NCBI GenBank assembly: GCA_902728285.1
Contig: CACVBU010000749.1
Span: 272,352-336,351, forward strand
Reading direction: 5' to 3'
DNA from: Clytia hemisphaerica
Lineage: Eukaryota; Cnidaria; Hydrozoa; Leptothecata; Clytiidae
DNA length: 64,000 nt
Every line of letters starts with the position of its first letter. Within the stretch, counting starts at the first letter, position 1. The notes beneath the pieces were generated by a model that saw nothing but the letters and a program-made list of their open reading frames with translations, made no database searches and was not told the origin of the DNA. Below, in pieces: positions 1 through 64,000 of this stretch. The translations under genes were made by a program, and so were the position numbers.

Positions 1-2026
1 TTGTTCAAATTCCCCAACACTAGCAAGAAGTGATTTAATTTCAGAGTAATGTTCTGCTGTGTGAATTTCTACATTAATACGAGATTCCGAACCCCTCCAA
101 AGTGATGAGATGTACTGTGCATAAGGTGAATGAATCATATCTTTGTTATTTAGCAGCGAATAATAGATCTGCTCTGTCGGATTTTTACCTGATGCTCGAA
201 AATTGTCGCCTGTCAAACGGACAAACAATGTCTTTGATTTTGGATTTAAATGTCCGTAAAGTGATCTATTGATTTTGTTGAGCTGATCAAAAAAAATTTT
301 CTGTTTTTCCTCACAAGGAAAATTGAATTTTTCTCGCCAGAATTTACTTGTCAAAACAAATTTTAAAGTGTCGGTGACATTTGTTCCGACTGAAAGGCAA
401 TCATCACCAGGGCAATTACAAAAAGACCTTTTTACCTCACCAACATCTAGGTTTTGTAAATAATGTGTTACTTCATTGTACGAGGCTAGAATAACACCCT
501 GCGATTTCAATATTCGTTTCAGATTTTTGTAGCCTCGTTGGGTAAGATCAGTTCGCATTAATACAATTGAAGCACTTTCATTCACTGATATTTCTTTTGA
601 GGGAGGGTTTTTTAGAATGACTTTACTAATCTTCTTTTTGAAAGATTCATTCTCATCAATAGCATCTTCCACAATGCCTGGGTGTTTCTCCAAGAGATAA
701 GACACATAGCCTATGGTGAAAGGAAGTTAAAGACAGTCAGCCAAAAAATTTAAATTTCACCGTAATCAATTTTGTCAAAGATTTTAGCTGTTTCTGGAAA
801 AAGTTACAGTGTTTGCGCTACACTTTTTATCACCTGCTAATGTTTTGAATGCGTTTGAAGAGTCAATTTTGGTGAATTTTCCGACAAAATTCTTCACTTG
901 GACTGTCCAGCTTATAATTTCAAAATAAAATAGATGCAAAATGAAGATATTTGAGATTGCCGCCTTACTTACTTTTGACATCATTGAAACTGGCATAATC
1001 GACAACGTCGTTAATCTTTTTGTTTCTCTTCTCCTTTGATTTTTTGGACATAAGGTTACTTGTCGGGCCTGCATTTCGTCCCCTAATGTTTATTATATCG
1101 TTGAGCAATAAATCGTCAACCTTTTCTACAACCTTTTCCAATTTTTTCAAAATGTCTGCCCTGTAAAAGCCAAAGAATTCAAAACCAGACCAGTGTTTTT
1201 TTGTTAGTGCCTTGATTTGTAGCAAGATTTGAGAGACCGCAATAGTAATGTTGTCAGATTGGACAGAAGAATCATTGGTCTCGCAAATAAATTGAGGTGT
1301 TGGCCCAGAAGCCATAACTTTACATGTGACCAATACGGTCTTTTCATCCTGGCATTTAACTGCGCGCGTTGAAGTAAAACCGTGTCTTAGGTAGAAAGTT
1401 GTATTTTGATATGTTTTCTCATATAATCTTGAAAACTCTCCCGTCACACGTTCTCCGTAACAGTAAACACCAAGCCATGTGACATTGTCTTCTAAATCTA
1501 CAACTTCCGAGAGCACACTATCACTCTTGAAAAAAACATTATTTGAATTACCAGCAGTGACATTATTTTTACCAGTTTCATTTGAACCAAGTAAGCTTTG
1601 CACATCTTTTCTATTCAAACCAAAGAACTTTACACCCGTCCATCTTTTATTGTATTTTACATTCAAAATTTTCAAAATCTCATTTGAAACGGTTGTTATG
1701 TACAACGAAGAAATTTGTCTATTCACATTATTAGCAGTATCGATATCTTCAACAACAGGGACAAGTTTTCCACCGATTTCAACTTTAACTTTAACTGCTG
1801 TAGCATTGTAGATAGGAAAACCAAGATTACTCTTGTTGATAGAGCATGTTACCTTGAACAAACTGTCTTCCCCTTTAACTAGCCTTGTAGCACGATAACC
1901 ATCAGTTAATATGCCACCACTCTTGAGCCCCCAACTTTCTTGATTTTGACCCCGAACCTTTGACCCCTTTGCAACACAAGCAAGCCAAAGAACTTTCAAT
2001 TTCTCATCATTCAGGAATTTTTCCAT
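1..2026 (-). CDS. FYR-like/DDE-like/zinc-knuckle family, copy A (5' part, open)
   Basis: Two exons are visible, 2026-973 and 710-1, joined by a GT-AG intron (711-972) in phase 1; the gene continues off the window. I start at the ATG at 2026 because it matches the start of copy C; an upstream in-frame extension has no support. Exon 1 holds two similar modules. Each has a GF/GY-x-S/A-TR stretch (about residues 40-75 and 210-250) followed by W-T/S-G-x-x-FFG (about 129-136 and 279-286), which resembles FYRN followed by FYRC. Next comes IRGRNAGPTSNL (about 314-325) and a basic linker. Exon 2 contains RLTGDNFRA (D near residue 520) and SLWRGSESR, both conserved in copies B and C. No stop or frameshift is seen. 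Function is inferred: an RNase H-type transposase or a gene derived from one. The FYR reading is by pattern only. Confidence 0.6.
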
Positions 2027-2912
2027 TTTTAATCTAGAATAAAGCAGTAGTTGTATAAAATAAGGTGAAAAAATTTGACAACCGGTCAAAACAGTCTTCC
2101 TTTATACAAACAACCAGTCGGGTCTAACTCTGACTATGACCTTACTTATTACGCAAACAATTGTGCGATTGAGACGGGAAAGTTATAATATACATTATGT
2201 ATATTATGATCGAATCATTTCGTAACATGTTAAAAGTTATATCTTTGCACGGCTAAACCCGACTGCATCGGAGAAAAAATTCTTTTGCCGCCTCCAATAT
2301 TTCGCGGGAGAAAGCTACCATTTTTAATCTTCGGCTTTGTTTATTTTTTCAGAGATCCCTCGATCCCTAGCTCATCCCGGGTGAGATCCCTCTAAAAAAA
2401 GTTTGAATTATCAAGACTGTATTCATAATTTATTGATGTTATTGGCATAAATTAAACAAGTTATACACACTGATTGGATAGGACTTAATTATTACAGTTC
2501 CAGTTTGATTTCGAGCCGGAATAAGAAATTATGCAACAAAAAGGGATTAAATCTTAGAAGTCAAAGATCCTCATCTAAGAGAAACCCGTAAAGCGGAAAG
2601 ATCGCCGTGTTTCACAATTATAAACCAAAGACAAGCAAGAAAATAAAATAACATACCAAAAAATGAGAATTTTTGAGCGTGAAGTTAAACTTTATTTTGA
2701 TATTTCAAATTTTAGGCTCGGTCACTCGTCTGTAAAACAAAAATTTAAACTGACCTCGCTTTATGTCCTAATAAAAATAAAAACTTATTGGTTTCATTTT
2801 ATTTCCCAATTTAGATTTGATCCTAGAAAAAAATCAGAAAGCTGAAAAAAATGTAGCTAATTAAAAAACAAAAGATCAGGAAAATCCTAGAAAAGCAAAA
2901 GTGTTCACATCA
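2027..2912. other. Intergenic, upstream of copy A
   Basis: No gene is recognised. A short A/T palindrome sits near 2188-2210. The region should hold the promoter of copy A, but no clear core element stands out. Confidence 0.4.
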
Positions 2913-3569
2913 CTAAATGACAATAGGCAGAGTGTCATCTAACTGTCCACGTCCACCATCACTCTCGTTTCCACTTTCTTCTTCTCTCTCAGATCCAGAT
3001 CCATCAATTAACAATCGTCTGATTTGCACTAGCAAATTATCAAACCCCCTTAGTACCATTTGTTTGGCAATACCACTTTCGCATCTACATTTGGGGCATT
3101 TCTTTCGGTAATTTCCAGATTACCATGTGTCGATACAGCTTTGACAACCTAAAACGGTCACGCATCCCGTACAAGCAACAATTGGGCTTCTAGATGGGAT
3201 GACTTTGCAAATGCAGCACTTGAAAGCTTCCTCGAGTTCTGCAAGGAATGGCCCATTAAAATTGTGGCGTATTGCAACTTGGGTGGATTTCCGTACGAAA
3301 TTCTTCATCTCCATAAGTTCTTTAACAATTGCGTCAAATTGTTCAGCAGTTGGAACGACAGGTGGGCGTCTCGGTCTTCTTCTTTTCCGTAAGGGTTCTT
3401 CTTCTTCATCATCGCTTTCTCCATTGCTCAAGCTCTGCTCGACCGCAAAAAATTTTCTGGAACCGACCTTCCAAAAATGAATGCCTGAGAAGAAAACAAA
3501 GAATTTGTTCGTTAGTACGTTAGTACACATATGTAATATTGAAACTCTACAACGAAGTGTGGAAATCAT
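2913..3569 (-). pseudogene. RING-type zinc-finger protein with an in-frame stop
   Basis: Reading on the minus strand gives an acidic then basic stretch (DDEEEEPLRKRRRPRRPP), a helical segment, and a cysteine-rich finger: CCIC, then CTGC, CQSC and, after a stop, CPKC. The spacing suits a RING-like cross-brace (candidate E3 ubiquitin ligase), although the usual histidine is not evident. The TAA at 3120-3122 falls inside the finger, just after CIDTW. The same frame then stays open to a TAG at 2913-2915 with an acidic Ser/Glu-rich tail. So either one nonsense change broke the gene or a splice avoids it; no good GT-AG pair is visible there. The true 5' end is unclear; a possible acceptor lies near 3455. 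Confidence 0.5.
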
Positions 3570-3799
3570 GAAAATTCACCGCGACATATATTTTCTTAAT
3601 CTTTTCCTTTGCTTTACGTTCTGGACTTCTATGACAAGTAGAAGACGTGACACTCGCTGTTTAATAAAAAGTACCTAATGTAAATATTTTTTTGTCAAAC
3701 CTTTTTTAGTTTTTAACAAATAGCTTTGAAAGATTTACCAACTAAGCACCAACTTGATTTTAATCAAAAGATTTGGACATAAAAGGGTTTTTGAGTTAA

Positions 3800-6220
3800 C
3801 TCCACTAAAATAAGGCCCGGACATTTATTGTATTATCCCGGAGTTTCACTCTCGGCCCCAACCGCGGGTAAACGTGACCGCTGGTTTTTATGTTAGCCTA
3901 GCCGGCTTTGCCGTTTTTTGACTATCCGGATGAAAATGGCCATTTTCGGGTTGGTCTGCGATTTGCGATTTCTTAACATTTTGTGTAATGGCTGGAAGAC
4001 GAGAAAATGGCCGCTTGATTTACTGTCAAACAAACATTGGAAAAGCTTCCTTGATCATTTCAATCTGCAAGATTTTGGCCAACGAAATCCTTGGAAGGTT
4101 CAAGATAAACTACATTGAAAGGTTTGATTATGTTATTTTAACAGACACTTTAACTATTCTTCTGGAAAAACCTTCCCTTTTTGTAGCAAAGGCATACTTG
4201 GAAAATATATCAAGGCAGTGAATCCTCTGATTGACCTTGAATTGAGTTAATGAACTTTATATTTGACATCAATAATTAAATGAGTACTGTAGTTTGAATT
4301 TTCTTTGACTCAAAATAGTCAACCTCCATAGATGTCGAGAGTCCCAAGCACACCCCCTATCTCCAGACAGTGTCAATTGAACAACTTTGAACAAAAATCG
4401 CAATGAAACCAATCGAACGTAATCGAACGCGATCGAATAATTGTGATTCGATTGTCGAACGTAATTGAATCTCAATCGAACGACAATTGCGTTCGACAAT
4501 CGAATTGCAATTATTCTATTTGTGTTCAATTGCATTCAACTGATTCGGCTTTCGATTCGTTCGATTGACACCGTCTGGCTATCTCCCAGGGAATGTCAAT
4601 CGATTTTTCGATTGCCGAATCAATTGAAGTTGATCGAATCTAATCGAATGATTAAACTTCGATTGGTCGAATCAATCGATCACCAATCGAAGTTACATTT
4701 TTTTCATGCTTAATTCCAGGCTTAGTTAATCAATATAATCGATAATCTTGAGTAATCGATAAATAATCGATAATCTTGAGTAATCGATAAATAATCGATA
4801 AGTAATCGATGGATTAGATATCGATTAACCGATAAATTTGTCGGACTTTTTCAGTCAATGACCTTTCCTTCGTTCAAAAATTTTATTATTGTTTATTAGA
4901 TGGTTAGAAAAAGTCCGACAAATTTACCGACTCACCGACTCAATTTTCGAGAGTCGGTCGGGCGACGCGAAACGAAGATATTTGTGATTGCCGCTTTAAT
5001 CAGAAGTAATCGAACATCAATTGAATCCAATCAAATATCAATAGAATCCAATCAACTAATCAATTAATCGATACTTAATTTAATCGAAGTATAATCGATC
5101 TATAATCGATAAACAATCGATGAGAAAATTGATCGATAAATAATCGAGCTTTGAAAAAATCTTGAGCATCGATTACCTATCGATTCTATCGGTTAATCGA
5201 TATCTAATCCATCGATTACTTATCGATTATTTATCGATTACTCAAGATTATCGATTATTTATCGATTACTCAAGATTATCGATTATATTGATTAACTAAG
5301 CCTGGAATTAAGCATGAAAAAAATGTAACTTCGATTGGTGATCGATTGATTCGACCAATCGAAGTTTAATCATTCGATTAGATTCGATCAACTTCAATTG
5401 ATTCGGCAATCGAAAAATCGATTGACATTCCCTGGGAGATAGCCAGACGGTGTCAATCGAACGAATCGAAAGCCGAATCAGTTGAATGCAATTGAACACA
5501 AATAGAATAATTGCAATTCGATTGTCGAACGCAATTGTCGTTCGATTGAGATTCAATTACGTTCGACAATCGAATCACAATTATTCGATCGCGTTCGATT
5601 ACGTTCGATTGGTTTCATTGCGATTTTTGTTCAAAGTTGTTCAATTGACACTGTCTGGAGATAGGGGGTGTGCTTGGGACTCTCGACATCTATGGAGGTT
5701 GACTATTTTGAGTCAAAGAAAATTCAAACTACATTACTCATTTAATTATTGATGTCAAATATAAAGTTCATTAACTCAATTCAAGGTCAATCAGAGGATT
5801 CACTGCCTTGATATATTTTCCAAGTATGCCTTTGCTACAAAAAGGGAAGGTTTTCCAGAAGAATAGTTAAAGTGTCTGTTAAAATAACATAATCAAACCT
5901 TTCAATGTAGTTTATCTTGAACCTTCCAAGGATTTCGTTGGCCAAAATCTTGCAGATTGAAATGATCAAGGAAGCTTTTCCAATGTTTGTTTGACAGTAA
6001 ATCAAGCGGCCATTTTCTCGTCTTCCAGCCATTACACAAAATGTTAAGAAATCGCAAATCGCAGACCAACCCGAAAATGGCCATTTTCATCCGGATAGTC
6101 AAAAAACGGCAAAGCCGGCTAGGCTAACATAAAAACCAGCGGTCACGTTTACCCGCGGTTGGGGCCGAGAGTGAAACTCCGGGATAATACAATAAATGTC
6201 CGGGCCTTATTTTAGTGGAG
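3800..6220. repeat. Large near-perfect palindrome (foldback element)
   Basis: The left arm (about 3800-4833) reappears inverted at about 5188-6220. The arms are about 1.03 kb, nearly identical, and differ by roughly one indel and few substitutions over the stretches compared. The outer ends read CTCCACTAAAATAAGGCCCGG and its inverse. The inner third of each arm is packed with TCGATTA/TAATCGAT motifs. Mirror-image reading frames in the two arms are by-products of the symmetry and not genes. It could be a foldback transposon, an inverted segmental duplication, or an assembly fold-back. The right edge abuts a TATAATTCGAAC repeat. Confidence 0.85.
4833..4926. repeat. Small inverted repeat inside the palindrome spacer
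   Basis: AAATTTGTCGGACTTTTTC is followed about 55 bases later by its inverse, GAAAAAGTCCGACAAATTT. It lies in the ~355-bp spacer between the palindrome arms, next to the left arm. Confidence 0.7.
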
Positions 6221-6221
6221 C

Positions 6222-6411
6222 TATAATTCGAACCCATGTAATTCGAAAAATCATTCAGACCAAACAGACTTATTACAGGTCCCATCAAGAAATTTCAATC
6301 ATGGAATTCGAATTTTCGACTTTTTTGATTGATGAGGCTATTGACACTGTAAAAAAGATCTGACCCTTTTCGAACCAGCGAACGTCATCCCACTGATTCA
6401 GATCTCTGAGG
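6222..6411. repeat. 190-bp direct repeat, copy 1
   Basis: Nearly identical to 7306-7495; the clear difference is TTACAGG versus TTTCAGG. It starts with TATAATTCGAACCCATG, a pattern I associate with pogo/Tigger-type ends. On the minus strand it includes the acceptor and body of a short putative exon of the 6605-9536 gene. Here the exon copy lies beyond the last recognised exon. Confidence 0.85.
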
Positions 6412-6604
6412 AGATTTTCAAGAAACCAGAGCAGAAAATGAAACAACCGAAATCAAAGACTTTTTTAAAAGTTATATCAGGTCAAAAATAAGAAAACTCA
6501 TTTAGTTCGAAATTGTATACTTAAAGAGAAATTTTTCCCGTAAGAGTTAATAAGAATTAAATAGGACGAGAAGTTTCTTATGCCGGAAAAACAACGGCTT
6601 TTAC

Positions 6605-9536
6605 CTTTGATATTTGATTCATTTTTTGATAATGTTGTTGAAGAGATCAAAACACTTTGAGAAGGCGCAGGGTGTATTAATGTGCTGCGCTCTGATTGGA
6701 AAATTGAACTTTCAGCTCTTATTGATTGGCTGAAAGATGATGGAGTGGTAGTAAATCTGCTAACTGATTGGCTGATTGCTGAAATGCTTGTAAATGATTG
6801 GTTGACAGAAAATACGGTATCTGCTGATTGGCTCACTGACAAGATACTGCTTTCTGATTGGATAATTTCAATACTGGATTCTTGAGATGATGGTCTAATT
6901 GATGTGGGATCTTCTATATAAATATTTGACTGTGAAGGCATAGTCGGTGGCATTTTGGTTGTACGTCTGGTGGTTGTTGTGGTCGATTGTTCAGTCGTTG
7001 GTTGACCTAAAATTAATTTTACATCATTATTGTAATCAACCTAAATTTGTTCGCTTTAAGGGTTGTATTTTTTTTTTCAACAATCATATAGCTGAAATCG
7101 AGGCTAGGTACCTTGTTGTGCGCAGTTTAACAAGAAACTAATTTGACTATCGCTTGGTGTTTCAGCTATAGAAGCAGTAAATGATTTAATTCAATAGTAC
7201 AATTGAACTCATGTAATTCGAACTCCTATAGTTCGAATACTCACTTAATTCGAACAAATTCAGTGGTCCCCTCAGAATTTACCTTGAAAGCTATACAAAA
7301 CTCCTTATAATTCGAACCCATGTAATTCGAAAAATCATTCAGACCAAACAGACTTATTTCAGGTCCCATCAAGAAATTTCAATCATGGAATTCGAATTTT
7401 CGACTTTTTTGATTGATGAGGCTATTGACACTGTAAAAAAGATCTGACCCTTTTCGAACCAGCGAACGTCATCCCACTGATTCAGATCTCTGAGGTGAAG
7501 TTTTGTATTATTATTGCGAGTGGTTAGGTATTCTAGGTGTTTGTACAAAACTAGTCTTACCTTTTCAACACTTTCGATCAAGGCAACTTTGATCTTGGAC
7601 TGGTTAGTTTCGATAGGCACGGAGATTTCACCAAACAACCTTTAATAGATTTAATGGGTTGTTGATAATAAAAACAAAATAATCTGAAATATTTCCACAA
7701 ACTCATACTTAATTTGTTTACAAGAGTCAGGATGTTACATTAAGCTATCAAAAAACTGTTGTACCGTCTATATTTTTTTCGCGTTCTTGGTCCAGTGCAT
7801 TTAGTTTTCAGCTCGGGTAGATCTTCTCCTCTTTCCCTCAACATCTTTTGGAGCACTTGACCCGCATTTCCTGGACAGATTCCTATGATTTGACCAATTG
7901 AATAAAATTTAAAATGTAATTTATGGGAAAATAGCTAGAAACTTTAAAAGAAATAACACCCCTGTCTCAGTGCCCCGGTGGAACTTTTCCACTCGGTAGA
8001 TATATAATGCCAGATAAAAAGATCAAACTTAGGCAAAAATAAAAGAATGCAGTGTTTCCGGAATGCGGGTGAAGGCAAAAAAGTTCTAACCGTTTTTGTT
8101 CGTTAAATTGTGTTCTTCTGCCAATGTTTTGAACTTGACTACTTCATTACGTGTTTTTAGTCCATGCACCTATAATAATTTTAGAAAAGAGTAATATTCT
8201 ATTTAGAAAAAATTCTGGCAGACAAATCATTCAAATCAATAAAAAATAGATGGTGGGTTCCAGCAAAAGAGAGTATATTGCATTTACTATAACCAGAATT
8301 AACACACACATTAAAGGCATTCACCTTTTCTATACAACCTTCCAGATCATCAATTACATAACTATCTGTTGGGCCAACATGATTGTGGGGTCTTTTCGTT
8401 CCAGCAGCAATCATTTCATTTCGGAGTTTTGTTCTTGATACAGCGCTCGATTTCGTTTCCATTGACTTTACAGATCTTTCTCTGGCCCGAGCATTCATGG
8501 AAACATCATTACCGTAAGCCCTAATATTGTGAGGAACAAAAACAGATTCCAGGGTTAATATATTTAAGACCTTAAACAATACACGTTTTTTATAAGAATA
8601 AACTATATAAAACATAAGGATGTTCTTATAAAAATAACGTGTAACCTGTAAAAAGTTTTTTAAAATCTTTCAATTATCCGTCTAAAATCTTTCTTTCTAA
8701 CAATAGAGTAATTCAAATTAAGGTAGATGGTTGTTAAGAAAAAAAATTGAAAATAATTTAATATACTTTTCAGTTTTGAGGCAGACTTCACGACTAATTT
8801 TGACTTTCAAGCTTCTATACTTTTGAATTTGAGTTAAAAACATTTATTATTAAAAGCTCAAAAGATTGTTCAATAATCAAACCTCAACACTATTGTTTGT
8901 TCATCATGTTTCTCGACTGCTTTCTTAAAATTTCTTGCTAATGAATTCTTTTCTTTCTTCCTCAAGTGACTATTAAGCTTTCCTATTGCCTCTTGGAAAC
9001 TACACCCATGATTCTCCGAAAACTCTTTGTTCAGCTGATCTACCTTCTCAGAAGCAATATCTCTCAACTCTTCATTCGTTGGCTTGAACAAACCACCTGC
9101 AGTTGCTTTTTCAAGCGATCCAATGTCTTTCTTCATCGGGAACAAACACAACAATTTTCGATAACGCTCACTTTTCAAACAACCTTTACAGTCAAACAAA
9201 CTATGTTGCTGCTTTTGACCAATATTCAACTTGTCCCATACCGCGAGAGAGAATTCATCCTTCAATTTTTTCTTTTCTTCTTTGCTTTTTTTCCCAAGAT
9301 TTTCTAAATTTTGTTTCATTTTCGCTACATTGCTGGTGAACCACTTGTATTTGACATCAAAACCCTCCCCATCTTTCATGGATTCGACAAATCGCTCATA
9401 CCCAGTCTTTAAAACATTACTAACAACAGTGACACAACAATTTTTATTCAAACTACTACGATCACAACACTCTAACAAAACAATCTTTCCAAATCCACAA
9501 CTCAAAGGCTCCAAAATGGACGGCATGACTGGTTCT
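6605..9536 (-). CDS. Multi-exon lysine-rich protein of unknown function
   Basis: Minus-strand exons with matching splice phases: 9536-8883, 8520-8325, 8169-8091, 7882-7765, 7639-7561, then 7165-7112 and 7006-6605. A candidate exon, 7489-7449, fits the exon after it but not the one before it (off by two bases), so that join is uncertain. The N-terminal part is helical and lysine-rich, with a W-x2-L-x7-H-x4-C-x2-C patch and FP. The middle is basic (RARERSVK, CTGPRTRKKYRR). The 7165-6605 part is rich in Ser, Gln and Thr, with repeated SQS/NQS. The 9536 boundary is an acceptor in phase 2, so an upstream exon probably exists, although an internal ATG (near 9529) is possible. The last donor (6604) has no partner found. 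The N-terminal region resembles uncharacterised cnidarian proteins. Function unknown. Confidence 0.6.
7306..7495. repeat. 190-bp direct repeat, copy 2
   Basis: Partner of 6222-6411. This copy lies within the 6605-9536 gene and supplies the putative 41-bp exon 7489-7449. Just upstream, 7190-7300 has more ATTCGAAC motifs and CAGTGGTCCCCTC, like the end of a pogo/Tigger-type element. Confidence 0.8.
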
Positions 9537-9544
9537 CTAAACAT

Positions 9545-11058
9545 AAAAAAGAATGACTATTAGAAATTATAACAAATTATCATGTACAGTGGAATTTCTT
9601 ACTTTTAATTCACTATTCATACTAAATCTACCTTTTCAAGAATCATCAACCACAACCACATATCGGTAGAAATAGGCAATCTTTTAAAACGAAATCAAAT
9701 TAAAACAGTTTTGATATTAGGGGATCGAGAATTTTAGTATAAATTAAAAGAAATTTCAGATCAACTGAACTTATGATATTTTACAAGGGAGATATTATAT
9801 GTAGTCTAATGAGACTTCCTTAAAATTTAATTTATGCAAGTACAAAGGGGAAGCAATTATAATCTCTAGTTCCCAGTGCCTTAAAATAACCCAAGACTCG
9901 TTAGATTCTAAGCACCCTCACTAACCACCATTTTACTCGAAAAAAAAACACATGAAAATGGATTCTGACAATCAAGATTTTTCCCATCTGATCTTCATAT
10001 TTTACCTGGAAAACAACTATGCTGACTTTCACATACAGTTGACATTTATGTGATTCAGTTAAACCAACAACTTTGTGCCATACTTTTAAAATTTGTCTTA
10101 AAAAAGTAAATAGAAATATTGGTTATGTAAAACTTTGACAAAGGGATATACATAGTAGACTGAAAATTGTTTAACTAAAGCTCATCAAAAAGCCCTTGGT
10201 CAAGAAAAAAACTAATGCCTCTAAATCTTTTTGTCTTTGTATCTTATTTTATAAAGATTAAGAAAACAAAAAATAAATGCAACTACTTAAATTATTGACT
10301 TGTAATCATAATGATTAAATATTTTGTTCAGCTGTAATAACCTTTAAAAAGAGAACTATATTCTGAACAAAAATATAATTTCTGTACATTAAACTATAAT
10401 ATAATAAAACAATAATTTTAATCTTGAAAATGTTCAAAAACTACTAAGTATATACCCTCTAAAACCTTTAAAAATTCGTATAGCCTTCGATTAGCACTTT
10501 TATTCTGCAGAATAGAGACTGAAACTATAGCTCATTTTAATTGTCTAGCTTTCAGACAATAGTGAAAGATGTTTTCTATCTCCTACATTACAGCTTCAGC
10601 AAGAAAAAGATCCTGAATAATATATTAATAAGATTTCTTTATGGTGTGGTTGGGTGTCACTATCTATCAGTCTCTCCTTATCAACCTGTATCAACACACA
10701 AATAAAAAGCCAAAAATAGAGTGGTTTCTATGTCAAAATCTTATAAAAACTTTCAATAATACAATTGACCAGTGTGTGAGGGCTACTTCAATTTCTGCTC
10801 ATCTTCACGTTAATTAAAGCAAAATGGAAATCAATCAGTACTTTTCCCCTACAATTCTTAAAAAAATAATTGTCAGATAATTGCTATGACCCTGTCCTAT
10901 AAAAATCAACAATTCTGTGCAGCCCTCCCACAAAAAAATCTGTAAGTATCACCTGAAGTATCATGAAGAAAAATAAATAAATAAATAAATAGAACAAAAA
11001 GTTTGAAAAATACATTGCGAAAGTAATTAATTTTCATTTGTTAAGATGGTTTTAGTAG
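9545..11058. other. Intergenic, AT-rich
   Basis: No convincing gene or inverted repeat was seen. A short AAAT microsatellite sits near 10974-10992. Confidence 0.5.
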
Positions 11059-12075
11059 TTATTCAGACTGTTTATTTTTCCAATATTGAAATTGTTTAAA
11101 AATATCCCAAGATGATATCCGTTTGGATATCTCAATTCTTTGCATCGAGAATTGCAAGTTTTGCAGCAATTCATTATCTTGATCTGCAACAAAGTTATAA
11201 ATGAAGCCCAAAGAATAAATATCAGTCAACATGGAAGTTTTTGAATTAGAAACATTTCTTAACTCAAAGGCGAGATAAGGATGTTTTTTATTATATTTAT
11301 CGCGTTGGTCCTGAGTCAACGTGTATTTTGCAGGATGTTTCCTGAGTGTTGCCTTACCAAAGTCAATTACAACAGGTGAAAAGTTAGATCTTAAAATAAT
11401 ATTATTACTTTTGAGATCGTTATGTAGCAGACCATTTTTGTGAATATGAATCAATGCATTTATTAAGTCAAAACAAATTTGAGTCCATGTGTTCTGATCA
11501 ATCATATTCTGAATCCTGGCTTTATATATTGTTAATGGTCTGTCTCCAAAAAGAACATACTCCATAACAATTTTTTCATTCAGGACACCAAAGAGATGAG
11601 GAAAATGTTTCGACCCTTGGAGGCGTTGAAGACACGATGCTTCATGTTTAACATCAAAATGATGTGCAGATTTCCCATATTTTATTGCACATTTCAAACG
11701 ATTTAATTGCAACATGACACCAACTTTTACAACCCCAAAGGTTCCCTCGCCAATAATTTCATCCGTCATGTGCACAACCTCTTCGCTTAACATATTTTGT
11801 TTGGTGTCTAATTTAGTCTTTTGTGCTGACAGATCTCTTGAGACTGAAGACAGAATACTGTGCTCTTTAAAAACTGTTCGTTGGAGAGCTCTCAATTCTT
11901 GTTTCGACTTCACCAAAATACTTTCCATCTTACTTTTTTCAGTTTTCATTTTTTGGTTTTCATATTCAACTTTCTTCTTTTCTTCCTCCACTCTTTGTTT
12001 TTCTTCCTCCACTCTTTGTTTTTGCTCCGGCCTAGGAGCCTTTAATTCTCTCTTCCGACAAGAAGGAAGGGTCAA
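11059..12075 (-). CDS. Protein kinase with N-terminal coiled coil
   Basis: The reading frame encodes about 338 residues. Residues 15-60 are Glu/Lys-rich with repeated EEEKQRV, a likely coiled coil. The kinase domain follows: glycine loop IGEGTFGVV (108-116), Lys132 in CAIK, Glu145, the catalytic loop HNDLKSNN (Asp220, Asn225), DFG (239-240), an APE-like PYLAFEL and DIYSLG (Asp285). HND replaces the usual HRD, but all the catalytic residues are present, so it is probably active. It likely phosphorylates Ser/Thr, or it is tyrosine-kinase-like; the substrate is unknown. The frame has no ATG at its 5' end (it opens through TTG), so either an upstream exon is missing or an internal Met is used. 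The similar coiled coil at 13711-14052 could be that exon, but no donor was found there. Confidence 0.8.
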   Translation of the reverse strand: MTLPSCRKRELKAPRPEQKQRVEEEKQRVEEEKKKVEYENQKMKTEKSKMESILVKSKQELRALQRTVFKEHSILSSVSRDLSAQKTKLDTKQNMLSEEVVHMTDEIIGEGTFGVVKVGVMLQLNRLKCAIKYGKSAHHFDVKHEASCLQRLQGSKHFPHLFGVLNEKIVMEYVLFGDRPLTIYKARIQNMIDQNTWTQICFDLINALIHIHKNGLLHNDLKSNNIILRSNFSPVVIDFGKATLRKHPAKYTLTQDQRDKYNKKHPYLAFELRNVSNSKTSMLTDIYSLGFIYNFVADQDNELLQNLQFSMQRIEISKRISSWDIFKQFQYWKNKQSE

Positions 12076-12389
12076 GACATTTTTTTTTGTTTATCTAATC
12101 CGATGATCTATTCCGATTTAATAAAAACGGGTTATCTGGATTTCGATAATATTGCGAAAGTATTTAGAAAAAGATGGCTGCCGAAAGTGGGCTCAGCTGC
12201 AAATCTCAGTGAAAGATTATGATCATTTTCATCATTATTCATGATGTTTTGGACATGATTTATGAGAAGTTTGATGCATACTGGTCCAACAATGTGGAAA
12301 GACTTTGGAGAAATTTTGGCCATGCATCGTCTAGTTTTATGGACGTACAAAACCATAGAGCTCTGTAACTTGACAATGGAATGAAACTT

Positions 12390-13340
12390 TCAAACACACA
12401 TCCATTGGAATTCGAAAGAGAATACTAAAATTACAACATTACAGTGCAAATTTGAAAACGATCTGAGCAGTTTTTGTGGTGTTATGTGTATGGCTGAAAA
12501 TGATCCTGTTTTGATTTGTATTCTTCCTTCATTTTTTGACTGGGCGACCGTTCCTTTTGATTTTTCAAACCCGACACAGATATTTTACAAACATATCACT
12601 ATGAGAATTCAATAAAGGATACTAAAACATAATTCCTGTGTAAATTTGAACAAGATTGGAAAAATTTTCACAGTGTTATGGCTGAAAATGATCGTTTTTG
12701 GACTTTGTTGTAAATTCAACCCGACTGGCGACCGTTCCTTTTGATTTTTCAAACCCGACACAGATATTTTAAAAACATATCACTATGAGAATTCAATAAA
12801 GGATATTAAAACACAATTCCTGTGTAAATTTGAACAAGATTGGAGAAATTTTCACAGTATTATGGGTGAAAATGATCGTTTTTGGACTTTGTCGTAATTT
12901 CATCGCGGCTGGCGACCGTTCCTTTTGATTTTTCAAACCCGACACAGATATTTTACAAACATATCACTATGAGAATTTAATAAAGGATACTAAAACACAA
13001 TTCCTGTGTAAATTTGAACAAGATTGGAGTAATTTTCACAGTATTATGGCCGAAAATTATCGTTTTTGGACTTTGTCGTAATTTCATCGCGGCTGGCGAC
13101 CGTTCCTTTGATTTTTCAAACCCGACACAGATTTTTTACAAACATATCACTATGAAAATTCAGTAAAGGATACTAAAACACAATTCCTGTGTAAATTTGA
13201 ACAAGATCTGAGAAATCTTCACAGTTTTATAACTGAAAATGATATTTTTTGGACTTTGACGTAATTTCATTGGCTGGGGCAACCGTTCCTTTTGAAGATT
13301 TTTCAAACCCGAAACAGGTTTTTTCCAAATATACCACTAT
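12390..13340. repeat. Tandem satellite, 184-bp unit
   Basis: GCGACCGTTCCTTTTGATTT recurs at about 12544, 12728, 12912, 13096 and 13279 (last copy diverged), spaced 183-184 bases. The rest of the unit is also shared. About five units, the outer ones more diverged. It lies directly upstream of the kinase (minus-strand sense). Confidence 0.9.
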
Positions 13341-13710
13341 TTATTACATACACACTATTGTACCATTTTATTTGGTTTATCTTACTCTCCCCCAAGTATT
13401 ATCCCAACAGAAAAAATAATGCTTGAAGCTAAAAGCCTGTGGCCTCTAATTTAGAGTATTTTTCTCCCGAAATTTTATCTGGACAATCAAATCAAGAACT
13501 TGGAAATATTGACTTCTAAAGCTAAACTTCCAGCTGGTTTATTTATTCGTTAAGATTATTTCTCATACTCGCTCTGCAATAGAATTATTACTTTGCTTTC
13601 TGATCTGTTCTGATTAGCAGTTTGTGGGCAACGTTCTAACACAACTAACTCAACAAGCTCATCTTTCACATCTTTTAATCTTTTAAGCCGGAGCTTCCAG
13701 CGCAGCTGGT

Positions 13711-14052
13711 TTATTCTTCTTCCGCTATCTGCTTTTCTAATTCAGCCTTTTCCTTTTCCACTTCAGCCTTTTCCTTTTCCACTTCAACTTTCCGCTTCTC
13801 CACTTCAACTTGTTGTATTTCTTCTTCTACCTTTTGCTTTTCCTCTTCCATTGTTTGTTTTTCTAGTTCTGTGATCTCCTTTTCAGCTCTTATTTTTCTA
13901 ATTTCTTCTAACATATTCTCATTTTCATTCTTCCTTTGTTTGTTTGTTTCTTTCAATTGATTTATGCTTTCCAATGTAATCTTTCTCTTTTCTTTAGTGT
14001 AACTTTGCTTTTTTATTTTACGTCTCTCAACTGCTTCCTGGCTTCTTCCCAT
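13711..14052 (-). CDS. Glu/Lys-rich coiled-coil protein or kinase 5' exon
   Basis: A 113-residue frame starts with ATG and a basic segment (MGRSQEAVERRKIKKQ). It becomes an almost continuous Glu/Lys/Gln coiled coil with short internal repeats (VEVEKEK, AEVEKEK, AELEKQ) and ends in TAA. The repeats and composition resemble the start of the kinase downstream on the same strand. It may be a duplicated fragment of that gene, its first exon with the join lost, or a separate small protein. No splice donor was found near its end. Confidence 0.45.
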   Translation of the reverse strand: MGRSQEAVERRKIKKQSYTKEKRKITLESINQLKETNKQRKNENENMLEEIRKIRAEKEITELEKQTMEEEKQKVEEEIQQVEVEKRKVEVEKEKAEVEKEKAELEKQIAEEE

Positions 14053-14339
14053 TTCTATTAACTTTTTGCTATATGCTTAAAAAATTGCTCTTGCAAGGAA
14101 TAAAAATTTTAATAAAGAACAAATTTGATCACTGTATTTTTTTAGTAAATGCAAATCTTTACTCATTATTCAGCCACATTCCGTATTTGCTACTTCGAAT
14201 AACAGCCCCCCCTTTGAAACACCTAGTTAGGTCCACCAAACACCACCAGTTAGGCCCTTTTGAACAATAAAAGATGTGAAAAAGTCAATAAATAGTAAAA
14301 ATCCACTTTATAAACCCAACAAAAAATTCACTTCAAAAG

Positions 14340-15790
14340 ATAGTGGCCATGTATGTTTGTACCACCTGAGTGGTCATAAACAACAAGACAAGAAAAATTG
14401 AATGCCTACCAAAGAATTCACTTTGGAAAAATCATTGAACTGGAAATTTCAAAGAAACTTTCTAAAAACTTTAGATCCCAGAGACAATTAAAAGAGCGTG
14501 ACACGATGTGGCGAGGCACTAGCCACCTAAGTGGCCATGTATGTTTGAACCACCTAAGTGGTCTTAAACAGTAAAAGACAAGAAAAATTTAACATAAACC
14601 AAACAAAAAATTCACTTCAAAAGATTCATTGAACTAGAAATCCCAAAAAAATCCCAAAAAAAATCAGATTTCAGAATCAATCATAAAAGCGTGACACGAT
14701 GAGGCGAATCACCAGCCACCTAAGTGGCCATGTATGTTTGAACCACCGAAGTGGTCATAAACAATGAAAGTCAAGAAAAATTTAACATAAACCCAACAAA
14801 AAATTCACTTCAAAAGATTCATTGAACTAGAAATCCTAAAATAGCTCTTCAAAAATTCAGATTTCACAATCAATCATAAAAGCGTGACACGATGAGACGA
14901 GGCACTAGCCACCTAAGTGGCCGTGTATGTTTGAACCACCGAAGTGGTCATAAATAATGAAAGTCAAGAAAAATTTAACATAAACCCAACAAAAAATTCA
15001 CTTCAAAAGATTCATTGAACTAGAAATCCTAAAATAGCTCTTCAAAAATTCAGATTTCACAATCAATCATAAAAGCGTGACACGATGAGGCGAAGCACTA
15101 GCCACCTAAGTGGCCATGTATGTTTGAACCACCGAAGTGGTCATAAACAATGAAAGACAAGAAAAATTTAACATAAACCCAACAAAAACTTCACATCAAA
15201 AATTCAGATTTCAGAATCAATCATAAAAGCATGACACGATGAGGTGAGGCACTAGCCACCTAAGTGGTCGTGTATGTTTGAACCACCGAAGTGGTCATAA
15301 ACAATAAAAGACAAGAAAAAATTTAACATAAACCAAACAAAAAATTCACTTCAAAAGATTCATTGAACTAGAAATCCCAAAAAAATCCCAAAAAAATTTA
15401 GATTCAGAATCAATCATAAAAACGTGACACGATGAGGCGAAGCACTAGCCACCTAAGTGGCCATGTATGTTTGAACCACCGAAGTGGTCATAAACAATGA
15501 AAGTCAAGAAAAATTTAACATAAACCCAACAAAAAATTCACTTCAAAAGATTCATTGAACTAGAAATCCTAAAATAGCTCTTCAAAAATTCAGATTTCAC
15601 AATCAATCATAAAAGCGTGACACGATGAGACGAGGCACTAGCCACCTAAGTGGCCATGTATGTTTGAACCACCTAAGTGGTCATAAACAATAAAAGACAA
15701 GACAAATTAATATAGCAAAATCCAACAAAAAACTGGACTGGAACTGGAAAGTCATTCCAAAAACTTCAGACCTCTGAGAGAATTTGGCCA
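14340..15790. repeat. Tandem satellite, 193-bp unit with twin hairpins
   Basis: GCGTGACACGATG recurs (with small changes) at about 14496, 14689, 14882, 15075, 15229, 15422 and 15615. The spacing is 193 bases except one 154-base step (a shortened unit). Most units hold two adjacent perfect 5-bp stems with 4-base loops: GCCAC-CTAA-GTGGC and, about 13 bases on, ACCAC-CGAA (or CTAA)-GTGGT. Few substitutions separate units, so the array is recent or homogenised. Confidence 0.92.
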
Positions 15791-15937
15791 GGTCCAATTG
15801 ATAGTTTGGTTTGTGTCCTCCGACCGACTCTAAATTTTTAAAGCTTCTAGAACACTAACCAAACAATCAATTGAGCCTGCTAGCCTTTGCAATTTAATAA
15901 AAAGTGTCGGAAACCAGGCTACCCACACATCTAAATG

Positions 15938-16087
15938 GCGAGGTTAAGCACGGGTTTATTTTGACTGTAAAGTGCGACACCGTAGGCCTGTACATAACTT
16001 GCCAAAGGAAATCATGCAAGTGAAATCTTATGTACAGGTCTACGATATCGCATTAAACGGTCTAAATAATCACTTGCTTAACCTCGC
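15938..16087. repeat. Hairpin (foldback) element
   Basis: GCGAGGTTAAGCACGGG near 15938 pairs with GCTTAACCTCGC ending at 16087. Inside, TGCGACACCGTAGGCCTGTA pairs with TACAGGTCTACGATATCGCA with few mismatches. The whole ~150 bp could fold into one long hairpin. No coding content. It lies at the end of the 193-bp satellite. Confidence 0.8.
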
Positions 16088-18070
16088 TAATGGCCATGTC
16101 TGTTTGATCCACCCAAGGCGGCAAAAAAATTAATCCAACACCAACAAGAAATCCACTTTTTATAAGAAAAATTCACAGAATGAGAAATTGAAAAAAATTC
16201 ACATAAAAAATTATCAAAAAACCTCTCTTTTAGACTCTTTCTATCTTCCCAAACTATAGTATTAGAGGGCTTATTAAAAGGGCTTTCAAAGAACAATGTC
16301 TTTCTAGATATCTGTCTTTTAAAAAAGATAAATAAATTTCAAACATAAAAAAGATTTCAATCATTACCTTTTTGTTCAAAACAAACTTTCCATTCACATC
16401 TTTGAATTTAACAAGGGGAAATATGATACCTTTACGACATTGTAATGAAATACCCAGCTTCTCTTGATCTTGTCAAAAGGGCCAAAGACACCAACAGCCA
16501 ACAGCAACAACCAGCCAGACAGCCTTTCCTTCGAAATAATTTTTTCGCGCGCAATAAAAGAGAATGGACACTAGTTCTCTTTTTCAGCGGGAAATAATAG
16601 CCTGTAATTTCTACGGAAAAATTAAGTGATATAGAGGCTAAAGCCGCTCTGCAGTCTTTAAAATAATGAGAGTTCCGAAAAAATATCTGGTCTGTGATTT
16701 ATATATTGATCAGTTCGTAAACAAACTTTCAAGAGTTTTCAGTGGCGTTTTCAGAGTTTCAAGAAACGACCGACCTCAAATCAGAATGGGGGGCACTGCA
16801 ACCTTATTTCACTATAAACCTATAAGAAACTATACATTTTTGAAAAGCTGATATAATGTAGTTTTACTATAAGTCTAGGCAGATCAAACATAGTGAAGAT
16901 TAATCACTGTAAATTGCTGAAAAGAACCGTTTCAGTGGTTATTGGCCCACATTATACAGTATATTATTATAAAAAGGATTCATATTACATCAGCCTAGGT
17001 GTGAATCCTTCCCTTCCATCAATGAGCATCGAAAAATCCAAAAAAAGTAGGAGGCCTCAAGCAGTTTTAACGTTGCAAAACACAAAAAACTACAAATTTA
17101 CCATCCCTACAATAACTCAGAGGGACAATAGGCAGAGATCAGAAGATGAAATAACAATTACAATATAATAAGGATATAAGTTTTATCTTTCGTTTAAAAA
17201 AAAAACTAATAAAATATATTAAGTTTTCACATTGCAATTCAAATTTGAAGCTGACCAATTTTAAGGAATCTAAAATCGGCCATTTTGGGCGGTCGCGCCT
17301 TACAGGGGCGGAGAAGGGCCCTCATACACTTGTCAATAATAAATCGATATTCAAAAACTGCCCGAAAAAACTGTTACTATAAATAGGAAAAGTGTTATTG
17401 ACCTAATGTTGCTGAACGTTAACGTGAAATAATTCAATTTAAGGGAACTGACCATTTGTTAAGGAATATAAAGATAAAACTGTTTGTTTAGGGTTCTTCA
17501 CACTTTTAACAAAAAAATTTGCATTAAAAGTTAATTGGTAATCTGTCAAGTAATTAAGAATTTAATTTCAAAAATCATGTTTTGAAGTTTAAAAAGACGT
17601 TAATAGAATGTTATATTACCTTCTTTTACAAAAAATGTTAAGTTTCACTGGCCGATGAACTTTTCTCATTCAAAACTTTTTTTAAATGTCCATATAGAAT
17701 TGAACTATTGGAGATATTTCGGAAAGATTTTCTAAATTGATATATCAAAAATTATAACTGTTTTTCTACGAAAAATTGGTCGAAAACCGGAAATTTTTCC
17801 GAATACCTAATTTATAAAATCAATAGAATAAAAATCACTATATGTTTATCGTTTGTTTCTATTTTTCTTCCAACGTGTAAAAGAGTTTCAAGGTTATAGT
17901 ACATTTTTCAAATTTGCACAAATTGAAATAAAACTCTGTCAGTGATAATTTTTGTATTTCCCCACCTAATTAACATGTTTTTCCGGAAAATTAACAAATT
18001 CCAGTTAGAATGAAAGCGAGTTATGATTGCCAAATTGTTTCGAAAAGCATAAAATATGAGTCAATCTTAC
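16088..18070. other. Intergenic
   Basis: No supported gene. Frames at 16666-16851 and 16893-17168 lack recognisable domains or splice support. Confidence 0.4.
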
Positions 18071-18481
18071 CTCTTGTGCCTTCTTGATCGTATAGCATAA
18101 GGCCGGAGTTTCCAACAATCACCAGTTCTAGGTTTTCCATTTCTTCCCGAACTTTTCCTAGAACATATGCAAGGTTAGCGTTCTCTTCCTCATATATATT
18201 TATGTGAACGATGTGGTTATTTTCTAATAAATTTGTAGGTTTTCCATTTCTATCTAAATCTGCTAAGACTCTACGTGGTGTGAAGGATCTCCTTACAGGT
18301 GGTGGCGTTGGTGTTGAAGCATTTTGTGTTTGACTCGGCACCACGGGAGTACTTGAAATGTTTGATTGTTGTGATAGCTGGTTGGATTGGATGACAAATA
18401 TCTTGCAAGGTCAAATTTCCCGTTTTCGTCAGGGAACTCTACATTTCCGCCAGATTTCAAATACGCGCCTTCTCGGTTGAT
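18071..18481 (-). pseudogene. Exon of unknown gene, broken by a frameshift
   Basis: A consensus acceptor (TTTAG at 18482-18486) opens a coding-looking stretch (INREGAYLKSGGNVEFPDE and onward to 18346). A second frame, starting near 18345, continues with a Pro/Thr-rich linker, RRSFTPRRVL, and a helical or beta segment ending in a consensus donor (GAG before GTAAGA at 18070). The two halves are in different frames, so one indel near 18340-18350 is implied. I do not recognise the domain. Confidence 0.45.
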
Positions 18482-18541
18482 CTAAACGAGAAAAAATATT
18501 TTCATCAGCATTGACTTAGACAAGTGCTGACTACAAATTAA

Positions 18542-19216
18542 GGACTGTCTTTACACTCAAAATCAGTTTTTTCTCGAAAAAAGTTTTTTCGTTCAGTAGA
18601 TGTAAATTTTGGTTCTGTATATGCATATTCTGAAGTCAGAAATATAAATTTGTTTATGGTTCTTTTGAGATATTGCCATTCATAGAAAAGCCTAATTCTT
18701 TGTGTTTACTGAACCTTATCAAAATTTCTTTATTACATACGAACTCACACCTGTTTCATTTTATGTTTAATCTCTTCTGTAAACAAAACTCAGTTTTGAG
18801 AAAAATCTTGAAAGTTGTTTTCTGCAATAACTTTTTGAGCGTACCTTCCTACCTTCGAAAAGTTCCTCCTTCCCACAAGTTACACAGCAAATTCGATGCG
18901 GTTTTTTTTTATGACAGGTAAAAGACCTAATTCAAAATAATGAGGCAACCTTTTTAGAACAACTTTTGCTTAGTCAGAAGGCAAAAATATCATATTGAAA
19001 AAGTAAGTGGTTGGGAAGGTGGAACTCTTTGAAGTTAGCAAACGTTATATTTTTCAAAGCCTAGTAATTTCTACTCACTTTGTACATCCTACTTGATTGC
19101 ATTTGATAGCTAATTTTATTGGCTTTCAGAAAATATAAGCTTTTATCATAAAAATTTTCAGGAAAAAAAGTTATATCGAAAAAACAAACACCATACATCG
19201 AGCGTAAAGACAGTCC
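18542..19216. mobile_element. Inverted-repeat element flanked by TTAA
   Basis: The ends GGACTGTCTTTACACTC and GAGCGTAAAGACAGTCC are inverted copies, and each is flanked by TTAA (18538-18541 and 19217-19220). TTAA duplication is the mark of piggyBac-type insertion. The interior (~675 bp) has no transposase, so it would be non-autonomous. The assignment rests on the TTAA sites alone. Confidence 0.75.
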
Positions 19217-19220
19217 TTAA

Positions 19221-20960
19221 CATTTAATTTCATTTTGATAAGCTGTATGAAATAATTATTATTAACAGTAACTATTCAACGACCAAGTGGATTGTGTATA
19301 CATATATACTTTGCTAAATATTAATTTACTCACACAAAATAGCTTTACTTACTGTAGGAAAGTGTCTTGAAAGATTGATCAAATTTATTTGATTATCTCT
19401 AAATCGCGCTGGTGGTGAGAATCACTGACTTTAATCAAATAGTTCTTCGTCATGATGAAGCAGGTTCGTGAGGTTACGTCTTGACCTTCCCAGTAACAAA
19501 CTTAGAATGAGGCACATCAATATTACATCATTGTAAAATTAAATCACTTATAACCAAAACAAGACGTCTAACCATTGTTTCACCTTAGTTAGATCTCATC
19601 AGATAGCGTGTTATTGTTTTTTTAATACAATAAACTATATCTACAGGGTTTCCGCATAATTAGTGAACGAAAAAAATCAATTTTGCCGCGTCAGCAATAA
19701 AAACAATTGTTTTTCAATTTTTTCAAAATCAATTTTGTTTTTAACAAATTTTTTTCAAAAATAATCAATATTACTAATTTCTCAGAATTTTCGTCGAAAT
19801 TTTCAAAATGGCTGAAGCAGAAAAACTTTAATTAGAAAATTAGAAACTCTGACTTCGTTCTAATCTAAATGAATGTGAAAATGTTTTACTGGCAATCAAA
19901 TCATCTTCGTAACAGAAAGATACAAATTGAAGTTTTATGATATGGGCTCCTCTCCTCAAGTGCTAAAGGAAACCCGACAGCCTGATATATCAAACTGCCT
20001 TCATATCTAACAGTTGATCGTCAACAACTATTGGAAATAATCTAATCAGAAAAATGTATTCAATGATGATCAAATGATGAGCTTCAAAGACTTTAGGTCA
20101 CTTTTAAACTTTTGAGGACGACCTGGCCTACAGTACCAAAAGACAGATGAGTTAAAGAACTAATATGTTGTGAATGTTTTGATTATCATTTATTATGGCT
20201 GATCACTTTTCTACTTAACTTTGGTGTTTGCAAAACTTGCAGATATATGAAACTCTAAAAAGGCTGATTTCATAAATGGTGGAATGATTAACCCAATCTT
20301 ATTGAATTCATACTCTTGACATTCAATTAAATTGATTGGAAACTTGAGAATATTTTTGGTATTTTGAATGCCATAGTACATATATACAAAATGTTGATTG
20401 ACTATTTTAATATACCTATATGTGTTAATATCGATATTGGAATGAAGAAATAATAATCATGGTAGTAGACACTCAACAAGAGGGAATCGTGATATTTTAT
20501 GATGGACTTGAACGACATTTTTACATACAAACATTTTTTAAACTCTATTTCACTAAAACTGTACCACTAATAAATAAATTCTCCTATCTGGCTTATTCCA
20601 AACCCCCATTTATTTAGGTACCCAAGAGTAGTTAGAGCCTTTTATGGACCTTATTTTATTCAAAGTTTTCAATTTTTCTTTTAAAGTATCCAGTGTATAA
20701 GTTTTTTTTATTCTAAAATTTTTTTTAATCCTATTGTTTTGAAAAGATAGAATCAATGTTTGGGTCAAAGACTGATAATTGAATTGAAAAATTAAAGAAT
20801 TTTTTTTCACTCACACAAGTCTCCTGTTATTTTTAATGCCTGTTTGATCAATTCACTTTTTATGACACCTATAAAAGTTACAGTACCATAAAAATGTAAA
20901 AAACTTAATGAAAAATTATGGGATTGTTTTGACTCATCACTTCCTATTTAGAAAATAAGT
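19221..20960. other. Intergenic
   Basis: AT-rich sequence with no recognised gene. Confidence 0.4.
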
Positions 20961-21273
20961 ACCTTTAAGGGAACTAATTTTGGCGAATTTATACGAAATT
21001 CGCCAAAGTTCGTTCCTACCAAAATTAAATATTTTGCTCACTCGCCAAAATAAGTTCCTGCCAAAATTAAATTTTTTGTTTCCTTGCCTAAATAACCCTG
21101 AAATTCATCAAAATTGCTCAAAATAAGGCAAAATAGAAAAGATTTACGCTGTCATTCGCTAAAATTAAAAAAAATTCACTATTCGCCAAAATAAGTTCCC
21201 ATCAAAATTAAAAAAATTTAGGATATTTGCTGCCTGCCAAAATTAGTTCCCACCAGAAAAGGTTCCCTCAAGG
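20961..21273. mobile_element. ACCTTAAGG-family inverted-repeat element, copy 1
   Basis: It begins ACCTTTAAGGGAACTAATTT and ends with the inverted GGTTCCCTCAAGGT. TA lies on both sides. The interior repeats GCCAAAATTAGTTCC-like motifs in both orientations. It shares terminal sequence with elements at 50784, 53715 and 57283. No gene inside. Confidence 0.7.
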
Positions 21274-23774
21274 TATTTGAAAATTTTCAGAATTTTTCAA
21301 CCATTTCCAATCAAGATCAAAATCACAAAAATACTTGTAATTTTTGTTAACAACTATCAGTCTCGAGATTTGTAAGAAAAATGTCTGGACACAAATGAAC
21401 AAAGTAACTCATGCATGTAACATATCTTTAACCAGAACCCTAGTTAACTGGCATAACACAATCTAATCAAAAAATACAAAATCATTAATTTATTGTTTGG
21501 TAATACTGAGAAAAAAAACAAAAAACAATTTTCAAATACACAATACAATAATAGACAAAAATAGGCAATTCTTTTGAAAATAGATGACCTGAATTAATTT
21601 TTTCTGAGGATTAATTGACGATTGAAAATGATACTTAGATGACAAAGTATAGACAATAAGTCCCTTACGCTACATTAAAATAGTTACACAAACAAATAAT
21701 TTTGGTATTAACAGTAAGAGCATTTCACAATATTAAGGACTACCTCCAGAATTACCTTTAATTTAATTAATTTCATTATGATGACTGACTGATTAATTTA
21801 GAATATAGTTTGCTTCTGTTTGTTTCTATAATTTGTTAAAATTACCTAGCCAAAGAATTCATCTATATAAATTTGTTCAAGATTATCTACTGTAAGCAAT
21901 AGTTTTTTTCATTTGCCAGAAACCAGTCTTGCCAAATTAAAAATCTGGCACACTGTTTTAAAAGTAATATCCAAGCTTTCAATACTCTTTCCATTTTTAC
22001 CCAATTGCATGTACGTTATTTTTGTAAATCTCAGATTCTGTCCATGAGATGGCAGATGGCGCTTTATTTAGTCAATGACCCAGGCATAATCAATTGTATA
22101 TTTTAGTCCACTTTCTACAAACGACATACATCACAATTTTACGGTTGGGGTACCAAATATTTTCATATATATACTAATGCAATAACCCTCACAATTTCAG
22201 TTTGTAGCCTGCTGCGAGCTCTGTCTCTAGTGACAGTGTGAACAATACATTATCCAAATTAAGATATTCCAAATATTGTTAGTGTTAGTAGCAATCTTTT
22301 CATCATCGTTGTTGATAATTCTAATCTACCAAGTCTACCAGCAAAGCCACATATATCAAGATATCCAAAGAATCCATCCAGTGACAAATTGATTCGGTGT
22401 TATAATAAAATAGCCAGAAAATTAAAGTTATGATTCAAAAAACATCATTGCGACAAAATATTTTTCAGCATTGGGTGTTAGATGTATATATTTCAATTCT
22501 AATCACAACACATCTTGTCTGTTGAAGATATCCTTGATTTGAAGTCCCCATCTGTTTTTGAAATGCCTTTTCAAGGAGCAGGATGTAAACAGAATTTATG
22601 GTTGATTATTTTGATGTTTTTTTATATCTGTATATTAATAGCCGTAGTCTGTATGTCGTTTTGTATGTTTGTCTGTTATACTTTCGTTTTCGCACGCAAT
22701 GTTTTTATTCTTCCAAAAGATAACTTTTAGTTCTTGCTCCACAAATTTGTTTAACGATATTCGCGCCGTTTTATAAAGACTTTGTTTTGATTGATAGATT
22801 AGACTTTTTCTTTTTTTTTTTTTTCTTTTGTTTTATGTTTTCGAATGTATTTAACGACCTTATTTGATTTGAGACATTCGAATTCTTTTCAAAACAAAGG
22901 AAATCTTTTAAACAGAATCTGTTAAAGAAAAGAACAAATATAAAATAAAACATAAGAAAACATAAGTTTGTTAGAACAACAGCAACATTAAAAATACATT
23001 CAAAAGGCGGTAAAAACTAGAATTCTTTCTTCGTAAAAAGGGAATTTTAAACATGTACTTATGTCGATAATTATTTTGTTGTAAATCTAAGTCATTGTTG
23101 AATTTGAAAAATTATTGAAGTTATGACGAAGTTATTTTATAAAAAGAACATAAAATTGCGCTATCTTTCACGCTTTTTTGTCTGCGTGTCCTAGCTGCCT
23201 TCCGGGGGACTATGGTTGCGAGCTGACTTTCAGCCCTGCCCCTCGGACCCTTAGCAGAATAAAGAGTATTTTTCCAATTCTTAGTGGGACGGAAGTTTGA
23301 TTTTCCGATTTTTCAAACTGCCATGTTTCAAAAAAGGCACCCTTAAGGACGGATCGCGTGTCATGTCTATTATTTCACTCCGCTTATCTTGACATCGAAG
23401 TTTTCCTAAACATCAAGAACTACGGCAAATATAACGTGAGCGAAGCGAGAAAAAAATTTAATTGCAGAGCCGTCTCGGACGTCGCTGGTCGCCGGTATGG
23501 TGCAATTTGGGAATGACGCCCTTTCTGTTTTCTGATCATTTTTGCCACAAAAATCTTTTTCAAAATATGGTTAAAAGATACGTCACCCGGGAGGTATAGA
23601 GTCAAACTTTGAAAAGAATTCTTCCCTTTAATTTTGATTTCATCGTGTTTAAGCCACCTTGCCAACATTTCAAAGGGCTTTAAATGCGTTCAGCAAACAG
23701 CAAGACCGGCGTGCGACGCCGGGTACCGGCTAGTTATATATATTTTACACCTGAATAAATTGAAACAAGCTAGA
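21274..23774. other. Intergenic
   Basis: No supported gene. A 71-residue frame at 22515-22730 contains one hydrophobic stretch but no other support. Homopolymer T/A tracts lie near 22808-22824. Confidence 0.4.
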
Positions 23775-26570
23775 TGCTGAATGGACCTACCTGATGATGA
23801 AAGTTAGATAGCAATGCGATGAGAAAAATGAAAAAAATCTGTCAGAAAATATAGCGTTTAGCGAAAATGCATAACGCAAAAAATTCATCATTGATTGTTG
23901 ATGGGGGGAGAGGAAAGGGTTGTAAGGAAAAGAATCAATAGAAAGTTCTGGTCGCAAAAATCAGTTTTATTGACAATTGAATCATGCTTGATGGTGAGCA
24001 TTGTTATCAATAATGTTTTTGTGTGAAAAAAATTGCCAAATATAAGGAAAAAATCCAATGAAAATCTGCAAAAACGGCGATTTCCGGCAGTTTCATCCAG
24101 AAGAAATTTTTCTCACAAATCGAACTCGGCCATGTTTAGAGCGTTGTATATACGCATTTCTCTTCAAAAAATCAGAAAAAAAAAGTCAAAAAAACGGTTT
24201 TTCCGGCATATTTCCGGCATTTTCGGCCGGAAAAAAATGTTTTTCGAAAATCGAGCTTCGTCACATTTTAGGAATTGTCATTTTGCATCAGTGTGAAAAA
24301 TTTCATAAAAAAATATAAAGTACAGCTCGAGAAATTCAAGAAATACTGTCTTTCCAGCGAAAATAGATTGTTCCGGAGATTTTTAAATAGTTCCGGCTTC
24401 AAAAAGAGTTTTTATTTGACGTCAGTTAGTCAACACGCATTTTGTGTAGTTCTTCAAAAATGGTTAAAATTTAGCAAAATCAAAAACATGAACGAAAAAA
24501 CCGACAAAAAGCAAGAAAAACAACCATTTGAAGAAGCTAAACAAAACCAAACATGCACTCCCACCTCCTGCTCAGATGATGATGACCAAAACCGTCTAAA
24601 ATGCCGAAAATGCCACCGCATGGTACACTACGAGTGCACACAATTACCGCTTTATCAGCTACAAATTTTTGCCAACACTTATAACGAACAATATCTATGT
24701 CAGAATTGCGTGCGGATAACACGATCTCTAATGAGTAAAATAGGTGAGAACTCGTATCATATGATGCAGAGGGAGATTGGAAGAAGGACGACGTCATTAA
24801 AAGCTCAAAAACCAGCTAGCCAAGAACCGCAGCCTTAAGAACGATATCGAAAACATCTTAACCAATAAGATGGCTGACTTTGAAATAAAAACCAAGCAGA
24901 TTATAAAAGAAGAAATAAAGCAAACGACGAATTACATAGAGAAAACATCAGAAAAACATACGCTGAAATAACTAAGAAACACAAGGATAATTTCAAATCA
25001 GCAGTGAGAGAACACCAACAAGAAAATAAGAATGAAGAAAGAGACATCGAATCAAGAAAACGAAATATTATTATACATGGAATGGTGGAATTAGAGGTAG
25101 ACAACAAAGAGGAACACAGGAACAAGACAAAATCGATTTGAAGGTTATACTAGTAACATTGCGTTCAAGATATCAAACCGTCCCACCATCATCGCATTGG
25201 ACAAAACCGAAAAGGGCTACATTGGCGTCCAATCAAGTTGATCTTAAAAAGTATAGAGGAAAAAGAACAGATAATGCAAAATCTGCATAAGCTAAAACGA
25301 TTCAATGAAATTGGTGGCTTTAGCATCACAGACGACTTCACCATCAACGAAAGAAAAATTATTAAAGATATGTGCCAAAAGGCGAAAAAAATGAATTCCA
25401 AAAATGACGATTTCGTTTGGCATGTAAGAGGAAGCCCTAGAACAAACCTTCCCCTAGTTCGAAAACCTAGGACAAAGACCAAAACAACGTCTTCTCTTCT
25501 GTCCATATCTTCACGACTGGACGACAGATGAAGAATTAGACAATTTATAAATCTAAAATTATTTCGTAGAGGTCGATAGACCTGTGAAATAAAATTCAAT
25601 TTTATTGAAAATTGAAACATGCTTGATGGTGGGCATTGCTATTGATAATGTGTTTGAATGAAAAAACAACCATTTAAAAGGAAAAAGCCCAATGAAAACC
25701 CAGAAAACGGCGATTTCCGGCATATTTCAGGCATTTTCCGCCAGGAAAAGATTTTTCTCAAAAATCGGACTCGGCCATGTTTTGGGCATTGTTAATACGC
25801 ATCTTTGTGCAAAAAATCAGAAAAAACTAATGATAAAATCTCGAGAAAATGCCAAAAAAACAGTATTTCCGGCATATTTCCGGCTTTTCGGCCGGAAAAA
25901 AATGTTTTTCGAAAATCGGGCTCCGTCACATTTTAGGTATTATCATTTTGCATCAGTGTGCAAAATTTCATAAAAAAATATAAAGCACAGCTCGAGAAAA
26001 TCAAGAAATACCGTTTTTCCGGCGAAAATGGGCTGCTCCGGCGATTTTTAGAAAGTTCCGGCTTCAAAACTCAGTTCTATTGACGATTGAACCATACTTC
26101 ATGGTGGGCATTGCTATTAATAATGTTTTTGTGTGAAAAAATAACGAAATATAAGGAAAAAGTCCGATGAAAATCTGCAAAAATGGCGATTTCCGGCATA
26201 TTTCCGGCATTTTCGACCGGAAAAGATTTTTCTCAAAAATCGGACTCGGCCAAGTTTTTGGCATGGTTAATACGCATCTCTTTGCAAAAAATCAGAAAAA
26301 ACTAATGATGGAATCTTGAGAAAATGCCAAAAAACCGGTTTTTCCGGCATATTTCCGGCATTTTCGACCGGAAATGAATTTTTTTCGAAAATCGGGCTCC
26401 GTCACATTTTGGGCATTACCATTTTGCATCATTGTGCCAAAAATCAAAAAAAACTAATGAGCCAATCCAGAGAAAAGCTGGTAACAGACGGACGGACGGA
26501 CGGACGGACGAACGGACATGGGTTAATTTATAGGACCTCCACCGGGGCACCCGGAGGTAGGTCCAAAAAG
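23775..26570 (+). mobile_element. GGACCTACC inverted-repeat element, copy 1
   Basis: It starts ATGCTGAATGGACCTACCTG and ends GGAGGTAGGTCCAAAAAG. The same two ends flank 38172-39341 in inverse orientation. The body is made of diverged repeats of CCGGCATATTTCCGGC, GAAAATCGGGCTCCGTCACA and ATTGAACCATGCTTGATGG blocks (near 23960, 25590 and 26080), and a GACG microsatellite lies near 26488-26510. A LINE ORF1-like gene is lodged inside. No transposase of its own was found. Confidence 0.75.
24488..25531 (+). pseudogene. Broken LINE ORF1-like gene (PHD finger, coiled coil, RRM-like end)
   Basis: From the ATG at 24488 one frame runs to 24838. It contains a PHD-like finger (CTPTSC, CRKCHRMVHYEC, YLCQNC), which in such elements is a protein- or nucleic-acid-binding module. 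Basic and coiled-coil sequence follows in shifting frames with several stops. At 25238-25531 a frame resembles the C-terminal region of ORF1 proteins of non-LTR retrotransposons (MQNLHKLKRF, then DDFTINERK and VRGSPRTNL). Several indels separate the pieces, so it cannot make a full product. It lies within the GGACCTACC element and splits its repeats. Confidence 0.5.
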
Positions 26571-26932
26571 TTATATCGAAATCAAATGAGTGATATTAAA
26601 CCGAATACTTTTCATCTGAATAAACATAAAGCCAGGTAAACTAACTGAAAACCTTAATTTCCAACGAAACTCAGTCTGACAGTTCACAAAAAATAGCACA
26701 AAAACATTGAGCCAGGCCAGTCTGAAAAGAGCCAGGCCACAAAAAAGAATGGTATGGACTTAAAGTTTGGTCATATTACAATGCTAGAAAATTATTTTTA
26801 ATCATCACGGCGATCTGCGGGGTTACAGCTTCCGCCCGAGCGCTCATTTTACGTTTTTTCGTACGCCCGATCATTACCGTAGATTTTTCCTTTTTATTGG
26901 CCGGAAGAATCTTGGACTGGCCAAAAGCTTGA

Positions 26933-29900
26933 TTTATTTCTTTCTATGGTGTTCAATCTTTTGGGCATGTGGTCACAGGAGAATTTTCTGAAAATTTTAC
27001 TCACACCCACAACGGCGAAAAGTATAACATTAGGAGAGGTTATATCTCTTCAAGGGGTGTTAAATGTTCTTCAGGTAAAACTGAAGTTGTTACTTGCAAA
27101 GTTGTGCATGGTCCGTTGCCAAAATTTATTTGCATGTGCAACAACACCTCAATTTGTTCAGAGGATGTCGGTACCTCGGTTTCAAGGATTCGTGCATGCC
27201 TTAATGCAGTGACAAAACACAATTGGTCAGGCTACAAGTTTTTTGGTTTCCATCGCAAAAAGGTTTTGAATGTCTTGAAGCCCCAGGCGAGAAGGGACTC
27301 TTTCGAAGATGAAAAGCTGCGCGATATTCAAAACATCAGATTACGAAATGCTGGTCCAACCGATAATCTCAAATCAAAACCGGCTATTGATCAAAGAGAC
27401 GCAAAAATTGATGCTTTGGTTCAGTATGCCAGCTTTAACGATATCAAAAGTATTTTTTTCTTTAGATTTTTATATAGAGTATGGTATTTAAATTCAAATT
27501 TCAACTTTGAGCCTATTTTTAAACTGCAGAATGAAATGATCCATAGCTTCAGCCCCCCTTACTTTTTTTTTTGGGGGGGGGGCTAAGAAATATTTTGGCC
27601 TTTAAAGAGCCTGGGGGCTAAAATTACCAAAATATTTGGGGGGACCTAGATTTGGGGGGGGGGCCTAGATGATCTGGCTGAGACTCTGGGGGCTGTTCAG
27701 CTAATTTCAAAAGATCTCTTATCTTACTATTAAATCAAGTATAAAAAGCAAAAGATTTGTAAACATAAATATTAATACAAGTAAAATTGAGTTTTCATTT
27801 ATCAGTACTGTACTCGCATATATTTTTTATTGACTTCTCTACGGGGGTGGGAGAACAATGTTTTTGTTTTTCCCAAAGTGTTAGGGACCTCTAGCACAAG
27901 GCAATTTTTTGGGGGGAGCTAAATCGTTGGGGGGACCTTACTTTGTTGGGGGGAGCTAGAAACCTGGCTGAAGCTATGTGATCTTAAAAATCCAACATGC
28001 GTTAAGGAGTCTATGTCTTGTGTGCGTTCTAGAACTCAAATAACATTTTGTCTCTGACTTTTTTAGCGAGAAAGGTTTAAAATCTTTGTTCTATTGTACG
28101 GTTTTTAATTTTTAGGCTATGTTTCGTATCTTTTGGAGAATCATTATGATTTGGTAGAGGAAAGTGTACTTGAAAATGATGATTTCAAAAGAAGAATTTC
28201 TAAGGTTTGCAGTAAGAATCCTCCTAAATCAGTTGAAATATCTAAGCGGAATGCTGCATCCTTAATTCTGGATAGGGCAGATCTATCTCAACGAGGATAT
28301 AAAAATACAAAAGCAACTTTGAAAATTGAAAACGTTAACCTTCCGTCATATGATAATGTTCAACACTTTCTTCAAACGCTAAATGTTGGCACAATTGAAC
28401 GAAAGTTTTGCAAGTGCCATAATGATTGCTGTTTTTCGTGCAAGTCAGAAGCCAAAGAAACATTGATTTCTTTCTTGCAAAGTAGGTTTTGGTTTCCAAA
28501 ACTCAAATTTCCTGAGACATCTCAACAAGAAATATTATTTAATGAATTGAAGAAATTGAACTCTGACCTATATGGACATTTAAATCCTGACTTAAGAACT
28601 ATTTTTATTCGCCTTACCGGGGATAATTTCAGGGCAGCAGGTAAAATTCCAACAGAGCAGATCTCATACTCTGTTCTTAATAATGATTGTTTACTTCATT
28701 CCCCTTACGGACCGTTTCTCCCTTCTTTGTGGCGCGGCTCAGAGTCACGGCTTAACATTGAAATACACGTATCTGAGCATTATGCTGAAGTGAAACAATT
28801 GTTATTAAAATAATGGTATTTCAATTACAAATGAAAATGGCACTACTCAACAGTTTAATGTCCTTCCTATCCTGTGTGCAGACTTGTCCTTTGTCAAAGA
28901 GGTTCTGGGCAAGTGCTCTTCTACAAGTCTCTACGGTTGTTTTTATTGCAAACGTTCAATAAATGATTGGAATTCTGACAAATTGTCGGAGGTTGATGAT
29001 CAAAATTTGCCAGAATGCATGTCTTTTGGGGAGGAAGCATTGAAAACGCTTGGTTAACACCCTGACCATGATTCACTTTCCAGCACAATCACTATGGACA
29101 ATATGTAAGTAAAATATTTTTTGTAACCTCCCTTCATTATCTTTTTTTTTGCAATTTGTAAAGGTCTTTCAAAAGTTTCCTAAAATAAAAAATTCTTTTA
29201 CTACCTGAAATCTTAAATAAAATATTATTTGCTTTTTAGAATACAGGTGAAGGGACAACTATTTATCCATTTCTCTTCAAAAAAATTGTTTTCTTTTTAT
29301 TTGTATCAAGTTTTCATACTTTAAGGCTCCTCCCCTACTTGATTGTGTTGAATTGATGTTGGTAATTCCATGTGGACTTCACCTCATCCTTGCCCACCAT
29401 CGCTACCTTTGGAAGTTTTTTTTTGATATTGTTGTTGACCGAAAGCAAGAGGAAGTCATCTCTAACGCATTACGTCATATTGATTGTCACTACCTAGCAT
29501 TTCAAATTGACGCATACATTAAGAGGTAAATCTTATGTCTCTTGTCTACGTATGTTAGTCTTTTAGTTTTACACTGGTAAAAGTAGCATGGCAAGCATTT
29601 ATCAATATTGATATTATAATATTATAATAAACTAATATTTAATATAAAAATTTTTATTTTTGTTCAGTAAGAAGAAACATTATGATGGTTCAGCCCAGCT
29701 CAAAATGATTGGGGAAGATTGTAAGCAGTTAGAGATCAACATCGAAAAGTTCATTTGCTACTTTTTGAAAGAAGGAGAGAGTGTCGGTCAAAAAAGTTTT
29801 GCAAAGATGAGAGAAGTGATATCACTTTACCGCATGTTTAGGGATATAGCTTTGGATATTAGGTCCACAACTGTTAATTGGGACAGAATCAATTGCTTCC

Positions 29901-30319
29901 AACAAAAAGTTGATAATTTTTTTTCCACATTTAAAAGATTTGCAAGGAGTCAGGCAACTGGAAAGAAACCATATCTTCACATTTTGAGGGAGCATATTTG
30001 TAAGATTATGAAGTTCTGGGCAGTGATTGGATTTGGTTATGGTTGCTTTAATTGTAATGGAAGTGAATATCTAAATAAAAGAGTAAAGACTTTGGAATTA
30101 AACAGTACAAATCTTGATGCAAATAGGTTCGCAACAGTGATGAGAAGAATGAGGCTCAAGCAATTTCACTTTCCCGAGAGCATAGTGCATGAGGTTTCTT
30201 CAAAACTTAAGTGTTCCAGATGCCACCAATATGGACATAACAAAGGAAATAAAAATTGTCCACAGCACCCAAGTCAGCCAGATCTGTCAGATTTTGAAGA
30301 TGAGGCAGATGAGACATAG
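26933..30319 (+). pseudogene. FYR-like/DDE-like/zinc-knuckle family, copy B (truncated, broken)
   Basis: Exons: 26933-27449 (only the second FYR-like module; the 5' half is missing), 28116-29104, 29326-29525 and 29668-30319. The introns sit where they do in copies A and C. Motifs: WSGYKFFGF, RNAGPTDNL, RLTGDNFRA, CADLSFVKEVLG followed by GCFYC, CGLHLILAHHRYLW, NGSEYLNKR and the knuckle CSRCHQYGHNKGNKNC (C-x2-C-x3-GH-x6-C). Lesions: a frameshift near 28812, an in-frame TAA near 29054, and a donor at 29105 that would shift the frame by one base. The last exon, with the putative catalytic Glu and the knuckle, is intact. The three acidic motifs (GDN, ADL, GSE) fit an RNase H-type DDE transposase; this is inference. 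Confidence 0.65.
27542..27978. mobile_element. G-run inverted-repeat element in intron 1 of copy B
   Basis: The ends CATAGCTTCAGCC and GGCTGAAGCTATG are inverted, and TGATC occurs on both outer sides, a likely 5-bp target duplication. The interior has several G runs (up to 11-12) and GGGGGGAGCTA-type repeats. No gene inside. Confidence 0.75.
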
Positions 30320-31931
30320 TAGTACTGAACACCACAAAGTGTTTTTTAAACTATATTTTTAATTTTAGAGTGAAATTAATTTTCGATTTATTTATAGCTT
30401 TTTAAAAAACTCTTATAGGGTTGATTCTTGAAAAAGTTTTGTTCTAGAAGTTGTGAGAAATAATTAATTTATCGGTCTAAGACTTAAGTTTCGTTAAGTC
30501 TAATTATATTTTTATCTGGATGGGATCTTTGTAGGCAGCTTTGTTTTTTCAATGTGTAATTCTGTCAAAAATTTTGGATGTTCTTATAAAAAAACGCGTA
30601 TTTATATCTGATCCACGTGCTTTTTCTTTGGTACTTGTCCTTTTGAAAGAAGGTCAAGCTTCATAAAGACGTCTAAAGAACGTTTTCTGGCTGTTCAGTG
30701 ACGTCATTAACTTACTAATGTAATTTAGCGTTATTGGGAAAATGCTTAAAGAGTAGCAAAATTGTGAAAAGTTACCAAAAACAGATTCTACTGACTGAAA
30801 TCAAAATCTTTAAATTTGATTGACTAAAGTCACTCAGAATCAAATGAAAATTTATTGATAATTGAAATGAAAATTGAAAATAGGACAAAAATCAATTTTT
30901 GCTCGAAAATTGAAGAAAATTCAAATGATCGTTAGGTTAGGTACACGGACGCATTAGGTGTCGAACCGGGTTCTGGGCCTACTTTTTGAAAATTTGTGTA
31001 TTTTGATACTTGTATTTTGTCGTTTGTCTTGTTCTTGTTAGCCTGGATATCCAGGCTGTAAATTATTTCACAGTCTAGTTTAGATATTTTATGTTCTGAT
31101 TTATAGCCTGGTCTCCCTAGAGCGATTTGCATTCTCTTTAAGAGAATGCAGTCCGCTTGCTTGCGCTCACTTCGCTAAAAACGTAAGGGCCAATCTACAC
31201 GGTGTTGAGCAATTCTAAAGCAAAAATAGGATAGTCCTCCAGCTGCTAGTGAAGATAGGGCTTTCTGTTACACGAAAACATGAAAAAGAAGAAAACAGAG
31301 GCAAGTTCATTTTCCAAGAAAACATGGTTGGTCATGATAATGCATGCAAACTTTTTTATGGACTTTGGTGTAATCTTTGGATGTTTTTAATAGTTTTAGA
31401 TCTTGTAAGACTGCTTTTTATTAATTTCTGTTTTGCTGCCCTGGGTTGGCTAGGAAACATGGGTTTTCACTTTCATTCTCTAGGGAGACCAAGCTCTATA
31501 ATTTAAGAACTTTGTATGTTGAGGTAAATTTTGTTTTTTCTTAAATTTTGAGCTTGGATATCCAGGCTATGTTCTTGTCTGTTGTTTCTTTGTATTTGTG
31601 TGGGAGTTTTTGTTTATTTCTCTATGTTTGTTAGTTTGTTTGGACTGCGGGTCGGTTCAGGGTTATGGAATCTGGGGGAAGCTGAGTGTTGGACGTCCTT
31701 GAAACATGTTTAAAGCCGCTGCACCTGTCGCATATCAGGGACTCCAGATTTCATTCTTGATATTCATGACGTAATCTTTTTCGCCGATTTTCATAATCCG
31801 CCATAATGGGTGGCATCAAAACAAGTCGCTGAAATCAAGCTAAATTCTTGGCTGAGCTTCTTGTGTTTCTTGATCCTGTACTGTTTCTTTAGTGCTTTTT
31901 TGATTCATTCCTGCTTCATTTTACAAGGATA
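30320..31931. other. Intergenic with palindromic repeat unit
   Basis: No gene is recognised. See 31040-31568 for the repeat. Confidence 0.4.
31040..31568. repeat. Inverted-repeat unit with 18-bp palindromes at both ends
   Basis: AGCCTGGATATCCAGGCT, a perfect palindrome, is at 31040-31057, and a one-base variant is at 31551-31568. Nested inside, TATAGCCTGGTCTCCCTAGAG (near 31103) is inverted as CTCTAGGGAGACCAAGCTCTATA (near 31479). A third near-palindrome, GCATTCTCTTTAAGAGAATGC, lies near 31130. Non-coding. Confidence 0.65.
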
Positions 31932-32480
31932 ATGAAGGCATGCAGTGTGGTAAATTGTTCAAACCGATAAATTTCGAAAAAGATTGCTGAGAGTGGTGTA
32001 AAAAAGAAATACAAATCGTACAAAAACATTCCTTTCCATTCTCTCCCTGTTGAAGAAGATAGACGTGTAAAATGGATTGCTTTCATTAACAGAAAGCCAG
32101 GAACTCTTCCAAAAAAAGTTTATGTTTGTGTTGATCATTTTGAACTGGGGAAGAAAAGTAATGACAAAACACATACTGATTATATACCAACTATCGCTGC
32201 TCAAACTAAGGAGAAAAAGTCATTCGAATCAACACAATCTTCATCTTCTTCTACATCGCCTAGAGTGTCTAAAACTAAGCTGAAAACACCCAGTAGAACT
32301 ACTTCTAAACTGCACTCAGCTTCGTCCTCATTGAAACGAACAATGAGGCACAAAAAGATTCTGATGGCTCGATTGAATAACCCAACCCCAAGATCCAAGC
32401 CAAAACTCGAAGATACGTTACCTGTAATTGATAACGATGATAACGAAAATCAAGACAATGACACTGCTGCTTTGTTTTGA
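31932..32480 (+). pseudogene. THAP-domain DNA-binding protein, in-frame stop
   Basis: The ATG at 31932 opens a THAP-type C2CH finger: CSVVNC, then a conserved Trp (VKWIAF) and CVDHF (C-x2-H-F). THAP fingers bind DNA and form the N-terminus of some transposases. A TAA at 31968 interrupts the finger after 12 codons; the same frame then runs open to 32480 through a Ser/Thr/Lys-rich tail. The DDE transposase at 35991-37052 lies downstream on the same strand, so this was probably its N-terminal part, as in ISL2EU-like transposons. Confidence 0.7.
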
Positions 32481-33465
32481 AAGAGAAGATAAAAAATTTA
32501 CAGGGGGCGTATGTAGGATTTTTAGGATACCCTGCAAAAAAGATTCAGCTATATATAGTGTCTAAGGAGGGCCCACCATGGTTGGGCCCGATGGGCCAGA
32601 AAATCTTTGAATTTCGACCCTCTAGATTGGCTAAAGCAGCCACCTTTTTATGCCCAATGTACCATGAACCAGAGATAAAGAATTAATAAAATTCATTTCA
32701 TTTAAACACAAAACGAAACTGGTAAAACTAAGATAGTTTTTTGGGTTAAAGTGTTTTAAGAACCAAAAAAAGAGTGGCCTCTAAAATATGGAAAAAATGA
32801 AGGAAAGAGAAAGGAGGTGTAAAACATTGGCAATTCATTATATCAATGACAAAAATCATAACTATCATGAATTTTTTTAAGAACTTTTTGAACTTTACAC
32901 AAAAAAGTGAAAAATTATAGCAAAATAATACAATAGCACACTAAAGATTATAAATTATACAAAATCTTTATCTGATCGTGATGATAGTAATAACAATAAT
33001 AATAATATTTACCAAACTGTCTAAAATTTTTTAATATAATTTTGATTCTTATTATGTAAAATTTGTTTATTTTATTGCTGCCAAAAGGTGACTTAAATAA
33101 TTTCAAGCAGATTAATAATAAAAGCCTTTTGCCATTTCAAATGAAAATTTAGAGAAAAAGAGCAAAACTATTTTATTCAGACTGCTCAAGAAAATATTTC
33201 ATTAGAAAATTTATTAATGTGATGCATTAAAGTATCCAAAACTAGAATTTGTACTGAAGCTGAAATCTCTATAGTTGGTTCATCTTGAAATTGTAGTCTA
33301 GCCCCATTCTGGTGTCTCGTTTGGAACTGTTTGCCAAATCAAGCAGAGAATCCTCTGTACCAGGGGTAAAAAGCCCCCAATCCGAATTGAAAACAAACCA
33401 TATGTCATCAGAAACTCATTTATTCATTATGTACATAATGCAGCATGTTTTATGTTTGGTATCAA

Positions 33466-33662
33466 AATAGACCTTTTTTCAAAGAGGACGTCCTGCAGCG
33501 TCCTGTTGAATAATTATGTAGTCCAGCCATAAAAACAATGATAGAGCCATGCATAATTACTGTATCATGTATATTGTAATAATTATGCATGGTTTTATCA
33601 TTGTTTTTCTACTGGACTACATAATTATTCAACAGGGTGGCCTCTTTGAAAAAAGGTCTATT
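33466..33662. mobile_element. 197-bp foldback element
   Basis: The ends AATAGACCTTTTTTCAAAGAGG and the inverse, and almost the whole interior (CCTGTTGAATAATTATGTAG and its inverse), are palindromic with a short loop near 33560-33575. The arms differ by a short insertion near 33490. Non-coding. Confidence 0.8.
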
Positions 33663-34565
33663 CAGTTGTTGTGTTATAAATTTTACACTATATATATACA
33701 TTATGCATCCAAATTCATTTGCATTGGCAATTACATGTCAAAAACAAATCAAGATGTACTTTCCAGAGATGATATTACATGACAAATATTGATATCCAGT
33801 TTATAGGGAAAATTTTGAATCCAAAAACTTCCAAGAAACTAAATGTTAGGTACACATCATCATTTTGATTGAATTATTCCATTCTGTTGTTTCCTTTAAG
33901 TTAAATATGGTTTCACTCATCTTATTAGCAGACTTTGTCAGTATTTACAAAGATTTCGTACCAACCACGTGAAGGTGCAAAATAATCCATTGATCTAGGG
34001 GCTACTGTCGGACAGTATGATGGCAACTAACCTGAAAGTATATAATGAAGAGGGAATTAGGAACTTTGCAAGCTACACCTACATATTTAACAAACAAAAA
34101 ACAACAAAATTTAAGTCAAACGACAATTGGACAACCAATGAAATTAATCTATATGATAACCAGCTGACTGTGGGTAAAACCGCAACCGCCAACCGCCAAC
34201 CGCAATGCTTGATGACTGAGCCAATCTACTAAACTTCTTTGATGGGTTTTTTTGGTTTTGAGAATAACACTTACAATTCAGGAAAAGTTCTGCACACGTG
34301 CAAGGCATCGGAGTGTATCCATCAAAGAATTGTTGAGAAATGGAAACTGTACAGACAATTTCCATTTGGAAGAGAACTAAAACAAGATAGAGAAATCATT
34401 TTTAAGATTGACGTGCAGTTTTTATGAACAGTACTTGGCTGGCAGGTGCTGGCCCGCAAACTAAACATAGTCAAATACAATCTGTTTGTGTACCTCAAAA
34501 TAGTGTCCGAAAAACCCACACAGCTCTTTTTCTCTCCCCTGAAAAATTTTTTAACCAGCCTAAAC

Positions 34566-35054
34566 ATATGTGACCCCCCAAGCGATTTGGAGTACATTAA
34601 AAATGAGACCGGTATTGGTGCGGGCATGTTTCTGCCGCTTTTGGACTGGTTAATTGTGCGACTAAAAGCTGAAAAAAGCGGCCAGAAGACCGCACAGTAC
34701 CGTATGGTCCGTGCGGACAAAGTGCCGACGAAAGCGGACAATGGTGCGGTCCCCGCCGTTTGTTTATTTCGATTGCCGTAAGAATTTCAGCCTCGAGTTC
34801 AAACAAGCAAAACAATAAAAACAAAATGTCCGCACCATGACCGCACTCATTCTAATGGTGCTCTTTAGTGACCGATCAAGTGCGTTTGAATGGAATTTCT
34901 AGGAAAGGTTTTTGGATAATTTCCGGTAGATACCATATCATTTTACCGCACGGTAATCTTTTCGCCGCTTTTTTGCCGCACATTTTATCGATCTGTCCGC
35001 ACCAAGACTGGTCTCATTTTTAATGTACTCCAAATCGCTTGGGGGGTCACATAT
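34566..35054. mobile_element. Inverted-repeat element, ~50-bp ends
   Basis: ATATGTGACCCCCCAAGCGA at 34566 continues for about 50 bases and is inverted at the right end (35005-35054) with very few differences. The interior is GC-richer than the surroundings, with repeated GTGCGG/CCGCAC motifs. No gene inside. Confidence 0.8.
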
Positions 35055-35990
35055 TAAAAACATTAGGGTGTCAAGGTCAGAATCACAAAATTTTCAATGT
35101 TATTTTTTTTCTCTTATTTCAAAATAAAACCACAATAGGTTGGTTGTCCCTTTGCCTTTAAAATTGCCACAAATTCATCTCCTGTCGTCAACCTTTTCTT
35201 AGAGCCAGAGTGATTGGCCAAACAAACAGTAACTATGTACCCCGATTGATCAAATATCTTAGAATATTTCATGATTGGCCGCTCACTCACCACTCACTCA
35301 CCACACACAACAATTGGTTTTGTTGAGTACCAAAAATTATGACAAATCAAAAGCCATAGGCAGATAAGTAGAGAAAGAGGGGGAAGGGAAGCAGTTTTTC
35401 CTGCACTTATCATATTGTAGTTGATAACATGCAGGCATGAAAAATAATAGAAAAAAATACCACATACCTTACAGATTTGATTTCAGAAGATAACCATAAG
35501 AAGAAAAACAAACATTGAGATGACCTTGATGGCAGCCCTCAGATGACGAATTTGGAGAAGATCGAACAGGCTTCAAATTCTTCAGAATTTGCGACAAAAT
35601 AGATAAGATCAGGACTGTCTATTCTGTTTTTTCTTCTCCAAGCATCTAAAGCCATTTGACGAGTCTTGACTTTTAACGTTTTGACACTAACAGCCATCAA
35701 ATCCCGGGCAAACCCTGCATTTTGACCTCATCCAGGTCTTTCTGCAAAATTTTGCAGGGTGCAGGCCTGCAAAACGCTTTTGTACACAAAATCTAAAATA
35801 CAGACTCGAATTCACGCTTCCTGTAACGCGACTTGATAAACAGTATTCATATATTTAGCGCGGACTTCAAGTCAGTAAAATAAATCTAATGACACTAACG
35901 AATGATCCGGAAAAACAACTCCGGATAGGCTAAAAACAAGCTGCGACAAAAAAGACTCCGGATCATACCCTGCGAGTGCATGTTTTGCAG

Positions 35991-37052
35991 GGGTGTCGCA
36001 CCGCCACTGATTTAGAGGAAATAATTTTGAATAAAGATAAAGAACTCTCCTCATCCAAGCGGAAAATAAATTTATTAAAGCATTGTAACCGTCACCTGAA
36101 AAATAGATTTGAGAAGCTTAACAATATTACTAATCTCAAACTAATTGAAACACGAAAAACTATACGAGAACATGTTTTTTTAGTAAACAACGACACAGGC
36201 AAGATGAAATTCTACACAGGTCTTCCATCCAATTTTTGATGAAATATTTAACTTTGTTAAAGATCACGTGGATCGAGATGAGAATTGGATTAAATTAACA
36301 CACAAACAAGAATTCATAATTGTTTTAATGAGGCTTATACTGGGCCTTTTGGAGCAAGGTCTGGCGTACAGATTTGGAGTTTCCCAACCTACTATTTCGA
36401 GGATAATCAACCGCTGGATTGGAGTGGCTTGAATTTCTTATCCACTGGCCGAGAGCAACTTAAAAAAACAATGCCTGGATGTTTTTTGGATAACTTTGAA
36501 AAATGTGCTGTCATTTTGGACTGTTTTGAGATTTTTATCGAGAAGCCTACAGATTTAACTGCTAGGGCCCAAACCTGGTCCCAATACAAGCATCATAACA
36601 CTGTAAAGGTCTTGTTGGGTATGACCCGACAAGGGACAATTTCATTCATTTCCCAACCATGGGGAGGACGAGCCTCAGATGTTCATGTCACTGAAAATTT
36701 GAGCCTTTTGAAAAATCTTGTTCCAGGAGATGTTGTGATGGCTGACCGTGGGTTCACCATAAGTGATTCAGTTGGACTTCATTGTGCTACATGAAAAATT
36801 CCTGAGTTTACGAAAGAAAAGTCTCAACTGGAAAAAGTTTCTCTAGATGAAACGTGTGATCTGGCTTCCGTTAGAATTCATGTAGAACGAATAATTGGAC
36901 TGTTACGAAATGAATATACTTCGTTACAAAAGATTGCCCCTATCAAGATGTTAATGTTAAAAGCTGATGGAACATGTATACTATCAGAAATTCTAACAGT
37001 TTGTTCAGCGCTCAGTAATTTGAATGGTGGTACCCTTGGATTGATAAATCTA
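35991..37052 (+). pseudogene. DDE_Tnp_4 transposase (PIF/Harbinger, ISL2EU-like), frameshifted
   Basis: After a plausible acceptor (TTTTGCAG at 35983-35990) come a coiled coil, then a helix-turn-helix of the HTH_Tnp_4 type ([29 protein letters not shown]), then the DDE_Tnp_4 domain: VILDCFEIF (first Asp), VMADRGF (second Asp) and RIHVERIIGLLR (Glu). All three catalytic acids are still present. Frameshifts near 36230 and 36430-36460 and a TGA near 36792 break the frame. It cuts and pastes DNA in intact relatives. The gene converges with the nuclease gene on the other strand, and their 3' ends overlap. Confidence 0.8.
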
Positions 37053-38177
37053 TAGATCATTATTTTTTTTGAAAACAATTTTTCAAAAGTATTCTTCAAA
37101 AAAATAGAACAAATATTTTTTAACATTATATAACAACAGTTACAATTTTTTTTATTAGTTTTTGGCTTATTTTTTGCTTTCCGACAGCAATATGGGTAAA
37201 ACCATTTCTTCTTTGTGACTTTTTCAATAACCAAACAAGAAATATGATACTGCTTCACGATACAAGATTTGTCGGCACAAGTAATAAGTTCTGAGTCAAT
37301 AGTCTGTTCACAAGTACAAACATTTTCAGCCCTGTTTTCTTTGTTTTTGATTTCCGGAAGTGGAATGCGACATTTTGAATACCAGTGCCCAATAAGTTCA
37401 GGTAAAATTGCATAAACGAAGAATTTTTTGTTAATATCAACTTTTTCAACAAGAAAGTCATAGTCGATTTCAATGACTTCAACAAGACAATGTTTATAAC
37501 CAAAAACCATGAAATAGCACGCCTCACGATTAGCCATGAGCATTTGCAATTGTACCTGATAATAATACGTGTGATCTTGCTTTAGGTAATATTTTTCATC
37601 AGATTCATTGAATATCATACATAATTTTGTATCAGTTTTTGCTAGATCTGTAGATTTTTTTTTAAATTTGATAGGGCATTTTATTTCAATAACATAGCTT
37701 TCTTTGCAACATGAGCAATCCAGTAATCCATCTGGTGAAGCACCGAGAAATGGAAATACACTACTTCTAATTAATCTGGATTCTTTAATATTTGCGTCTC
37801 CATGCTCATGGTTAAGATAAACTTCCAGATAGGAGAGGGCAACTTTTTCATTATCACAGCCATAAGTTGTTGCATTGCTTGTGAATTTATGCATTTGCGG
37901 ATAACAAATTTGCATGATCAGACTTTTCGATGGCTGTGATACATTTGAATGACAGGCTTGTCTAAATTTGCTTGCAGTAATGACACCAGCACGTGCTTCG
38001 AACCAAAGGTTTGATTTAGCCTGTTCTCTAGTGTGTTGTTCAATAAGGTTTACATCTTCTTCGGTGATGCTCAAAGAGATATAGTTGGTAACTGATTCTT
38101 GGATTAGCTTATGATATTTAAAATTATTTTCATCATCGTATTTCTTATCATAGAATTTGTTAAACAGAACCCCTTTT
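36878..38177 (-). CDS. YqaJ-type nuclease part of an ISL2EU-like transposon
   Basis: Minus-strand frame. The YqaJ exonuclease core (PD-(D/E)XK fold) is visible: WFEARAGVITASKF, GASPDGLL (Asp), IEIKCP (Glu and Lys) and YYYQVQLQM. A Cys/His cluster follows (CTCEQ, CADKSC, YHISC, PYCC), like a degraded PHD finger. The frame is open to 36878, so its last 175 bases or so are antisense to the transposase 3' end. The true end may be earlier. Upstream it runs into the inserted element at 38172-39341, which separates it from its N-terminal half (39408-40172). In ISL2EU-type transposons a SWIM plus YqaJ protein accompanies the transposase. Confidence 0.8.
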
Positions 38178-39341
38178 GGACCTACCGGGAGGTCCTTTAA
38201 TTTGACTGTTGTCCGTTCGTCTGTTACAAGCTTTTCTCGGGATTGGCTCATTATTTTTTTTTTATTTTTTGCACAATGATACAAAATAGCAATGCCTGAA
38301 AAGTGACGGAGCCCGATTTTTGAAAAAAATTTTTGGGAGGCAAATTTGGGCCAAAAACTACCTGAAAATAAGGTTTTTTGGACTTGGTGCAAAATTGCTT
38401 CATTAGTTTTTCCTGATTTTTGGCAGAAAGATAGAGTGCAAGGTACCCTAAAATGTGGCTGAAGTAATTTTTCTCGGAAAATTTTTTTTCGTCGTAAAAT
38501 ACGGATTTTCGTTTTTTGGGGAAATTCCCTTTTACCATTTTCCTGTCAGCAGCTTTTCTCGGGATTGGCTCATTAGTTTTTTTTAATTTTTTGCACAATG
38601 ATACAAAATAGCAATTCCTAAAAAGTGACGGAGCCCGATTTTGGGCAAAAAACTACCTAAAAGTAAGGTTTTTTGGACTTTGTGCAAAATTGCTTCATTA
38701 GTTTTTCCTGATTTTATGCATAAAGATGGAGGGCAAGGTTCTCTAAAAAGTGGCTGAAGCAGTTTTTTTCGGAAAATTTTTTTTGGCCGTAAAAATCGGA
38801 TTTTCTTATTCGGGGAAATTCCCTTATATCATTTTTAGGAAAAAAAGAGCATTTCTTGCGATTGGATTGATATTTTTTTCTGAATTTTTGCACTTTGATG
38901 TAAAATAGTAATATTTAAACTCTGATGAAGCCTGATTTTCAAAAAATAATTTATTTGGGCAAATTTGGGCCAAAAAGTGCCTAAAAATGGGATTTTTGGA
39001 CTTTGTGTGAAATTGCTTCATTAGTTTTTTCTGATTTTTTGGACAAAGATGATTTTGGCCGTAAAAATCGGATTTTCTTATTTGGGGAAATTCCCTTTTG
39101 TCATATTTAGGGAAAATGAGCATTTCTCGAGATTGGCTTGGTATTTTTTTCTCATTTTTTGTATGGTGGTAATTTGGGTAGAAAAGTGCCTAATGTTTGT
39201 TTTTTTTAGACTTTTTTGACTAATTTGAGCTCTGATACTCACGGTTATCTATTCAAGCTGCTCACTACACTTTCTTATTCCCTTGCTATTTGTCCTATTT
39301 TTTCTGATTTTGATCGACAGGTAGGTAGGTCCATTCAGCAT
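38172..39341 (-). mobile_element. GGACCTACC inverted-repeat element, copy 2
   Basis: Read on the minus strand it begins ATGCTGAATGGACCTACC (39341 downward) and ends GGTAGGTCCAAAAGG (38172), the same ends as 23775-26570. The body is diverged repeats of GGAAATTCCCTTTT and GATTGGCTCATTAG blocks. It splits the SWIM and YqaJ halves of one gene. The frame of the YqaJ half happens to run on into it. Confidence 0.7.
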
Positions 39342-39407
39342 GTTGCTTGTTATCTTTGATTTTACCGATATACATTTATCATTATATGGAGGTATGAGTC
39401 TCAAAAT

Positions 39408-40172
39408 TTAAATGCTTTGCCCTGTTTCGGCAATATTTAAAAAAAAAGAGTCTTTCTCTTCCTTTGTTGGTTTTGAAGCCTGATGCTTGGGATACTTTAG
39501 AGGTGGGGACTTGTTTTCGTTGTTCTGGGAAAAGTCAGTTTCAAAGAATTTCCTCTCGGGGTCTTTAAAGTTTATCTCTCTCAACGTAGCAAATGGTACT
39601 TCTGTAGCACTAGGGGGCAACCATCCGTTTGTGTTTGATGTGCACGAATCTAAGCCTGCACGAGTTCTTTTGTTATGTTCTGAAGTCAGATATAAATACC
39701 ACATTATTGCTCCAACATGTGAACAATCTTCCCCGAGACCAGCCATGCAATTACAGTGGGCATTAATGATTTCACAGTCTGCTTTAATTGAAACCCAAGA
39801 ATGCAGTGCAGTTTGAGTGAATTGACTTTGCCCATGCCTCACTCGACCATCCACTAGGAAATTATGGTCAGGTAGTGTCTTTACTCGTACGTTATGTACT
39901 AGACCACTCACAACATACAAATAGCCATTTAAAGATTTGTAAGCCTTCAGGGAGCCTGAAGTGTATTGTGCTGGAAATTGTATCAGGTAGTTGAATATAT
40001 CAGGATAAGTTAGATCTGGCCAAAGTAAGGTATTTTTAGTCCGATCAAACTCGTCATTTCTCAACGTGAAAGGGTCGTCAAGAATCTTTATTTCAAGCAA
40101 TTTCTGCTCGTATCTTCTCTTGGGAACAGGCTTGAGGTTATGATAGTAATCTGATCTCCTATAATTGCTCAT
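39408..40172 (-). CDS. SWIM-finger N-terminal part of the YqaJ nuclease gene
   Basis: About 254 residues start at an ATG (40172). A SWIM-type finger is clear near residues 140-155: AHCNCMAGLGEDCSHVGA (C-x-C...C-x-H), preceded by a region typical of these proteins (YTSGSLKAYKSLNGY, then GRVRHGQSQ). SWIM fingers bind DNA or protein. The frame ends shortly after the join to the inserted element. Together with 36878-38177 it would form one transposon-encoded SWIM plus YqaJ protein. Confidence 0.75.
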   Translation of the reverse strand: MSNYRRSDYYHNLKPVPKRRYEQKLLEIKILDDPFTLRNDEFDRTKNTLLWPDLTYPDIFNYLIQFPAQYTSGSLKAYKSLNGYLYVVSGLVHNVRVKTLPDHNFLVDGRVRHGQSQFTQTALHSWVSIKADCEIINAHCNCMAGLGEDCSHVGAIMWYLYLTSEHNKRTRAGLDSCTSNTNGWLPPSATEVPFATLREINFKDPERKFFETDFSQNNENKSPPLKYPKHQASKPTKEEKDSFFLNIAETGQSI

Positions 40173-41229
40173 TTCTCAGAAATATGGGCTTCATTTAGTA
40201 GATACGATAATGGCGGATGTAGAAAGTTGCGTAATCGCGCAAAGTGAAACATTACGTCATGAATATCAAGAATTGGTTGGGTTTTTGAGTGGTTTTTGGT
40301 GTTTGTGTTTTTCTGCTTGGCTTTTTAAACTTTATGTCTATTGGTTTGTTGGTTCTTTTTCGCATAAAATTCTCATTTCTTGACATAATGTTTGATTGGT
40401 TTGATTTATATATTAAGAAAAATTCAAAAAAATGGAAAATGTATAATTATAAAAATATTAGTGCCTTTTGATGTTTCATCTTTATTTTATTTATTTTTTT
40501 CAACAATTTCTCTCCTTGAGGTCAGATTTCTGATCTTCACCATATAATACAACAAAAATCTAGAATGAACATTCACAGAAAATCAATCAGGTTGGAGTAG
40601 AAAAGGAAAATGTGATGACATAGAAACCCGTCAATGTAAAACTAGTGATCTAAAATGACTTTAAGGAAGAAAGTAACTCAATATGAGTTAAGATGGAAAG
40701 AAGTAACTCAATATGAGTCAAAAAATATTTCAAAAAAACAAAACAAAAAAAAAAACACATTATCTGTTCCTCAGTTTTCGACCTACACAGGATTTCGGCC
40801 ATTTGTGAAAATATCCTCCTATATGATGGAAATAGGGTTGTGTAGGTAGGCCAAGCAGTGTTAGCTAGACACCACCACAGATAAAAAGATGTAAAAAGAT
40901 GTGTTTAGTGAAAGTATGAAACGCGCACAAATATAAAATAGACTAAAACTTAAACTGCACGGAACCAGCCGAAGAAACTAAAATAACAATGAAAAAAGAA
41001 GTGTACTTTCTACTAGACAAAGTTGCCACACCTTTGACACGTTTCTGCCACAACGTTGTAGAAAGCATACTAGATGGGAAGGAACTGGGATTGGATCGCC
41101 ACTATCCAACCCTGTGACTCTCACACACATTTTACAGTTCAAAGAAGAAGATGGAAAGAGTGGGAAAAGGATGAGAATTTAAAAAAGTCGGACTATAACC
41201 CGGTTCGAAGCCCCGTACACAGTGACCGC
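40173..41229. other. Intergenic
   Basis: No recognised gene; AAGTAACTCAATATGAGT is repeated near 40670-40720. Confidence 0.4.
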
Positions 41230-41517
41230 TCACCGCAAGAGCTGGTGAACGAGTTGAAATCTTGAAAATTCTGAAAAATGACGAACTATAACCCGTCGAA
41301 GACTGTAATCTAACTTTGCGTTTTCAGCACCTTGACATCGCATTCTTTGTATAAAAACTTTGGCTTTAACTTTCAAGTCCTCGAAAAGTAACGTAGAACG
41401 AGCAATCCTGAGAAGTTCACCAACAAAAGAAGAATAAAAAATCGATTCTGGCAAGTTGCTATCTTTATGTGGCATTCGGACTATGGAAAAAGGAAATGCA
41501 TCCCGTTTATCAAACAA
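41230..41517 (-). pseudogene. Retroelement protein fragment (reverse-transcriptase C-terminal region)
   Basis: The 95-residue frame contains FPFSIVRMPHKDSNLPESIF, ARSTLLFEDL and QRMRCQGAENAKL. I recognise this pattern from the C-terminal part of reverse-transcriptase proteins common in cnidarian genomes. No RT active-site motif is present. An isolated fragment. Confidence 0.5.
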
Positions 41518-41522
41518 CTTAT

Positions 41523-41657
41523 AAATGACGTTAGCATTTTCCTAGAAGCATTTTCAGAAAGAATCATTCCCACGGCTGGATAGCCCTGAACTAGTAGTAT
41601 CCAAAAATGGTATCGTTTGTTAACTTTTTATGTCTAATTCTCGAGATAGTTCATTTT
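41523..41657. repeat. 135-bp direct repeat, copy 1
   Basis: From ATGACGTTAGCATTTTCC to GAGATAGTTCATTTTT it matches 42254-42388 with no difference that I noticed. Non-coding. Confidence 0.85.
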
Positions 41658-42253
41658 TTGTATATATAAATTTTATCAAATACTAATTATAGCACTATAG
41701 GGGGAGTGAATTACTCCAATCATCATAGATATTTCAAAACATATAACTATTTTCTCTCTAGTGCTCGATTGCACAGACCATCAATTGACAATGCACTTGA
41801 TTCAATAACTTGATCTAGTAAAGTCTTACAAGGCCTTCCACATTTCTATAATTGTCACAGTTGAAAGCAAGCATTATTACTGATCGGTCAAGGGTAGGCC
41901 AGCGTCCGAGGTTCAGAAAAGGCCTTAAAAATGGTTTTCGTAGGGCACCCCTTAGATCAGGGCAAATTTTTGATACTATGCTCCTAATAGGGTGTAGAGT
42001 TGACAAAAAAAAATTGCCTTTTGAATCTCCTGCAGTTTTCGAGTGAATCGATTTTTAGTTAATCGATAGAACTTATCAAGGGTCCCCCCCCCTTTACTAA
42101 CGGTTTTTTCGAAGTCTGAAAATCAAATATCTGATGGTACTGATTCAGCTTGAAAAGTAGATCAAGAAAATGGGGTTATTTGTTAAGTTTCGACCACCTG
42201 GTGCCAAGAAATGGCATCTTTAAGGCGAAAAATCGACGTTTTGGGCGTTTTCC

Positions 42254-42388
42254 GATGACGTTAGCATTTTCCTAGAAGCATTTTCAGAAAGAATCATTCC
42301 CACGGCTGGATAGCCCTGAACTAGTAGTATCCAAAAATGGTATCGTTTGTTAACTTTTTATGTCTAATTCTCGAGATAGTTCATTTTT
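42254..42388. repeat. 135-bp direct repeat, copy 2
   Basis: Partner of 41523-41657, offset 731 bases. The flanks differ, so this is either a local duplication or two copies of a dispersed repeat. Confidence 0.85.
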
Positions 42389-42537
42389 AAGGTGGGTAAA
42401 TATGCTGAAAAACTACTGACTCAGCAAAAGATATCGATAATTTTCAATATTTAAACCAAAATATCTCGAGATTTGGACATCGAAATTTAACAAACCATAA
42501 CATTTTTGGACCTCGGACCGCCGCTGGTCTATTCTAA

Positions 42538-43300
42538 TCACATGTTTATATAATTATGTTGCTGTTTTTGAATAAAGCAAGAAACATCAACACTTCCACA
42601 GAGGTTGTGGAGTTGTTCGTTACTAATGCGATAACGGTAGTCATTCTCACTTTCATTGACGAAACGAGAGCCACCTCGAACGATACGTCTGAGAAAACCA
42701 CGGTAGGTTACATCAAGGCGTTCCATTTGGGCTGTGTTGACATTCCAGTTTTGGCAAGCGTAGGTCAGTGTACTACGAACAAAACTTTCCAGAAATTTGA
42801 CTCTTGTTCTTAAATTGATTCTCATGTTCTGAAGAAGATTGCTCATGTCAGTGAATTCTCCTGTGTTATGTTGATCACAGCGAATGTGAACACCAAGGTA
42901 AACGAAATTCTCAACATTTTTAAGACTGTTGTTTCTTATGCTGAGAATTGACTGTGGGTATTGGTTCTGCGAATGGTTAAGATCCATGGATTTAGATTTT
43001 GAACATTGATTTTGAGTCCGAAATTCGTGAAGGTGATGTCTAAAACTTCTGCTGCTCTTTGAAGGTCATGACTGGTAAGGAGGAATAAGATTAGATCGTC
43101 TGCGTATCCATTCGATGGGATCGTGTTGTACCGTATATTGTGACATTATTTCTTCTCATTTCTAAATGTTCATTCCGGCTGATAGCTCTAGGGTTTATTC
43201 GGTAAGAATGTTCATAGAAACCAACATTTTTAGTTTCGCATTTATCAACGAAGATGCGCATTACGTAATCAATGTATAGTATGGGTGGTGATATCCAATC
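42538..43300 (-). pseudogene. LINE reverse-transcriptase fragment
   Basis: Minus strand. ISPPILYIDYVMRIF at about 43290-43250 fits the RT palm; a frameshift follows. The active-site box YADDL is encoded at 43106-43092, then LILFLLTS, a thumb-like FVYLGVHI, and FVRSTLTYACQNWN...RGFLRRIVRGG, typical of non-LTR retrotransposons. The piece is truncated at both ends with at least one frameshift, and so is inactive. The clade cannot be fixed by eye. Confidence 0.75.
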
Positions 43301-43337
43301 TATTATCGAAGCATCAGATGACTCGTCGTGTAACTCA

Positions 43338-43393
43338 TCATCAAACTGTGAATCTTCATCAAACTGTGAATCTTCATCAAGCTGTGAATCTTC
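43338..43393. repeat. 18-bp tandem repeat
   Basis: TCATCAAACTGTGAATCT is repeated about three times. It could encode a Ser/Asn/Cys/Glu-rich repeat in a plus-strand frame of 85 residues (43272-43529) that I cannot otherwise support. Confidence 0.7.
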
Positions 43394-43659
43394 CGAAAAA
43401 GAATACCTTCCTGAGACTGAGGATGAAACAGAATCAGGGACAGAAACAGACATTGACGCCCACTCTCCATCTAAAAGAAGAAAGAAATTGTCGAAACATC
43501 GGAACAAGGTTTACTATTTTTCATTTTAAATCTTTCCTAGAGGAAGTTTTGGACATTACTACATTAATGGAATTAAAAGATTTAGACAGGGTTGCATGTA
43601 TCAAGGTTTTGATTTCTTTTATAAAATGTATCAAGAGAAATTCTAAGCACGCCCGATGA

Positions 43660-45508
43660 AATAAGACTTTTTAGTAGAACTCAAATTTGTTCTAGACATT
43701 CTAACTATCAGTATTGAAGATTCTAGCCTTTTAATATACGAAAATTAAATACACATAACCTTGTGTTCCATTTCGTTATCCGTTCAATTTTGTTTTATAA
43801 AGATATTTTCTCAAGCCAGAAAATGAAAAGTTCTTTATAAGCATACTTCAATGATAAAGCTTATTGGCCCAGCGCGCAGCAAAATGGGCCTTTAAAACCA
43901 TGGAGATATAAAAAAACAGGAGAAGAATGCTATTGTAACCAAGCTCGCTCTAAGATTAAAAAAGTTACGGTGCATGTATATGCTCATAATCTCATATATC
44001 GTGCTTTTTAAAGAGCTCTTTTATCCATCGGTGAAATCTTATTGGCTCATTGAAGCTTAAAAAATTAGTTGAGAAGAGATTCATTGCTTCTTACATCAGT
44101 GTAAGAAAATATTTGGACTAAAAAAAGGCCTGTAACTTGGCAATCCCTCGTCAAATAATAAGATTTTTCAATCAATGTTTTCTTTAAGGTGAACTCTATT
44201 GCTTGATTCTTTCCTTCAAATTTCTCCAGCGACCTCATGTCTGCAAATTGAGGCTGAAATTGGGTGTGCTTATAAAGAAAATTGAGTTATCTGACTTACT
44301 ATTGTGCGCATGCGTAAGAAAAAAACCACACATGATTAAATACCTCCGAGTAATATGTTCAAATCTCTCCTTTTGAGCTGTATGAAATACTTTTCTCAAA
44401 GGAACTAAAGTATTTAATTAATTCATTATGAATTAATCGCCCGATTCGAGTTTCTCTATATATCTCGAAAAATTCTACTCATGTAAATTGAGTTGTATGG
44501 CAAAACGGAAAAGACACTGCCAACACTGCTGGGCCTTAACGCCGATGGAGGTGACACAGTCAACTTCGTATGGGCTATTCCGGGTTGAACCAAGTTGACC
44601 TAAAGCCCCTTATAAAGGATGGAGGTGACACAGTCAACTTCGTATGGGCTATTCCGGGTTGAACCAAGTTGACCTAAAGCCCCTTATAAAGGATGGAGGT
44701 GACACAGTCAACTTTGTATGGGCTATTCAGGGCGTTGAACCAAGTTGACCTAAAGCCCCATATCATGTCATAAAGGGTGGAGGTGACACAGTCAACTTCG
44801 TATGGGCTATTCCAGGTAGAACGAAGTTGACCAAAAGCAACCAAAACTAAAAAAATGGCTTTATTCTACATATCTTTAAATGTCTTTCCTTAGGAAAAGT
44901 AAATTTTCCGAAAGCTAATTCCTGTGACAGATAGAACCTTAGAGGCAAACTCTTTGAAATAAAAGTAGGATGAGATTTAAGGCGAACAACTCTAGATTAT
45001 GACAACCTCCATAACTTTTTTTCTCATTCACTTAAGGAAGCTAAAGAAAGAAACTTACAGAAGTTTATGTTAAGTTTTTCATAATAAAATAACAAAAATG
45101 TGTTAAACAAATACCAACAAAACCGATGGACGCTTTTATGTACATGGGAAAGCGAATAAATAAAAATAGGTAAAATAGCTTAAAAAGAAAATGTCGTTTT
45201 GTTAAAAAGAAATCCAAAGAAGGGTGAAAAACTTTTCCTCAGAGAGATTCCTCCTTACAGCTACTTGTTTCGATTAAACGCCCCTCCTAGAGAGGAGAAG
45301 AGGGCATTTATTTGAGGATATGTTTATTAGAAATTTCTTCTTTTCCTTTAAGGTAGGTCATTTACTGAAGGGGCGTTTTCATTGATGAACTGAAATGCTA
45401 TGGGGGACTTTCCAGCAAAATCCTTCTAACGACATACATTAATTTATTGTTTCCATCTTCATCAATTGTGAACTCTTCTTGATAGGTTAAGATAAGCAGG
45501 GAGTTCAT
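43660..45508. other. Intergenic with 74-bp tandem repeat
   Basis: No recognised gene; see 44544-44845. Confidence 0.4.
44544..44845. repeat. Tandem repeat, 74-bp unit, four copies
   Basis: GATGGAGGTGACACAGTCAA recurs at 44544, 44618, 44692 and (as GGTGGAGG) 44776, steps 74, 74 and 84. Each unit holds GTCAACTT and, about 25 bases later, AAGTTGAC, able to form an 8-bp stem. Confidence 0.9.
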
Positions 45509-46562
45509 TCATTCCAGAAGTGGGTTGTGGTACGAGATTAGCTCCCTGAAATTGTTGTTTTCTCTTTTTAATTTGTCGAGGCGTAAATATTTACCTAAAT
45601 TTTCATCTTTTTTATAATAATTACCATCGAGAAAAGGATTTTTTGCTTGATCGCGACTTTCTTGTATGTAAGGTGTAAATGCTGACTCCTTTAGACTGTT
45701 TTTTATCTTCCTCACCAGGGTGAATGCTTCACCACTCTTTTCGCGATCTAAGAAGGAAAAAGAAAAGCTCAATTAATTTTATTCAATGACTCATCTTCAT
45801 CTTCCACTGGAAACAAACACGAAAACCCAATTCACTGTTGAAAAACTTTAAAGCTTTAACAAAAACTATTGCATCGAAAACCATTTGAGAAAACCAATAT
45901 TTTTATGAATATATGTAAGGTTCGTTTATCATTTAGAGTTGTAATTGGGTTGAAAGACAAATAAATACCTTGGATCCTTGCCAAGATTTGCTGTTTTTCT
46001 ATACAAAAAAGAGTAATAAGTTTTGTCAGTACTAAAGAAAATATATACTGTATAGTTGAAAATTTCAGCTAGAGTTTTTAATTTGCTGTTAAGGATTCGA
46101 AAAATGAGAATTAAAAAAAGGACTAAAATTCGCAAAAGTCACGATAAAGTTTACGAATAAATACCGATCTTATGATTTTGTTTACAATCATTGCAAATCC
46201 AAATCTCATCAATTCCAATGTTGTTAGCGGTTTTCAATTGAGAGCATTTGAAATGATACCATTGGTGGCATCTATCATAACTGATCCCGTGAGCAACCTT
46301 TCTACGACAACCCCCACAGGTCCAGTTCTTTCGTTTTTTGCACATCAATTGATATTGTTCTATTGTACACTGCGTCTGAAACGAGGTCTTTCACGATTTC
46401 TAAGTCCACAGAAGGATCACGGAAAGAAACTTTGTGTTTCATTTTCGTGAAAGGAATAAAATAAGTTGTTTCAATTTCACAATACTGGTTCATTCTGCCC
46501 AGTACAAGTTCGGTTCCTACTAGCCATGAAAATATCAAAGTTTGTTTTCCTCTTGTTGACAT
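45509..46562 (-). pseudogene. PHD-finger protein fragment, probable frameshift
   Basis: Starting at the ATG at 46562, a frame of 86 residues (GRMNQYCEIETTYFIPF...) overlaps a second frame at 46348-46151. The second frame holds a PHD-like finger: CGGC, RCHQWYHFKC, WICNDC (C4HC3 spacing, with one Cys uncertain). PHD fingers read histone tails. The overlap near 46310-46345 implies one indel. A later exon, about 45747-45509, has a strong acceptor (CTTCTTAG) and a charged C-terminus; whether it belongs to the same gene is a guess. Such fingers also occur in retroelement ORF1 proteins. Confidence 0.45.
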
Positions 46563-47435
46563 TTTTTAAACGGTACTAAAAAGAAAAGGAGGAACATGAA
46601 GGTCTGAAATAACATAGTCGTTTAAATCAATTTTTGTTACAAAGTATTGGCATTAGGGGATGTGACTTGTTTTTGAACAAGTTCATCAAACTTTATAATA
46701 GTGACAAATCGTTTTCAAAGGGAAAATAGGTTAGGCAAGGCACATTAGTGCCTTTAGTGTTTTTTTTTAAAGTGGGTTGATATTTACATTGAACTGTAGA
46801 TTCCCATATGCCTGACTCTACTGATAGCTTTTTCTCACGGCGATTTCGCCGCTCACGCCTTCCGCCTAGGGCGTGGAAGTTTGTTTCGCGCGTTTTTATG
46901 TTTCGGAGTCATCTGTCTAACTTTGCTACCCTCTAATTGGCTGAAAGTTATTGCTGACCCTGCATATTTTGGTTTGTTTTGATAAATATTGCAAAGAAGC
47001 TTCGATTGGAAAAGAATGGCGCTGGAAAAGACTGTGAAACAATTTTTTTTGATGTTTGAACTTCGTGTATCCCTTCGGGGGATTGGTGTATCCCTTCGGG
47101 GGACTTTCACTTCAAGCGTTGTTTTATCAAAAGTGGGATGGTTCAGGATCAAGAATTTGGTTGTACAGGAACTAGTAATCTTTCAACCTTTCATAAAATG
47201 CTATTTTAGCTCATTTCCTCTATCATAAAATATACTCATAGGTTAATGTTCTGGTCAGACTCATTTCCATACTTTTTTGTTCTGTAGATTATTTTTTCGA
47301 CTGTTTTGCTTTCAATTCTTTCCATAATGGCGGATTTCAATTTCAACTTTTTGCTTGCCTGGTGGCGATTTTATGCTTGTTATATTGTTAAAAACTTGCC
47401 TTTTTTAGTGGAGAAGTTATTAGTTGTAAAGAAAA
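46563..47435. other. Intergenic
   Basis: No gene is recognised. GTATCCCTTCGGGGGA occurs twice in tandem near 47067-47104, and a short hairpin, CGGCGATTTCGCCG, lies near 46838. It should hold the promoter of copy C. Confidence 0.4.
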
Positions 47436-50400
47436 ATGGAGCAAAGCTGGGATGGAATCATAAATATTGGTTTAGAAATTAAAGATTTGAATATTGTTGA
47501 TTTGTGGAGAACACCTAACGGATTGGTCTATAGGGATGGTTATTGCTGTAAGAGAAGTATGAAGGTTGGCGACATTACCTATGAATTGAGAAACAGGATT
47601 TTCAAAAGTGAAAGAGGAAATCCCATGTTTGAAACTGTTTATGAAGACAAAGATGGGCCAGTGAGGTTGATGAGTAAAAATCCTACAACAGTTTACCGAA
47701 GTGTCTTACAGAAATTAAAAGTGCAGATTAAAGGAAAGCTAAATGGACAGAGATTTTTCGGACTTTCTACTAAAGATTATGAGTCTGCTTTAGATTCAAA
47801 ATGTAATAATTTGACAATGAATACTCTGTTTGCTGATAAGGATTCTGACAACTTTATATACCTGTCCATGTTCGGAAATCTACATTCAAAAGAGTAGTGA
47901 GTACTGGTATCCCATTTTATGATCCAGGATATGAACGAAAAATTTGCAATGTTTCTTGTCGACTGCAACCGGGATATGAAATAATTCGGCAAATGCAACT
48001 TCCAAATTCGTCTATGTATATTGACGTTCATTTGTGTATTGAAAGAGGTGATGATGGTCCAATTTTCAAAGGGTTCACAAAATCAGAGCCGATAATTAAC
48101 GTTTCCAATAAGGACATAGGGATAGTTGTTGGAGAAGTATTTTCAGAATTGAAAATCAACAAAAGAAAGAGTTGGTCAGGTGTTGAGTTTTTTGGTCTGG
48201 ACCGTTCTGAAGTGATAGATATTACGAGTAAGCCACCAAAGATACCCAATGATCCATCAGAAGAGTTAGACAATGTTAATGACTACTCAGAGATATCAGT
48301 TCTTAATGATGCTTACCAAATTAGGAGAAGAAATGCTGGACCTACGAGCAACCTGTGTCCAAAGGCAATAAAAGCACGTAACGAAACTATTCACAAACTT
48401 GTGCAGTATGCATCATTTGGCGATGTTGCTAGTATGTATGATTCTTTTTTTTTTTTTGCTATAAGCTACATCAGGAGCTAACAGTTTGTGAATGCACACA
48501 AGTTGTGAATTTACAGTATGTAACTCAACAAATATAATATTAATAATCAAATGGTTCTCTATTTTGGTTTGATCTATGTCTAGTAGTATTTTCTAGAAAG
48601 TTTTTTTTCACAACTTGTGTCTCATCAATATCTTGTACATGGACTGAAAATTACAATCAGAATTGTTTTGAAAAGTTGTTAGTGTAAAAATATATAGTGT
48701 TACGCCAAACGATTAGTTTTTCATTTTCATTTAAGGTTTCGTGTCGTATCTTTACGAAGAATTTTTCGATGTCATCAATAATGTAATAGACAAAACGTCT
48801 GATGAAAGTATGCGGAAGCTTCTTAGAAAGTTGAAAGTTGTTCAACGACCAGTATCATTATCATGTCAGGAGACAGCAAGAATAATGATGGGGAAAAATG
48901 AAATGTCCCAGAGAGCCTACATTGAACTGAGAGAATCCCTCAAACACAATAACATAAACATTCCTCCCTATGTTGAACTGAAATCATATTGTAAAAGACT
49001 GGATGTTGGTAACATTATGCCTTTGCATCATAGTAACGATGATTCTTGCCAATGTATGGGTTTTGGCTCTACAGCTAGAGAAACTCTTCAGTATGTTTTT
49101 AAGTGTCCAGAGTATGCTGGAAAGATGCAATTTCTCTCTGAAGAGAGAAACAGCAGGCTCTCTTATTTTCTCAAATCAAAAGACGGCGAGCTGTATAAAA
49201 ATTTTGACCCAACGAGAAGAACTTTGATTCTTAGAGAGACTGGTGACAACTTCAGGAGTGTTGGACGATACCCAACGGAACAGACATCATTTTGTATCTT
49301 AAATTTGATAGATCTTGCCTCTGGTCCTTATGGACAGTTTATCACTACCCTATGGCGAGGAAGTGAGTCTCGTCGCACCCTCAAAATTCATTGCAAGGCT
49401 CATTATGATGAGATGACTGATCTTGTAAAAAATAGTGTCACTATCAATCATGGCTCAACTGAAGAAGTTTTCAACGTTGTGCTTATATTTGTTGCAGATC
49501 TTTCTTTTGTTAAAGAGGTTTTGGGAAAATGCTCCTGTACACATACTTATGGATGTTTTTCATTGTATTCTTCCGCAAAAGTCCTGGTCAGCTGTTAAAC
49601 CCATCGCTGGAAAATCACGCTCTATAGCGCACATGGATGAACTTGGCTTGAAAGTAGAAAAATCTCTTTGGGGAAAATCCAAACAAAGATAGTGTACTTT
49701 ACAAGAAATTAGCTCAAGATGCATTTGGTCAGTGGGTAAGAAAACAAATTTATTTAGATATTCACTAGCCTTTATGATGTTTTTTTTCATGTCCCTATAC
49801 TTTCAGTAAGCAAATTTTCCAGAAAACAAAAAAACAGATGAAAATCATATAGATAACTGATACACCAAAGCACTTCTACTTTTAGGAGAAAGGTAATGAA
49901 TGAAGCTGTATCAGGAAAGTTTCTGGGGATACATTTTTGTTCTCAAAAAGCTTTTTTTTTTTTCTTTTGCTGTATTAAAATCAGTTTTGAAACTTTTTGA
50001 TTTTCTTTATTTTTTAGGCTCCTGTTATGTTGAAAGGTGTTATTATGGAACTCGTCCCCCCTTGTGGGCTACATCTCATTCTGGCCCATCATCGGTATCT
50101 TTGGAAGTTTCTCCATGATATTGTCTCAAAGCGAAAACAAGAAGAACTCATTCCAAAGGCCCTCCGCAAGATTGGTTGCACATACCTAGCCTTTCAACTG
50201 GACAGTTACTTTAAAAGGTTGGTATTCAATTATAGAAATGTATAATACACAACTTCAGAAATTTAATATAAATTTTTACTTTTGCTACATATGTCAATAA
50301 GGAAATAATTGGGTGTGGATGGAGTACCTTATCAGCCCTTTTTACGCAGACCCTAAGTTAACGCCAGCCCTTATTGCGGCAAAGCTCAATGTTTTTAATT

Positions 50401-51689
50401 TTTAGCCCGGTCATAATTTATTATGCTAGCGACAACAAAATAATGCCAAAAAGGGCTGGCTTAAAAAGGGCCATCAATAAAGTATTCAATAAAAGTATCT
50501 TATTCACAGTTGATATTGTATTTTTTTTTTTCAGTAAAAAAAAGCATTATGATGGATCTGAAAGTCTTAAAATGATAGGAAATGATGCTAAAATTCTTGA
50601 GGATAACATTGACGTGTTCCTGAATGAATTCTTAAAGGCTGGCGAAACCTGGACTTCTGCTAAAAAGTTGCGCCAAATACTCAACCTGTATAAGCTGTTA
50701 AGTCTAAAATTTTTCTTTCCGAAATTGTCTGATTTTTTTTTCATTTGTTTTTGCATTTTTGTTTGATCCAGTCAAATCTTGTACCTTAAGGGGATTAATT
50801 TTCGCGGGGATTATATTTTTGTGAATTTTGCAAGGTTTTCCCTTGATTCGCGAAAATTAATCCTCGCAAAAATTTTCAAAACCTTTGGATTCTAGAAATT
50901 CGCGAAATATAATCCTTGTGAAAATAAAGTTTTTCAGACATTGGTAATTTTAAAGGCTTTTTAGACGTAATTTCCCTTTGTTTTTAAGAAATAAGCCCAC
51001 TTCTCGCGAAACTTGCGAAATTTAATCCTCGCAAAAATTTACAATTCCCGTCTTCGCGAAAATAAATCCTGCGAAAATTAAATTATTTCGCGAAAAAAGT
51101 TGCCTCTTGAAAATTCCCGCAAAAATTAATCCCCTTAAGGGTAGTTGTTACTTTTAATCGTCTTTTTTGCTTAATCTGGCCTTATTAAAATTTCAATTGA
51201 ATTTTCTTCTTTAGGGATATCAGATCACTACAAGGCAATGAAGAGCGAATTAATTCCTTCCATTCTCGTGCTGAAAACTTTTTCCAAAAGTTTATTCACA
51301 ATGCTGGCACTGCCAATGTTTCTGGCTTACCTTATCTTCACTACCTCAGGAACCATTTAGGTTTAATAATGAAGAATTTGTTCGAACTATTTGGGTATGG
51401 CTATGGTGTATTTTCAACCAATGGAGGAGAGCATCTAAACAAGAGGATAAAACATTACGAATTAAATGAAACTAACCTTGACAATTTGAGATTTCAAACT
51501 GTGATTAGATTGATTCGAACAAAGCAATTTCATTTTTCATCTTGTGTAATGAAAGCTCACAGAGAAATGACATGTTCTCGTTGTAATCAACCTGGCCATT
51601 ATCGGAGTAATAAAAGTTGCCCAATGCACCCCAGTCACCCAGACACTGGTTTTGACAGTAGCGACAGCGAAGGAGAAGAGGAAAACTAA
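47436..51689 (+). pseudogene. FYR-like/DDE-like/zinc-knuckle family, copy C (full layout, broken)
   Basis: Exons 47436-48431, 48736-49735, 50018-50217 and 50535 to about 50700, then about 51215-51689; introns are GT-AG. It is the only copy with the complete order in view: two FYR-like modules (KLNGQRFFGL, SWSGVEFFGL), RRRNAGPTSNL, RETGDNFRS, VADLSFVKEVLG, CGLHLILAHHRYLW, NGGEHLNKR, then the knuckle CSRCNQPGHYRSNKSC and an acidic tail. Lesions: -1 frameshift near 47893 (AAAAG run), a one-base shift near 49555 (T run), and an ~510-bp insertion near 50703-51214 that holds an inverted-repeat element. Homopolymer-run indels could be sequencing errors; the insertion is not. Confidence 0.65.
50784..51142. 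mobile_element. ACCTTAAGG-family inverted-repeat element, copy 2
   Basis: It begins ACCTTAAGGGGATTAATTTT and ends AAAAATTAATCCCCTTAAGG, inverted copies. The interior repeats CGCGAAAATTAATCC-like motifs. It lies within copy C of the FYR-like family and interrupts its last exon. Confidence 0.8.
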
Positions 51690-53714
51690 ATTTAAATTAA
51701 TTTATTTTAATTCAATTATTAATTCATTTTAATTCAGTTATTTATTAGATTATTAGTATTATATATTTTTAAAGATAAGGAATGTTCAAATAATTTAAGC
51801 AAAACAAAAAACAAAAAAAAATAGTTGCTTGAAGTTCTTTCCTTATTACCTAAATGAAGCCATAAAAGATTAATGTTCTTGTCTGATTGCAATTGCAATT
51901 GGATCCAGGTTCGACCCCTGGTTTTGGCTGTTATATATACCCTTGTCCAATGGTGGCAAGCTTCAACAAGCTCAAGTAGTTTTGTCAAAGAAAAATTTCC
52001 CTTACCAGCCTTAAGGATCTTAATTGTAATGTTTTTTGATATTTTGCAATCAACTGAATGTATCTTCAAGAAATTCTTGAAGATTGGTGCGTCCATTCTA
52101 AACACAGGTTCGACCTATAGCATCACACTGCACCATTTAGTTCCATTAAGGAAATGGAACGATTGCAAAAAAAAAAAAAATTTTTAAATCCTATTTTCTT
52201 CTTGTATGCTTTTAGTGTGAAAATCTATCATCATGAAAAAAAAATAATTCAAATTATACATAACATCTGTATTTATTTTTAGAAAAGTCATCATTTTTAT
52301 TGCTCATGTTAATTTTAAAGTTTTAACACCTTTTTTGATAGGAAATTCAGGTTTTCGTTTTGTATAGATATATATTTCTGGTGTCCTTCATTCATGTTAC
52401 TTTTTAAAAGTTGCATGTATGATTGCACAAGAAATGATCACAAATATCATAATAAAACAATATTTAATTTAAATTTGGATTTTATTTTAGAACATAATCA
52501 ATCTAAAATGTTATTTATTTATAAGAAAATCACAAATTTGCCACTTGTTTGATAATAAGCAAAATTTTTACCAGACTTTTCTAGGAACAATAAACGTTCA
52601 TCTAACATTGTAAACGTTACGTGCCCTGCCCTTTTAGGCACATAACGTTGTTTTGACGTTCATCTAACGTTATATGGACGTTACGTGCCCGACGTGCCCT
52701 TATATTATAATATAATATATCTATTTCTATATTTTTTTATTTTTTTTTATCATTTTTTTATTTGTTTTATTGTTTTTTTTTCATACTTTATACATCGACG
52801 TTCATATAACGTTATATTTCCCTTACCTTTATTATTGGTTTTTTTTTTTTTCCTTTAGTTGACTGAACAATTTTCCATTGACAATTTGATCTTCATATGC
52901 ACATGGTGAGTCAATTTCATCCAATTCTTTTCATTGATGGGTTGCTTGTATTAATAAATATCACGCCCAGCTTTTGAGACTGGAATTCCTAATGATTAAA
53001 TTAGGCGTTTTTACCACTTAAACTAACGTGACAATGTTTGTGTTGATTCTCAATATTTTTTTTCTAAAAAGAGAAGTTGGAAATATTAAGCAAAGAGGAA
53101 AATTGGTGATTTAAAATTAAGATTTCTTCAAAAGTCACCTTAAAAACAAAGAATTTAAGTGAAAATTTCATACTGATTCAAAGCTGTCATTCAAGCACAA
53201 GAAATTAACTGAAAATCCATACTGATTACTAAAAATAAAACAATCCTAACAACCAGAAGCTGTGTTTCAAAACTAGTAAACAAAGTAATATCTTCTATGT
53301 AACAAATTTATATTTAGAAATAGCTTTTATCTTTGAAAAATGGGGGTGTACAAGTTTTCGGATTGCTAAAAAACCTAAGAATTATTTTCTGTGATTTAAA
53401 TTATTCCGCACTGTTCCGCAGAATATTTTCTCAGTTCAGATAAAGAATAAGAATAGTTTGTTATTTTTGTTAATTCTGTCATTTTGCAAAAAAGTCAAAA
53501 CAGTTTCAGAAAAATCTACAGAAGGAACCAAATTTTAAGATTGAGAAATAAAATGCGCTCCACGAAACTGTTTTCTTGTTTGCCTCGAAAAGAATAATTT
53601 CCATTTCATTAACATTTCCTTACAAGCTAAAGAATAGAAACAAATAAATGGAACTATTACCGGCAATTGCTGTAACTTAGAACTACCTGACAAATTTTGT
53701 TTCATGATTAAGGT
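51690..53714. other. Intergenic
   Basis: No gene is recognised. Around 52598-52705, AACGTTCATCTAACGTTATATGG-type motifs and a GTGCC/GGCAC stem repeat. Long T tracts occur. Confidence 0.4.
51905..51921 (+). other. tRNA-like T-arm / pol III B-box
   Basis: CCAGG-TTCGACC-CCTGG is a perfect T-arm: 5-bp stem, 7-base loop, with the B-box GGTTCGACCCC. No A-box or acceptor stem was found in the 75 bases upstream, so it is not a whole tRNA gene. It may be a SINE relic or chance. A weaker second B-box (AGGTTCGACCT) is at 52106. Confidence 0.35.
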
Positions 53715-53983
53715 ACCTTAAGTAGATTAAAAAGTTTCTCGTAGATTAATTTTTGCTATTTTGACCATTTTTAATTCAGTCCACGCAAAAAGTTTGCAAA
53801 CAACTCATTTGTGAAAAAAGTCCAAACAAAATTTTCGGAAATTTTTACAAGTGTCCCAAAAAATAGAGAAAGAATCCCACACAAAATCTTTAGCACAACG
53901 CAGTTTGCAAAATTTTGTCAATGCTAAAATTCTAAAATCTAAATTCGCGAAAAAAGTCCACACAAAAATTAATCTTAAAGGTA
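53715..53983. mobile_element. ACCTTAAGG-family inverted-repeat element, copy 3
   Basis: It begins ACCTTAAGTAGATTAA and ends AAAAATTAATCTTAAAGGTA, inverted with mismatches. The interior has CACAAAAAGTTTGC-type repeats. The most diverged copy of the family. Confidence 0.6.
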
Positions 53984-54068
53984 TGTTGAGAAAAGTTTGA
54001 TGATAAATTGGTTAAAATATCAGAACAAAAAATACAGTCCAAAAACAGCTGATCCCAGGTTCCATGTA

Positions 54069-54361
54069 AGGCGGCCATCAAAAAGTTGCTCTGTTCGCGT
54101 CGCAGCGGGTGCTAAAAATGCATGCGGGCGGAGGGGCGGGCGGAAAAATTCCCGGTTCTTGGAAACGCGGCAATTGGTCAAGAGCGGGTAGTGAAACAAT
54201 ACAATTTTTCGACGGCCGCCAGAGCGATTGAGAAAAAAGCTTTACTTTGAAAGAACAAATTGCTTTTCCCAGGTTTTTTCCCGCGTCTCCGCATCGGAAA
54301 ATCAGTGAAAAATATGATGCAGGCGGGTGACGGGAACAGAACAATTTTTTGATGGCCGCCT
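54069..54361. mobile_element. AGGCGGCCATC inverted-repeat element
   Basis: AGGCGGCCATCAAAAAGTTG at 54069 is inverted at the right end (CAATTTTTTGATGGCCGCCT, ending 54361). Further copies of the motif lie inside (near 54200). GC-richer than the surroundings; non-coding. Confidence 0.75.
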
Positions 54362-54604
54362 AATTATCCCAAGTTACAGCAGTTGACGGTTCTATATATC
54401 TGTCAAAGTAGAGTTCTACAATGCTAATAAGCTTTTGACAATAAACTGTTATCAATATGAACTTTTTATATACAAGCTGATATGGGAAAATGATTATCGA
54501 GTCAAAAAAATGTCTTAAAATGAAAATAGCTGTGTAGTCTCATGAAACAAACCTTATGTAGACTGTAAACTTTAAAAACAAAAAATAAAATATAAACTGA
54601 TAAA

Positions 54605-55604
54605 CTAAATTCCAACATCATGGGTTAAAAAGCCAAGGCTGTTGAAACAAGCATTTTGATATGTTATCGTTAAAGGTCCATGCATGTCTGGATTACATTT
54701 TCCATGTGAAATTTCAAAAGGACGATGATCCTGCAAGATTGAGGATTCAAGAATAAAAAAATTTCCCCTCACAACAGGGTTTACAAAAATTGAGTAGGGT
54801 GCACAAAAGGCATTTCTTTCTATGTCCGTTGTGAAACGAACACATTTCAAGTTGCTATTGAATGTATCAATAGAACCATCCAAGGACAGTGTAAAAATTG
54901 TTTCGTATTTTGAAAATATCGCCGTCATTTACATCTTGATGTTTCGAGATGTAGCCGATATCCAACCGGGTTCCTTTTTCAACTGTTATAGTACCTACTC
55001 CTGGCTCAAAATTAAAATGAGTTATGGGTAGGTCCAAACCAAAATCACTCATTAATGAAAATGAGCTTGCCCATTGTGGTACCTCATCGTTTTCGTCAAG
55101 GCCACCACATGGGACAAACACTTTAACTTTATTCTCACCCTCAACTTTCTTCACTGGAATAGCAAGTCTTCCTCCTTCAAAACTAATCATTTCAGCTGCC
55201 AATAACTCCCCATCAACCAATTTATAGACTTGTAACTGAGTCTCTTGTTTGAAGGAGACCCACGGACAAACTAACAGCTTGTCATGAAAGCGCAAGTGCT
55301 TAACCAAACACTTGTCGTCACTGAATAGCTCAGAAACTCGTCTGAGCGATTTGATAGCAAAACTTCGCTTATCAATACTACCAATCTTTGGCACTTCAAG
55401 TGGCTCACCAGGTACAAACTTTTTACCAAACAACACAGCAAATGAAAGCTTAGGAACGTCATTGATCAATATTTTCTTGTGGTGTGGATTACATGCATTT
55501 GATTTCAAGACATTACTATCTCTAAGCTTTTTTTTCACACGAGTTTCAATGTTTTGGTTGACACATAAGAAGAATTTTTGAAGAGAGTTATGATTGAGCG
55601 CCAT
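54605..55604 (-). CDS. Orphan protein of about 330 residues, one apparent frameshift
   Basis: Single exon on the minus strand. The ATG at 55604 has a good context (AAAATGG). The first frame runs to about 54890, and the second continues to a stop at 54605; the switch lies in a T/A run near 54885-54895, so it may be a sequencing error or a real lesion. The product is mixed alpha/beta with many beta-like stretches. It begins with a helical basic segment (VNQNIETRVKKKLRD), and the middle has PWVSFKQETQLQVYKL and VKVFVPCGGLDENDEVPQW. There is no zinc finger, signal peptide or membrane segment. I do not recognise a family; no neighbour explains it. Confidence 0.55.
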
Positions 55605-55764
55605 TTTCTTTTTGATGAAGCCTTCCTTCTCGGACTGCGTATGTTATTGTGGCCCCGGGTTTCCGTGATCGGAAAGGAACATTCTACCGTGCGCTATTTT
55701 ACCGAACGAAACTCAAAACCGCTTTATAGTTCCAAATCGAAATCGCCGTGTCTCCCAAAGTAAT

Positions 55765-56436
55765 AGAGCGCCCATATGCAATTAATTGGAGATGAATCTC
55801 CATTTTGTCATCTTAGCTTCGTGATTTCATCAGTCGCGCGACTTATATTGTATAAATTTCTCAAAGTCTTTGAGTTAGGATAATCGTGCAAATGATAACC
55901 AAGTTACAATTTGAACGAAAAAAACTTTATTTACCCAGAGGGATATCATACGCTGATTCTTCTACTTCTATTTCTTCGTATCTTGAAGTGTGTACGAAAA
56001 ATTAAGAAAAAAATGTCAAAATTTATGAAATTTAAATTTAATAGCATTAACATCAAACTGACAAAACCTGGTAATCAAAAGATGAAAATTATTATAAAAA
56101 CAGAGCTTTCTTTTGCCTAATATTGCTGTTGTCTGTGTAGCGTCACTTGTCTCTGAAGCTGAATCAGAAGAAACTGAATTTGTATCTAGAAATTTAAAAA
56201 CATTAGTCATGTAATGTCAAACTAAAAATTTCATAAAAGAGACCTGCTCACACATAATGGTTCTGTTTTGCTGAGAAACAAAACAGAGCCACTGTATTGG
56301 TTATAATTGTTGTAACCACTACAATTAGCCAATAGAACGGCTTCTTTTGTTTCCGAATAGAACGGAACATGGCCTTATGCAAGCTACTGTAACAGCACTT
56401 ACTGTTTTAATTTCAAAGAAAGAAAGACATATGACT
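55765..56436. other. Intergenic with one possible exon
   Basis: On the minus strand a possible Ser/Thr-rich exon begins near 56187 after TTTCTAG (acceptor) and reads TNSVSSDSASETSDATQTT. Its entry phase would fit the tandem-exon gene upstream, but the link is unproven. Confidence 0.3.
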
Positions 56437-56766
56437 TACTCTTAGGTTCCAAATAAACGGGGGGTTCGAATAAGCGGGGGGGGGGGGGTTGAAAATTTTT
56501 TTACATCATAATAAACAGGGGGACCTAATTTCCGGGGGATTGGAAATGGTACTTCTGAAACCCCAAAATAAGGTAAAAATAGGCTAACATCAGGCTATTT
56601 AGAGCAAAATAACGGGCCTTCTCTTTGACAGCTGCAAATATTCTTAGAGATTAATAAACGGGGGGGGGGGGTCCTAATAAGGTCCGGGGGGTTGGAAAAT
56701 TTTCGAAAAATTAACAAGCGGGGGGGGGGGGGGCGGGGGGGGGCGTTTATTTGGAACCTAAGAGTA
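56437..56766. mobile_element. Inverted-repeat element with long G runs
   Basis: TACTCTTAGGTTCCAAATAA at 56437 is inverted as TTATTTGGAACCTAAGAGTA ending at 56766. The interior has several G runs of 6 to 13, potential G-quadruplex DNA on the plus strand. No gene. Confidence 0.8.
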
Positions 56767-56812
56767 CCCAGTTAGAAACTTTTTTGCAAGTATCGAAATA
56801 AAAACCTTAATC

Positions 56813-57255
56813 ATTAGAACTTCCAATGTCCTTCTCGAATCCATTGCAGGCTGTGCTCCCATTCAACATCGTCCAATACCTGTGGTTCGCTAGACTTTCT
56901 CTCAGGTGGGAAATTACTCGACCTTTGATCTAAAAGGTCATGAAAGATATTCAATTAATTACATTAAAAAAATAATAACGAAATGAGGGATACGACTCTA
57001 CAAATTTACATACCCTGTGGCTTTAAAGCGTGTGATGGCTTTGTTGCTGGGGTTTTCTTTTCATCTAATGGAATGTCACTCGACTTTTGACCTAAAATTT
57101 CATGAAAAATATTCAAGTTACATTTAGAAAATAATCACGAAATGAAGGATGTGTTTCTAGGAGGTTTCCTTCAGAAACGTACATACCTTGTGGCTTTAAA
57201 ACGTGGGAAGGCTGTGTTGCTTGGGCATGTTTTTTATTCGAACTCGACTTTTGAC
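56813..57255 (-). CDS. 3' end of a gene with tandemly duplicated small exons
   Basis: Three similar minus-strand exons, 57255-57187, 57091-57014 and 56929-56813, each follow a TTTAG-type acceptor. Each starts with the same motif (Gln-Lys/Arg-Ser-Ser), and the first two end with LKPQ and a GTATGT donor. The first two are phase 1 at both ends, so they can be added or lost without shifting the frame. The intron sequences also match. The last exon instead reads on into VEWEHSLQWIREGHWKF and a stop. Proline/serine-rich, probably unstructured. The upstream exons are separated by the nested elements at 57283-58016. Function unknown. Confidence 0.5.
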
Positions 57256-57282
57256 CTAAATAGTCATGAAAAATATTCAATT

Positions 57283-58016
57283 ACCTTGAAAGAAGAAAAT
57301 TTGACGGATTTAACCAAAATCCGCCAAATTTAATTTATTTCACGCACTCCCCAAATTCGTGCTTTTTCAAGCCTTAAACAGGTTTTTTGTTTATTTAACA
57401 GCGCTTTTGGCCTGCCAAATTAAATTCCCACCAAAATTTCTTTCTTTAACCCTATTCGTACTAGGGGGGGCTCTTTCTGTTCGGAGGTCAAACTATTGCT
57501 AATAGCTCTTGAAATAATAGAGCTTTTGCCGTGAAATTTTCTGTAAATTCCTAACTTTTATTTAGCTTCAAAATAAAAAAAAATTTGACACCTAAATATT
57601 TTCACACCTTGAGCATGATGACATTTCTGACAGTAAGGTGTCACAAAAATTGACACTTTTCCAATACAAATTTATTTTCATTGTCAAATATATCGTTTAA
57701 ACCGTAATTTATTGAATATTTAGGATAAAATAAGCATTTTAAACTCAGGCAACTTTTTTCTAAAGCCTTTGTTAGAATACAATAGCTATTTATAAGAACA
57801 AAGGAAATTTTCGGTTTTTACTCACTTTGGGCATGATGAGTGACGTCATCAAAAAAATTTTTTGTCAAAAGTTACCTTACGTCACAAGGATCTTGTGTGC
57901 CAAATTTCATCCAAAAAGACCCACTAGATCAAAAGTTAAGGGGTGGTACAGGAAAAGCCCCCCCCCCCCCTAGTTCTGAACCGCCCCTAAAAGCCTAGTA
58001 TGAATAGGGTTAAGGT
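57283..58016. mobile_element. ACCTTAAGG-family element, copy 4, split by a later insertion
   Basis: The left end ACCTTGAAAGAAGAAAATTT (57283) pairs with AAAATTTCTTTCTTTAAGGT, whose last bases lie beyond an inserted element (57450-58009). Removing the insert and one TTAA restores the inverted terminus. The remaining element is about 170 bp. Confidence 0.75.
57450..58009. mobile_element. TTAA-flanked inverted-repeat element (piggyBac-like ends)
   Basis: Ends CCCTATTCGTACTAGG and CCTAGTATGAATAGGG, flanked by TTAA at 57446-57449 and 58010-58013. The CCC...GGG ends with TTAA target duplication fit piggyBac-type non-autonomous elements. Near the ends lie a 7-base G run and a C run of about 12. No transposase. 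Confidence 0.85.
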
Positions 58017-58572
58017 GGTTACATTTAGAAAATAATCACGAAGTGACGGACGGATATGCTTGACACCCCCTGCTTTGATAAATTTTAATTTGGAGCAAAG
58101 CCAAACAATTAAGCCATTTTAAAAGCGTTAAATGAAGTGACTGAGCATTCAAATTTTAAGTTTAACTAAAAATTCCTTTTGCATGACGAAATGTATACTG
58201 GTTTCAACTCCATTTACATCTTAAGCATTCGTTTTAACGTTTGTGCTTTGCGTTGAGATTTCTAATTGAAATATAATATATTATGTATTGAATCATTGGA
58301 CTATTTTTCATAACAAATGATAGGTTACACCAAAATAGCTTACATACAAGAACGAAAGATTGAATAATTGAAGGTTTGTAATAAGAAAAAAGTTTCTATA
58401 CAAAACAAGATATCAGTAAATGGTAGTGTTTGTTTGTCATAATATGAAGCTCTGTATATCGTCCTGTACGTCCGATAAAATCTCGGAATCTTAGACGAAA
58501 CCACATTTGATATTGGATATAGGGCCTTGTAACTATAGTATAGTGCTATCTGAGTTAGGAACCTCTTAAATA
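58017..58572. other. Intergenic, local repeat at right end
   Basis: 58017-58050 continues the intron-type repeat TTACATTTAGAAAATAATCACGA of the tandem-exon gene. 58468-58572 matches 62270-62395 (see that repeat). Confidence 0.5.
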
Positions 58573-58577
58573 GGGAT
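58573..58577. repeat. GGGAT target-site duplication, left
   Basis: GGGAT directly precedes the left LTR and recurs at 61637-61641 after the right LTR. Five bases is the usual duplication for BEL/Pao elements. Confidence 0.9.
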
Positions 58578-59103
58578 TGTGAGTGGAGAGAACGAAGATG
58601 TTTTGAATAATTTGACTGGTCGAAATATCTCAGCCTTAATGGACAAAAAGGAACCTAACCTAAGGAAACCAAACAGAAAATGGAGAACAGAAAATGTAAA
58701 ATGCAAACACCAATTCTTGAACTTAAACCAACTTAAAATGTAACAAAACCAAAAAGAACCGAAATAAAACGACAGTAAATTAAACTTTAGTAAAACGCAC
58801 CTCTCACACACAAGACACTCACTCACGTCTCTCAGTGTTGAACTAACTCCTATCTACAAAATTTACAGTTAATAAACATATCCTAATTTCCCTAGAGGAA
58901 TTACAAATGATATATAAAACGTATAAAACGCAATTTGGGGATACAAAAGACACTTAAAACAAAAGGGACACTAAACAAAAGAAGACTCAAGAGACACATG
59001 AAAACTAAAAGAATCTACAGGGAATACTAATTAAAACACAGAAACATTAACAACACGGCCAATCAAATGTTCATAACGATGGAGCACTCTCTCTCCATCA
59101 ACA
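58578..59103 (-). mobile_element. LTR (3' LTR of the minus-strand element), 526 bp
   Basis: It begins TGTGAGTGGAGAG and ends CATCAACA, so TG...CA in both readings (TGTTGATGG...CACTCACA on the coding strand). It matches 61111-61636 in length and almost every base (one difference noted, AAAAG/AGAAG). A frame of 86 residues inside both LTRs is not a gene. Confidence 0.95.
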
Positions 59104-59122
59104 TATGGCTCCCCTCAAGATT
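59104..59122 (-). other. Polypurine tract of LTR element
   Basis: On the coding (minus) strand, CTTGAGGGGAGCCATA directly precedes the 3' LTR. The purine run GAGGGGAG is the expected plus-strand primer site. Confidence 0.6.
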
Positions 59123-59239
59123 TTCCAAATCTTGATCTATAATTTCGTTGGCTCTTCGGTGGGGAATCTTTTACCATACTTGGTTGATCTTTCTCGATTT
59201 GATCACAAACTTTCGAACATTGGGTGTTACGTCACTTCG

Positions 59240-60043
59240 TCAGGGCGGATCAATTTGCCAGGGTGGGACATCAGGGTCTGGATCTGTATTAATATCGGAT
59301 GGATCGTCAATTCGATGTTGCCAGGTTTGGGACGACCAGCTTCTCTTCTTTGAATAGGACGATACTTCACTTACTTTCAAAACATTAACAAATGGCGTTT
59401 CAGATTCCATACAATCTTTTTGAACGTGCGACTGGCGATCAGAATCAGGCGTAATACAAACAGATTCATTTTCAACAAAATCGATCGAACTTTCAGACTC
59501 CTTTTCAGAATCACGTTCAACAAAGATTGACTTCTCAACAATTAATGATCTTTTCACACTAAATTCATGAAGTGATGTAGGATGACTCAAATTACATATA
59601 TCACAAACTTTTGAGCTCTTACAATCAACAGACACATGACCTTTCTGAAGACAACCAAAACATAACCTTTCCCTCATGATAAAATTGTACTTTTGCCTCA
59701 AAGTTTTGTTCTTATAAAATGAAGATTTTTCCAAGTCAAAAACAGAAGGTCTCGAACCAATGTCAGATTTTCCAGAACTAGGCTTTACAAAAACAGGTTT
59801 TCTAACATGCTTTGGCTTAGATGCAGATGGTGGCTTAGGAACAAATACTGATTTTTGCGGAGATTTAAAACAAGATGGAAAATTGGTACTATGGTTATAA
59901 GCAGAATTAACATAAATATTTTTCAAAGCTTTCAACTCAGATGACACATGACATAACAACCTTTCAAGTGATTTAATCTTGCCAAATATTTCAGCATGAA
60001 ATTTTCCATGGGCAGACATGACAGATAAAAATTTGTGGAACAA
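59240..60043 (-). CDS. BEL/Pao-type Gag (C-terminal part)
   Basis: A 267-residue minus-strand frame starts with ATG. A proline/lysine-rich region (about 60-100) precedes a cysteine/histidine pair typical of BEL/Pao Gag: CFGCLQKGHVSVDC (C-x2-C-x4-H-x4-C) followed by CDICNLSHPTSLH. These knuckles bind the element RNA. The tail is acidic and Ser/Glu-rich. The N-terminal Gag domain is missing, and no protease, reverse transcriptase or integrase follows: the frame ends 137 bases from the LTR. The element is therefore non-autonomous, deleted for pol. Confidence 0.8.
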   Translation of the reverse strand: MFHKFLSVMSAHGKFHAEIFGKIKSLERLLCHVSSELKALKNIYVNSAYNHSTNFPSCFKSPQKSVFVPKPPSASKPKHVRKPVFVKPSSGKSDIGSRPSVFDLEKSSFYKNKTLRQKYNFIMRERLCFGCLQKGHVSVDCKSSKVCDICNLSHPTSLHEFSVKRSLIVEKSIFVERDSEKESESSIDFVENESVCITPDSDRQSHVQKDCMESETPFVNVLKVSEVSSYSKKRSWSSQTWQHRIDDPSDINTDPDPDVPPWQIDPP

Positions 60044-61110
60044 GGATGGTATAATGTTCTTATAAACGATGACAAAATTTCAGGCAGGCGAAAACCTAAC
60101 CTAGCTGGATTTTCAACACTTAAGTGATTAACATCCAGAAACCAAAATTGTATTATTGTTATTATATATGATGTTCAATATAAAATCTAGGTGGATTTTC
60201 ACACTTAAGTGATTAACATCCAAAATTCTTAATAAAAGTTATGTTATGACAACTATATGGCAATCAACACTCAAAACCGTGCGAACTAAAAGATAATTAA
60301 CATAAAACTCTTCTCAGGATGAGAAAAAGGAGAAATAGCTATAATAAAAACCAATAAAACAAATCTCAGAAGAGACAAAACAATTTCAAAACACTCTCCC
60401 TATGGGGAGACTAAACAATGAACAATCAAAATTCTAGTTGGTGACGGACCAAAAAATGCAAAAAATGATCAAACTTCAAATTTCTTTTCAAGCGAAGATC
60501 AAACCGATCCCAAAATGCAAAATGAATAAAAATTAAAAAGTCAAAAAAAAAACGAAACAAAAATCTCGAACAAACCAAAGTCGCTTTACTGAGTTACAAC
60601 GCGTGTTCACACAGGAACAAAGCAATTCTCGCTCTCTGAAGAATAATTTGGCCACAAAATGCTTGTGCTAAAGACAAGACTTCACAATAGTTTCCAACCA
60701 ATGGAAACCCCACGGCAACACGTCTATTGCACGGAACAAACGACACTACGTCTAGTGTGCGGACAACGATACCACGTTAGTATACGGACTCAAAACTCAG
60801 CTCAAAAAAGTGACAGGAAGTTCAAAGAAATAAAAATCAAAAAATCTCGACAAAAAATGCAAAATATCTCAAAAACGGCAAGCGAAAAATCTGGAAACAA
60901 AATTCAAAAAAATCTAAAGTCAAAAGAAAGTCTCAAACATATGAGAAAAAAAAAAAAAAAAAAATAAAAAAAATAAAAAACAAAAAAATTCAAAACACTC
61001 TAGCACACGCAAGAGGAGTTCAACACTTTCACACACGCACTACTCAAACATATGTATAGGAGACAGGAATGCAGATGGAAACAGAAATACAGATACTAGT
61101 TTAATTTACT
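60044..61110 (-). other. LTR-element leader / degraded region
   Basis: Between the 5' LTR (coding strand) and gag. No long frame. A run of AAAAAT lies near 60947-60988. No clear tRNA primer-binding site (TGG start) directly after the LTR. AGTGATTAACATCCA-type repeats occur twice near 60121 and 60205. Confidence 0.6.
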
Positions 61111-61636
61111 TGTGAGTGGAGAGAACGAAGATGTTTTGAATAATTTGACTGGTCGAAATATCTCAGCCTTAATGGACAAAAAGGAACCTAACCTAAGGAA
61201 ACCAAACAGAAAATGGAGAACAGAAAATGTAAAATGCAAACACCAATTCTTGAACTTAAACCAACTTAAAATGTAACAAAACCAAAAAGAACCGAAATAA
61301 AACGACAGTAAATTAAACTTTAGTAAAACGCACCTCTCACACACAAGACACTCACTCACGTCTCTCAGTGTTGAACTAACTCCTATCTACAAAATTTACA
61401 GTTAATAAACATATCCTAATTTCCCTAGAGGAATTACAAATGATATATAAAACGTATAAAACGCAATTTGGGGATACAAAAGACACTTAAAACAAAAGGG
61501 ACACTAAACAAAAGAAGACTCAAGAGACACATGAAAACTAGAAGAATCTACAGGGAATACTAATTAAAACACAGAAACATTAACAACACGGCCAATCAAA
61601 TGTTCATAACGATGGAGCACTCTCTCTCCATCAACA
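61111..61636 (-). mobile_element. LTR (5' LTR of the minus-strand element), 526 bp
   Basis: Near-identical partner of 58578-59103. The low divergence implies a recent insertion. Confidence 0.95.
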
Positions 61637-61641
61637 GGGAT
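61637..61641. repeat. GGGAT target-site duplication, right
   Basis: Partner of 58573-58577. Confidence 0.9.
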
Positions 61642-62395
61642 GGTTCATAAAATCTCAGAATTTCAGACAAAACGCTCAAGGTAGCCAAAAATCGCACTCA
61701 ATATTGAATACAGAACAGAGTCTTGTAACTATAATATAATTAGTTACACGGTCTTCTCGAGGTGGGATACGGGACATACAGGGATCAGTAAAAACCGTAT
61801 TGGGACTCGGCTTTGCAACGGATTTATCCAGTTGAAGTCCCTTTGCATGTTTTTCAAAAGCACGAAAAACTTTCAGAACCCTCCAAGCAGATACTTACAT
61901 TAAAGAACAAACTGTAAAAGCGGGATATGTGAAAGTGACATTTTATAGCATCACAATTGAAATTCTTACTCAACCCATATCAACCCAAGAAAAGTAAAAA
62001 TTAAAATAGCTTAAAGATTTTCTGCAGCATAATGACACAAACATTCTCAATCACTGTTTTTCAAAACAAAACATTCGAATTTTGACCAAAACATTCGAAA
62101 GCGCATTCGTCAATATGCAATGTCTTCTTTTTTTTCTCAATCGAATGCGAGGTAGACAGATACGGTTCATATCCTACCTCCACCGGATGTCTTTTGACCA
62201 ATGAAATTGCGAGAATCTTACTGATGCGGGATAAAGTGCTGTCTGAGGAAAGGAACCCCTCAAATAGGGATGGCCGATAAAATCTCGGAATCTTAGACGA
62301 AACGCTCAAGTTAGCCAAAAAACACATTTGATATTGGATATAGGGCCTTGTAACTATAATAGAGTGCTATCTGAGTTAGGAACCTCTTAAAGGGA
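61642..62395. repeat. Local repeat; contains an empty site of the LTR insertion
   Basis: GATAAAATCTCGGAATCTTAGACGAAAC...TGGATATAGGGCCTTGTAACTATA occurs at 62275-62395 and 58468-58545, and in diverged form from 61647. At 62261-62275, CAAATAGGGATGGCCGAT joins the two flanks of the LTR element with a single GGGAT. No gene. Confidence 0.8.
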
Positions 62396-63553
62396 CATTG
62401 CGGGAGTTTTAACAATAGAAGCCTTTCGTTTTTTTAGAATCGGTAGATTGTGTTTCGTGTGTTTTACAGACCAGCGTGCTTTATACTAAAGGATAGGTCT
62501 GCAGATTATATTATTCATGTTCCAGCTACAGAGATACAACCTGCGGATTACTTTTATAATATTTTTCAAGATGTCGGCAAGAGCATGTGTATTTCTCTGT
62601 GGTTTCTTTCACTTTAATTGAATGGTCTAGTACTTGTATTTTATTTTACCAATCTCCTTGGCAATGTATGTAGTTGAAAGGAGACTTATCAAGGTTGTTG
62701 TCTGCGGAGTTTCGATCCATGATTTTAAGTATTTCGTTAGCAATCATAAAGGTTTGTGTAATGCAATAATATGTAGTTTGGCAGAGTCATATTATTATTT
62801 GGATTTCCTAGAAACATAAAATGGGTGTTTGATCTTTCCTTGGCTCTACTACTAAGAACTTTGTACTCTTTAAAACATGGATTTTTATGCTTTTTATGTT
62901 GGAAATTGTAACTATAACTTAGGTTTATAATCCATAATCTCATGCAGAGGGCAGGCTCTTCTTTTTCTATCTTTTTCTTAACCTTCAGCGAAACAAGACC
63001 CTCTCAACCTGCCCCTAGACAGGCAGTCATAATCCAGACATAATTAATCGAACCAATCGGAACTTTGTCGAACTTAATCGAACTTTGTAGTCGGAATAAT
63101 GTTTTGTTGTCGAACTTTAAAACTTCACAAATTCTTCAAAATATAAAGTTCAATTAAGTTTGATTAAAGAAATCAAACTTAATCAAACTTTGTCGATAGG
63201 ACTATTTTATGAATTTGTCGATTAATCGATTATCGATAATTTAATCAAACTTTTGTTGTTTGATTAAGTTTGACAATGTTCAATTTGATTAGTAATCGAA
63301 CTGTTCGATTATACGTTAGGTGTAGATGAAATCGAGTGTAATCAATGAAATCGAGTGTAATCGATGAAATCGAGTGTAATCGATGAAATCGAGTGAAATC
63401 GAGTGTAATCCATGAAATCGAGTGTAATCAATGATATCGAGTGTAATGGATGAAAGTGATAATGGATCTAGCAAATCCAAGGTTATTGATAGTAATTGAT
63501 ACCCGTGCTGCTAAGAAAAAGGTCAAAACCATGGTCTGGTCTTTTTTTTTTAG
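62396..63553. other. Intergenic
   Basis: No recognised gene up to the acceptor at 63551-63553. 63040-63310 is rich in TTAATCGAAC/TCGAACTT motifs like those in the 3800-6220 palindrome. Confidence 0.4.
63326..63450. repeat. 18-bp tandem repeat
   Basis: GAAATCGAGTGTAATCGAT repeats about seven times with small changes. Confidence 0.85.
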
Positions 63554-64000
63554 ATTCTGCAAATTTAGAAGACAATAAAGCTGAAGTCCAGAGGAGAATC
63601 GAAAGTGAATTCCGGAGGCTTTGTGATAGCTACTCAGATGAAGATAAGGTGTTAATAGAGAAAGAAAGGGTCATCGTGTCATTGGATAAGTTGGTATCGT
63701 TGAAGGGGTCGAAATGTACGGAGGTTGAATGTGGAAAACTTTGCGGAGCGGAATTACGATTCAAATGGGTTGGGAATGGGTGCAACAGGACTTTAAAGTG
63801 GGAATGCGAGGATGAACATTATGGGAGCTGGGATTCCTCTGAAATCTTAACAATGAGAAAGAGAAGGAAAATATTTGTGAATGATATTTTAGTGACAAGC
63901 TCTGTTGTGCTAACTGGTAATAACTGGCAGAAATGCAAAGACCTATTCACTGCTTTGAAGGTTTGTACTCCTGGGACAACCACGTTCCATAAAAATCAGA
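63554..64000 (+). CDS. Transposase-like protein exon, runs off window
   Basis: After a strong acceptor (TTTTTTTTTTAG, 63542-63553) the frame is open to the window edge for about 148 residues. A charged helical start is followed by a Cys-rich module (CTEVECGKLC), WVGNGCNRTLKWEC, EDEHYGSWDSS, then VNDILVTSSVVLTGNNWQK. The order C..C, W-x-C, H...W-x-S, then a small-residue helix with TG matches a family of animal DNA-transposon proteins that I associate, tentatively, with Kolobok. No frame break is seen. The upstream exon was not found. Confidence 0.55.

Follow-up and report, generated by a model that had tools for sequence, protein, structure and literature searches.

A two-gene DNA transposon family of the jellyfish Clytia hemisphaerica with FYR-like modules and a predicted RAG1-type transposase core

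What kind of element carries a gene in which chromatin-type F/Y-rich (FYR) modules, a DDE-like domain and a zinc knuckle are joined is the question raised by a 64,000-nucleotide stretch of the Clytia hemisphaerica genome (GenBank assembly GCA_902728285.1, contig CACVBU010000749.1, positions 272,352 to 336,351 of the forward strand; hereafter, the window). An initial annotation made from the sequence alone proposed a transposase family but missed both its relation to RAG1 and a second gene. The classic example of a transposon turned immune recombinase is RAG1-RAG2, and it is an open question, on which this family bears, how transposases of the RAG1 type gained a second protein as a partner. The family is abundant in Clytia, a laboratory animal, and has relatives in Hydra.

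Three copies in the window and their relatives

The three copies first described (A, B, and C) are real and mutually homologous, as judged by tblastn between copies and by their aligned translations. Exon 2 of copy A is 55.8% identical to that of B (E 1e-87) and 34% identical to that of C (E 1e-41), and the last exons of B and C share 51% identity (E 4e-43). Splice phases read from the sequence agree wherever they can be compared, the exon 1/2 junction being in phase 1 in all three copies and the exon 2/3 and 3/4 junctions in phases 0 and 2, respectively, in B and C. The motifs quoted in the initial annotation (WSGxxFFG, RNAGPT, GDN, ADLSFVKEVLG, G(S/G)E-x-LNKR, the LH segment, and the CCHC knuckle) are all present, and their order is common to the copies overall, except that B lacks FYR module 1. 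The description as a three-copy family has to be given up: in a genome-wide copy search, suggested there as a check, the last exon of B alone gave 120 matches at exon level across the genome of 417 Mb, with many copies having an unbroken last exon. The named homologues are uncharacterized proteins of C. hemisphaerica (P0001, 992 aa; P0002, 960 aa) and Hydra vulgaris (P0012 and P0013).

Copy C had been placed at 47436 to 51689; there is indeed a gene there, but the unit is larger, an 8,915-bp transposon at 46836 to 55750 (plus strand) with a second gene. Exon 1 (47436 to 48431, one frame break) holds FYR modules 1 and 2 and the RNAGPT linker, and exon 2 (48736 to 49735, with frame breaks) holds a DDBD/PreR-like part and the first half of the RNase H core, including the codons of the first (GDN, 49245 to 49247) and second (ADLSFVKEVLG, 49497 to 49499) catalytic D. 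The helical insert is spread over exon 3 (50018 to 50217, with the LH motif) and exon 4 (50535 to 50700, KKHYDGS), and the last exon (51215 to 51689) carries H(4)H, the catalytic E codon (GGEHLNKR, 51429 to 51431), and the zinc knuckle Cx2Cx3GHx6C (51573 to 51620), all on the plus strand. Relatives of C with intact exons are P0004 (98%, exon 2) and P0005 (93%, exon 1). A palindromic repeat with 29-base arms that are 93% complementary lies between the last two coding pieces of C (50784 to 51140), and copy B reads through this position unbroken.

Copy A is present at 1 to 2026 as described but lies on the minus strand and extends past the window edge. Its 5' part covers 1 to 2609, with the terminus at 2609, exon 1 at 2026 to 973, and exon 2 from 710, and the reading frame is open where visible. 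Copy B (26806 to 30319, plus strand) has exons at 26933-27449, 28116-29104, 29326-29525, and 29668-30319; no exact 3' end motif and no match to the second gene were found for it within the window. The reading frame is broken in both B and C, and in B it also contains a stop. The window further contains a cluster of THAP domain (31971-32477, plus), DDE_Tnp_4 transposase (36294-36791, plus), and YqaJ exonuclease (36878-38542, minus) genes, which we take to be perhaps the remains of Harbinger/ISL2EU-type transposons, and an open reading frame with a protein kinase domain (11059-12087, minus; Pkinase E 2.3e-19) whose N-terminal stretch is charged and repetitive.

Transposon ends, target sites, and the second gene

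The similarity of near-identical copies drops abruptly at CAC[A/G]GCGAT 5' of the gene and at its reverse complement 3' of it. In the three pairs compared, 59 or 60 of the 60 bases inside the ends match, against 18 to 27 of 60 in the flanks; for copy C and its near-identical relative L040, the values are 59/60 (5') and 60/60 (3') inside and 19/60 and 20/60 outside. Shared terminal inverted repeats, which the initial annotation had suggested looking for, were found. Copy C runs from CAC to GTG, with inverted repeats that are identical over 13 bp (46836 to 46848, plus; 55738 to 55750, minus), and is bordered on both sides by the target duplication TCT (46833 to 46835 and 55751 to 55753). The 5' end is present in all three window copies (A, 2609, minus; B, 26806; C, 46836); in C, the 3' end was seen as well, at 55750.

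The surroundings of 20 copies were examined in stretches of about 10 kb, with further stretches added afterwards. Both ends could be located at 9 of the 20 loci (copy A included), which together with copy C and L040 gives 11 elements. Ten of these are 7.6 to 10.6 kb long, and copy A, interrupted by long non-coding stretches, measures about 15.9 kb (C522:259071 to window position 2609). L015 has a 3' end with no 5' end found, and L009, L012, L013, L019, and L021 have no exact 3' end in the downstream DNA examined; the end counts exclude L010, L011, L022, L025, and L028 on the 3' side, where downstream DNA was not covered. The target duplication is 3 bp long in all 11 elements (ACA, AAA, GTT, TGG, AAG, TCT, ATT, CTG, AAT, TAA, and AAA), only one of which fits TWA. 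Among 10 elements, the flanks are identical over 3 bases in all 10 and over 4 bases in just one, at a run of A; copy A, taken separately, has AAA.

Empty sites were sought with 10 joined flanks (100 bases per side and one copy of the duplication), 40 of the 2,439 candidates being scored. Matches spanning the junction were obtained for L017 (100%, 201 bases), L018 (98%), L026 (97 to 98%), L024 (94 to 96%), and L020 (93 to 97%). The best match has the length of the query for the first four and differs slightly in length for L020, and that of L026 is a repeat with many copies. No empty site was seen among the 40 scored of 2,439 candidates for L016, L023, L027, L040, and copy C. With these ends, duplications, and empty sites, we regard the reading of the family as a mobile element as secure.

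Other features of the elements were noted in passing. Around position 3191 of L028 (C600), two copies stand head to tail about 8.7 kb apart, and the 3' end of one is fused, one base short, to the 5' end of the next; a circular excision product could be the source. Directly 3' of the transposase gene, L016 (8156-8803) and L018 (8196-8483) have short head-to-tail repeats that are open in one frame (VTLDERYNLIYSRFI). A stretch with a GGTTCGACCT-like core and a tRNA-like look, 91% identical over 57 bases between the window (52080-52136) and L017 (9721-9777), recurs in the 3' parts of otherwise diverged elements.

In all 11 complete elements, a match to the second gene, ORF2 (about 300 aa), is found on the strand opposite to the transposase gene, close to the far end; several of these matches are broken. 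In copy C, it is found at 54605 to 55604 on the minus strand, convergent with the transposase gene and with a frame break (P0052 is an intact relative), and in copy A, it is found at C522:259277-260167. There are two sub-types, which are about 25% identical. Pairing was examined against 68 last-exon places picked by hand from the 120 matches, leaving out fragments and rows taken as belonging to the same gene, with four places added later for the P0039 sub-type. For the P0052 sub-type, 68 genome matches were merged by hand to 47 places, and a listed last exon of the transposase lies no more than 12 kb from 30 of these (28 separate exons). The nearest one is convergent at 29 of the 30, and for the thirtieth, C347:86946, the convergent C347:81863 is also listed. 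For the P0039 sub-type, 66 matches gave 32 places once fragments and places counted for P0052 were left out, and 21 of these have a listed last exon within 12 kb, always including a convergent one. The other 17 and 11 places (28 of 79) have no listed last exon within that distance.

The nucleotide differences show ORF2 to be under protein-level constraint, with pS of 0.70 to 0.86 and pN of 0.23 to 0.55 in 15 pairs from six sequences (dS was saturated in 12). No Kelch or RAG2 Pfam model matched any of 20 ORF2 members at E up to 0.5, and the AF2 model, with a pLDDT of 54.9, gave no reliable structural match and is too poor for its fold to be judged. The best-conserved patch of the ORF2 alignment (A6) reads HGLxVGDxLVVRGKxYxI, and Pfam Phage_attach matches 5 of the 20 members weakly (best E, 0.031).

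Domains of the transposase

The proposal of an RNase H-type transposase agrees with the predicted structure of the full-length homologue P0001, whose elements follow an RNase H-like order with a long insert of helices and for which the structural match is to RAG1 specifically. In this model, D543 lies on the first strand of the core, D627 directly follows strand 614-624, and E907 is on a helix after the insert; the three codons given above for copy C correspond to these residues. The three acids are conserved in wider homologues, in 31/31, 29/29, and 14/15 aligned rows, respectively, the one exception at E907 being P0003, whose sequence ends before the motif. Neither of the two outcomes named in the initial annotation as refuting it, a predicted structure lacking an RNase H fold or loss of the three acids among wider homologues, was observed. 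Likely zinc ligands are also conserved, in the C(2)C pair (C646, 31/33; C649, 30/33), and in the H(4)H pair (H877, 15/18; H882, 15/16), as are the residues of the tail knuckle (C956, 13/13; C959, G963, and H964, 12/12 each; C971, 12/13). At the C(2)C and H(4)H positions, the rows that deviate are P0004, P0005, P0006, P0009, P0028, and P0035, which we take for fragment ends or intron read-through.

HMM profiles A1, A4, and A5 matched no RAG1 or Transib chain of the PDB at E up to 10, and neither RAG1 nor transposase models occurred among the Pfam families listed (in one of the searches, 25 of 37). Without a sequence-level match to RAG1 or Transib, the relation to RAG1 rests on the predicted fold and the motifs, which together strongly support a RAG1-type core. 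Since EnSpm, Mirage, and Chapaev labels were absent from the 50 structure matches listed, the fold ranking does not speak against EnSpm or Chapaev.

The FYR-like character of the N-terminal modules is borne out by Pfam, by profile searches of the PDB, and by structure prediction. At E up to 0.5, FYRC matched 9 of the 42 members; among the six of these with listed scores, P0007 alone exceeds the curated cut-off (24.0 versus 21 bits; E 4.5e-5). Profile A5 had a single PDB match at E up to 10, the FYR structure of TBRG1 (2wzo; E 0.015), which falls on module 2; that chain ranks first among three matches of profile A2 at E up to 1 (E 0.012), there covering module 1. A structural match to FYR also covers module 2 in the predicted structure. 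On these matches together, both modules are FYR-like. In the window copies, FYRC is weak (E 0.044, 0.094, and 0.21 in A and C; below threshold in both reading-frame pieces of exon 1 of C), and copy B gave no match. We found no description of an FYR-carrying transposase in the literature searched.

Taken together, the family very probably consists of cut-and-paste DNA transposons with two genes, of the RAG1/Transib/CACTA (CMCT) kind. Its termini, 3-bp duplications, empty sites, convergent gene pairing, acids, zinc-type ligands, FYR similarity, and ORF2 constraint can be read from the sequences; the RAG1-like fold is a prediction only. In this reading, gene 1 encodes a transposase in which two FYR modules and a linker precede a RAG1-type core (DDBD/PreR, RNase H with DDE, ZnC2/ZnH2, and C-terminal domain) and a CCGHC-like zinc-knuckle tail; ORF2 lies at the opposite end and is transcribed towards gene 1. 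The linker/DDBD part and the zinc tail may grip the asymmetric CACRGCGAT ends, cutting would take place at the CAC border in the manner of RAG and Transib, and the ends would be joined to the two strands of the target with a 3-bp stagger. Tethering of the complex to chromatin might fall to the FYR pair, and ORF2 could join the transposase complex as an accessory subunit, in the place that RAG2-like proteins take in RAG-like transposons. In this sense, the family looks built for a RAG-type mode of working.

Comparison with known systems

The CMCT clade (EnSpm, Mirage, Chapaev, Transib, and RAG1) is defined in excerpts of PMC12730594 by C(2)C and H(3-4)H, with mostly CA..TG ends and duplications of 2 to 5 bp. 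The jellyfish family has C(2)C and H(4)H between the second D and E, CAC..GTG termini, and duplications within that range. Because it shares these features but has neither the 5-bp duplication of RAG-like elements nor the TWA duplication of Chapaev3, we file it in the CMCT clade and leave the subgroup open.

Whether it stands outside the known RAG-like group while following the RAG1-RAG2 plan, with a RAG1-fold transposase, a tandem FYR chromatin reader, a convergent non-Kelch ORF2 partner, and 3-bp joining, is a suggestion that we make tentatively. If true, two-subunit RAG-type recombinases arose more than once or with interchangeable partners. Likewise possible, but short of probable, is a strict EnSpm/CACTA or Chapaev lineage to which FYR domains and a second, unrelated gene were added, its resemblance to the RAG-like layout being coincidental. 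The CAC..GTG ends and 3-bp duplications are consistent with EnSpm as treated in excerpts of Kojima 2025 (PMC12730594), and the C(2)C, LH, and H(4)H motifs given for Chapaev in parts of PMC4079192 all occur here. However, the termini read CACRG and not CACTA, 10 of 11 target sites differ from TWA, the target given for Chapaev3 in the same parts of PMC4079192, and the tail knuckle resembles the RAG1-like Cx2Cx3GHx4C described in sections of PMC7204232.

Descent from a RAG1L-RAG2L transposon, with RAG2L replaced or changed past recognition and the spacing shortened to 3 bp, seems unlikely given that spacing, the lack of Kelch or RAG2 Pfam matches in the ORF2 members searched, and the failure to find sequence similarity to RAG1. 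Least credible, and in our view highly improbable, is an immobile host multigene family of chromatin proteins domesticated from a transposase. The multi-exon genes, their annotation as uncharacterized proteins in Clytia and Hydra, and the broken copies B and C would fit such a family, but the inverted ends, the duplications in 11 of 11 elements, the near-identical copies in unrelated flanks, and the empty sites contradict it as far as these copies go; domesticated single copies that lack ends could still exist.

Returning to the two-gene CMCT transposon, its FYR modules resemble those of TBRG1 (2wzo) and MLL-type proteins but are arranged in tandem and fused to a transposase. The duplication of Transib (HzTransib) is 5 bp, in contrast to 3 bp here, and we know of no FYR module or second gene in Transib. 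With Chapaev, Chapaev3, and EnSpm (CACTA), the family shares its CAC..GTG ends, 3-bp duplication, C(2)C, LH, and H(4)H, and differs in lacking a TWA preference, in having CACRG in place of CACTA, and in its convergent ORF2. The FYR pair stands where Chapaev has the Chapa domain described in parts of PMC4411706, which group Transib with Chapaev.

RAG-like transposons, according to excerpts of PMC7204232, combine RSS-like ends with RAG1L and RAG2L genes that converge, their duplications are nearly always 5 bp long, and invertebrate RAG1L proteins have the tail motif Cx2Cx3GHx4C, to which the jellyfish Cx2Cx3GHx6C is a near form. What ProtoRAG/RAGL and the jellyfish family have in common is the RAG1-type core fold (predicted here), the DDE and zinc ligands, a CCGHC-like tail, CAC ends, and a convergent second gene, an organization that recalls the ancestor of RAG1 and RAG2. 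In contrast to ProtoRAG/RAGL, the jellyfish family has 3-bp instead of 5-bp duplications, tandem FYR modules instead of an N-terminal RING and zinc fingers, CACRGCGAT termini, an ORF2 without detectable Kelch, and no detectable sequence similarity. Compared with RAG1-RAG2, the predicted fold and the layout are the same, while the putative partner and the target spacing differ and a chromatin domain is fused, so that partner choice, target spacing, and chromatin targeting become testable by comparison.
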